A DNA stretch of 36,640 nucleotides from Leptolyngbyaceae cyanobacterium HOT.MB2.61. Its GTDB lineage: Bacteria > Cyanobacteriota > Cyanobacteriia > Leptolyngbyales > Leptolyngbyaceae. The position numbers and the translations under genes are program-made. The notes under the pieces were generated by a model. That model worked only from the letters and a program-made list of their open reading frames with translations. It was not told the DNA's origin and ran no database searches. The stretch is from NCBI GenBank assembly GCA_023511615.1, contig JAIMBL010000021.1:1-36640 (forward strand). Reading direction: 5' to 3'. Position 1 is the first letter of the stretch. The number at the start of each line of letters is the position of its first letter. Shown piece by piece: positions 1-36,640 of this stretch.

Positions 1-3
1 GGT

Positions 4-528
4 ATGCAACACTCAATAAAATCCAGCAAACGGTATAAAAGCAAAATTGCTCTGGTTACTCTGGCGATCGCATTGCTATCTGTTTTCGGTTTTTCTAGCA
101 CTTTTGCCCAAAGTCCCCAACTCACAGCTAAGCCCAGCCAACTGGCGAAAGTCATTCAGGATTTGCAACAATCGAACCAGCGCTGGATTCAAATTGACTT
201 GCCCCGTCAGCGTTTGATTGCCTGGGAAGGGGCATCGCCGGTCTATGCAGTTCTGATTTCCACAGGCAAATCGTCTACCCCCACCCCCACCGGATCCTTC
301 TCGATCCAGACCCGGCACCGTTATGCCCGTATGCAGGGGGATGATTATGACATTTCCGACGTTCCCTACACAATGTATTACTCCGGCAATTACGCTATCC
401 ACGGAGCCTACTGGCACCGCCGCTTTGGTACCCCTGTTAGCCACGGTTGTGTCAATGTGGCAGTGAATCATGCCCGCTGGCTATTCTACTGGGCAAGAAT
501 TGGCACTCCAGTTGTGGTTCATAAGTAA
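4..528 (+). CDS. L,D-transpeptidase (YkuD fold), exported
   Basis: This is a secreted cell-wall enzyme of the YkuD family, which forms 3-3 cross-links in peptidoglycan or attaches proteins to it through a catalytic cysteine. Residues 1-36 form a signal peptide (basic start, hydrophobic stretch about 15-34, cleavage after TFAQ). The catalytic core is visible as His133 (AIHGAYW) followed by SHGCVN with Cys149, a good match to the family signature HX(14-17)[ST]HGC. At 174 aa it is a minimal single-domain enzyme with no LysM or PG-binding repeat. The ATG begins at base 4, so an upstream start outside the window cannot be excluded. It is followed by 170 bp of low-complexity spacer and then a sensor kinase, with no clear operon partner. 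The family is secure; the exact substrate is unknown. Confidence 0.93.
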   Translation: MQHSIKSSKRYKSKIALVTLAIALLSVFGFSSTFAQSPQLTAKPSQLAKVIQDLQQSNQRWIQIDLPRQRLIAWEGASPVYAVLISTGKSSTPTPTGSFSIQTRHRYARMQGDDYDISDVPYTMYYSGNYAIHGAYWHRRFGTPVSHGCVNVAVNHARWLFYWARIGTPVVVHK

Positions 529-701
529 CTATATCCATGGTCGCACCTGCTTCAGTGAGTGGATGAGTTTTGGGTTTTGGGGTTTGAGTTTTTTGGGCTG
601 TTAGCTGTTGGCTTTTAGCTCCCGGTTTTTCTCTTTCTTCTTTTCCTTTCTGACTCCTGGCCCCTGGTTTCTTGCTTGCTTCTTCCTTCCCCAATTTTCT
701 G

Positions 702-2102
702 ATGTTTCAAACCACCCGTCGGCGGCTTGCACTCTGGTACACCACAGTAACGGCAGTATTGCTGTTACTGTTTGCCAGCGGGTTTTACCTGTACGTGCGG
801 GGAACTTTGATTGAGCGGATCGATGACACGCTGAACCATGTGGTCGAGGTGGTGGGGCGATCGCTGGTGATTGAATCCACCAATTCTCACCTGGAGGGCA
901 GTCCCCTGCGCGTGAATATAGAGGCAAGTTTTCGGGCTAGTGCTGCGACAGATGAGGATGACCACATCGACCTGGAATGGTATAGCCCAACTGGGGAGCT
1001 TTTATGGTCTACCTTTGCTGAGCCGCTTGATATTCCGCTGAACCCTACCAGCAGTGGTGAAACGGTCAAATCGCTGAGGGAAGCGGGAGAACCGCTCATT
1101 CTTCGCCAGGTTACCCATCGCATCGAAATTGGGCGGCAGGTTCTCGGCTATCTCAGGGTGAGCCATCCCTGGTTTGAGGTGACGAAACCAACCCGGCAGT
1201 TGTTTTTTGACTTGATTCTCTGGACTGCCCTGATCATTGCTGCTGTAGGGGCGATCGGCTGGTTTTTATCAGGACTGGCGATGGAACCGGTGCGGGAGTC
1301 TTACCAGCGGTTGAAGCAGTTTACTGCCGATGCCTCCCATGAACTCAGAAGTCCAATCGCCATTATTCAAACCAATGTTCAGGTTGCCCTGGCAGACCCA
1401 GATCCCCAACCACAAACGCAGCAACAGCATCTGAAAGTGGTGGAACGATTGACGCGGCGTTTGGGGCGATTGGTTGATGATCTCCTCTTTCTGGCCAGAC
1501 AGGACAGCGGCATGGTTCAATTGCAACGGTCAATGGTGGCGGTAGATGGACTGCTAAAAGAGGTATGCGAGGAGCAACAGACCGTCGCTACCGAAAAAGG
1601 CATCCAGCTCTCTTTACACCTGGAAGAACCTGCCCTGAAACCGCCAGCAACTTCGGTTTCCTCCCCACAATCCACCGCTTCATCGGTCCCCTCCACCCTC
1701 ACCGTTGCCCCAGATACACTCCCCGGCACCTGGGCAACTCTCTACGCCGATCGCGACCAGCTTGCCCGTCTCTTTACTAACCTGATTGGCAACGCGGTTC
1801 AGTACACCCCAACTGGAGGGCAGGTCAACGTTGGGCTCAAGCAGGTTAAACGACAGAGCAGTCATTCTCTCCAAATTACAGTTAGCGATACCGGAATTGG
1901 CATTCCATCCGAAGCCTTATCGAAACTGTTCGATCGCTTCTACCGGGTTGATTCGTCCCGTAGCCAAACCTCAGGAACTGGTTCAGGACTTGGGTTGGCG
2001 ATTGCGCAAGCGATCGTGGAAAACCATCAGGGGCAAATTCACATTGAGAGTATGCCCAATGCCGGGACAGCGGTTACTGTCACCCTGCCTCAGAAAGAAT
2101 GA
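702..2102 (+). CDS. Membrane sensor histidine kinase
   Basis: This is a two-component sensor kinase of 466 aa from the ATG at 702. That start is preferred over an in-frame start at 672 because the protein then begins MFQTTRRRLALWY, an N-terminus typical of this cyanobacterial kinase group. TM1 is about residues 9-31, an extracytoplasmic sensor region about 32-165, and TM2 about 167-189. The HisKA box has the phospho-accepting His213 in ASHELRSP. The ATPase domain shows an N box (NLIGNAVQYTP), G1 (DTGIGIP), F box (FDRFYRVDSS) and G2 (GSGLGLAIA). A Ser/Pro/Thr-rich insertion at about residues 305-335 separates HisKA from the ATPase core and looks like a loop expansion. No response regulator lies next to it, so the partner is unknown. 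It resembles NrsS/RppB-like kinases, but the signal cannot be told from the sequence. Confidence 0.92.
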   Translation: MFQTTRRRLALWYTTVTAVLLLLFASGFYLYVRGTLIERIDDTLNHVVEVVGRSLVIESTNSHLEGSPLRVNIEASFRASAATDEDDHIDLEWYSPTGELLWSTFAEPLDIPLNPTSSGETVKSLREAGEPLILRQVTHRIEIGRQVLGYLRVSHPWFEVTKPTRQLFFDLILWTALIIAAVGAIGWFLSGLAMEPVRESYQRLKQFTADASHELRSPIAIIQTNVQVALADPDPQPQTQQQHLKVVERLTRRLGRLVDDLLFLARQDSGMVQLQRSMVAVDGLLKEVCEEQQTVATEKGIQLSLHLEEPALKPPATSVSSPQSTASSVPSTLTVAPDTLPGTWATLYADRDQLARLFTNLIGNAVQYTPTGGQVNVGLKQVKRQSSHSLQITVSDTGIGIPSEALSKLFDRFYRVDSSRSQTSGTGSGLGLAIAQAIVENHQGQIHIESMPNAGTAVTVTLPQKE

Positions 2103-2189
2103 AGGAGCAACAACGAACTGTCAGCAGCGCTATAAGTTACAGCCATCCTTTCTTGCGGCTTCTAGTATTCTTCAAACCAGTAGGGGCAA

Positions 2190-3284
2190 TTAAACCGCTA
2201 CAGGGGAATGTCCATTCACTTTAAGATCCTGCGCCTGCCAGACCTGACCATCCAGAGCCATCTGCTCAATCACGCTTGCCAGTCTCAGGGCCTTAAGTGC
2301 TTGCTCACCCCCTACTGAGGGTTGATTCCCCCCCCGCACACAAGTCACAAAATGCTCCAACTCGGCATGCAGCGGTTCAATATTGCTGGTGTAGACCTTT
2401 TCAATTAAACCATCCTGCCGGTAAAGCACCTGACCATAGTCAGTCATATAATTCGCTGTGGTTTGCCGATGGATCAGAATCTCGTTATTGAGAAAGTCTG
2501 CTTCGGTCAGCGAATTTTTGCAGTGGGCTGCAATCCGTCGAATCTTGCGATGAGTGACCTTGCTGGAGGTCAGGGTTGCCACAATACCGTTGGCAAAGCC
2601 CAGCGTCGCTGTCACATAATCTAAATAGCCAGAATCCGAGGCTCGGCTACCGCTGGCCGTCAGCCTGACCACGGGAGAAGCGGCTAATTCCAGGAGCAGG
2701 TCAATATCATGGATCATCAAATCCAGGACGACCGAAACATCATTTGCCCGATCCGAATAGGGACTCATGCGATGGGCTTCCAGCGCCAGCAGTTCCTCTG
2801 TTTTAAGGACTTTGCTGAGCTCCTGGAAGGCAGGATTAAACCGCTCAATGTGCCCGACCTGTAAGATACATTGTGATTCAGCCGCAGCATTAACTAAGGA
2901 CTCCGCTTCGGAAATACTGGCGGCAATGGGTTTTTCAATCAGGACGTGAACCCCTGCCTGAAGACAGGTCATGCCCACTGAGTAGTGCAGTTTTGTTGGT
3001 ACGGCAACACAAACTGCATCGACAAGCTGTAACAAATCGCGGTAGTCTTCAAAAAAGCGAACCCGGTATTTGCTGGCGGTATCAATTCCCCGTTCGACAT
3101 TGATATCGGCGACTCCCACTAGCTCAACATCCTTCAGCATGCTGAGAACGCGAGTATGGTGCTGCCCCATGTTGCCAACCCCGATGACTCCAACACGAAT
3201 GGGTTCAGCATGATTGCGCTGTAAATAGGCGCTCGGAAACCCCAGAGATATACTATCTTGCACTCCCGCACTCTCCTCCACCAC
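2190..3284 (-). CDS. Gfo/Idh/MocA family NAD(P)-dependent oxidoreductase
   Basis: This 364-aa protein has the Gfo/Idh/MocA architecture: an N-terminal Rossmann fold with GVIGVGNMG at residues 32-40, the family motif EKPIA at 117-121, and a C-terminal alpha/beta domain carrying the MIHDIDLLLEL segment in which the active-site histidine usually lies. Such enzymes oxidise or reduce sugar or nucleotide-sugar hydroxyl/keto groups, for example 3-dehydrogenation of UDP-sugars, in the cytoplasm. The start is a GTG at 3284, next to a second GTG codon; about 30 N-terminal residues precede the Rossmann fold. It is convergent with the sensor kinase upstream. With no adjacent sugar-pathway genes, the substrate is open. 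Confidence 0.9.
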   Translation of the reverse strand: MVEESAGVQDSISLGFPSAYLQRNHAEPIRVGVIGVGNMGQHHTRVLSMLKDVELVGVADINVERGIDTASKYRVRFFEDYRDLLQLVDAVCVAVPTKLHYSVGMTCLQAGVHVLIEKPIAASISEAESLVNAAAESQCILQVGHIERFNPAFQELSKVLKTEELLALEAHRMSPYSDRANDVSVVLDLMIHDIDLLLELAASPVVRLTASGSRASDSGYLDYVTATLGFANGIVATLTSSKVTHRKIRRIAAHCKNSLTEADFLNNEILIHRQTTANYMTDYGQVLYRQDGLIEKVYTSNIEPLHAELEHFVTCVRGGNQPSVGGEQALKALRLASVIEQMALDGQVWQAQDLKVNGHSPVAV

Positions 3285-3385
3285 AGAGAATCAAGCTAAT
3301 GAATAGCAACAGGCTACTTTAGCCATCCAGATAGTAGCATAGTGTCTCTATTTATGAAGAATTTCGAAGCGAACATTGAGTTCCC

Positions 3386-3441
3386 AGAATAAATGTTTTT
3401 GGGGCTTTCAGGGAGAATAAATGTTTTTGGGGCTTTCAGGG
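3386..3441. repeat. 28-bp perfect tandem duplication
   Basis: Two identical 28-bp units lie head to tail at 3386-3413 and 3414-3441, each beginning AGAATAAATG and ending CTTTCAGGG. The perfect identity suggests a recent local duplication. The second unit abuts the element A fragment. Confidence 0.95.
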
Positions 3442-3477
3442 GAGTTGGTGATAAGTGTTGCTTATTACCCTAACAAA
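3441..3477 (+). repeat. Fragment of element A
   Basis: The stretch GAGTTGGTGATAAG...GCTTATTACC...AACAAA matches the left third of the element A copy at 9479-9600 (GAGTTGGGTGATAAG...GCTCATCACC...AACAAA) with a few substitutions. The right half and terminal repeats are missing, so this is a decayed or truncated copy. Confidence 0.6.
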
Positions 3478-3710
3478 GTTCCTGATCTATGGGATCCTGC
3501 TGAGGAGAAAAAGCTGACTGAAGCTATTTTTTCCCTGACAGGCTGAAGTCTCCTTTTTTGGCGAAGAATGCTTTTAAGTTTTTGAACATCCCTGGTTTTG
3601 CAGCCGATGAATGCTAGAACTGTGGGAATGCTTTTGTCATCCCAATCATCTTGATCGCTTTAACGTTCCCTCATAACGTTCAGCTATCTCGTAATTTTCA
3701 GCCACCTGTG

Positions 3711-5387
3711 ATGAGACGCATTTTGCAAAAATGGCAGATTGACCTGGTTCGGAAATATGGCAAGTTTGCTGTGTTCGCTGGGTTAGTGGTAGCAGGTCTG
3801 GCCGTGAAACCAGCTACCATCTCAATCGCTCGCCTGCCGGAGGCGTTATCTGGCAATGAGGCAAAGGTAAGTCAGGCGACGGCAGATGCGCGATCGCAGC
3901 AACGGCAAGAGCAAATTCGCCAGGTCCGCCCTGAAAACTACGATCTGGCTCGCTTTCCGGTCACAAACCAGAATGAAAAACACTGGCGTAATATTTTGTG
4001 GACAACTGCGGTTGTGGAACCTCAAGAATCATTTGTGGCCGAGGCGATCGACCAGATCCTGAGAATGACTACCCTGCCTGGGCTATCCAACTCGCAGATG
4101 CGAACCATTGATGCGGCCACGAAGGTGGCAACCCAGCTCTACTTGCGCTATCCCAGCTTCTACGGACGGTTTGAACAACGCTTTCTCCAGGCAATAGAAA
4201 GCAGCCCAGACCCGGAATGGGTCGCTGTTTCCCTGTCTGTCCTGGTCAGGAGTGGTGCCTCTCCGGGGCAACTCCAGAGCCTGACAGAGCGAGTAAAGTC
4301 GCGCTTTCCGAACTGGACAAAGAATGTCCATCTTTACACCAGCGTGCGGGAGGTGAGTGAATCTATTGCGCCCAGCACCCTGCCACCCCTCGGGGATTTA
4401 TTGAATTGGGCGATCGCTCCCCGGCAACTCCATCTCTATGTCCTCTGTCGCCCCAAGCGAGATATTCTCTGTCAGGCGATCCTGAAAGACCGGGATGGGC
4501 AGTTTGTCCGCTACGGGGATGGCAATCTGTGGTCAGTCCCCTTGTTACTGCGTTCTATTCATGAACTGAACTGGAATTTTGTTCGCGGACAAACGCCCCA
4601 GGGAATCTTTCGGCTGGAAGGCGTTGTTCCTCAACCCGACGATGAATATTTTCGTGCTTACGGTCGCTTTTCTCTGGTCAAGCTGTTTGTACCATTTGAA
4701 CCGGGCGCAAAACAGTTTCTACCTGGCAAAGCGGGCGCTTTCAGAGGTAGCTTAAAGGATTACCAGAACCTCTTACCTTCCTCCTGGCGAAACTACTGGC
4801 CGATTCAGCAGAGCTACTGGGCTGGGAAAGTGGGCCGCAGCGAGTTCCGCATTCATGGCACGGGTGAATCTCCCGATTTTTTTAGCAATAAGGGCAGCAA
4901 TCCGAATGCCTTTAGCTGGAACCCAACCATTGGTTGCCTTTCGGCTCTGGAGCTTTACAACGAGAAAGGGCAGCTTGTAGAAGCCCACATGCCTAAGATC
5001 CTGGATGCCCTGCAAATGGTAGGTGGCAAAAATTTTGCGGGCTACATGGTGGTAGTCGAAGTGCCAGGTAAGACAGAACAACCCATTACCCTTAAAGAAA
5101 TTGAAGCGGCAATTCTAAATGGCAAAGGGGCTACAAGCGCCAGCAGCACGTCCAAGTATCTCAGGCAGAAGGCACAATCTAACCCAAAATCGGCAACCAA
5201 ATCAGTTAGCAAAACCTTAGAGTTGAAGCCAATCCTGGAAAAAACCGACAGCAAAGCCGCTGAAGATACTGTCCCGATTGCCCAGCCCATTGTTCAATCT
5301 GATTCTGCCAGCTTTCCCAGCTCAGACCCTCCAGTAGCGGAACCCCGATCTGACGAATCCATGACTCCCCTGCCCATGGCCTATTAG
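3711..5387 (+). CDS. Membrane-anchored protein with degenerate YkuD-like domain
   Basis: I do not recognise this 558-aa protein with certainty. The ATG at 3711 (MRRILQKWQ) is preferred over a TTG at 3651; the resulting N-terminus is basic and followed by a hydrophobic segment (about residues 19-34) that reads as a signal anchor. The middle is soluble and helix-rich. Residues about 285-440 resemble an L,D-transpeptidase core: a beta-rich segment with ...PQGIFRLEG, FRIHGTGES (His382) and IGCLSALE (Cys409), reminiscent of the family's H...HGC signature but with 27 residues between His and Cys and no histidine before the Gly-Cys. The C-terminal about 100 residues are Ser/Pro/Lys-rich and probably disordered. 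It may be a cell-wall enzyme or an inactive relative that binds peptidoglycan. The family link is inference from motif spacing alone. Confidence 0.7.
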   Translation: MRRILQKWQIDLVRKYGKFAVFAGLVVAGLAVKPATISIARLPEALSGNEAKVSQATADARSQQRQEQIRQVRPENYDLARFPVTNQNEKHWRNILWTTAVVEPQESFVAEAIDQILRMTTLPGLSNSQMRTIDAATKVATQLYLRYPSFYGRFEQRFLQAIESSPDPEWVAVSLSVLVRSGASPGQLQSLTERVKSRFPNWTKNVHLYTSVREVSESIAPSTLPPLGDLLNWAIAPRQLHLYVLCRPKRDILCQAILKDRDGQFVRYGDGNLWSVPLLLRSIHELNWNFVRGQTPQGIFRLEGVVPQPDDEYFRAYGRFSLVKLFVPFEPGAKQFLPGKAGAFRGSLKDYQNLLPSSWRNYWPIQQSYWAGKVGRSEFRIHGTGESPDFFSNKGSNPNAFSWNPTIGCLSALELYNEKGQLVEAHMPKILDALQMVGGKNFAGYMVVVEVPGKTEQPITLKEIEAAILNGKGATSASSTSKYLRQKAQSNPKSATKSVSKTLELKPILEKTDSKAAEDTVPIAQPIVQSDSASFPSSDPPVAEPRSDESMTPLPMAY

Positions 5388-5472
5388 ATTTAGTTGATCA
5401 AACAGGAATTGGCTGGAAACAAGCAGTGCGGTGTAGGGTGGAGGGTGGAGTCATTTATTACGGGGCAATTCA

Positions 5473-5958
5473 TTGGCAACGCTCGTCAATCCTACCTGGC
5501 TGAATGCTGGAGACTGGTTGAATCTAACATTTCGGCTATGCCTGGCCACGCTGATTGGGGGAGCTATTGGCTTAAACCGTCAGACAGCTGGTAAGGCAGC
5601 CGGATTGAGAACCCATATGCTGGTAAGCCTGGGAGCGGCGCTGTTTGTTATGGTCACTCTCACAGACGGTTCAGCCAATTCTGATGCACTCAGTCGAACA
5701 ATTCAGGGAGTAGCAACTGGAGTTGGTTTTTGGGGGGCGGGGGAAATTATTCAGTTGTCTCGGCTGTCTGAAGGAAAACCGAAGGTGAAGGGATTGACTT
5801 CAGCCGCTTCCATCTGGGCGACAGCCGCACTGGGTGTGGTCGCTGCCTGCGGCCTGTGGTGGGTTGCTATTTGGGGTACGTTGCTGGTGTTACTCATCCT
5901 CAGTGGAGCCAAGTCACTTGAGCGATTTATCCCTCCCCAGCGGGGCGATGATGATTGA
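5473..5958 (+). CDS. MgtC/SapB family inner-membrane protein
   Basis: This 161-aa membrane protein has the MgtC/SapB N-terminal signature: RLCLATLIGGAIGLNRQ at about residues 21-37, followed by AAGLRTHMLVSLGAALFV. Four to five hydrophobic helices are visible, as usual for the family, with a basic tail (RFIPPQRGDDD). MgtC-type proteins modulate magnesium or acid adaptation and membrane ATPase activity in other bacteria. The start is a TTG at 5473; no in-frame ATG exists upstream of the first helix. The stop is 3 bp before the ATG of the GT-C glycosyltransferase, so the two are very likely co-transcribed and perhaps translationally coupled. The C-terminal ACT-like domain of classical MgtC is absent, as in many SapB-type members. 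Confidence 0.9.
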   Translation: MATLVNPTWLNAGDWLNLTFRLCLATLIGGAIGLNRQTAGKAAGLRTHMLVSLGAALFVMVTLTDGSANSDALSRTIQGVATGVGFWGAGEIIQLSRLSEGKPKVKGLTSAASIWATAALGVVAACGLWWVAIWGTLLVLLILSGAKSLERFIPPQRGDDD

Positions 5959-5961
5959 GCC

Positions 5962-7596
5962 ATGATTCATAAGATGTCTAGTTCGGAATGGTTTAGAAAT
6001 CCTGCTTTCTTCTCCAAAGAGCGGGTTGATTTGTGGTGGGGGGCAGGGCTACTGCTGGCTGCACTTTTGTTGTTTACCATTAATTTGGGGGGGCTGCCCC
6101 TACGCGACTGGGATGAGGGAATTGTGGCTCAAGTTGCCCGGGAAATTTACCGCGCCGAGCCTGGTTCGCTGAACTGGCTGTATCCGACGATCGCCGGTAC
6201 TCCCTACCTCAGCAAACCCCCCCTGGTTCACTGGCTGATTGCGCTGGCCTATCAGTTCGGAGGGGTCAATGAGTGGACTACTCGTCTTCCAGGGGCCATT
6301 CTGACGGCACTGTCCGTTCCCCTGCTGTTTGGGATTGGGCGAGAAGTGTTTCCTCGCCGCACTCCGGCAGTCCTCACGGCGCTTGTTTATCTAACTCTGT
6401 TACCGGTGGTGCGTCATGGGCGTCTGGCAATGCTGGATGGAGCTGTCCTCTGTTTCTTTTTGCTGCTGTTGTTTTGCCTGCTGCGAACCCGACGAGATTT
6501 GCGCTGGGGGTTGGGGGTGGGCATTGCCTTTGGGCTGCTTTGCCTGACGAAGGGAATTCTGGCATTGCTGCTGGGGGCGATCGCTGCGGCCTTCATCCTG
6601 CTGGATACTCCCCGCCTGCTGACTTCTGCCTATGTTTGGGGTGGTTTATGGTTGGGCAGCTTACCGGCGATTGTCTGGTATAGTGCCCAGTGGCAGCGCT
6701 ATGGCGAAAAGTTTATTGGCATCAGTCTGTTAAGCCAGTCATTCAACCGCATCTGGATGCCCGTGGAGGCGAATACCGGCCCACCCTGGTATTACCTGCT
6801 AGAAATTCTGAAATACGGCCTGCCCTGGCTTCTATTTTTGCCCTGGGGCTTTCGGCTTGCCTGGGAAAATCGGGCTCTGGGTTGGGCAAAACTGGTTCTG
6901 GTGTGGCCAGTAGGGTTTCTGCTGGTCATTTCATTGATGAGCACCAAATTACCCTGGTACGTATTGCCGGTTTATCCGGCGTTTGCCCTGGTAGTGGGTG
7001 CGCTGCTGGCAGAGGTCTGGGATTTCTCCGACCTGATGGGTTTCCGGCAGGTGAACCATCCCTATCCAAAATTGTGGGCAGTTTTGTTGGGGCTGGTGGC
7101 GATCGCAGGCTGGGCAGGTAGCTTTTATTTCAGCAACCTTGGCCTGGAACCTGAGCCTCATTTGCAGCTTATTTCGGCGGCAGTGGCACTTACCCTGACC
7201 ACTGCCATGATTCTGGCGGCACGGCAGGACTCCCAATTTATCCCGGTGCTGATCTGGGGTTCCTACCTCTCTTTGCTCTTGCTGATGCTTTCTCCCTACT
7301 GGGTCTGGGAACTGAATGAACAGTTTCCAGTCCAGCCAGTGGCGGCCATCCTTCGGCAAAGCACCCCTCCCGGTCAGCAAATTATGACTACCTACCCCAA
7401 TACCCGCCCGTCGCTTGACTTCTATAGTGATCGCCAGATCATCCCAACTCCAACCGCCACGATCCAACATCGCTGGCGAAATGATCCTCAGGCATTTCTG
7501 CTGACTGATCAGACAACGCTGAATCAGTTAGACCTGACCCCTATCAAAAGAATCAGCCAGGCAGAAGGTTGGATCCTGGTTGGCAAACCCTACTGA
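5962..7596 (+). CDS. GT39-like (ArnT/PMT family) membrane glycosyltransferase
   Basis: This 544-aa protein is a GT-C fold transferase that would move a sugar from a polyprenyl-phosphate carrier to a lipid, glycan or protein on the outer face of the inner membrane. After a first helix (about 25-45), the first extracytoplasmic loop carries the hallmark acidic motif RDWDEGIVAQVAREI (about 50-64). It is followed by a PYLSKPPLVHWL segment, the usual second PMT_2 motif, and about ten more hydrophobic helices. The C-terminal about 110 residues form a soluble tail after the last helix (FPVQPVAAILRQS onward), as in ArnT-like enzymes. It is 3 bp downstream of the MgtC-like gene. Donor and acceptor are not predictable. 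A second, different GT39-like enzyme lies 2 kb downstream. Confidence 0.9.
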   Translation: MIHKMSSSEWFRNPAFFSKERVDLWWGAGLLLAALLLFTINLGGLPLRDWDEGIVAQVAREIYRAEPGSLNWLYPTIAGTPYLSKPPLVHWLIALAYQFGGVNEWTTRLPGAILTALSVPLLFGIGREVFPRRTPAVLTALVYLTLLPVVRHGRLAMLDGAVLCFFLLLLFCLLRTRRDLRWGLGVGIAFGLLCLTKGILALLLGAIAAAFILLDTPRLLTSAYVWGGLWLGSLPAIVWYSAQWQRYGEKFIGISLLSQSFNRIWMPVEANTGPPWYYLLEILKYGLPWLLFLPWGFRLAWENRALGWAKLVLVWPVGFLLVISLMSTKLPWYVLPVYPAFALVVGALLAEVWDFSDLMGFRQVNHPYPKLWAVLLGLVAIAGWAGSFYFSNLGLEPEPHLQLISAAVALTLTTAMILAARQDSQFIPVLIWGSYLSLLLLMLSPYWVWELNEQFPVQPVAAILRQSTPPGQQIMTTYPNTRPSLDFYSDRQIIPTPTATIQHRWRNDPQAFLLTDQTTLNQLDLTPIKRISQAEGWILVGKPY

Positions 7597-7637
7597 CAAA
7601 CCAGTACTCCTTCTTTTAGATAAAAAACGGAGAAACG

Positions 7638-8438
7638 ATGCAGGATGAGGTTTTACGCAAAGAGCAGGTATTTCATGACCAGTGGGCGGCGGCGATCGAT
7701 GTAGACGGAATTCAAGTTGCTGACTACTTTGAAGCCTGTACTGCGCCTGAGAACCGCTTTATTTTGAAACAGCTAGGAGATGTGCGGGGTAAATACTTGC
7801 TTGATCTAGGCTGTGGGGCAGGAGAAAATAGCGTTTATTTCGCTCTGAGAGGAGCCGAATGCGTTGCTGCCGATTACTCACCGGGGATGGTGGAAGTTGC
7901 GCTGAAGCTGGCAGAAAAAAACAGGGTTGAGGTGGCAGGACGTGTGGTCAATGCGATGGCAATTGACTTTCCTGACGACACGTTTGACATTGTGTACGCA
8001 TCCAACTTGCTGCATCACATTCCCGATCCCCGCCTTGCGATCCAGGAAATGCATCGAGTGTTGAAACCAGGAGGCAAAGCCTGTTTCTGGGATCCGTTGA
8101 AGCATAATCCAGTGATCAATGTCTATCGCCAGATGGCAACTAAAGTCCGGACAGAGGATGAAACGCCGCTGGACATCAGGATTGTGGATTTTGTGCGATC
8201 GCGGTTCTCCCACACCGCCTACGATACCTTCTGGCTCGCCACCCTCTGGATCTTCCTGCGCTTCTATTTGATTGAGCGGGTTAACCCGAATGAGGAGCGC
8301 TACTGGAAGAAAATTATTCTTGAACACAGGCGTCTGGAGCCGAGTTACCACCGACTTGAGCGGTACGATCGCTGGCTGAAAAAGCTGCCGTTGATGAAAC
8401 GTTTCGCCTGGAATCTGGCTGTAGTCGCTACGAAATAA
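7638..8438 (+). CDS. Class I SAM-dependent methyltransferase
   Basis: This 266-aa protein has the Methyltransf_11/25 fold: motif I LLDLGCGAGENS (about residues 54-65), an acidic end of beta-2 (CVAADYSPGM, about 76-85), motif II FDIVYASNLLHHIPD and post-motif FGLKPGG-like VLKPGGKACFWDP. These bind S-adenosylmethionine; the acceptor is not identifiable. The C-terminal third (about 165-266) contains an amphipathic/hydrophobic stretch (FWLATLWIFLRFYLIERV) that could contact membrane, suggesting a lipid or quinone-like substrate, but this is weak. The ATG at 7638 has a GGAGAA ribosome-binding site. It follows the GT39-like gene by 41 bp in the same direction and may belong to the same transcription unit. 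Confidence 0.92.
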   Translation: MQDEVLRKEQVFHDQWAAAIDVDGIQVADYFEACTAPENRFILKQLGDVRGKYLLDLGCGAGENSVYFALRGAECVAADYSPGMVEVALKLAEKNRVEVAGRVVNAMAIDFPDDTFDIVYASNLLHHIPDPRLAIQEMHRVLKPGGKACFWDPLKHNPVINVYRQMATKVRTEDETPLDIRIVDFVRSRFSHTAYDTFWLATLWIFLRFYLIERVNPNEERYWKKIILEHRRLEPSYHRLERYDRWLKKLPLMKRFAWNLAVVATK

Positions 8439-8572
8439 AGCTACGAAGTAGCAAAGTAGCCGGTCCACCCTATGAAAAGCCATGCATTTGTACTATCAAA
8501 TCCTAACAACAGCTTGACCTCTGGCAGCCTTAGAGTTAGCCTAAAGAAGCTCTTTATTGGTACATTTGTCCT

Positions 8573-9358
8573 ATGAAGACTAACCTCTGGGTCAGAGTGT
8601 TGGGGGCATCCATCGCTCTTCTGGGCTCTGCTGCACTCCTCCATGACTTCAAGCCTCCGTCCTACGCACAGGAACGTGCCGAAATTGGTCAATCTGCTAA
8701 CGAGCAAACGGTAGCGCAAGCGGCAGAGGGCGATCGCGATTATTCCCTCGTTGCGGCTTCCACCGCTGCAACGTCTGTGGCTTCTGCGAATGCCAATCTG
8801 CCCCCCTGCCCTACCCCAGACCAAAAAACGACTGGAGTATTGATTGAGGGCGATCGTCCAGGAGAAAACTCTGGACGCAAAGAAAAGATTGATGCCGTTG
8901 TCCGACAACACAATTTGCAAGGAAAATGGTGCCTCTCTGCCAAAACAGGTAACGCCACCTGGAATATCGATGGTGTGAGCGTAGATGAAGCGGTAAGAAC
9001 CTTCAACCTCTTCAAAGAAGCCGGGTTGATTTCCATTGCCCGTCCGACCAATTCTGCAACGGGTGGTCGAGTCACCTGGCAACCCGCTGAGGCTGGCGGC
9101 AGCCAAAATGTCTCTGCTCCCATGCTGGAAGCGCCTGCGGACATTAGTTTGAGTGAGGGAAACACAGCAAACCGAGCGACGGCAGGGACTGTGCCCTATC
9201 GTTCTTCGGAAAATGCTATCGGGAGTGGCTGTGGAGTCATGAGGGAATCCGGAGGGACACCAGCCTGCCCCTGCCAACCTAATGGCCCCTCTGCCCGCAA
9301 TCCAGCCATGATGAAAAGACCAGTGATGTCCCGCTACAGAGGCTCGGCTGCCATTTAA
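8573..9358 (+). CDS. Secreted protein of unknown function
   Basis: I do not recognise this 261-aa protein. Residues 1-33 are a signal peptide (MKTNLWVRVL, hydrophobic 9-24, cleavage near SYAQ). Residues 34-75 are Ala/Gln-rich. Residues about 80-175 look folded, with two Cys (PPCPTP and GKWCLSAK) and a segment DEAVRTFNLFKEAGLISIAR that reads as a helix-strand pair. The last 85 residues are low complexity with four Cys (one in SGCG, two in PACPC) and many Gly/Pro. It is preceded by 134 bp of spacer and followed by a strong hairpin-plus-T-tract terminator, so it is probably monocistronic. A role in the envelope is inferred only from the signal peptide. Confidence 0.78.
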   Translation: MKTNLWVRVLGASIALLGSAALLHDFKPPSYAQERAEIGQSANEQTVAQAAEGDRDYSLVAASTAATSVASANANLPPCPTPDQKTTGVLIEGDRPGENSGRKEKIDAVVRQHNLQGKWCLSAKTGNATWNIDGVSVDEAVRTFNLFKEAGLISIARPTNSATGGRVTWQPAEAGGSQNVSAPMLEAPADISLSEGNTANRATAGTVPYRSSENAIGSGCGVMRESGGTPACPCQPNGPSARNPAMMKRPVMSRYRGSAAI

Positions 9359-9429
9359 GTAGTTGATTTCAGTGGGCCGAGATTGTCAGGGGCAAAAAAT
9401 TCCTTGCTCCAATGAAATGCTGCCTGCAT

Positions 9430-9456
9430 CCTCGTCACAAGTGGCGAGGATTTTTT
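9430..9456 (+). terminator. Rho-independent terminator
   Basis: CCTCGTCAC and GTGGCGAGG form a 9-bp stem with a single T-G pair around an AA loop, followed at once by ATTTTTT. It lies 71 bp past the stop of the secreted protein gene and would end its transcript. Confidence 0.85.
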
Positions 9457-9478
9457 AGCCTTAAACAATTGACTCCTT

Positions 9479-9600
9479 GGCTCTCCTGAGAGTTGGGTGA
9501 TAAGCCTTGCTCATCACCAAAACAAATCAATATTTCAGGGATTTTGTTTGAGATGAAAGAGTAGCTTATGCTACTCTTTCACCAGCAAGCTGGGAGAGCC
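9479..9600 (+). repeat. Element A, complete copy (122 bp)
   Basis: The element is bounded by 8-bp inverted repeats GGCTCTCC (9479-9486) and GGAGAGCC (9593-9600). Inside it are a conserved AAAACAAA/TTTTGTTT pair and, near the right end, a perfect 11-bp hairpin (GAAAGAGTAGC at 9555-9565, loop TTAT, GCTACTCTTTC at 9570-9580). Related copies are at 12814-12937 (inverted), 14177-14413 (interrupted) and a fragment at 3441-3477. There is no coding capacity. It behaves like a small dispersed palindromic repeat or a MITE. Confidence 0.85.
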
Positions 9601-9674
9601 GCCTTGTTTTGAAATGTTGCATTCGCCCATTCATATGCGAAAGTGGGAAGGCATGTGAACGCCCAAGGTGACCT

Positions 9675-11207
9675 ATGCCCTCCTTTGAGAAGTCTTCAAA
9701 GCGTTCTGCTGCCTGGTTTAGAGCGGGAATTTGTGCCATCTGGCTGCTATCGCTGGCCCTCCGATTTTGGGGACTGGGGCGATTTAATACCCTGGTGTTT
9801 GATGAGGTCTACTACGTCAAGTTTGCCCATAACTACCTGACCCAGACGCCCTTTTTTGACGGACATCCACCTCTAAGCAAATATCTGATTGCGGTTGGCA
9901 TGTGGGTAGGTAAGCAACTTCCCTTTGGACACGATCCGGTGAATGGACTGGCTGGAGGAGCCTATTCCCCCTGGAGTTACCGCTGGTTGAACGCTCTAAC
10001 GGGATCGTTGATGCCCTTAGTTATTGCTGGAATGGCCTACCAACTGACGCGCCGCTACAGTTATGCCCTGATTGCCGCTCTTTTTGTGGCATTGGATGGG
10101 ATGTTGTTGGTGGAGTCGCGCTACGCCCTTAACAACATTTACCTGATTATTTTTGGACTACTGGGATTGTGGTGTCTTCTGCTGGCACTCAACAGTCGGC
10201 GATCGCTCCAGCGAGAACTATGGCTGCTTCTCTCCGGCCTCTCCTTTGGAGCATCCGCCGCCATCAAATGGAACGGACTCTGGTTTCTTCTGGGTGCCTA
10301 TGGATTGTGGGCCAGTGCCTGGGCTGTACGGGGTGTCAGGATTCTACAGGCGAAACGGATGGAAGAGCTAGGCACCTCTGCCCCGGTTGACACCAGACGG
10401 GATGACGGAAAAAAAAGCCCTCTATCGCAACTGACCAGCCTCAAACCAGGACAAATAATCTTTTACCTAGCCGTGGTTCCAGCGTTGTTCTATCGCGTTA
10501 CCTGGATTCCCCACCTGCGGCTTAACCCGGACAGCAGCTTCTGGGAACTGCAAAAACAAATCTTGACCTACCACCAGCGGGTGGGTGATGGTCCCAGGGT
10601 TCACCCTTACTGTTCAGACTGGTACACCTGGTTGCTGATGATCCGTCCGGTGGCCTACTTTTACCAGGTTACTCAACCGGGTGAACCATTACCCAATGGC
10701 ACCTCAACTCTGGCAGCAACCCCAGGTACGGTCATTTACGATGTTCATGCGATCGGGAACCCATTTTTGTGGTGGTTTTCAACGGTTGCCATCATCTTCG
10801 TGACGGGAGTCCTCGTTTTACATGCCATTTCCTGGATGACCCAAAAGTCGCCTCAAGTAGCGTCTACCCTTTCTTCCCAGAACTCTTCTCTGGCGTTGGG
10901 GCTAGCAGAGTTGTGGCTGGGAGGTTTCCTGGTAGTCAACTACGCAGCCAATCTGGTTCCCTGGGTTCCTGTGACTCGCTGTATTTTTCTGTATCATTAT
11001 ATGGGAGCAGGAATCTTTGCAACGATGGCGATCGCCTGGCTTGTAGACCGCTGGCTCTGTAGCACCCAGCCCCGCCTGCGCACAATGGGGATCGGCACTA
11101 TTCTCCTGATCGCGCTGGCGTTTATTTTCTGGATGCCCATTTATCTGGGATTGCCGCTGTCTCCCATTGAGTTTCAATTACGAATGTGGCTTCCTTCCTG
11201 GCTGTAG
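9675..11207 (+). CDS. PMT-type (GT39) mannosyltransferase-like membrane protein
   Basis: This 510-aa protein is a bacterial protein O-mannosyltransferase/phospholipid carrier-dependent glycosyltransferase. The first loop carries FDEVYYVKFA with the acidic catalytic pair of PMT enzymes, followed by FFDGHPPLSKYLIA (about residues 56-69), the second PMT signature. The C-terminal half shows the PMT_4TMC arrangement, including a WVPVTRCIFLYHYMGAG segment, which is typical of actinobacterial and cyanobacterial Pmt-like proteins rather than of the ArnT-like enzyme at 5962. About ten helices are visible. It would transfer a sugar from a polyprenyl-phosphate donor on the outer face of the plasma membrane; the acceptor is unknown. 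It converges on the DUF2996 gene with only 3 bp between stop codons. Confidence 0.92.
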   Translation: MPSFEKSSKRSAAWFRAGICAIWLLSLALRFWGLGRFNTLVFDEVYYVKFAHNYLTQTPFFDGHPPLSKYLIAVGMWVGKQLPFGHDPVNGLAGGAYSPWSYRWLNALTGSLMPLVIAGMAYQLTRRYSYALIAALFVALDGMLLVESRYALNNIYLIIFGLLGLWCLLLALNSRRSLQRELWLLLSGLSFGASAAIKWNGLWFLLGAYGLWASAWAVRGVRILQAKRMEELGTSAPVDTRRDDGKKSPLSQLTSLKPGQIIFYLAVVPALFYRVTWIPHLRLNPDSSFWELQKQILTYHQRVGDGPRVHPYCSDWYTWLLMIRPVAYFYQVTQPGEPLPNGTSTLAATPGTVIYDVHAIGNPFLWWFSTVAIIFVTGVLVLHAISWMTQKSPQVASTLSSQNSSLALGLAELWLGGFLVVNYAANLVPWVPVTRCIFLYHYMGAGIFATMAIAWLVDRWLCSTQPRLRTMGIGTILLIALAFIFWMPIYLGLPLSPIEFQLRMWLPSWL

Positions 11208-11210
11208 AAC

Positions 11211-11792
11211 CTAATTCCTCACCAACCACTTCTGGGCAATCAGGCGTTGAACCACACCAAACACCAGCAATGGCAAGGTGATCTTGCGTTCGTCACTCAA
11301 GAACGGCTCCAGGGTGCTGGCTTTACCGACACTCTCGGAGTAGGAAAATGCCTTCGGTGCCTGGATGTCTTCTTTTAGAAAATAGAGATTGAACTGGCGT
11401 GGTTGGTTTCGGCCACTACTCCAGCGACCAATTACCTGCCAACAGTCTGGCTCATTGGCAAAGCCCGTAACCGCAATCTTTTGCTTTTCAAAAGAAAGCT
11501 CAACAAACTCAATTCCCTGTTTAGCCAGCCCTTCTTTTAATACAGGTAGGAAATCCTGTTGGATAAAATCGGCAAAGGGCTTGTCTTCAACGGCAGGTGC
11601 CTTTTCCCTTTTCGCTGCTTTGGCTGAGGGTTGGCCACCCTCAGTTCCTTCTCCACCCTCAACTGCTTTAGGTGGTCTGGGTTTCTTTGCTGGTTTCTCC
11701 CCTCCTTCAGCAGAACCCGCCTCTGGTGCCTGTTCTTCAGCAGGACGGGGGGCTGCTTCTCCAGTTCCGTTGGGAGTCGTTTCTTCTGCCAT
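11211..11792 (-). CDS. DUF2996 family protein
   Basis: This 193-aa cyanobacterial protein has a disordered N-terminal half (residues 1-70, rich in Pro, Ala, Glu and Lys, including EEQAPEAG and AKKPRPPKA). A compact DUF2996 domain follows at about 72-193, with FIQQDFLPVLKEGLAKQG, a CWQVIGRWSSGRNQPRQFNLYF core and the closing VFGVVQRLIAQKWLVRN. The family is conserved in cyanobacteria and in plastid-related proteins, with no settled function. It is divergent from the alpha/beta hydrolase gene across 132 bp and convergent with the PMT-like gene. The family assignment is from memory of the conserved C-terminal pattern. Confidence 0.85.
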   Translation of the reverse strand: MAEETTPNGTGEAAPRPAEEQAPEAGSAEGGEKPAKKPRPPKAVEGGEGTEGGQPSAKAAKREKAPAVEDKPFADFIQQDFLPVLKEGLAKQGIEFVELSFEKQKIAVTGFANEPDCWQVIGRWSSGRNQPRQFNLYFLKEDIQAPKAFSYSESVGKASTLEPFLSDERKITLPLLVFGVVQRLIAQKWLVRN

Positions 11793-11924
11793 GCCTCAAA
11801 TCAATCCTTATCATCGTGGGGTATCGCTGGGAAACTAGTCCCTCTGAGTCATCTTAATAGAAGGATGCTTCAGGAACCAGAGGCAACCGAATAATCGCTA
11901 GCATAGGATTTTGTTTATTCATCT

Positions 11925-12812
11925 ATGCTTGATTCATCTGCCCATCAATCTGTTTCATCAGCCTTTCCCCTGAATGTATTGGTTAAGGGTGAGGGATTTC
12001 CCATCCTGTGCTTACATGGCCATCCTGGATCGGGGCGCAGCCTGTCCGTTTTTACGGACTCCCTTTCGCTGCGGTTCAAAACTCTGGCACCAGATTTACG
12101 CGGGTATGGCCGCAGTCAAACGGTTCAGAATTTTGAAATGTCAGACCATTTGATCGATCTGGAGGCGTTACTTGATCGCTATCAAATTGACCGGTGTTTG
12201 ATTCTGGGCTGGTCTTTGGGAGGCATCCTGGCGCTGGAATTGGCGTTGAGGCGGTTGGAACGGGTGAGTGGGCTCATCCTGGTGGCGACGGCAGCCCGCC
12301 CCCGGGGAAATCATCCTCCCGTAACCTGGCAGGACAATCTTTACACAGGGTTGGCTTCTATACTCAATCGCCTGAAGCCTGGCTGGCAGTGGAATATTGA
12401 TACCTTTGGGCAGCGATCGCTCTATCGCTACCTGATCCAACAACACACCCCAGAAACCTATCTATATCTGGCCAGGGAAGCGATGGATGCCTATCTGCAA
12501 ACCTCCCAGCAGGCAACCCAGGCTCTTCATGCAGCGTTAAATCAGAGGTACAATCGTCTGGCAGATCTTTCCCAGATCCAATGCCCATGTTTAGTGCTGG
12601 CAGGTGGAGGCGATCGCCACATCACCCCCGCCTCCAGTCAGGAAACTGCAGAGCATCTACCCAACGCGGAATGGCGATGTTACCCCAACACTGCCCATCT
12701 GTTTCCCTGGGAGATTCCTGACCAGGTTTTAAGAGACATCCACGATTGGATCGATCGACATCCACAAATTGTTTCGTTTAGAAGCCAGAAACTTACCCGG
12801 AAATCGTTCTAA
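11925..12812 (+). CDS. Alpha/beta hydrolase
   Basis: This 295-aa cytoplasmic alpha/beta-fold hydrolase shows the oxyanion motif LCLHGHPGSG (about residues 29-38), the APDLRGYGRS strand-turn (about 55-64), and the nucleophile elbow GWSLGG with Ser97. The acid (GGGDRHITP, about Asp229) and the His (NTAHLFPWE, about His254) complete a catalytic triad. The CAP region between about 130 and 200 is helical. Family members include esterases, haloperoxidases and cofactor-pathway hydrolases, and the substrate cannot be assigned. The ATG at 11925 lacks a strong ribosome-binding site. The stop codon is 1 bp upstream of an inverted element A copy. Confidence 0.92.
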   Translation: MLDSSAHQSVSSAFPLNVLVKGEGFPILCLHGHPGSGRSLSVFTDSLSLRFKTLAPDLRGYGRSQTVQNFEMSDHLIDLEALLDRYQIDRCLILGWSLGGILALELALRRLERVSGLILVATAARPRGNHPPVTWQDNLYTGLASILNRLKPGWQWNIDTFGQRSLYRYLIQQHTPETYLYLAREAMDAYLQTSQQATQALHAALNQRYNRLADLSQIQCPCLVLAGGGDRHITPASSQETAEHLPNAEWRCYPNTAHLFPWEIPDQVLRDIHDWIDRHPQIVSFRSQKLTRKSF

Positions 12813-12813
12813 G

Positions 12814-12937
12814 GGTTCTCCTGGGTTGCCGGTGAAAGAATAGCGTAAGCCACTCTTTCATCTAAAATAAAAACTCTGGAATATTGATTTTGTTTTGGTG
12901 GATGAGCGACGCTGATCACCCAACTCTCAGGAGAGCC
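12814..12937 (-). repeat. Element A, inverted copy (124 bp)
   Basis: Read on the minus strand this begins GGCTCTCCTGAGAGTTGGGTGAT and matches 9479-9600 along its whole length, ending in GGAGAACC. The internal hairpin is retained: on the element's own top strand the two changed positions become G-U wobble pairs, whereas on the opposite strand they are A-C mismatches. It starts 1 bp after the stop codon of the hydrolase gene. Confidence 0.85.
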
Positions 12938-13350
12938 GAGGGGGAAAAGATTGTCAGTCAGTCAGGTTGCTCACTTCATCTCTAACGATTTAGAAATTTA
13001 AGAGAAACCTCACCTTTCTGCTTTTCAGAAAGGGAAACCTTAGATAGAGGTAGAACCACTATGAGGCACTATGAGGCTAGCTTTTTACAGAGGCTAATTT
13101 TTTACAATTGAATTCGTTGAAGACTTCTTATCCACGCTGTTAAATTGCCCATCTCTGGATCATTCCCGGAGACCTGTCAGCAGCCCTAAAGCCTTTATGA
13201 AAAGGAATCTCGTGAAAGGGCTTTCCCAGTGGCAAATCTTTTTCACAATCTGGTTGAGATGCTCTATCAGACTGAAATAATCAGAAGTGCAAAGTTTTCT
13301 TTTATTGAGGAATCACCTTGTCAAAAAACTGTAAGATAACCAGATTATTA
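12938..13350. other. Gene-free spacer
   Basis: No ORF or RNA gene was recognised. Visible items are a short hairpin (CCTTTCTG at 13013-13020 pairing with CAGAAAGG at 13026-13033) without a T-tract, and a perfect 10-bp tandem duplication CACTATGAGG at 13057-13076. Downstream lies the regulatory site of the small gene at 13419. Confidence 0.55.
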
Positions 13351-13371
13351 GTGATCTAAATCACCTATACT
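13351..13371 (+). promoter_or_regulatory. CRP/FNR-family-like operator overlapping a promoter
   Basis: GTGATCTAAATCAC (13351-13364) is a near-perfect palindrome, five bases per arm, very close to the cyanobacterial cAMP-receptor (SyCRP1-type) core TGTGATCTAGATCACA. A -10-like TATACT follows at 13366-13371, 48 bp ahead of the ATG at 13419, and a further half-site AGATCACT lies at 13380-13387. If TATACT is the -10 box, the operator sits between -35 and -10, which would favour repression. Binding is inference from the motif. Confidence 0.55.
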
Positions 13372-13418
13372 CCTGGCTTTAGATCACTCCTTTCACCAGG
13401 TGTTCAGCAGAGAATTTA

Positions 13419-13637
13419 ATGCAGAGTTCTTGCCATATTCAGATGAAAAACTCAGCGATCATCCGGCAACTTGTAGAAAAAGCTCTTCACATCAAGAAGC
13501 TGACTCCCGACATTGAAAATGCCATCAATTATGAGCTGACTCGTTTGGGGCACATCTCTGATGTCGATTATGAGGCATTGGAACTGTTGATGGATGAGAT
13601 GGATGCGGGGCGCATTCAGCTAGTTCCCAGTCCATAG
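13419..13637 (+). CDS. Small conserved hypothetical protein
   Basis: This 72-aa protein is acidic and predicted to be all-helical (MKNSAIIRQLVEKALHIKKL, DIENAINYELTRLG, ALELLMDEMDAG). It has no Cys pairs, signal peptide or membrane segment. An in-frame ATG at 13443 (MKNSAII) gives 64 aa and is an alternative start. Its form resembles short helical proteins found widely in cyanobacteria, but no function is known to me. It is preceded by a CRP-like palindrome and a -10 box, so it is the likely target of that regulation. It converges on the minus-strand gene ending at 13642, leaving 4 bp between stops. Confidence 0.72.
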   Translation: MQSSCHIQMKNSAIIRQLVEKALHIKKLTPDIENAINYELTRLGHISDVDYEALELLMDEMDAGRIQLVPSP

Positions 13638-13641
13638 AGCA

Positions 13642-14091
13642 TTAGATTTTCCTAGCCCCCAAGCGGTTGCCGCTGCCGGGTCCAAAAACTTCTGGATAAG
13701 CTTGCCATACTTTTTGAATAAACTGTCTGAGCTGTTGATGCCCATTTTGATTGGATGGGTGAATGCTTGACTCCCACTCTGGACTGTAAAGAAAAGTGAG
13801 CAGTGGAATCACTTCAGTGTCTAGAGCTGTTCGAAAGAGAACTAACGGGTAAAGCAAATCAGCTCCGGAGCGGAGGTCATAGCAGCGCGGTAGATCCGTA
13901 TCATCTACCTGCCCTGAACCTGGTGAAACCCCAACTGCTAAGACCAGTGGACGAACCCAACAGATTTGACGGGATTCTACGATCTGTATCACTTCAGCAT
14001 ATAGACAACTGCTTTCATGCTCCAGGCAAACAATCTGGCAAGGCTGAAACGATCGCCCCTCCAGGAATTCTTGCTTTGACGAAAAGCCCAT
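13642..14091 (-). CDS. Conserved cyanobacterial hypothetical protein
   Basis: This 149-aa soluble protein begins MGFSSKQEFLEGRSFQPCQ if the ATG at 14091 is used; a GTG at 14112 would add seven residues. The N-terminal half reads as a beta-rich domain (QIVCLEHESSCLYAEVIQIVE, QICWVRPLVLAV, YDLRSGADLLYP) and the C-terminal half is helical (QQLRQFIQKVWQAYPEVFG). The text pattern recalls a conserved single-copy protein of cyanobacteria without assigned function. It has no signal peptide, membrane helix or catalytic motif. It converges with the small gene at 13419. Confidence 0.75.
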   Translation of the reverse strand: MGFSSKQEFLEGRSFQPCQIVCLEHESSCLYAEVIQIVESRQICWVRPLVLAVGVSPGSGQVDDTDLPRCYDLRSGADLLYPLVLFRTALDTEVIPLLTFLYSPEWESSIHPSNQNGHQQLRQFIQKVWQAYPEVFGPGSGNRLGARKI

Positions 14092-14176
14092 AGAGAATAG
14101 GTCACCTGCCACATCTATTTCCCAATTCTAAGCAGCAGTTTTTTCTTCCCCTACCGTTACAATGCTGAATTTAATC

Positions 14177-14413
14177 GGCTTCTCTGGGGGTTGGCGATAA
14201 GCGAAGCCTGTCACTAAAACAAAATTAATAAGTAGCTGGGTGCAATTAAATTAAAGATAGTTTTGGGGGTGGAGGGAGTGAAACCCCCTGCTTGGGGGCA
14301 ACGCCCCCACTCCCCTTGCTTCCAATTAATGATGTCTACCTACTTATTCCAGGGGTTTTGTTTGAGATGAAAGAGTAGCGTAAGCTAATCTTCCACCGAC
14401 AAGTTGGGGAATT
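14177..14413 (+). repeat. Element A copy interrupted by a MITE-like insertion
   Basis: The left half (GGCTTCTCTGGGGGTTGGCGATAAGC... to AAAACAAAATTAA, ending about 14230) and right half (TTCCAGGGGTTTTGTTTGAGATGAAAG... from 14347) together reconstruct element A as at 9479-9600. The halves are separated by 14231-14344. The right terminal repeat is degraded and its boundary is approximate. Confidence 0.8.
14229..14346 (+). mobile_element. MITE-like element (114 bp plus TA duplication)
   Basis: The ends are TAAGTAGCTGGGTGCAATTA and, inverted, TAAGTAGGTAGACATCATTA, giving a perfect 7-bp terminal inverted repeat and a weaker extension. TA at 14229-14230 and 14345-14346 flanks the element, and removing it with one TA restores the element A sequence ATTAATATTCC. 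The centre is GC-rich and self-complementary (GGGAGTG...CACTCCC enclosing CCCCC, GGGGG and CCCCC runs). A second copy is cut by the window end at 36552 and a solo left end is at 21858. TA target use suggests mobilisation by an IS630/Tc1-mariner-type transposase, not present here. Confidence 0.82.
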
Positions 14414-14466
14414 GTGTGATCCCTTTGGTTACGGCAGCAGGGTGATAGAGGTGAGAACGCGTTAAC

Positions 14467-14555
14467 TTAGAATATATCCATTTAGAATACATCCATGGCT
14501 GAAGGTGCTGGGATGGCAACGCTTGATACTCAGTCCTGGGCACTCAGTCCTGCGC
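14467..14555. repeat. Two short tandem duplications
   Basis: TTAGAATATATCCAT (14467-14481) is repeated at 14482-14496 with one change. ACTCAGTCCTGGGC (14528-14541) is repeated at 14542-14555 with one change. Both lie upstream of clpS. Confidence 0.85.
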
Positions 14556-14634
14556 GCTTTGCTAAATCTCAAAACTCTTAGGAGAGTCAATTTGATTAGG
14601 GAGAGGGGGAGGTGTTGGAATAGGGATTGAATGG

Positions 14635-14640
14635 TATAAA
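14635..14640 (+). promoter_or_regulatory. Possible clpS -10 box
   Basis: TATAAA lies 41 bp upstream of the clpS GTG. No good -35 hexamer sits at the right distance, so this is a weak call based on position and sequence. Confidence 0.3.
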
Positions 14641-14680
14641 AGAGATTAAGCAATGTAAAGGATAGGGAGAGGATAGAGCC

Positions 14681-14962
14681 GTGTCTGTCGAAACCCTTGA
14701 ACAACGTTCAACGGTCCGTAAGCTGGCCCCCCGTTATCGGGTTCTGCTGCATAACGACGACTACAACTCCATGGAGTATGTGGTACAGGTTTTGCTGAAA
14801 ACTGTACCCAGCCTGACCCAACCTCAAGCTGTTGATATCATGATGGAAGCTCATACCAATGGGGTGGCATTGGTGATTACCTGTGCTCAGGAGCACGCCG
14901 AGTTTTACTGCGAAACGTTGAAGAATCACGGCTTGAGTAGCACAATTGAACCGGATGAATAG
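14681..14962 (+). CDS. clpS: ATP-dependent Clp protease adaptor ClpS
   Basis: This 93-aa protein is the N-degron adaptor that delivers substrates with destabilising N-terminal residues to ClpC/ClpAP in the cytoplasm. The family signature is clear: RYRVLLHNDDYNSMEYVVQVL (about residues 19-39, with the NDD substrate-pocket motif), then QAVDIMMEAHTNGVALV and CAQEHAEFYCETLKNHGL, the helices that contact the Clp N-domain and form the rest of the pocket. The start is a GTG at 14681 with GGGAGAGGA just upstream. It is followed after 18 bp by a CPBP membrane protease, so the two may be co-transcribed. Cyanobacteria often have two ClpS proteins; which paralogue this is cannot be decided. Confidence 0.96.
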   Translation: MSVETLEQRSTVRKLAPRYRVLLHNDDYNSMEYVVQVLLKTVPSLTQPQAVDIMMEAHTNGVALVITCAQEHAEFYCETLKNHGLSSTIEPDE

Positions 14963-14980
14963 CTATGCAAGCAGGCTGAA

Positions 14981-15862
14981 GTGACAAAGCAGAGTTTATC
15001 CAGGCTGTCACAGTGCCCGGTTTTTCTCAGGCTTGGAGTTTTTATCTTCACACTGTTGGTGATTTGGGTTCCCGTGGCGGGACCCATTTATTTTGTTATT
15101 GCCAGTTTAGGGGGAACTCCAGACAGCATTCGCAATACAGCCAGTATTTTGACGCTGTTGCTCCTCTATACCGAATTTATTTGGCTGGTGCGGTTTTGGG
15201 GACGGCGGGTTTACGGGCAGCCTGACCTGTTATGGCGCTATGGTCTGGAATTTACCCGTCGTAGTGGTTTAGAGCTACTGACTGGCCTGGCAATTGGAGT
15301 TTTTAGTCTGTTTGCCCTCTTTGGTACCCAGGGCATTTGGGGCTGGGTTGTCTGGAAGGTGCCTTCTGCTTCTTTTCTGAGAATTCTTCTGGAAGGGGGA
15401 CTGGTTTCGCTGGGCCTCGGTTTTGCTGAGGAATTGCTTTTTCGAGGGTGGCTGCTGGATGAGCTGCAACGAGACTATCGACCGGGAATGGCTCTCTGGA
15501 TGAGTGCAGGAATTTATGCGGCTTTGCACTTTATCAAACCCCTGGAAGAACTGCTCCGCACAATCATTACATTTCCGGCGCTGCTGCTGTTAGGGGCAAC
15601 CCTGGTTTGGGCGAAGCGATCGCGCAGTAGCTGGGAAGATGGATTTTGGCGGGGACGTTTAGGTTTACCAATTGGGTTACATGCCGGGCTGGTCTGGGGC
15701 TATTACATTGTGAATGTGGGGCAGTTAATTGAGTACTCCAATCAGGCACCCGCGTGGATTACTGGGATTGATCGTAATCCCCTGGCCGGTATTATGGGTT
15801 TACTGTTTCTGACCCTTCTGTTCCTGGCTATGAAGCGACAGGCAGTGAAGATTAGTTGTTAG
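14981..15862 (+). CDS. CPBP family intramembrane metalloprotease
   Basis: This 293-aa membrane protein belongs to the CPBP/ABI (Rce1-like) glutamic protease family. The first signature, EELLFRGWLLDEL (EExxxR), is preceded by LGLGFAEE. The second, a conserved Phe/His-containing helix, is visible as AGIYAALHFIKP. A third His is in GLPIGLHAGLVWGYY. About seven to eight hydrophobic helices are seen. Members process prenylated or small peptides or act as immunity-type proteins; cyanobacterial versions are mostly unassigned. The start is GTG at 14981, 18 bp after clpS. The stop codon lies inside the first unit of a heptanucleotide repeat. Confidence 0.92.
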   Translation: MTKQSLSRLSQCPVFLRLGVFIFTLLVIWVPVAGPIYFVIASLGGTPDSIRNTASILTLLLLYTEFIWLVRFWGRRVYGQPDLLWRYGLEFTRRSGLELLTGLAIGVFSLFALFGTQGIWGWVVWKVPSASFLRILLEGGLVSLGLGFAEELLFRGWLLDELQRDYRPGMALWMSAGIYAALHFIKPLEELLRTIITFPALLLLGATLVWAKRSRSSWEDGFWRGRLGLPIGLHAGLVWGYYIVNVGQLIEYSNQAPAWITGIDRNPLAGIMGLLFLTLLFLAMKRQAVKISC

Positions 15863-15883
15863 TTGTTGGTTGTTGGTTGTTGG
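15856..15883. repeat. Heptanucleotide tandem repeat
   Basis: TTGTTAG followed by three TTGTTGG units (15856-15883). The stop codon of the CPBP gene is in the first unit. Heptamer arrays of this sort (STRR) are common in filamentous cyanobacteria. Confidence 0.85.
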
Positions 15884-16047
15884 TTGAGAGAGGAGAGAGT
15901 TGAAAACTCAAAACATCTACTCCTCTACCCGTCTACTCCCTCCCTTACTCCCTCCCCCATCTCTTTTCCTCTCATTCACCCTTCCACTGCATCACTCATC
16001 CACTACTCCTTTCGCCTGAAACTTAAAACTCAAAACTCTCCTTCCCA

Positions 16048-16887
16048 ATGGCTCAAAAACAACGGATTCGACACTGGAAAACATTCTGGATGTATGCCCT
16101 GCTGGGGGCGATCGCGATCGCGATGCTGGTTCCCCTGGCTTGGTTGGTCAGCACGTCGCTGAAGTCGCCGAGTGAAAACATTTTCCAGTACCCGCCTCAG
16201 TTCTTGCCCGATCAGCCGACACTGGAGCACTTTGCTAAGGTGTGGCAAACGAATCCATTTGGGCGCTATCTGTTTAACAGTACGCTTGTGGCGGTGTTGA
16301 CGGTCTGCCTGAACTTATTATTCTGTGCGCTGGCGGCTTACCCCCTGGCGCGGTTGGAATTTTGGGGTAGGAAGGGGATTTTTATTGCGATTGTCTGCAC
16401 GATCATGATTCCGTTTCAGATTGTGATGATTCCGCTGTATGTGCTGACTGTGCAATTGGGGTTGCGGAATACCTATTTGGGAATCATTTTTCCAGCGATC
16501 GCCTCTGCTTTTGGCATTTTTTTGCTACGGCAGGCGTTTCAGGGGGTGCCCAGGGAACTGGAGGAAGCAGCGCGAATGGATGGTTGCTCGGAACTGGGGC
16601 TGTGGTGGTATGTGATGATTCCTTCGATTCGTCCGGCTCTGGTGACGCTGGCCATTTTTGTCTTCATCGGCTCCTGGAGCGACTTTCTCTGGCCTCTGAT
16701 TGTGCTTGATCGCCCGGAGTACTATACCCTGCCGTTGGGAGTGGCTCAGTTAGCGGGACAGCTCAACCTGGACTGGCGCTTAGTTGCTGCCGGTTCAGTA
16801 ATTTCTATCCTGCCGATTATCCTATTTTTCGTGGTCATGCAGCGCTATGTGGTTCCCACCCAGGCTGGCAGCGGCGTGAAGGGCTAG
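16048..16887 (+). CDS. Carbohydrate ABC transporter permease (MalG-like)
   Basis: This 279-aa inner-membrane permease of the MalG/CUT1 type has six predicted helices. It carries the EAA loop EEAARMDGCSELGLWWYVMIP, which docks on the ATPase subunit, followed by SIRPALVTLAIFVFIGSWSDFLWPL, a typical MalG C-terminal stretch. It would form one half of a sugar importer channel. The usual partners, a MalF-type permease, a binding protein and an ATPase, are absent from the window, so it is an orphan locus or its partners are elsewhere, as is common in cyanobacteria. The ATG at 16048 follows 185 bp of polypyrimidine-rich spacer. It converges with the minus-strand HD gene. Confidence 0.93.
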   Translation: MAQKQRIRHWKTFWMYALLGAIAIAMLVPLAWLVSTSLKSPSENIFQYPPQFLPDQPTLEHFAKVWQTNPFGRYLFNSTLVAVLTVCLNLLFCALAAYPLARLEFWGRKGIFIAIVCTIMIPFQIVMIPLYVLTVQLGLRNTYLGIIFPAIASAFGIFLLRQAFQGVPRELEEAARMDGCSELGLWWYVMIPSIRPALVTLAIFVFIGSWSDFLWPLIVLDRPEYYTLPLGVAQLAGQLNLDWRLVAAGSVISILPIILFFVVMQRYVVPTQAGSGVKG

Positions 16888-16954
16888 TAGTCTAATACCA
16901 ATTCTTCAAACTAGGGCTACAGATGATAGGTTTTTCAGTTTTCTCCCTATTCCC

Positions 16955-19408
16955 CTACTTCACAGCAGTTGGACTCTGTTCCTCCTGCAAAACAGGCTGG
17001 GGTAAAATGGATACCTTGGGGTAGGCGATACGCTGGTGATTGAACTGTTGCCAAACTTCAACAAAAATGGTGGCAATTTTAGACATCTCTTCGCGGGTCA
17101 GTCCAGAATTAACCAGTTGCTTATCCTGCCAGCGAGCACGCAGGATTTTGTTGATCATGGAGAGGGCTTCGTCGTAGGTAGCTTCTTTGAGGGAGCGCAG
17201 GGCAGCTTCACAGGAATCGGCCAGCATCACAATTCCCGTCTCTCGCGATTGGGGAATGGGGCCGTCGTAACGAAAGTCTGCTTCCTGCACTTCAATCAGG
17301 GTTCCATCCGGTTTCGGATGTTGCTGTGCCCACTGCTGGGCTTGGTGGTAGAAGTAGGCAATCAGCATGGTGCCTTGATGTTCTGGAATAAATGCCTGAA
17401 CTGCTTTGGGTAAACGGCATTTGCGGGCCATTACCAGTCCTTCAGAAACGTGCTTCTTGATAATTTCGGCGCTTTTCCAGGGATTGTTGATCAGGTCGTG
17501 TTTGTTGGGGCCGCCCATCTGGTTTTCAATGAAGCCCAGCGGATCGTGCATTTTGCCGATGTCGTGGTAAAGCGTCCCCGTCCGCACCAGTTCTACATTG
17601 CAGCCAAGAGCACGGGCAGCCGCTTCTGCCAGGGTGGCGACAAACAGGGTGTGCTGGAAGGTGCCGGGGGTTTTGGCGGCCAGTTGCTTCAGCAGGTGGC
17701 AGTTGGGATTTGCCAGTTCCACCAGGCGAATGGTGGTCACCAGGTCAAACAACTGCTCCAGGTACGGACTGCTGCCGATCGCCACAATGCACCAGGCCAA
17801 TCCCAACAGGGCATGGATCGCGGCGGAGCCCAGCAGCGTGTACCAGACCATCCCGGAAGCCATGTTGAACACCAGGTAGAGGCCTCCCTGCAAGACACCG
17901 ACGCCAATTCCCAGGAGGGCCAGTTCTTCCCGCGATCGCAACCGCCCCGCCATCCAGCCCCCCAGCAATCCGGCTCCAGTACTGGAAAGCAACTGACTCC
18001 AGGGAATGGACATGCCAAAGGGCAGAACTACGGCCAGAATGCCAGTCACTGCAATTCCCAAAGGGGAACCATAAAAACTACCCACCAGCAGGCCAATGGC
18101 AGGTAGGTTGGTGGAGGGCACCCGGAGAACAATCAGTAGCGGGGTCGTCAGGCTCAGGAGCCAGATTAACAGGCGATCGCGGCGACGCAGCCCCGGATGG
18201 AACTTGCGTTCTACAAACCAGAAGACCCCCACCGCCCCACTGACCAGAATCCCAAACCCAATCAGCCCAGACCAGTCAATTCCCCGACGACTCAGCCCAA
18301 AGTGGTCTAGCAGCGCAAAATCGCCCGTGGTAATCTCTTCCCCGGTACGAACAATGACCTCCCCCTCTCGAATGGAAACCATTTCCGGCTCGACCTGCTG
18401 AGCCGCCTGTTCTGCCCGCAGCCGGGTCTGGGCCTCATCCCGCACCAGGTTTGGCTGGAGAGAAGCTAAGAGAATCTTGACTCCTGTCTCTTCGGCAGCG
18501 GCTGGGAGGGCACCCTTGACCCGGAGACGAACGGCATTTTCCAGAATCGCTTCAGTCAAACCCGGAGCAATCCCCTGGGCCAGTATTTGCTCGGCCAATT
18601 GGGGGATTTTCACCCTGATCTGTTGCCAGTCTGTGACACTCAGGTCGAGCAGGGCCGCATCGTAAATGGAGTCTCCCTCGGAAGGATTGGGGCTGGCAAG
18701 GGAACTCACTGTGGCGGCATAGAGGGAGCGGGCTTCTGCGATCGCTTCCAGCAGGGCAATATAATCCCTGGAGTCAGCCGTGCGGGGATAGGCCAGCAGT
18801 TCAGCCGCGGCCCGTCGCTGCTGGTCATTGGCCAGGTCGGACAACTTCAACCGGGAACGGGTCGTCGTCGTGCGCGGAAAGGAAACTGTTGGGTCAGCAA
18901 TGCTCAGCAACTTCTGCCATTCTGCCTCGCTGGCTTTGCGCAAATAGGACTGGCTTCCCAGCGAGAGAATGGAAGTTTTGGCAAAGGGAAAGGGGCCTGC
19001 CAATCGCCTTAATTCATTGCCCTCATCCAGTAACCGCTGTACATTATCCCGGATCTGCTGATTGACGGTTTGATCCAGCATCAGGACTGAAATGGCACTG
19101 GTTCGAGCCGCTTTCTGCTTTTCTTCAGTTGCTTTTTTGTCCTCAATTGTTGCTGAATGGGGAGCGTAGATCGTTTGAGGAGCCGCCTTGCCTACGTCCA
19201 GCTTGGGCGCATTGTAAAAACGGTGGCCCATTGCACTGGCGAGGGAAACCACTGCCAGGGCTGACACAATGTAGGAGCGAGTGGCTTTGCCCGACTTAGA
19301 TAATGGCTGTATCTGCCGCCAACCCTCCGTTAAACCCTGACAGAGTCGTCCCCCATAATGCTGACAGGGTTGCTCAAGCTTTTGCACCAGTGGCTGAAAC
19401 CGTTTCAT
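16955..19408 (-). CDS. 7TM-HD phosphohydrolase, PgpH-type (putative c-di-AMP phosphodiesterase)
   Basis: This 817-aa protein (ATG at 19408; an in-frame GTG at 19426 would add six residues) has the PgpH order. A first membrane helix (about 42-58) is followed by a large extracytoplasmic 7TMR-HDED region (about 60-370), a seven-helix 7TM-7TMR_HD block (about 375-575) and a cytoplasmic HDIG domain. Metal-binding residues are visible in LYHDIGKMHDP (His615, Asp616), the following GPNKHD, and EHQGT. In Firmicutes such proteins hydrolyse c-di-AMP and are tuned by their membrane domain. Cyanobacteria make c-di-AMP, so the same role is plausible, by inference. It is followed upstream on the same strand by the ADP-ribosylglycohydrolase-like gene across 165 bp. 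Confidence 0.94.
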   Translation of the reverse strand: MKRFQPLVQKLEQPCQHYGGRLCQGLTEGWRQIQPLSKSGKATRSYIVSALAVVSLASAMGHRFYNAPKLDVGKAAPQTIYAPHSATIEDKKATEEKQKAARTSAISVLMLDQTVNQQIRDNVQRLLDEGNELRRLAGPFPFAKTSILSLGSQSYLRKASEAEWQKLLSIADPTVSFPRTTTTRSRLKLSDLANDQQRRAAAELLAYPRTADSRDYIALLEAIAEARSLYAATVSSLASPNPSEGDSIYDAALLDLSVTDWQQIRVKIPQLAEQILAQGIAPGLTEAILENAVRLRVKGALPAAAEETGVKILLASLQPNLVRDEAQTRLRAEQAAQQVEPEMVSIREGEVIVRTGEEITTGDFALLDHFGLSRRGIDWSGLIGFGILVSGAVGVFWFVERKFHPGLRRRDRLLIWLLSLTTPLLIVLRVPSTNLPAIGLLVGSFYGSPLGIAVTGILAVVLPFGMSIPWSQLLSSTGAGLLGGWMAGRLRSREELALLGIGVGVLQGGLYLVFNMASGMVWYTLLGSAAIHALLGLAWCIVAIGSSPYLEQLFDLVTTIRLVELANPNCHLLKQLAAKTPGTFQHTLFVATLAEAAARALGCNVELVRTGTLYHDIGKMHDPLGFIENQMGGPNKHDLINNPWKSAEIIKKHVSEGLVMARKCRLPKAVQAFIPEHQGTMLIAYFYHQAQQWAQQHPKPDGTLIEVQEADFRYDGPIPQSRETGIVMLADSCEAALRSLKEATYDEALSMINKILRARWQDKQLVNSGLTREEMSKIATIFVEVWQQFNHQRIAYPKVSILPQPVLQEEQSPTAVK

Positions 19409-19573
19409 AGTGGCAAGTGATCGCACGGTTGACTGGAAAAATGGGGCAGAAGTGAAGTCAGGACATGACGTTGGGAAATGATAAAACCGCCAGCGTAGCC
19501 TTTGCTATTATATGGAGGCGTTTTCAGTCAAGAGAGCTGAGACCCCCCAGCCCAAACTGCTGACTGCTGCCAA

Positions 19574-20611
19574 TCAGGGCAGACGAATCACTCCTGGAGC
19601 CGCGATCGCAGGAATCTGCTCTGGACAGCCTACCGGATTGTATACTCCAGACCAGACCGCCAGTAACCGGGTCGCCAGTTGCTCAATCTTTGCACCCGAC
19701 ACTCCCCACCCCCGATAGACAGAATGGTAAGCATTGGCTATTCGCCACACCAATGGAATACCAACCCGACTATTGTAGGCACCCATGAGCGCACCCGTTA
19801 GCCCACACACCTGAACTACCCCACAGAAGCGGGCTGCCCGAATCAGCGCCAGCCGAAAATCTTCGGGGGTGCTTAAACCGCAATAGAGTGCCAGACAAAT
19901 CACTTCAGAACTTAAACCAGACTTCTGCGATGACAGGAGTTTGGCCCTGGCAGTGCCCAGATCCGTCCCTTCCTGAAGTAAGGTCTGGGTCTGCTCCAGC
20001 TTGGCGATGAAATTTTTCAGAACATCATTCTGGCTAAAACCACCAGATTGCAGGTGGGTGACGAGGTCGGGAATGAGATGGCGTGGGGAGAGTTGTTCCT
20101 TCAAAGCAGCAGCGATCGCCACACTCAATGTCCATGCCTCCTCCCACGCACCGGGCTTAGCCTTGAGCTGACTGGCAACCTCTTCCAAAGCCTGCTGCCG
20201 CTTGAATTCATTGTCATGGAAGAAGAGGGCAATGGGCAGGGTGGCGATCGCCAGATCCACCCCCATCACCCCCGGACTGGTAGTAGAGATAGTTCCCGTG
20301 TCATCAGTCAGCACCGAGAGTGCCATCTGCTCTAAATTAAGCCCGTGCCAGCCACCTTTCAGAACCAGTGCTTCAGTCAAACAGAGAGCGATCCTCCCCC
20401 AGATAGATGGTATTGGTTGGCTTTGCGTACTCTCCTCACCTTCAGAGCCAGGTCGCCACGCGAACAGGTCAACTCGCTCCCTCACCGCTGAATATTCCCC
20501 TGGGAGTGGCTTTCTCTGTAATTGTTGTCTCCAATAATAGAAACCTAACTCTTCTCCCAGCGCTGCCCCTAACAGCACCCCTTGAAAGCGACTCAACAAT
20601 GAGTAACGCAT
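19574..20611 (-). CDS. ADP-ribosylglycohydrolase-like protein, probably inactive
   Basis: This 345-aa all-helical protein resembles the DraG/ADP-ribosylglycohydrolase fold: it opens RFQGVLLGAALGEELGFYY, and near the C-terminus has CGLTGALMGAYNSRVGIPLVW, the family's closing glycine-rich helix. The metal-binding acidic residues look absent or displaced. The first helix reads GEELG instead of GDAxG, the second helix (SIWGRIALCLTEAL) lacks the TDDT motif, and the C-terminal DTD triad preceding GLTGAL is replaced by VQV. A TDDT does occur at about residue 112, but in a different context. It may therefore be a non-catalytic relative. Cyanobacteria-specific conservation is my expectation, not checked. 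The family call is moderate. Confidence 0.7.
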   Translation of the reverse strand: MRYSLLSRFQGVLLGAALGEELGFYYWRQQLQRKPLPGEYSAVRERVDLFAWRPGSEGEESTQSQPIPSIWGRIALCLTEALVLKGGWHGLNLEQMALSVLTDDTGTISTTSPGVMGVDLAIATLPIALFFHDNEFKRQQALEEVASQLKAKPGAWEEAWTLSVAIAAALKEQLSPRHLIPDLVTHLQSGGFSQNDVLKNFIAKLEQTQTLLQEGTDLGTARAKLLSSQKSGLSSEVICLALYCGLSTPEDFRLALIRAARFCGVVQVCGLTGALMGAYNSRVGIPLVWRIANAYHSVYRGWGVSGAKIEQLATRLLAVWSGVYNPVGCPEQIPAIAAPGVIRLP

Positions 20612-20870
20612 TGTTTTGTGACCTGTGGTTACGCTCTCTATGGTAACTGAGGAGGGGGAGGAAGGGAGGGGGGGAGGTCAACGGGAAAATCGTTTCATCT
20701 TTGTTATCTTCGCTGCTAACAAAATTTAAGAAATTCGGTGGTCAAATCTGCCATTCCTCACTTATAGTAGCTCTACAGTATATTGAATAGGTCTGACCAC
20801 TACGGATAGGGTTGTCTCCGCTTACGTCTGGTATTAAAGTCATTTACTGTGTTGTCTGAGGATTCCTAAA

Positions 20871-21686
20871 ATGGGTGGTTATCGAAAGCCAGGTTTCCTG
20901 CGGTCGCTCCCTCTGACTTTTGCTGTGAGCGCTGTTGTGATGGGGATTTCCACGGCGTCTGGGTTGAGCCAGCAGTCGGGAGTAACTGCTGCGGGTGGTG
21001 TTGATGGCATTGCAACTGAAGCGGTCAGTCGCTCAACTCTCAAGCCGGGCAGCAAGGGAAATGATGTCACGGAGTTACAGGCGACGCTAAAACTGCTTGG
21101 TTTTTATAACGGAGCGGTGGATGGGGTTTATGGACAAACCACCGTCAACGCAGTGTATTCCTTCCAGCAGGCAGCCGGGTTAGATGCAGACGGGATTGCT
21201 GGTCCCGCTACCTGGGGACGGCTTTTTCCGGCTACCCCCGTTGGGGTGGCACCTCCCTCCTCTCTGGTGAGTCGTCCCTCCCCTTCCAGGGCAGCCAATC
21301 CAGCGGCTACCAGCCCCAGGCCCAATCACTCCGCTACAGCAAAACCTGCAAATTCAACGCCAGGTTCCTCGCCAGCAAATGGCTCTGCACCCACGGGTTC
21401 AGCCGCGATCGCAGCAGCTAAAAAGCCTGCTCCGTCCAGCAACGGAGCTGACGCCCCCCCTACCCCATCTTCAGAAGCGACTTTGCCAATCTTAAGAATA
21501 GGGATGAAAGGCCCAGCAGTGAGTGGGTTGCAGCAGCGGTTACGGGCGATCGGTGTCTTAAAGAGTTCCGCTGATGGGGTGTTTGGCCCCGAAACCCAGG
21601 AGGCGGTAAAAGCTGCCCAACGAAAATTTAATCTTGAAGCAGATGGGGTCGTCGGTCCGGCAACCTGGAGTCAACTGTTGCAGTAA
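20871..21686 (+). CDS. Secreted protein with two peptidoglycan-binding domains
   Basis: This 271-aa exported protein has a signal peptide (residues 1 to about 33) and two PG_binding_1 domains at about 57-119 (LKPGSKGNDVTELQATLKLLG...GPATWGRLF) and 205-271 (LRIGMKGPAVSGLQQRLRAIG...GPATWSQLL). They are joined by an 85-residue Ala/Pro/Ser/Thr-rich flexible linker. Each domain has the DGxxGxxTxxAVxxFQ and DGxxGPATW repeats that bind the wall peptide or glycan. No catalytic domain is attached, so it may tether something or organise the wall. The ATG at 20871 has AGGA 8 bp ahead. It is monocistronic by spacing. Confidence 0.93.
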   Translation: MGGYRKPGFLRSLPLTFAVSAVVMGISTASGLSQQSGVTAAGGVDGIATEAVSRSTLKPGSKGNDVTELQATLKLLGFYNGAVDGVYGQTTVNAVYSFQQAAGLDADGIAGPATWGRLFPATPVGVAPPSSLVSRPSPSRAANPAATSPRPNHSATAKPANSTPGSSPANGSAPTGSAAIAAAKKPAPSSNGADAPPTPSSEATLPILRIGMKGPAVSGLQQRLRAIGVLKSSADGVFGPETQEAVKAAQRKFNLEADGVVGPATWSQLLQ

Positions 21687-21857
21687 CTGGCGAACCTGAC
21701 AGCGTAATGATGTGCGACCCCAGCCTCTATCATTAACTACTCAAAAACCATTGCGATCTGGACGCTATCCACTCGGTATTCCAGTGACTCTTCACGGTTA
21801 TTAACGCTTTGTAATTAATCGAAAGGCTTTGTTGCAGGCTGCTCTATGATCAGACAG

Positions 21858-21877
21858 TAAGTAGCTGGGTGCAATTA
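21858..21877 (+). mobile_element. Solo left end of the MITE-like element
   Basis: TAAGTAGCTGGGTGCAATTA is identical to the left terminus of the element at 14229, but the following sequence is unrelated. It sits 43 bp upstream of the GAF kinase ATG, in the likely promoter or leader. Confidence 0.7.
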
Positions 21878-21920
21878 CACTTAGTCATTTGCGTTTTTAG
21901 CTCTGTCAGAGATACCAGCC

Positions 21921-24056
21921 ATGCCCAAGAAAAGCCGAGGACTTACGGCCGATACTGAGCTGACTGAAGGTGCTCTGTTGAATCGGATGACGAATCGAAT
22001 CCGCAAGTCTCTAGAGCTTCAGGAAATACTCTCTGCTGCTGTTGTAGAAATCCGGTCATTTCTGGGAACAGATCGGGTCAAGATTTATCGGTTTGAGCCG
22101 GATGGTTCGGGTGAAGTGATTGCAGAGTCCGTTTGTAATCAACGTCTCCCGTCACTGTTGGGATTGCACTTCCCGGCTGGTGACATCCCTCCCTACGCCA
22201 GGGAAATGTTTATCAAAGCCCGGCAACGGGTAATTGTGGATATTCCCAGCCAAGTCACAACGCTGAGTCGGCTGGAAGCTCCTTTAACAACTGCCGATCT
22301 GACGGTTGAAGATGTTTATAACCTGCCGTTGAAAGAAATTCTGAAACGTCCGGTGGATCCCTGCCATGTCGAATATCTCACTGCAATGGGCGTGCAGTCG
22401 TCCCTGGTGATCCCTCTGCTGCACCAGCAAGAACTTTGGGGATTGTTGGTGTCGCACCATGCAGAACCTAAGAAGTTTTCCAAAAAGAAAATTCAATCAG
22501 TTCAACTTCTGGCAGACCAGGTGACGATCGCGATCACCCAGGCCTCTCTGCTTCGTGATGCGCAGGAACGGGCTCGCCGGGAAGCCGTTGTCAATCAGAT
22601 TACAACCCTACTCCATTCCCCGTTACCTATCACTGAGATCCTGCAGATTGTCCTGGAATGCGTGGTGAAAGTTGTTGAGGGTTCGGCTGGTAGACTTTAC
22701 CTGTTTGGTCATAAAGCCGATGCTGCCGCTCAACTCTATACCTTTGGTAACCAACCGACCCTTTCAAACAACCAGTTACTCGAAACATCCCGCTTCTGGC
22801 AGCATCTGCTGACGCAAAATAGCGCTCCATTTCAGCCGGTTGAAGAATTATTTGAAACCTCAGAATTATTATCTGGCAAAGATCTTGAACGAAAGACGCT
22901 ATCTCTCAGGAGTTACCGGCGCTTCAACCCCTATGCTGTTTCAGACATCTATCAGGAGCCCCAGTTAGAGGAAGTGTTGCCTGCCTTTCACTCGAAACCG
23001 ATCCGGAGCTTGCTGGTTATGCCATTGAGCTATGGAGAGGAACCCCTGGGTTTTCTTACCATTTTTCGGAATGAAATTGACACGGATATTGTCTGGGCAG
23101 GCAGGTATAGCCCGGACGATCGCAATGACCGGGTGCGCGAGTCCTTTGCCGCCTGGCGCGAATTGAAGAAGGGGCAGGCACGGGAGTGGAGATCAGAGGA
23201 AATTGACCTGGTGCGATCGCTGGGTACCCACCTGACCATGGCCATCATGCAAAATCGCCTTTATCAGTGCGAACGGGAACAGCGCATGATTGTTGAGATG
23301 CGCAACCAGGAACTGAACATTGCCCGCTCGGCAGCGGAAGAAGCCAGCCGCCTCAAGTCTGATTTTCTCTCTTCTACCAGCCACGAACTGAGAACCCCCC
23401 TGGCCTCCACCCTGAATTATTTGAAACTGCTCAAAGAGGGGTTTTACGACAATCCCGACGAGCTTCAGGAGTATATCAACGTCGCCTACAATGCTGCGGA
23501 AAATCTAGTGGTCATCATCAACGATGTCCTGGATATTGCCAAGATTGAAGCAGGGCGCATGCATGTGCAGCTAGAACCCGTAAACCTGCCAGAAATGCTG
23601 CGTGAAGAAGAAAACCTGTTCAGGCCAGAGAGCCGTCAGAAAGGAATTCCACTGATTATCGATTGTCAGGTGGATGAAGTGCAGGCAGATGCTACTAGAT
23701 TAAGACAGGTGCTGACTAATTTATTGGCCAATGCCTTTAAGTTCACTGACTCTGGTGAAGTTCGAGTGCGGGCTATCCAGCGAATGCAGGAGACAGAGGG
23801 CTCCCCTCAACCTGTGGTTGAAATTTCGGTCGCCGACACGGGCATTGGAATTGACAGTGATAGAGGGGATCTTTTATTTGAGCCTTTCGTTCAGGCAGAT
23901 GGTTCAATTAAACGTCGCTACGGCGGCACGGGGCTGGGGTTGACCATTTGTAAACGTTTAGTCGAACTCATGGGGGGGCAAATCTGGCTGGAAAGCCCCG
24001 GCAAGGGACAGGGAACCACCGTGACTTTTATGCTCCCAGTAGTGCCCAAATCGTAA
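21921..24056 (+). CDS. Two-GAF histidine kinase, possible bilin photoreceptor
   Basis: This 711-aa cytoplasmic kinase has the order GAF1 (about residues 25-215), GAF2 (about 225-450), a short coiled linker, HisKA with His488 in SSTSHELRTPL, and HATPase_c (NLLANAFKFTDSG, DTGIGI, FEPFVQADGS, GGTGLGLTI). GAF1 is phytochrome-like: GEVIAESV, FPAGDIPPYAREMF, and above all DPCHVEYLTAMGVQSSL. The Cys148-His149 pair occupies the position of the bilin-binding Cys-His of Cph1 (CHLTYLKNMGV) and of cyanobacteriochromes, followed by LWGLLVSHH. Many close relatives lack the Cys, so its presence here is notable. No Asp-Xaa-Cys-Phe second cysteine is obvious. GAF2 is less conserved. It is followed by a receiver-only protein, its likely partner. 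Confidence 0.9.
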   Translation: MPKKSRGLTADTELTEGALLNRMTNRIRKSLELQEILSAAVVEIRSFLGTDRVKIYRFEPDGSGEVIAESVCNQRLPSLLGLHFPAGDIPPYAREMFIKARQRVIVDIPSQVTTLSRLEAPLTTADLTVEDVYNLPLKEILKRPVDPCHVEYLTAMGVQSSLVIPLLHQQELWGLLVSHHAEPKKFSKKKIQSVQLLADQVTIAITQASLLRDAQERARREAVVNQITTLLHSPLPITEILQIVLECVVKVVEGSAGRLYLFGHKADAAAQLYTFGNQPTLSNNQLLETSRFWQHLLTQNSAPFQPVEELFETSELLSGKDLERKTLSLRSYRRFNPYAVSDIYQEPQLEEVLPAFHSKPIRSLLVMPLSYGEEPLGFLTIFRNEIDTDIVWAGRYSPDDRNDRVRESFAAWRELKKGQAREWRSEEIDLVRSLGTHLTMAIMQNRLYQCEREQRMIVEMRNQELNIARSAAEEASRLKSDFLSSTSHELRTPLASTLNYLKLLKEGFYDNPDELQEYINVAYNAAENLVVIINDVLDIAKIEAGRMHVQLEPVNLPEMLREEENLFRPESRQKGIPLIIDCQVDEVQADATRLRQVLTNLLANAFKFTDSGEVRVRAIQRMQETEGSPQPVVEISVADTGIGIDSDRGDLLFEPFVQADGSIKRRYGGTGLGLTICKRLVELMGGQIWLESPGKGQGTTVTFMLPVVPKS

Positions 24057-24154
24057 TGATTTTTGAGTCGTTAATGATGGCGTCTGGCGCCGCTCATCAT
24101 GACCTTGTTAGGTCTACCATGCTCCCCAATCCACCTAATCCTTAGGAAGAGGCC

Positions 24155-24586
24155 TTGAATATTCTCCTTGTTGATGACGATGAAATCCTGGCAAGAGGTA
24201 CTGCTAAGCTAATCTACCGTCTGGGGAACCATCAAGTCTCTATCACAGATGATCCCAGCGAGATTTTTCAACGCTGCCAGAGGGGAGAGATTGATCTGGT
24301 GCTGATGGACGTTAACATTCCCGGTGCTGAATGGGAAGGACGGGAAGTCAGCGGGGCTGATCTGGCTCGCGCGCTCAAAAACCATCCCCAAACCGCCCAT
24401 ATCCCAATTATTTTGATTACGGCCTACGCTATGCTGAGCGAGCGCAGAGCCTTGATGGAAGCTTCCCAGGCTGATGGCTTCTGCGCTAAACCCGTCACAG
24501 ATTATGATGCTCTGCTGGAGATGATCGATCGCCTTGGTCAGAAGTCTAATAGTGGTTCAGTCGATCACAATTCTGGGAGGGGTTAG
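24155..24586 (+). CDS. Single-domain response regulator (CheY-like)
   Basis: This 143-aa receiver-only protein has acidic DDD at 7-9, the phospho-acceptor Asp52 in LVLMDVNIPG, Thr89 in ILITAYAM and Lys112 in FCAKPV, which is a complete active site. No output domain follows; the last about 15 residues are polar and probably disordered. An extra loop EWEGREVSGADLA follows the phosphorylation site, seen in receivers paired with GAF-type hybrid systems. The start is a TTG at 24155 with an excellent AGGAAGAGG ribosome-binding site; no upstream ATG exists. It lies 98 bp downstream of the GAF kinase and is likely co-transcribed, probably relaying phosphate to another protein. Confidence 0.93.
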   Translation: MNILLVDDDEILARGTAKLIYRLGNHQVSITDDPSEIFQRCQRGEIDLVLMDVNIPGAEWEGREVSGADLARALKNHPQTAHIPIILITAYAMLSERRALMEASQADGFCAKPVTDYDALLEMIDRLGQKSNSGSVDHNSGRG

Positions 24587-24651
24587 GGGTTAGGGGCTAA
24601 GGGGGAGAGCATGAGGGAGTGACCAACTAACACCTAACAACTACCTCTCGC

Positions 24652-25692
24652 CTACTCCACAATGCCGGAGCGGGAATTGTATTCTCCGATCCGGTGGTAT
24701 CCCACTTCTTCGTAAGCGGCGAGTTGGAGTTTGAGGAACTGGTTCTGGTCTTCGATTTCCTTCAGTTCGGCCAGTTTTTCAGCGATCGCCCGTGTAAAGT
24801 TATCTGCGTTGGGAAGCTGGTCGGCAATCCAGGAGGTATCGATTTCGATCTCAATCATCCTCAAAGTGCGGCGGTACTCCCGCATCAGACGGGCATTGTT
24901 CGTAATTTGCTGCTTCAAGATCCCAATGGCACTGGTTGAGCGGTAGATGCGCACGGAATAGAGGTCGCGATCGACATCCAGCATCTTGTGTTTGAGCGCT
25001 TCTAGCTGGTCGATCAAAAACTGGATCGATTTGCAGTCATGATTCAGTTCATCCAATCGATGCTCCAATTTTGCTTTGTGCACCAGAAGCTTCTGATCCG
25101 TCATTAAGCGAGTTCCTTCCCGGCCACAGGTTTCCAAAGCCAGGGTAGAAAGCTGGGCGGTGTCAGTAACCTTCAGCAGCAGCAAACCCCCCAGCGCACT
25201 GACTGCAGATGCCAGGAACAGGTTAACGCCAGCGACAAAGGAGCCAAGCAACAGCCCCAGCACCACCGTGCCCAACATCAGCTTGACATAGCTGGCACCG
25301 GGAATTGGATTGGGTGGAACGTATCGTTTACCGGTCGTGTGGTTGGTAATCAACACCAGCGTCTTCATCAGGTAACCCTGAAGGGTATACAGGGCTGAAA
25401 CGATGTCGCCATGCTGGACGGGCAGATCATCCGTTTTACCTGGCACCGAAAACTGGAGTAGTTTCAAGTTGCGGTCGGCTGTTGTGATTTGAAGGGTGTA
25501 GTGGCGGCGGTAGAAGGTCGGGAGTTTGGAGGAAAAATGGAGCAGGGTTTCGTAGATTGACGATCGCCGCGACAGCTTGCCATAGACCACGCCATACTTG
25601 CTTTTGCAAAAGGCGCAGGTGATACGAGAGGCCGTGTGACTCAAATCAGCGATCGGACGGGAGCAAGTCGGACATGGCAGCGACGGTTTCAT
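24652..25692 (-). CDS. Zinc-ribbon membrane protein with coiled coil
   Basis: I do not recognise this 346-aa protein by name. It starts at the ATG 25692 (a TTG at 25695 would add one residue). The N-terminus carries two Cys-X2-Cys knuckles, CPTCSRP (about 7-10) and CAFCKSKY (about 27-30), a zinc-ribbon pattern. A globular segment follows (about 35-125), then two closely spaced hydrophobic helices (about 137-175: VKLMLGTVVLGLLLGSFVAGV and LASAVSALGGLLLL). The C-terminal half is long and helical with Leu/Lys/Glu heptads, consistent with a coiled coil. It may be a scaffold or sensor at the membrane. It lies downstream of gatC and ycf3 on the same strand, 38 bp after gatC. Confidence 0.75.
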   Translation of the reverse strand: MKPSLPCPTCSRPIADLSHTASRITCAFCKSKYGVVYGKLSRRSSIYETLLHFSSKLPTFYRRHYTLQITTADRNLKLLQFSVPGKTDDLPVQHGDIVSALYTLQGYLMKTLVLITNHTTGKRYVPPNPIPGASYVKLMLGTVVLGLLLGSFVAGVNLFLASAVSALGGLLLLKVTDTAQLSTLALETCGREGTRLMTDQKLLVHKAKLEHRLDELNHDCKSIQFLIDQLEALKHKMLDVDRDLYSVRIYRSTSAIGILKQQITNNARLMREYRRTLRMIEIEIDTSWIADQLPNADNFTRAIAEKLAELKEIEDQNQFLKLQLAAYEEVGYHRIGEYNSRSGIVE

Positions 25693-25730
25693 CAAGCAAA
25701 CTCCCAGGGCAATGGGGGGTTTAAAGCTTT

Positions 25731-26021
25731 CTATTCAGGGTTGATAATCTTCGGCACTTTGAAGAAGTCCCCCTCCCGATCCGGCGCACACTCCAAAATC
25801 GCGTCTCGATTGGGATAGGGCTGCAAAGTATCAGCACGCGTGACATTGCTGACATCGATCGCCCGCGTTGTTGGCTGGACAGTGCTGGTATCTAACTCAC
25901 TCAACTGCTGAAAATAGTCGAGGATATTACTCAACTGAGTCGTAAATGTTTCTTCTTCTTCTGGAGTCAGTTCCAGACGAGCCAGATAGGCCACTTTACG
26001 AACCTGGTCGCGATCGAGCAT
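25731..26021 (-). CDS. gatC: Asp-tRNA(Asn)/Glu-tRNA(Gln) amidotransferase subunit C
   Basis: This 96-aa protein (ATG at 26021; an in-frame GTG at 26033 would add four residues) is the small subunit of GatCAB, which amidates mischarged Glu-tRNA(Gln) and Asp-tRNA(Asn) in the cytoplasm. The signature LDRDQVRKVAYLARLELTPEE at the N-terminus and DEPxxS-like RADTLQPYPNRDAILECAPD followed by DFFKVPKII at the C-terminus are typical of GatC, which threads between GatA and GatB. It follows ycf3 on the same strand: the GTG immediately abuts the ycf3 TAA. gatA and gatB are not in the window. Confidence 0.96.
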   Translation of the reverse strand: MLDRDQVRKVAYLARLELTPEEEETFTTQLSNILDYFQQLSELDTSTVQPTTRAIDVSNVTRADTLQPYPNRDAILECAPDREGDFFKVPKIINPE

Positions 26022-26033
26022 GAACTTAACCAC

Positions 26034-26555
26034 TTAGAAATACACATCCATCTGGGATCGGCCCGTGGTTTTAAGCCAGTTTTGGGCTTCAATGTAGTTG
26101 TTAGGGGCAAGGCGAATCGCCCGTTTCCAGTAATCGGCGGCTTTGTCGTAGTAGGCGTCCGCTTCATCATCGTTGCCCGCTTCTTTTTCGCGCTCGCCCA
26201 GGTAGTGGAAAATCACGGCAATGTTGTTAAGGGCCTGGGGCATGCGAGGGTTCAAATCCAGCGCCTGATGGTAGTAATCCAGGGCGGTGTCATGTTCCCC
26301 ATTGCTGGCATGGATAAGCCCAATGTTGTAGAGAATGTAGCTACGGTCATAGGGATCTTCTTCCAACTTTAGCGCTTCGTTGTAATTTTCCAGCGCTTCA
26401 GCGTATTCCCCATCTGCCTGAGCGGCCATTCCATCCCGGTAATAGGCAAAAGCTTCCTTTGCCTTCTTATTGGCAGGCAGGAACTTTAGAATCATATCCG
26501 CCATGACGGTGAAGCTCTTATCGATGAAGTTGTCGTTGCGTTGTGTTCTTGGCAT
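26034..26555 (-). CDS. ycf3: Photosystem I assembly protein Ycf3
   Basis: This 173-aa TPR protein is the peripheral thylakoid factor needed for photosystem I assembly, where it chaperones PsaA/PsaB or their partner subunits. It begins [20 protein letters not shown], the conserved Ycf3 N-terminus. Three TPR motifs follow ([60 protein letters not shown], with the usual elongated third repeat), and the protein ends GRSQMDVYF. The length matches the family (about 170-173). It is the first gene of a ycf3-gatC-zinc-ribbon-protein run on the minus strand. Confidence 0.97.
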
Positions 26556-26668
26556 AGGTCAACTCGGCGATCGCGCTCAAGAAGTTTAACCGGATGGTTT
26601 TGGAATTTCACAGATGTCTATTAGTTTAACGCTGACGCGGAACCCTGGATAGTTTGAGAAATGTGAAG

Positions 26669-26791
26669 ATGATCTCAGAAATTTTACAGAATCAGACTTT
26701 AAGTTTGCTCAAAGCAGCTGGAACCGCTCAGGGAACTTACGGAAATTTGTCAGTGATAGGAGTCACCCGACTGGGTGAAGAAGAGCAGTAA
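26669..26791 (+). CDS. Possible 40-aa small ORF
   Basis: An ATG-initiated frame of 40 codons (MISEILQNQTLSLLKAAGTA... to TRLGEEEQ, TAA). It is amphipathic with an acidic end and a modest purine-rich stretch upstream, but no good ribosome-binding site. No family is recognised. It may be chance; the evidence is only an open frame. Confidence 0.22.
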   Translation: MISEILQNQTLSLLKAAGTAQGTYGNLSVIGVTRLGEEEQ

Positions 26792-26951
26792 CCATCCCGC
26801 ACTTAAATCACCTGGTGACAGGACGATCTTCACAGGTCAGCGACGCCCCTATCACCCTTTCTGGTTAGGAAATCGTTCATAGTGGAGCCCAAGTGGAGGA
26901 AAGCATCACAGGATACCAGGTTTACGCAGAATTCCCCCCAAAACACACGTA

Positions 26952-26990
26952 AAAGCCAGGGCCTCGGCTACCACACCCTGCCCTGGCTTT
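26952..26990 (+). terminator. Strong hairpin, possible terminator or leader structure
   Basis: AAAGCCAGGG (26952-26961) pairs perfectly with CCCTGGCTTT (26981-26990) around a 19-nt loop. No T-tract follows on the plus strand. On the minus strand the bases after the stem are TTACGTGTG, so it is not a classical terminator there either. It is 38 bp ahead of the PAS gene ATG and could act in its leader. Confidence 0.4.
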
Positions 26991-27028
26991 ACTCCATCGT
27001 CCAATCGAACTTGAGGAGCTAAATACTC

Positions 27029-27670
27029 ATGGTAAACAATCTGCATACCAATACCCAGCAAAGTGGACAATTTACCCAGCAAAGTGGACAATTTGAAGAG
27101 TCGCCTCTATTGTCTGTCCCTACGGGAAGGTATCAATCCCAGCTTCACCATGACTATGCCGATGCTGACATTTTGCGTCTGGCGACGTTTTTCAGAAGCA
27201 ACCCCAATCCCATTCTGGTATTTAGTCCTGATGGCAATATTTTGAAGACAAATCCGGCGGCTGAGAAGTTGATTAAACGTCTGCAAATACAAGAATCGGA
27301 CCTTTTGCCCGTGGATCATGTCCAGATTGTGCAGGCGTGCCTGGGTGGACAGATGCACGAGTACGGGGTTGAAGTTACAACCCACGATCATGTTTTTGCC
27401 CTGACCTACCATCCGCTGCCAGCGTTCAAACTGGTTTACCTTTACGCGATCGAAATTACAGAGTTCAAACGGGCAGAGGAAGACCTGCTGCAGATCGTCG
27501 CCAACACTCTGGCTATGACAAAACAAGCCGTTTCCCAATTGCGGACATTTCGCAAAGCGCAATTCAAACCCACTCCCCGATCGCAGCCCCAGGAACCTTC
27601 CACCGAAATGTTTGTGGCAATGGATGGCTGTGTGTTTGTATCTGGCGATCGTTTGGGCGAGTGGGACTGA
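27029..27670 (+). CDS. PAS domain protein
   Basis: This 213-aa protein has one PAS domain at about residues 47-150 (LATFFRSNPNPILVFSPDGN, AAEKLIKRL, and the C-terminal YLYAIEITEFKRAEEDL linking helix), the fold used for sensing or dimerisation. No kinase, cyclase or DNA-binding domain follows. The last about 60 residues are helical then polar (ANTLAMTKQAVSQLRTFR...). It may be a stand-alone sensor or adaptor. Residues 9-22 are two copies of TQQSGQF from a perfect 21-bp DNA duplication. The ATG at 27029 follows TTGAGGAGC, a good ribosome-binding site. It is divergent from ycf3 and preceded by the long hairpin. Confidence 0.85.
   Translation: MVNNLHTNTQQSGQFTQQSGQFEESPLLSVPTGRYQSQLHHDYADADILRLATFFRSNPNPILVFSPDGNILKTNPAAEKLIKRLQIQESDLLPVDHVQIVQACLGGQMHEYGVEVTTHDHVFALTYHPLPAFKLVYLYAIEITEFKRAEEDLLQIVANTLAMTKQAVSQLRTFRKAQFKPTPRSQPQEPSTEMFVAMDGCVFVSGDRLGEWD
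27053..27094 (+). repeat. In-frame 21-bp tandem duplication
   Basis: ACCCAGCAAAGTGGACAATTT is present twice without change (27053-27073 and 27074-27094) inside the PAS gene, duplicating seven residues near the N-terminus. Confidence 0.95.
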
Positions 27671-27710
27671 GGGATGGAAGGGTAAAGGGCAGTTGTTAGT
27701 TGTTAGTGAG

Positions 27711-27766
27711 GGTGAGGAGTACGGGGTGAGGAGTACGGGGTGAGGAGTACGGGGGTGAGGAGTAAG
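27711..27766. repeat. 14-bp tandem repeat array
   Basis: GGTGAGGAGTACGG is repeated three times exactly (27711, 27725, 27739) with a fourth degenerate unit to 27766. A reverse-complement-like CCCCCACCCCCGTAC follows, so the end of the array can fold back. It lies at the 3' end of the decayed TPR gene. Confidence 0.92.
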
Positions 27767-28318
27767 CCCCCACCCCCGTACTGCGGGCTCACTTTGTCTG
27801 CCAGTTTCGCCAGGGTGGCTCCTAGCTGGCGAACTTGCTCGGATTCGCCCAGGGTTTCGTATGGGGTGCGGGCCAGGTTGAGTTCGCGGGTGGTGGAGGG
27901 GCGATCGTCCATGACGGTGTAAACCTTTGCCAGTCCAGCATGGACAGCCGCCAGTCCCTCAGGGTCGCTGGTGGCTTTTAAGAGGTCAAGACCTTTAGAT
28001 AACGGGCTTCTGCCAGCAGGTTCAGCCCCACATAGCTGTAGAGGTTGCCCAGGAGACAGTAAACAGCCGGAGTCTGGCTGCCCTGGCGCACCTGGGATTT
28101 CAGCAGTTCAATCGCTTGGGCAGTAAGTTCCTGGCTGGCATAGGGGCAGGCGATCGCCAGGGCTCCTGTTTCTGAAGATAAATTCCGATTGGCAAAGGGA
28201 TCGTAAGGATAAATTTTTGTAGGCGTCCCAAAAAAACACCACCAGGCTTTTGCCCTGGGTTTCAGGCGGTTGCGCCACTTTCCCAGATCCACCGTTGTGG
28301 CAATCAGTTTGCCATAAT

Positions 28319-28356
28319 TCTGTAATCGCTCATCAAGTCTGTAATCGCTCATCAAG
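28319..28356. repeat. 19-bp tandem duplication breaking a gene
   Basis: TCTGTAATCGCTCATCAAG occurs twice exactly (28319-28337 and 28338-28356). Removing one copy rejoins the minus-strand frames LKRVHLDERLQ and NYGKLIATT, so the duplication caused the frameshift. Confidence 0.95.
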
Positions 28357-28610
28357 GTGAACCCGTTTCAGTAAACCCGAAGTAGACTCCTGGGGCAGGT
28401 TTGCCAGGGCGGATTCAACCCCATCCCGTGCCGCCAGAAGGTCAAGGATCTGTTCGGCTGAGGGCCGGGGGGTCGCCTACTCCAGATCGGCAAGTCTGGC
28501 ATCATAGGTTGGCAGGTCGGCATCTAACCTGGAGGAATTCATGAGGGCGGTGCATTTGTGAGCCGAGTCATGGGGGTCTTAGGATGCCTTGCATTTTGGA
28601 GGGAATCGGT

Positions 28611-31600
28611 GTGGCGTTGGTTTCTCTGGTCATCACGGTTTATAACCGGGAACAGTATCTGGGCGCAGCGATTGAAAGTGTGCTGGCTCAAACCTATTCA
28701 GATTTTGAACTGATTGTTTGGGATGATGGCTCAACTGATCGCTCCCTGGAGATTGCGCAGGAGTATGCCTGCCGCGATCGCCGGGTGCGGGTGGTTGCTG
28801 CTCCCCATGCGGGAAGGGTGCCTGCTCTGCAGGCAGCGATCGCTAAAACTACGGGTATTTATTTGGGCTGGGTAGACAGTGATGACCTGCTGGACCCCAA
28901 AGCTCTGGAAGAAACGGTGGCGATTCTCAATGCCCACCAGAGCGTGGGGATGGTTTATACCGACTACCTGGATATGGATGAGTCCGGGCAGATGCTCGGC
29001 TATGGCTACCGCTGTCAGATTCCCTATTCCAGAGAACGCTTGCTACTGGATTTCATGACCTTCCACTTTCGTCTAATCCGGCGATCAGTGTTTGATCGAG
29101 TGGGGGGAATTGATGATTCTCTGGACTACGTTGAGGATTACGACCTCTGCCTGCGCCTGTCCGAAGTGACCGAGGTGCGCCACATCCGCAAGCCGCTCTA
29201 CTACTACCGTCACCATGAAGGCAGTGCTTCTCAGCAGTGGCGGATTGAACAGGTGTTGCGATCGCGAGCCATTATCCGTAAAGCCCTGAAGCGACGGGGC
29301 CTGTCTGATCAGTGGGAAATTCACATCCAGTTCCCGGAGGGACGCTTCGTGTTGCGCCGGAAGCAGAAGGCAGGAATGCGCCCGTTTCCTACTCGTCCCA
29401 CAGCAATGGAGGTGAGAAAAAAGTGGGAAGCCTCTCTGGTTCCCCTGTTCAGGGAAGGATGGAGGCAACCGCTTTCCCCGACTTCCTGCATTGCCCCCCT
29501 CTTGCTGGCTCTACCCCTTGCTACCCTCAGCCCAGTTGGGATGGCCCGTGCCCAATCCATCACGCCCACCCCCAATGGCAGCACCATTATTACCCCCAGT
29601 GGCGATCGCTTCGATATCACCGGCGGCACCCAGGCTGGAGCCAACCTGTTCCACAGCTTTCAGCGGTTTGGGCTGGATGCTGGGCAAATCGCCAATTTCC
29701 TCTCCAATCCCTCCATCCAGAACATTTTGGGACGGGTCACAGGGGGAGACGCTTCGATTATCAACGGGCTGGTTCAGGTTACAGGCAGTAATGCCAACCT
29801 GTACTTAATGAACCCGGCGGGGGTTGTTTTTGGCCCCAATGCTCGATTGAACGTGCCAGGGTCGTTTACAGCCGCCACCGCCAATGGGATTGGGTTTGGC
29901 TGTGCGGGGCCGGGGGTTGGCTGCGCAGGCTGGTTCAACGCGGTGGGAAGCAATGACTACGCCGCCCTGGTTGGCACTCCTGGCACCTTTGCCTTCACAA
30001 TGGCGCAACCGGGGGCGATCGTCAATGCTGGAAATCTGGCAGTTGGGCCGGAGCGATCGCTCATTCTCTTAGGCGGCACCATCCTGAACACCGGGCAACT
30101 TTCTGCACCGGGCGGACAGGTGACACTCGCTGCGATTCCAGGCAGCAACTTGGTGCGCTTGAGCCAGCAAGACAATCTCCTGAACCTGGAATTCATCCCC
30201 ACCTCCTCTCCCTCTTTCTCTTCCTCTACTTCCCCTACTCCCCTTCCCTTCACCCCCCTCACCTTGCCCCAACTGCTGACGGGTGGAAATCTGACCAGTG
30301 CAACGGGAGTTACGGTCAACCCGGATGGCACCATTCAATTGAGCGGATCGAGCCTGCGAGTTTCAACCAATCCGGGGACGGCCATCGTTTCCGGCAGCAT
30401 TACCACCTCCAATGCCACCCTTAGCCCCATTCCCGACTCTCCCTTGCCAACATCGCTCCTGGTGAATGTTTTGGGAACCCAGGTGGGGTTAATTGGAGCC
30501 ACCCTCAATGCTTCGGGGTTGACCGGAGGGGGAACTGTTCGGATTGGCGGAGACTACCAGGGGCGCGGCCCGCTTCCCAATGCACAGAGTACCTTTGTAG
30601 ACGCCAGTTCTACCATCAATGCGGATAGCTTGCGGAATGGAAATGGGGGCCGCGTCATCCTCTGGGCAGACCAGATTACCCGCTTCTATGGCAACATCAG
30701 TGCACGGGGAGGAGCCAATTCGGGGGATGGCGGCTTTGTTGAGGTGTCAGGCAAGCAAGATCTGGTCTACCGGGGATTTGCGGATGTTTCTGCGCCTGCG
30801 GGCAATCCCGGTACCCTGTTACTGGACCCGACCAACATCACCATTGTGGCGGGAGCCTATGGCTACGGTACGGGTGACACGGCCTTACCCGACATTTTCA
30901 GCACTGATTTTCCCGGTGCTTCCATCACCGTTGCTGAAGGAGCGTTAGAAGGATTTGGCTACAGCAATATCATCCTGGAAGCGACGAATGACATCACAGT
31001 CGCGTCCCTGGCGGATGGGGTGCTGAACCTGTTTAACTCCACCTCCGTTACCTTTAGAGCTGATGCTGATGGAGATGGGGCGGGTTCGTTCATTATGGGG
31101 GCCGGATACAGTCTGGTTGCCAATGGTCAGAATGTGACCATCTCTGGAGCTAATTTGATCCTGGGGGACATTGACACCTCCAGCACAGGGTTTGGCAACA
31201 GTGGGGATGTGAATTTGAATGCAGCGGGCAATATCACGGTTGGCAACATTAACACCAGCAGTTTTACCGGATTGGGGTACCGGGCTGGCAATGTGGATAT
31301 TACCAGTACCAGTGGGGCGATCGCCACGGGCAATATCTTTACCAACAGCGATGTCCAGTCGGGAGCTGTAACACTCTCTGCCCCTGGCAGCAATAGTGAT
31401 GTGACTTTTGGCAGCATCAGTGCTGTTGGAACTGGCGCTGGTTCAGCCGGGGCACCCGTATCGATTACGGCAGGAAGGTTTGTGCGAGGAACTGGCTTCA
31501 TCGATGGTGCCACTACCCCAACCATTGACAGTAGCGGACAGGCAATTTCTGGCTCAATCCAGATTGAGCATGGTGGTGGATTGGCCGATGTCCAGTTTGT

Positions 31601-33341
31601 GGTCGGAGATGCTGCCATTAATGGAACAGCGGGACGATTGGCCACTGGAACGGCTGCTGCCCCCAGCACTATTGGACCTGTCCGATCCTTCCCTGGCAGT
31701 TTCTCAACTACAGGGATTGATATCATTACAACAACTCCCCCACCTCCTCCACCACCCATTGATCCCGGTGATAAGGGCGGAAATGGTAAGCGGGGGAGAC
31801 CAGACATTCCACTGGATGACCAGGAAGAGATTTCCTCCGACCTTGCCGATACATCTGAAGAAGACCTGTCCCTGGACGTACCGGATGGAGATGGTCCCTT
31901 TCTGGAGGAACCGGGTGACTCAGATGTAGCCAGTCTGGAAGAGAATGCCAATTTTGAGTTTGAAGAATACTTAGATATTCCAGATGATCTCCCTACATTG
32001 AATGCAGGTGACGCTGAAAACATTCTTGATCGCATCAGAATGGAAACCGGAGTGAAACCTGCCCTCGTCTACGCATCCTTTGTGCCAGTCAGTGTTGCCA
32101 GGGAAAGGGGAAAAAAACCAGTATTTTCTACAAAAACGGCCCAGGCAACCGCCCATTCTGGCAGCAAAACCAAGGCAGAGCCATTTTTACCCAGGCAAAC
32201 AACTGTCAGCAATTCCATTAAGCTGTCCAGCTCTCTAGTAGAGAAAGTTGCCCAGGAAAATCGATCGCAGACACCGCGACAAAAACTTCCCCCCAGTGAC
32301 CAGGATCAGCTCGAACTGGTGGTCGTGACAGCTGAGGGAAAACCGATTCGGAAACTGGTCGCCGGAGCAACCAGAGGCCAGGTACTCAGAGTGGTCCGGC
32401 GCTTTATTAACGAAGTCACCGATCCCCGCAAAGTGCGGACTACCAGTTATTTGAACGCCGCGCAGCAGCTCTATCGCTGGATGGTGGCCCCGATTGAGTC
32501 AGAACTACAGGCGCGAGGAATTGGTAACCTGGCCTACATCTCAGATACGGGCTTGCGCTTTATTCCAATGGTGGCCCTGCACGATGGCAAACAGTTTTTG
32601 GTGGAGAAGTACAGTTTTGGGTTAATGCCCAGCATCAGCCTTACCAATACCCGCTACACCAGCCTCAAGAATGCGACAGTGCTGGCAATGGGAGCTTCGG
32701 AGTTTGCCGACCAGCCACCTCTGCCTGCGGTACCGACGGAACTGAAGGTGATTACCAAGGACCTCTGGCGGGGGACTTCCTTCCTCAACCAGGACTTTAC
32801 CCTGGCCAACCTGAAAGCCCAGCGAACCGAAGAGCCCTATCAAATCATTCACCTGGCAACCCATGGGGAGTTTCAGCCCGGTGCCCTGAGCAACTCCTAC
32901 ATCCAGCTTTGGGACACACGCTTGCAACTTGACCAGCTCCGTCAGTTGGGCTGGAGCAATCCACCAGTCGAGCTACTGGTCCTGAGTGCCTGCCGTACTG
33001 CACTGGGCAGCGACGATGCTGAACTCGGCTTTGCTGGATTTGCGGTGCAGGCTGGGGTTAAAACGGCTCTGGCCAGCCTCTGGAGTGTTAGCGATGAGGG
33101 TACCCTGGCGCTAATGACCGAGTTTTATCGCCAACTGCAGACGGCTCCTATCAAAGCGGAAGCTCTCAGGCGGGCACAGATTGCCATGCTGAAGGGGGAA
33201 GTGCAAATCGATGGTGATCAACTCCGTGGCTCACGGGGAGGAGAACTGGTACTGCCGGCTACTTTAGCAGTAGGGGGTAAGCGCACGTTAAATCACCCCT
33301 ATTACTGGGCGTCGTTTACCTTGATTGGCAGTCCCTGGTAA
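28611..33341 (+). CDS. GT2 glycosyltransferase-TPS haemagglutinin-CHAT protease fusion
   Basis: This 1,576-aa frame is counted from GTG 28611, which has GGAGGGAA 7 bp ahead; ATG 28584 is an alternative. Residues 1 to about 250 are a GT-A fold GT2 domain: SLVITVYNRE, WDDGSTD (DDGS 38-41), VDSDD (89-92), VEDYDLCLR. At Met266 begins what looks like a second protein, with a basic segment, a hydrophobic stretch about 292-311 and a MARAQ cleavage-like site. A filamentous haemagglutinin/TPS domain (about 316-436, with NLYLMNPAGVVFG) and a beta-helix-like Gly/Asn/Thr-rich region reach about 1035. A PPPPPPP linker and an acidic stretch follow. The C-terminus (about 1230-1576) is a CHAT domain, a caspase-like protease with His1418 (HLATHGEF) and Cys1461 (LSACRTALG). 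TPS-CHAT proteins are common in cyanobacteria; the GT2 head is the odd part. No TpsB pore gene is nearby. Confidence 0.88.
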   Translation: MALVSLVITVYNREQYLGAAIESVLAQTYSDFELIVWDDGSTDRSLEIAQEYACRDRRVRVVAAPHAGRVPALQAAIAKTTGIYLGWVDSDDLLDPKALEETVAILNAHQSVGMVYTDYLDMDESGQMLGYGYRCQIPYSRERLLLDFMTFHFRLIRRSVFDRVGGIDDSLDYVEDYDLCLRLSEVTEVRHIRKPLYYYRHHEGSASQQWRIEQVLRSRAIIRKALKRRGLSDQWEIHIQFPEGRFVLRRKQKAGMRPFPTRPTAMEVRKKWEASLVPLFREGWRQPLSPTSCIAPLLLALPLATLSPVGMARAQSITPTPNGSTIITPSGDRFDITGGTQAGANLFHSFQRFGLDAGQIANFLSNPSIQNILGRVTGGDASIINGLVQVTGSNANLYLMNPAGVVFGPNARLNVPGSFTAATANGIGFGCAGPGVGCAGWFNAVGSNDYAALVGTPGTFAFTMAQPGAIVNAGNLAVGPERSLILLGGTILNTGQLSAPGGQVTLAAIPGSNLVRLSQQDNLLNLEFIPTSSPSFSSSTSPTPLPFTPLTLPQLLTGGNLTSATGVTVNPDGTIQLSGSSLRVSTNPGTAIVSGSITTSNATLSPIPDSPLPTSLLVNVLGTQVGLIGATLNASGLTGGGTVRIGGDYQGRGPLPNAQSTFVDASSTINADSLRNGNGGRVILWADQITRFYGNISARGGANSGDGGFVEVSGKQDLVYRGFADVSAPAGNPGTLLLDPTNITIVAGAYGYGTGDTALPDIFSTDFPGASITVAEGALEGFGYSNIILEATNDITVASLADGVLNLFNSTSVTFRADADGDGAGSFIMGAGYSLVANGQNVTISGANLILGDIDTSSTGFGNSGDVNLNAAGNITVGNINTSSFTGLGYRAGNVDITSTSGAIATGNIFTNSDVQSGAVTLSAPGSNSDVTFGSISAVGTGAGSAGAPVSITAGRFVRGTGFIDGATTPTIDSSGQAISGSIQIEHGGGLADVQFVVGDAAINGTAGRLATGTAAAPSTIGPVRSFPGSFSTTGIDIITTTPPPPPPPIDPGDKGGNGKRGRPDIPLDDQEEISSDLADTSEEDLSLDVPDGDGPFLEEPGDSDVASLEENANFEFEEYLDIPDDLPTLNAGDAENILDRIRMETGVKPALVYASFVPVSVARERGKKPVFSTKTAQATAHSGSKTKAEPFLPRQTTVSNSIKLSSSLVEKVAQENRSQTPRQKLPPSDQDQLELVVVTAEGKPIRKLVAGATRGQVLRVVRRFINEVTDPRKVRTTSYLNAAQQLYRWMVAPIESELQARGIGNLAYISDTGLRFIPMVALHDGKQFLVEKYSFGLMPSISLTNTRYTSLKNATVLAMGASEFADQPPLPAVPTELKVITKDLWRGTSFLNQDFTLANLKAQRTEEPYQIIHLATHGEFQPGALSNSYIQLWDTRLQLDQLRQLGWSNPPVELLVLSACRTALGSDDAELGFAGFAVQAGVKTALASLWSVSDEGTLALMTEFYRQLQTAPIKAEALRRAQIAMLKGEVQIDGDQLRGSRGGELVLPATLAVGGKRTLNHPYYWASFTLIGSPW

Positions 33342-33516
33342 TTCGGTGTGTGGGCGCAGGTACAGAAGCACGTGAAGTCAGCGTTTTCAAACAGGGTGCA
33401 GGGGTGAAATCTCTCCTGGCGACAGCTATACCTGAAGATGTGTTGTCTGAGAATCAGATGGACATCCAGGCATCTGGAATCTTGCAACCCAAGGTTGAAG
33501 ATGACCATCGGAACAA

Positions 33517-35919
33517 TTACTTAAATGGCACAAAACCGTAGCCTGTCGGCGATCGCAAATCCGGTTGAACTCTGACCAGCACGCCAATTTCAGGAACAAG
33601 CTGGCGTTCACCGGAGGGCAGAAACTGAATCGATCCACTGGCTCCCTGCACGGAAAAATCGGGGCTCCTGAGGATGTCTTTCAACCCCTCGCGAGTCTGG
33701 CTTTGCCGGAGGGCGGTGGCAATTGTCCATACCGCGTCATAGGACATGGCTGTGCGCCAGTTCACTTTACCCCCCCAGCGCTGGATAGCAAGGTGAGGAA
33801 AGGGATTCTCCGTTAACACAGCAGGATGCCAGGGAACCACTAAGGTCAAACCGTTGACAGCAGCTTTCCCGGACAGGGTTTCAGCCGTATAGGGAGTTGG
33901 GCTGCCAAACAGGGGAAGCCTGCCCTGATTAGCCTGGGCGATTTCTACCACTTTATGAACCCGATCCACGTGGGGAGCCAGCAGCAAAGTGTTAGCTCCA
34001 CGGCTCATGATTTGAGCGATCGCGGCATGGGGTTCAAAATTGAGATCGGAAAAGTCACAATTGACGTTGACAAAGGTGATTTTCTTCTCCAGTAGAGCAG
34101 TTGTGAATTGGTTTCGAAAAGACTCATTATCTGGAGCAGCCTCATCTGAACAGATAGCCACTTTCGCTTGCGGAACGGTTTGGCGAATGTACTCTGCCAG
34201 TTTATCGGCAACATACCAGATGCTGGGAACCATGCGAAAAATATACTTGCCGCTGGAGGAGAGCTTGTCAGAAAAACTGGTGGGGGTAATCATGGGTAAG
34301 CCGCCCTGATTGTAAACAGGAGCCGCTGCCACAGAAGCATCACTGGCGTTGTGCCCAATTACCGCTAAGATACGCGGGGCTTTGACAAAGGTGGCAGCAA
34401 GGCGTTTGGCAACTTCAGGTTGGTTCTCGTCATTGGCAACGATGACTTTTAACGGTTTTCCCTGAATGCCACCCCTGAGATTGATTTCATCCTGGGCCTG
34501 AGCGATACCGCGCAACATTTCCTGGGCCACATTCAGATTGCTGCCAATGGGAACTACCACTGCCACTTTAAAGGCGGGGCGATCGCCAATTCGAGCATTG
34601 TTGAGGTAAATCACCGTTTCTGGATCATTGCGATTTTGGCGCAGGGAATTTTCAAATTTGCTGACGGCTTGCGGGTAGTCTTTCCACCCGAATGCCTGCA
34701 CACCCGCAATTTTGTCTGGTGTCTGGACAGATGGAATCAACATCTTTTCTCCCTGACTGAGGCGGTTACGAAACTGAATCGTATCTACCGTAAATGAAGC
34801 ACTGATTGCGGCGATCGCGGCACCCGCTCCAGCCAGAGCCATTTTTCGCCAATTTGCAGGGCGGGGATATTTCAGCTCAGGTGCTAATGGATTTTGAACA
34901 ATCACTGGCAGCCAGGAAGCACAGGGAAACTCCTGCTCCATGTCTTTCCTCAACCGCAATCGAGCAATTTGAACCGCGGTATAAAACGGTTCTCCTCGCG
35001 CAAAGGTTTCCAGAAAATAGCGGGCAAATCGCTGGGCAACTACATCGGGAATCGGTTCCCGCATCACAATCATGTAGGGAATCTTTAAATCAGTCAGGTC
35101 GCGAGTCAGCCCCAGTCCATCGCAGGAGTTAAAAATGGCCAGTTGCAAGCCACGGGCGATCGCCCGTCGCAAGGCATCTTTCAGTTCATCCAGGGTCAGG
35201 CTTTCCTGAGCGTTAATGTAGATTCGTCCCTGTTCTCCCCAGGTTTCACTGTGTCCGGCAAAGAAGAGGATATCCCAGGGCTGCTTCCAGAGATGGTCAT
35301 CAATCTGGTGGCGATCAGGTTCCACCAGAAATGTCACTGCAGCTCTCGGTAGCGCTTCCAACAACTGGCGGTCTGCCTGGATATTGAGGTCAGCGTTGTT
35401 TCCTAAAATTGCCAGAATCTTGACCGGGCTTCTGAGCTGCTTAGAGTAAGGTTCTGTTTCAGCACACAGAGTAATTTCAGCCTGGGGATAGCATTCTTGA
35501 AAAAAGCTCCACAAATGCCAGGGAAATCGCCATAATTGAGAATTTTGAGTTTGCAAAATGAACCGTGCTGGTTCAGATGCACCGATCGCTCTGAGTAATT
35601 TTCGCTCCAAACTGCGCACCGCTGGCTGATTCAACCACTCGTTTAAACCCGCCTCCAGCACTCTCGCCGCAGTTTCGCATTCTTCTACTTTAGAAACATT
35701 CGTGACCTGAGAGGGTGGAACAGTAATGCGTTGAATAACTCCCAGGCGGCGATAAATATTTTGCCACTGGTAGTAATATTTATGGATTTGGGGCGCAGGC
35801 GGAAACTTTCCCCGCACTTCCCGGTACTGGGATCGAGTGGTTTCCCAGATTCGAATGGTGACCGGAAACCCCTGTTCAAAGCTACCTTCTTCAATGTTGA
35901 AGACAACCCGTTTAACCAT
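33517..35919 (-). CDS. CHAT protease-transmembrane-periplasmic-binding receptor
   Basis: This 800-aa protein joins three parts. Residues about 85-345 are a CHAT caspase-like domain with a plausible catalytic dyad: His223 in LFFAGHSETWGE and Cys266 in AIFNSCDGLGL. Residues about 359-377 (MALAGAGAAIAAISASF) form the only membrane helix, after a basic NWRKM, which would place CHAT in the cytoplasm. A TPR-like pair (about 403-440, DYPQAVSKFENSL) comes next. Residues about 449-800 are a type-1 periplasmic ligand-binding fold, LivJ-like (FKVAVVVPIGSNLNVAQEMLRG; ILAVIGHNASDASVAAAPVY; MITPTSFSDKL), as in amino-acid binding proteins and receptors. Ligand binding outside could therefore control a protease inside. 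It is 25 bp downstream of the small membrane gene and convergent with the other CHAT gene across 175 bp. Confidence 0.9.
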   Translation of the reverse strand: MVKRVVFNIEEGSFEQGFPVTIRIWETTRSQYREVRGKFPPAPQIHKYYYQWQNIYRRLGVIQRITVPPSQVTNVSKVEECETAARVLEAGLNEWLNQPAVRSLERKLLRAIGASEPARFILQTQNSQLWRFPWHLWSFFQECYPQAEITLCAETEPYSKQLRSPVKILAILGNNADLNIQADRQLLEALPRAAVTFLVEPDRHQIDDHLWKQPWDILFFAGHSETWGEQGRIYINAQESLTLDELKDALRRAIARGLQLAIFNSCDGLGLTRDLTDLKIPYMIVMREPIPDVVAQRFARYFLETFARGEPFYTAVQIARLRLRKDMEQEFPCASWLPVIVQNPLAPELKYPRPANWRKMALAGAGAAIAAISASFTVDTIQFRNRLSQGEKMLIPSVQTPDKIAGVQAFGWKDYPQAVSKFENSLRQNRNDPETVIYLNNARIGDRPAFKVAVVVPIGSNLNVAQEMLRGIAQAQDEINLRGGIQGKPLKVIVANDENQPEVAKRLAATFVKAPRILAVIGHNASDASVAAAPVYNQGGLPMITPTSFSDKLSSSGKYIFRMVPSIWYVADKLAEYIRQTVPQAKVAICSDEAAPDNESFRNQFTTALLEKKITFVNVNCDFSDLNFEPHAAIAQIMSRGANTLLLAPHVDRVHKVVEIAQANQGRLPLFGSPTPYTAETLSGKAAVNGLTLVVPWHPAVLTENPFPHLAIQRWGGKVNWRTAMSYDAVWTIATALRQSQTREGLKDILRSPDFSVQGASGSIQFLPSGERQLVPEIGVLVRVQPDLRSPTGYGFVPFK

Positions 35920-35944
35920 TGGTGTTTACTATCGGAGGGTTTAC

Positions 35945-36457
35945 CTAAGGCTGTTCGCCTGTGCGTATTTCAGGCCGACCCAAATGCTGTAACAATCCAC
36001 CCAGCGTGACCATTATGATTGTAGGAATAAACCAGATGGAAAGCAGCCGTTCCCTGGCAGTTTGCTCTGCTTCCCAATGTCGTCCTGTATTATGACGAAT
36101 TCGCAAAATTTCTCCCTGGACAATTGTTTTAGCCAAAACAGGATTCAACAGCGCATCCATCTCTGTTCCCTTTGGAAACTGGTTGAGTAAATCTCTGGAG
36201 CTACGGATTGGTGCCCTTAACGAAACGATAGGAATCAACCGTTCTTCCTGTCCTTCTACAGTTCCAATTAACCAGTAACGTGCTAAACCATCATCGTCAT
36301 TGTAGACGGCATCTGTTACTGTGAATTTCACAGGACGGTAGAGTGAAGATGTGCTGTAGATTACCAGCCGATTAAAGGCAGACCCTATCCATAGAAAAGT
36401 CCACATCGTTGCCAGGGATATTAAGATTCTGGCAGCCTTGCGACTAAACTTTTTCAT
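35945..36457 (-). CDS. Small two-helix membrane protein of unknown function
   Basis: This 170-aa protein starts at ATG 36457, chosen because AGGAGAAG lies 6 bp upstream; a longer frame from 36508 has no such site. TM1 is about residues 8-28 (ARILISLATMWTFLWIGSAF) and TM2 about 138-158 (LLSIWFIPTIIMVTLGGLL). The about 105 residues between them lie on the other side of the membrane and look beta-rich (VKFTVTDAVYNDDDGLARYW...). This layout resembles DUF3592-type proteins, but I cannot confirm the family. It is the first gene of a two-gene operon with the CHAT receptor (25 bp gap) and may be an accessory or regulator of it, by position only. Confidence 0.78.
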   Translation of the reverse strand: MKKFSRKAARILISLATMWTFLWIGSAFNRLVIYSTSSLYRPVKFTVTDAVYNDDDGLARYWLIGTVEGQEERLIPIVSLRAPIRSSRDLLNQFPKGTEMDALLNPVLAKTIVQGEILRIRHNTGRHWEAEQTARERLLSIWFIPTIIMVTLGGLLQHLGRPEIRTGEQP

Positions 36458-36551
36458 TGAAACTTCTCCTGAGCGTTTGGACAAGTTTGAGCATTTCAAT
36501 TTGAGCATTTCAAATTGTTTTTTGCTGATCCATGTGATGTATCAACGATGG

Positions 36552-36640
36552 TAAGTAGCTGGGTGCAATTAGATTAAAGATAGTTTTGGTGGGTAGAGGG
36601 GGTGAAACCCCCTGCCTGGGGGCAACGCCCCCACTCCCCT
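36552..36640 (+). mobile_element. MITE-like element, second copy (cut by window end)
   Basis: From TA at 36552 the sequence TAAGTAGCTGGGTGCAATTAGATTAAAG matches the element at 14229 nearly base for base through its GC-rich core (GAAACCCCCTGCCTGGGGGC...CACTCCCCT). The right end lies outside the window. It is upstream of the small membrane gene of the CHAT operon. Confidence 0.85.

What the first reader, a model, noticed from the sequence alone, without database searches (positions are those of the whole stretch)
28611..33341. GT2 glycosyltransferase fused in frame to a TPS haemagglutinin-CHAT protein
A complete GT2 domain with DDGS and DSDD motifs runs without a stop into a second unit that has its own Met (codon at 29406), signal-like segment, TPS domain, beta-helix and CHAT protease with His/Cys dyad. 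A cytoplasmic sugar transferase ahead of a Sec signal is mechanistically odd. Either a stop codon was lost and two proteins are still made by internal initiation at 29406, or the fused protein has a real role, for example glycosylating its own exported half before secretion.
Basis: partly seen in the sequence, partly recalled or inferred. Interest (0 to 1): 0.82.

Follow-up and report, generated by a model that had tools for sequence, protein, structure and literature searches.

The report
Sugar-transferase enzyme fused to secreted protease
A cyanobacterial gene joins a sugar-transferring enzyme, an internal export signal and a large secreted protein with a protease-like end in one chain; the same arrangement recurs in at least 28 genomes, so it is a conserved protein design and not a lost stop codon, and it probably lets the cell put sugar on the secreted part before exporting it.

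Summary
The in-frame fusion is real: window 28611-33341 encodes GT2, an internal Sec-type signal segment, TPS domain, passenger and CHAT, with catalytic motifs intact. It is not a lost stop. I found 36 in-frame GT2-TPS genes in 28 genomes (15 genera, 2 families); 33 keep CHAT in frame, and one is a second copy in this genome. The GT2 start is conserved (27/36). No internal start is conserved: 21/36 have no ATG and 5/36 no ATG/GTG/TTG between GT2 and signal. GT2 is under strong purifying selection. The junction keeps signal-peptide grammar in 33/36. TpsB genes lie divergently beside 7 fused genes. Stand-alone GT2s of this subfamily sit beside exporters, injection-system genes and giant exported proteins (11 of 21 loci, against 0-1 of 20 control GT2 loci). 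Best explanation: a cytoplasmic GT2 specialised on exported proteins, here built in cis ahead of the signal peptide; it glycosylates its own exoprotein (as HMW1C does in trans, but GT2 rather than GT41), and signal peptidase then frees the TPS-CHAT part. Architecture and conservation are shown. Topology and cleavage are inferred from sequence. Glycosylation of the passenger is a hypothesis; N-X-S/T sequons are not enriched.

The parts
28598..28603 (+). GGAGGG, Shine-Dalgarno-like motif
   Evidence: read; 7 nt before GTG 28611
28611..33341 (+). fused gene GT2 - internal signal - TPS - passenger - CHAT, most likely start GTG 28611 (1576 aa)
   Evidence: open frame; start lies beside relatives' ATG in alignment
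28611..29369 (+). GT2 (GT-A) glycosyltransferase domain with WDDGSTD, DSDD and EDYDLCLR motifs
   Evidence: Pfam PF00535/PF13641/PF10111; catalytic motifs invariant or nearly so in relatives
29370..29489 (+). variable basic linker, acting as N-region of the signal segment; contains the in-frame Met codon 29406
   Evidence: net charge before the hydrophobic run is positive in all 36
29490..29528 (+). hydrophobic segment IAPLLLALPLATL
29544..29552 (+). predicted signal peptidase I motif Ala-Arg-Ala, cleavage before Gln-Ser-Ile
   Evidence: AxA-Q/E type motif at the junction in 33 of 36 fusions
29571..30206 (+). TPS secretion domain (filamentous haemagglutinin N-terminal)
   Evidence: Pfam PF05860 residues 330-541; TIGR01901
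30207..32456 (+). passenger: glycine/asparagine-rich stretch, then a Pro-rich and acidic linker
   Evidence: translation; no Pfam family
32457..33338 (+). CHAT caspase-like protease domain, His in HLATHG and Cys in LSACR
   Evidence: Pfam PF12770 residues 1292-1583
33517..35919 (-). neighbour facing the fused gene: CHAT-like domain plus periplasmic-binding/ANF-receptor domain (context only)

Best explanation
The gene encodes a single polypeptide made from the GT2 start. The N-terminal GT2 enzyme folds and stays in the cytoplasm, and the following basic and hydrophobic stretch is an internal signal peptide for Sec. While the chain is still in the cytoplasm, the tethered GT2 transfers sugar to the passenger of the same chain or of its siblings. 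Signal peptidase I cuts at ARA|QSI, leaving GT2 on its own membrane tail and releasing the TPS-passenger-CHAT exoprotein, which a TpsB pore carries to the cell surface. In short, this is a two-partner secretion exoprotein with its glycosyltransferase partner built in, doing in cis what HMW1C does in trans. Shown here: the single frame, its conservation, intact catalytic residues, purifying selection, signal-peptide grammar, TpsB neighbours, and export-linked neighbourhoods of stand-alone GT2s. Inferred: topology, cleavage and TpsB-dependent export. Hypothesis: the exoprotein is the GT2 substrate.
For: 36 in-frame GT2-TPS genes in 28 genomes, 15 genera, 2 families, 33 with CHAT in frame, including single-contig genomes G012, G016, G025, G390. 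GT2 start conserved at the same place in 27/36. Catalytic GT2 and CHAT residues conserved. Pairwise dN/dS of GT2 about 0.1 in most close pairs, linker+signal mostly below 0.3. GT2 and TPS trees recover the same small clades, so both parts travelled together. AxA-Q/E type cleavage motif in 33/36 and positive charge before the hydrophobic run in 36/36. Unfused TPS-CHAT proteins of the same genomes have ordinary short signal peptides at the equivalent place. TpsB divergently next to 7 fused genes; TpsB copies exist in the window's genome. Stand-alone GT2s of the subfamily: 11 of 21 loci have exporters, injection-system genes or giant Ig/FG-GAP/CARDB proteins within two genes, against 0-1 of 20 control GT2s; GT2-type genes are 2/90 of their neighbours against 13/79. 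Independent plasmid records show three more beside 31-35 kb giant genes, two with a toxin-secretion ABC transporter. Precedent: HMW1C glycosylates a TPS adhesin in the cytoplasm (PMC3983070).
Against: No direct evidence of sugar on the passenger. N-X-S/T sequons are no denser in fused than in unfused passengers. TPS-CHAT proteins without GT2 are common in the same genomes, so the enzyme is not required for this kind of exoprotein. Nearest solved structures to the GT2 are a GT domain of chondroitin synthase and other polysaccharide or unassigned GT2s, so the acceptor type is open. Single-sequence structure prediction failed (pLDDT 45).
Confidence: 0.5

Rival explanations
1. A stop codon was lost and two proteins are still made by internal initiation.
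For: The window has an in-frame ATG at 29406. One relative (L140) has GT2 and TPS in separate overlapping frames, and one (L116) is broken into three frames.
Against: 36 in-frame cases in 28 genomes; no ATG in 21/36 and no ATG/GTG/TTG in 5/36 between GT2 and the hydrophobic segment, and apart from the window only 2 of 36 show a Shine-Dalgarno-like motif before a candidate start there. The GT2 start is the conserved one. The L140 CHAT is also in another frame, so that locus may be decaying or misread.
Confidence: 0.05
2. The fusion is a way to co-produce and membrane-tether a GT2 that acts on something else (surface polysaccharide, lipid or other exported proteins), with signal peptidase separating the two products.
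For: The predicted cleavage leaves GT2 with a C-terminal membrane tail. The nearest solved structure is chondroitin synthase. In one genus the same GT2 is fused to a signal segment with only a short Pro/Gln-rich tail. No sequon enrichment in the passenger.
Against: Stand-alone members avoid GT-rich clusters (2/90 GT2-type neighbours against 13/79 for control GT2s) and sit with exported proteins.
Confidence: 0.25
3. The GT2 domain serves mainly as a targeting or timing module, an oversized counterpart of the extended signal peptides of FhaB/HMW1 that slow export, with its catalytic activity secondary.
For: It occupies the place of the extended signal region; such an extension is known to slow export of FhaB (PMC5422565).
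Against: Metal-binding and catalytic motifs are conserved and dN/dS of GT2 is low; a mere spacer would not need them.
Confidence: 0.1
4. The signal segment is not cut: the protein stays as a type II inner-membrane protein with GT2 inside and TPS-CHAT in the periplasm, working as a sensor-protease.
For: The arrangement equals an N-in/C-out single-pass protein; the window and most relatives have no TpsB within the stretch examined.
Against: AxA-Q/E type motif in 33/36, and 7 relatives have a TpsB gene next door.
Confidence: 0.1

Closest known systems
HMW1A/HMW1B/HMW1C and EtpA/EtpB/EtpC (two-partner secretion with a cytoplasmic glycosyltransferase as third partner)
   Same: TPS exoprotein, cytoplasmic glycosyltransferase dedicated to it, TpsB partner (PMC3983070)
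   Different: HMW1C is GT41 (GT-B) encoded by a separate gene; here a GT2 (GT-A) is in the same polypeptide ahead of the signal segment; substrate not shown
Extended signal peptides of type V exoproteins (FhaB, HMW1)
   Same: extra residues ahead of the Sec signal (PMC5422565)
   Different: here the extension is a complete enzyme of about 250 residues
Fap1/SRRP glycosylation pathway (GalT2, Gly; GT-A enzymes)
   Same: GT-A enzymes modify an adhesin that is then secreted (PMC5207161)
   Different: separate genes in a Gram-positive host; sugars added to an already primed glycan
Unfused cyanobacterial TPS-CHAT proteins
   Same: TPS, passenger and CHAT in the same order, in the same genomes
   Different: short ordinary signal peptide, no GT2, longer passenger (median 1291 against 977 residues from TPS start to CHAT)
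Stand-alone GT2 proteins deposited as 'filamentous hemagglutinin outer membrane protein' (BAY66642.1, BAZ78148.1, BAZ65135.1)
   Same: same GT2 subfamily, 56-61% identity; name probably carried over from fused proteins
   Different: GT2 only, beside giant genes

Membership tests
GT2 glycosyltransferase family (PF00535) | GT2 domain above curated score with DDGS and DxD-type motifs | tested here: met
   112.4 bits against cut-off 23.3; WDDGS and DSDD conserved
Two-partner secretion exoprotein (TpsA) | TPS domain directly after a signal peptide | tested here: met
   PF05860 142.9 bits; hydrophobic segment and AxA motif before it; the signal is internal rather than N-terminal
Two-partner secretion exoprotein (TpsA) | cognate TpsB translocator | tested here: inconclusive
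   none next to the window gene; 4 full-length ShlB-type genes in the genome; TpsB divergent to 7 fused relatives
Two-partner secretion exoprotein (TpsA) | exported to the cell surface | not testable with these tools
   needs cell fractionation
CHAT peptidase (PF12770) | CHAT domain with His/Cys dyad | tested here: met
   241.1 bits; HLATHG and LSACR
HMW1C-like protein glycosyltransferase | GT41 (GT-B) fold | tested here: not met
   domain is GT2; so it may work like HMW1C but is not a member
HMW1C-like protein glycosyltransferase | transfers hexose to Asn of N-X-S/T in the TPS exoprotein | not testable with these tools
   activity untested; sequon density gives no support
HMW1C-like protein glycosyltransferase | genetic link to a TPS exoprotein | tested here: met
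   same reading frame in 36 loci

The most novel reading that the evidence does not exclude
Cyanobacteria have a GT2 subfamily devoted to cytoplasmic glycosylation of exported giant proteins, used in trans next to type I exporters, injection systems and giant adhesins, and in cis as an enzymatic N-region of a signal peptide on TPS-CHAT proteins: a self-glycosylating secreted protease precursor that is split by signal peptidase.
Probability: 0.4. Interest if true: 0.85.

Novelty: new variant of a known kind. Interest (0 to 1): 0.68.

Why it matters
It shows a catalytic enzyme placed ahead of an internal signal peptide, conserved across 15 genera, which general annotation seems to name by one half only ('filamentous hemagglutinin'). 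If the GT2 modifies its own chain, it is a cis version of the HMW1C third partner and makes protein glycosylation in cyanobacterial secretion directly testable. The stand-alone relatives offer a candidate family of export-linked protein glycosyltransferases beside giant adhesins and injection systems. I found no paper describing the fusion, though only open-licence full texts were searched.

Tried and rejected
Lost stop or sequencing error: rejected by 36 in-frame relatives. Internal start at 29406: no conserved start, none possible in 5 loci. N-glycosylation sequon enrichment in fused passengers: none; proline is higher and the passenger shorter, unexplained. Number of fusion events: GT2 and TPS tree backbones are too poorly resolved to say one or several; L045 (unfused) pairs with the fused L123 in the TPS tree, which suggests loss of GT2 there or recombination. 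PADLOC: only a weak BovA match to CHAT. A search for papers on GalT1 (PDB 5hea) gave nothing on it, so its biological role is not used as evidence. L141 counts as stand-alone in the GT2 tree but is cut by a contig end, so its state is unknown.

Full report
Observation. The frame 28584-33341 is open for 1585 codons. Pfam gives GT2, TPS and CHAT in that order. The likely start is GTG 28611, which has GGAGGG seven bases before it and falls beside the relatives' start codon; ATG 28584 has no counterpart. The window is cyanobacterial (Ycf3 encoded at 26034-26555).

The fusion is not a one-off. The same genome carries a second GT2-TPS-CHAT frame on contig C380, 1658 codons, with GT2 63% identical. 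In the 42 genomes of the same family and a 386-genome sample of the phylum I found 36 in-frame GT2-TPS genes including the window, in 28 genomes, 15 genera and 2 families; 33 also have CHAT in frame. Of the other three, two are cut by a contig end (L127, L149), and one has CHAT in another frame (L120). Four host genomes are single-contig (G012, G016, G025, G390), which argues against assembly error. Two more loci are broken or split (L116, L140).

One protein, started at GT2. A start codon at the same place ahead of GT2 is kept in 27 of 36 (ATG at -2). Between GT2 and the hydrophobic segment 21 of 36 have no ATG, and 5 have no ATG, GTG or TTG (L146, L148, L149, L151, L152). In the closest pairs GT2 dN/dS is about 0.1, similar to TPS, and linker plus signal segment are mostly below 0.3, though short. 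A few pairs (L145 with L150 and L147, L147 with L150) have higher linker values, on about 25 codons.

The junction is an internal signal peptide. After GT2 come basic residues (net charge +2 to +11 in all 36), a hydrophobic run and, in 33 of 36, an AxA-type motif followed by Gln or Glu 14-27 residues from the start of that run, then the TPS domain. Many unfused TPS-CHAT proteins from the same genomes have ordinary short signal peptides at that place. The three without the motif (L122, L124, L139) carry an extra Pro-rich insert. From this, GT2 should stay inside and TPS-CHAT should be exported; this is inference from sequence.

Export partner. The genome has four full-length ShlB-type TpsB genes. 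Seven fused relatives have a TpsB gene beside them, on the opposite strand and reading away; all are closest to the TpsB on contig C72 of the window's genome.

GT2 and TPS have stayed together. The GT2 tree and the TPS tree recover the same small clades. Their backbones are unresolved, so the number of fusion events is open.

What the GT2 does. Its closest solved relative by profile is a GT domain of chondroitin synthase (residues 375-605), then other GT2s; this does not settle the acceptor. Stand-alone members of the same subfamily were examined in 21 loci. Eleven have, within two genes, HlyD or C39-ABC exporters (L164, L172, L182), injection-system genes (L162, L163), or giant Ig-like, FG-GAP or CARDB proteins (L169, L170, L174, L176, L181, L186). 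Twenty other GT2 genes from the same set of genomes served as control: their neighbours are other glycosyltransferases and methyltransferases, with no HlyD, Big or CARDB relatives found and one general ABC exporter. Fisher tests give p = 0.0002 to 0.001 for the loci (0 or 1 control locus) and 0.002 for GT2-type neighbours. The classes were chosen after seeing the first loci, and the Pfam tally shows only the 25 commonest families, so these values are indicative. A separate collection agrees: three plasmid-borne GT2-only genes lie beside 31-35 kb genes annotated as polymorphic membrane protein or peptidase, two of them with a toxin-secretion ABC transporter. In two further records an FG-GAP gene is near.

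Mechanism. HMW1C shows that a cytoplasmic glycosyltransferase can modify a TPS adhesin before export and that this stabilises and tethers it (PMC3983070). The cyanobacterial protein would do this in cis with an unrelated enzyme fold. The one compositional test I could make, N-X-S/T density, does not support N-linked modification; O-linked transfer or extension of another enzyme's sugar remain possible. The main rival is that GT2 is co-produced and membrane-tethered but acts on something else.

Novelty. The domains are known; the order of enzyme, internal signal and exoprotein and its conservation appear undescribed in the texts I could search. The database name 'filamentous hemagglutinin outer membrane protein' on GT2-only proteins suggests that fused proteins were in the databases and their name was carried over. 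I rate it a new variant of a known kind.

Noticed in passing
33517-35919 (-): The gene facing the fusion encodes a CHAT-like domain joined to a periplasmic-binding/ANF-receptor domain, another unusual CHAT protein (weak similarity to HetF).
   Followed up: partly
L160 6891-8087; L093-L096: In one genus of another family (g20, f2) the same GT2 is fused to a signal-like segment and a ~120-residue Pro/Gln-rich tail, next to a rhomboid gene: a second kind of GT2-signal fusion.
   Followed up: partly
L109, L113, L114; L086, L087: Same GT2 subfamily fused to sulfotransferase-like domains or to a second GT2.
   Followed up: no
L162, L163: Stand-alone GT2 inside contractile-injection-system-like gene clusters (Baseplate_J, phage base V, DUF6519).
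   Followed up: partly
L227 1-5078, L228 7820-14741, L229 8128-14735: Plasmid genes of about 31-35 kb, annotated as polymorphic membrane protein or peptidase S8/S53, beside a GT2 gene in Calothrix and Aulosira.
   Followed up: no
BAY66642.1, BAZ78148.1, BAZ65135.1 (L227-L229): GT2-only proteins misnamed 'filamentous hemagglutinin outer membrane protein', apparently by name transfer from fused proteins.
   Followed up: partly
passengers of fused against unfused TPS-CHAT proteins: Fused passengers are shorter (median 977 against 1291 residues) and richer in proline (6.1% against 4.3%); unexplained.
   Followed up: no

Follow-up and report, generated by a model that had tools for sequence, protein, structure and literature searches.

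The CHAT-PBP locus

The window, by which we mean the whole stretch of 36,640 nucleotides analysed from Leptolyngbyaceae cyanobacterium HOT.MB2.61 (contig JAIMBL010000021.1), carries close to its right end a minus-strand gene in which a caspase-like CHAT domain is joined to a periplasmic binding protein (PBP) domain, here called the CHAT-PBP gene. The following features were recognised at this end of the window:

33517..35919, minus strand: CHAT-TM-periplasmic-binding-protein gene, 800 aa, ATG start (ORF call and Pfam)
35425..35919, minus strand: conserved N-terminal region, residues 1-165 (conservation in alignments)
34885..35424, minus strand: CHAT (caspase-like) domain, residues 166-345 (Pfam CHAT; profile match to PDB 8tl0)
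35251..35253, minus strand: codon of His223, predicted catalytic (H in 69/69 modules)
35122..35124, minus strand: codon of Cys266, predicted catalytic (C in 69/69 modules)
34786..34842, minus strand: predicted membrane helix, residues 360-378, N-side inside (hydropathy, charge of the flank)
34585..34767, minus strand: TPR-like linker, residues about 385-445 (common to a kinase-TM-PBP paralogue and standalone PBPs)
33550..34578, minus strand: LivJ-like type 1 periplasmic binding domain, residues about 448-790 (Pfam and PDB profile matches)
35945..36508, minus strand: 187-aa membrane protein directly upstream, gap of about 25 bp to the CHAT-PBP gene
36591..36640, no strand: terminal 50-bp repeat of the contig, matched exactly by the end of contig C280

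The initial annotation had described this protein as a CHAT protease with His223 and Cys266, a single membrane helix and a LivJ-like type-1 binding domain in one chain, and all three parts were recovered. Pfam CHAT matches residues 185-364 (E 1.7e-14, 54.4 bits against a curated cut-off of 24), with His223 located in FFAGHS and Cys266 in NSCDG, exactly the residues that had been named. The CHAT half has a single, weak PDB match, the CHAT-domain protein 8tl0 (E 0.0011), in which both the His and the Cys are aligned. This pair is unchanged in 20/20 full-length sequences, the window protein among them, and in 69/69 CHAT modules sampled from the subfamily that are strongly divergent elsewhere. The only hydrophobic stretch of note is also the highest hydropathy peak of the protein (residues 360-378, MALAGAGAAIAAISASFTV); its hydrophobicity is moderate (mean Kyte-Doolittle 1.74), and a stretch at the equivalent position exists in 20/20 sequences, being weaker (1.2-1.4) in four. 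The flank on its N-terminal side is positive (4 K/R versus 1 D/E in 15 residues), which fits an N-inside orientation. The binding domain is covered in full by profile matches to PDB 4mlc (6.7e-34) and LivJ 2liv (2.2e-26), in line with the Pfam hit to Peripla_BP_6 (residues 451-769, E 7.6e-27). An AF2 model built from a two-row alignment with one relative (L009) reached a pLDDT of 33, too low to be informative on the fold.

Two further parts came to light beyond those first described, the conserved N-terminal region (about 1-165) and the TPR-like linker (about 385-445), for which a TPR_2 match below the cut-off was obtained in a linker-bearing paralogue (L004). From the domain architecture and the gene neighbourhood we infer that the N-terminal region corresponds to EACC2 of Kaur et al. 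2021 (eLife, PMC8195603).

Relatives and exchange of sensor domains

Across 388 genomes from the class, about 20 homologues are full-length, with 39-57% identity along most of the protein, and many of these genomes have one half alone. Neither half of the protein had relatives among viral contigs. From the fetched loci we took 69 CHAT modules chosen among the best matches, so that they sample a close subfamily and not CHAT proteins at large. Throughout these 69 modules a constant N-terminal module plus caspase is followed by a variable C-terminus, which is the defining arrangement of the EACC2-caspase system: CHASE2 in 36, PBP in 22, a kinase in 1 and other types in 10, the latter comprising a PsbP-like domain, pentapeptide repeats or no recognised domain in the members scanned. 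At least three changes of the PBP label, judged by starred branches, are needed on the tree of CHAT modules.

The same exchange is visible within the window's own genome, which encodes five CHAT modules of the EACC2-caspase kind. In two other proteins (L002, L003) a CHAT half 48-50% identical to that of the window is fused to CHASE2, an extracytoplasmic sensor, and two further CHAT-CHASE2 proteins (L005, L006) are more distant. Conversely, the linker-plus-PBP half reappears in L004, where it is 37% identical to residues 372-773 and sits behind an N-terminal Ser/Thr kinase (Pkinase 1.2e-31). Protein kinases require cytoplasmic ATP, and since the kinase of L004 precedes the same helix, linker and PBP domain, the part before the helix is argued to be cytoplasmic. 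This domain shuffling supports a reading of the CHAT-PBP protein as a putative receptor.

Operon partners

The 187-aa protein had been proposed as a two-helix, co-operonic partner. Its gene is indeed present on the same strand at the short distance given above, and one of the two suggested helices forms a clear hydropathy peak; what did not stand is its role as a conserved partner. A single partial relative was found in 42 family genomes, in a genome without a full-length CHAT-PBP match, and no homologue exists at 20 other loci of CHAT-PBP architecture. This distribution speaks against the protein as the conserved partner, an assignment to which we now give next to no credence.

A survey of CHAT-TM-Peripla_BP architectures and their neighbours, as the initial annotation had advised, instead revealed an ECF-like sigma factor and DUF1822 as recurrent companions. 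Most homologous loci read sigma-like gene, DUF1822, CHAT-PBP on a single strand. Based on simple ORF calling and locally built profiles, DUF1822 lies upstream on the same strand in 15/19 assessable PBP-type genes, i.e. those whose upstream region is long enough to judge (L023, L044 and the window, which lie at contig ends, were excluded), and 14 of these 15 have a recognised sigma-like gene. DUF1822 is likewise upstream of 29/36 CHASE2-type genes, and in both types the sigma factor accompanies it in most cases. Such conserved neighbours point to a transcriptional output. Pfam recognises the sigma-like family weakly, with 3/30 members matching Sigma70_r2 singly, and the sigma fragment of the window's genome reaches 30 bits for that model (cut-off 24). 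Aligned with the genome's own ECF sigma factors by hhalign, the family profile gave a probability of 95.9% (E 6e-9) versus 0.2% for the reversed control.

The sigma-DUF1822 pair is absent at the remaining four assessable PBP-type genes (L045, L047, L052, L094). The CHAT modules of L045 and L046 are nearly identical, and only L046 has the upstream pair, which suggests that a receptor of this kind may persist once its partners have been lost or moved elsewhere. The CHAT and DUF1822 distance matrices are correlated (Mantel r 0.83, 0/2000), as is expected for any co-inherited operon. One PBP-type locus (L049) clusters with loci of a non-PBP C-terminal type in both the CHAT and the DUF1822 tree, indicating that DUF1822 tracks the CHAT half rather than the sensor.

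Putative continuation of the operon on contig C280

The window's contig stops 132 bp past the 187-aa gene, before a sigma or DUF1822 gene is reached. Five DUF1822 genes are present in the genome, four of them adjoining CHAT-CHASE2 genes and the fifth on contig C280 (3194 bp), where a sigma fragment, DUF1822 and a Ser/Thr kinase follow each other up to the contig end. An exact 50-mer is common to this end of C280 and the right end of the window, oriented as required for a join. Allowing up to 3 mismatches, the genome has 38 copies of it, and none besides these two is exact. The underlying G+C-rich repeat of about 50 bp is also found at 14267-14316 of the window, and several of its 38 genome copies are located at contig ends.

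The gene content of C280 points in the same direction. The nearest relatives of its DUF1822 are DUF1822s from PBP-type loci, and it carries a helical insert (RWxxAExLW motif) that is present at nine PBP-architecture loci, two of them with genes split by the ORF caller, and in 0/29 CHASE2-type copies. The C280 kinase is 54% identical to a kinase near CHAT-PBP in L042 and L043, compared with 32-34% to other kinases. A mirror-tree comparison of the window CHAT with the C280 DUF1822 did not discriminate it from control DUF1822s (0.61 versus 0.56 and 0.60) and is given no weight here. With good but not complete confidence we place the window gene downstream of the sigma-DUF1822-kinase cluster of C280, and through this proposed contig join the window locus itself would have the EACC2-type sigma and DUF1822 neighbourhood.

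The sigma-like gene upstream of this DUF1822 appears to be split, with its halves at the ends of contigs C356 (L088) and C280 (L087, C280:1-365). The split site shows a target duplication of 10 bp (CCCATGATTC) together with inverted ends that match, and once the insert is left out the flanks run collinearly, as if an IS-like insertion element had interrupted the gene. This split implies that the pathway may be impaired in the window's organism.

Proposed mechanism and alternatives

Judging from the operon shared with a sigma factor in most relatives, the CHAT-PBP protein probably converts a chemical signal into the cleavage of a protein and so alters gene expression. We envisage a single-pass membrane receptor of the EACC2-caspase kind, whose periplasmic LivJ-like domain would bind a small molecule and close. 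Closure would be relayed via the TPR-like linker and the single membrane helix to the cytoplasmic EACC2-CHAT part, whose His223/Cys266 pair would then cleave a protein. This part would work with the ECF-like sigma factor and DUF1822 of the usual operon, DUF1822 acting as a cleaved or released regulator that restrains the sigma factor, and the outside signal would thereby end in transcription. A ligand-gated EACC2-CHAT receptor with DUF1822 as the cut or released regulator of an ECF-like sigma factor is the explanation towards which we lean, if only slightly, its activity, topology and gating as well as the role of DUF1822 being predicted features. That DUF1822 serves as either substrate or adaptor of the protease is likely. 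The narrower version, a one-chain transmembrane ligand receptor with caspase-like output that frees the ECF sigma factor by cutting DUF1822 as an anti-sigma protein, is tentative and we would not presently bet on it. The receptor-protease of the initial annotation thus survives in its anatomy, its invariant catalytic pair and the swapping of modules, and had to be revised in its choice of partner.

A different outcome of protease activation would be cell death or conflict, with the activated caspase cleaving itself and many other proteins and the sigma factor merely co-regulating the operon. Kaur et al. 2021 (PMC8195603) group EACC2-caspase proteins with apoptosis- and immunity-like systems and propose autopeptidase activation, in agreement with such an effector. 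However, the partner genes have regulatory functions, the sensors look like receptors for nutrients or environmental cues, and one genome keeps five such modules. No PADLOC defence model matches the CHAT-PBP protein, DUF1822 or the sigma factor, for which reason an assignment of the locus to a defence system was dropped; we regard the effector role as unlikely. Less probable again is signalling by conformation alone, where a ligand would gate CHAT as a scaffold for the release or recruitment of DUF1822 and the sigma factor, without proteolysis. The operon association would demand binding only, yet His and Cys are invariant in all 69 modules despite large divergence, as expected for catalysis.

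The fold of the sensor, which is that of branched-chain amino-acid binding proteins, would also be compatible with a substrate-binding protein in tethered form, working for an ABC transporter whose turnover is controlled by the CHAT domain. We consider this improbable, as no LivFGHM-like genes were recognised among those neighbours of the homologues that were annotated, and L004 has this sensor half on a kinase. Moreover, Ser79 (S526 in the HMMER alignment with the window protein) is the sole main LivJ anchor retained, while T102, Y202 and E226 are changed to F549, V651 and P674. With most anchoring residues changed, a plain LivJ-type amino-acid ligand is doubtful, and an ordinary branched-chain amino acid would not be a safe guess for the ligand of the proposed receptor.

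Comparison with known systems

The proposed receptor-protease has its closest counterpart in the EACC2-caspase proteins of Kaur et al. 2021 (PMC8195603), described as having variable C-termini, extracellular CHASE2 types among them, and lying beside ECF sigma and DUF1822 genes, with stimulus-induced protease activation as their proposed mode of action. Shared traits are the N-terminal constant region followed by a caspase-like domain and an exchangeable C-terminal sensor, membrane helices in the extracellular types, and the sigma and DUF1822 neighbours. The C-termini named in the available text of that paper (PMC8195603) are CHASE2, PDZ, kinase, STAND and unspecified small-molecule-binding domains, and the single-helix LivJ-like PBP type is not named there; to that extent it represents a new sensor variant of the described EACC2-caspase kind. 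Literature searches pairing CHAT with CHASE2, periplasmic binding or cyanobacterial metacaspases retrieved no report. Another parallel is the Csx29 (TPR-CHAT)-Csx30-CASP-sigma module of type III-E CRISPR (PMC10028731), in which cleavage of Csx30 by the CHAT protease Csx29 is proposed to lift the inhibition of an ECF sigma factor. Allosteric activation is the common theme, although Csx29 is soluble, has two CHAT subdomains and is activated by target RNA through Cas7-11 (PMC10028731), and Csx30 is not known as a relative of DUF1822.

The Ser/Thr kinase-TM-PBP protein L004 shares the TPR-like linker and the LivJ-like sensor and differs in its output, a protein kinase. LivJ and Leu-Ile-Val-binding proteins (PDB 2liv, 1z15) as well as 4mlc share the fold and the full-length profile match; unlike these, the CHAT-PBP sensor is anchored by a helix to a CHAT domain and has most amino-acid anchoring residues changed. 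In the DegS-RseA-RpoE envelope-stress pathway, an outside signal leads to proteolysis of a sigma inhibitor and release of the sigma factor, a logic resembling the proposed CHAT-PBP route. DegS is a periplasmic serine protease that acts with RseP, whereas CHAT-PBP would unite in a single chain a predicted cysteine protease on the inner side and a ligand-binding domain on the outer side.

If correct, cyanobacteria would sense small molecules by receptor-proteases, a transmembrane parallel to sensor kinases, with exchangeable sensors on such receptors across the phylum. Besides two-component kinases and DegS/RseP-type cascades, this would be a further way for a small molecule outside the cell to act on transcription, and it would give a testable role to DUF1822, a common but uncharacterised family. 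The PBP type looks like the most tractable EACC2-caspase member, as its sensor could be purified for ligand screens and its Cys266 eliminated by mutation, with candidate substrates (DUF1822, sigma factor) encoded in the same operon.

Sensor variants and an adjacent ORF

Several loci depart from the one-gene, one-sensor layout. A 1234-aa variant (L047) has one CHAT module followed by two tandem PBP domains, and at L048 two CHAT-PBP genes are arranged in tandem. Standalone TM-TPR-PBP genes of about 470 aa occur as well (L039, L040, L041, L049, L050, L055, L141, L142, L146, L148). A PspA/IM30-like gene precedes 11/31 of the standalone copies, several of which adjoin a CHAT-PBP operon; these genes may form an arm of this sensor family that deals with membrane stress.

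Beside the CHAT-PBP gene, the window holds a plus-strand ORF of 1585 aa (28584-33341) that comprises a family 2 glycosyltransferase (residues 14-173), followed by a signal-peptide-like stretch, then a TPS secretion domain (330-541) and finally a C-terminal CHAT domain (1292-1583). The glycosyltransferase lies ahead of an internal signal peptide, which suggests two genes that were fused or wrongly assembled.
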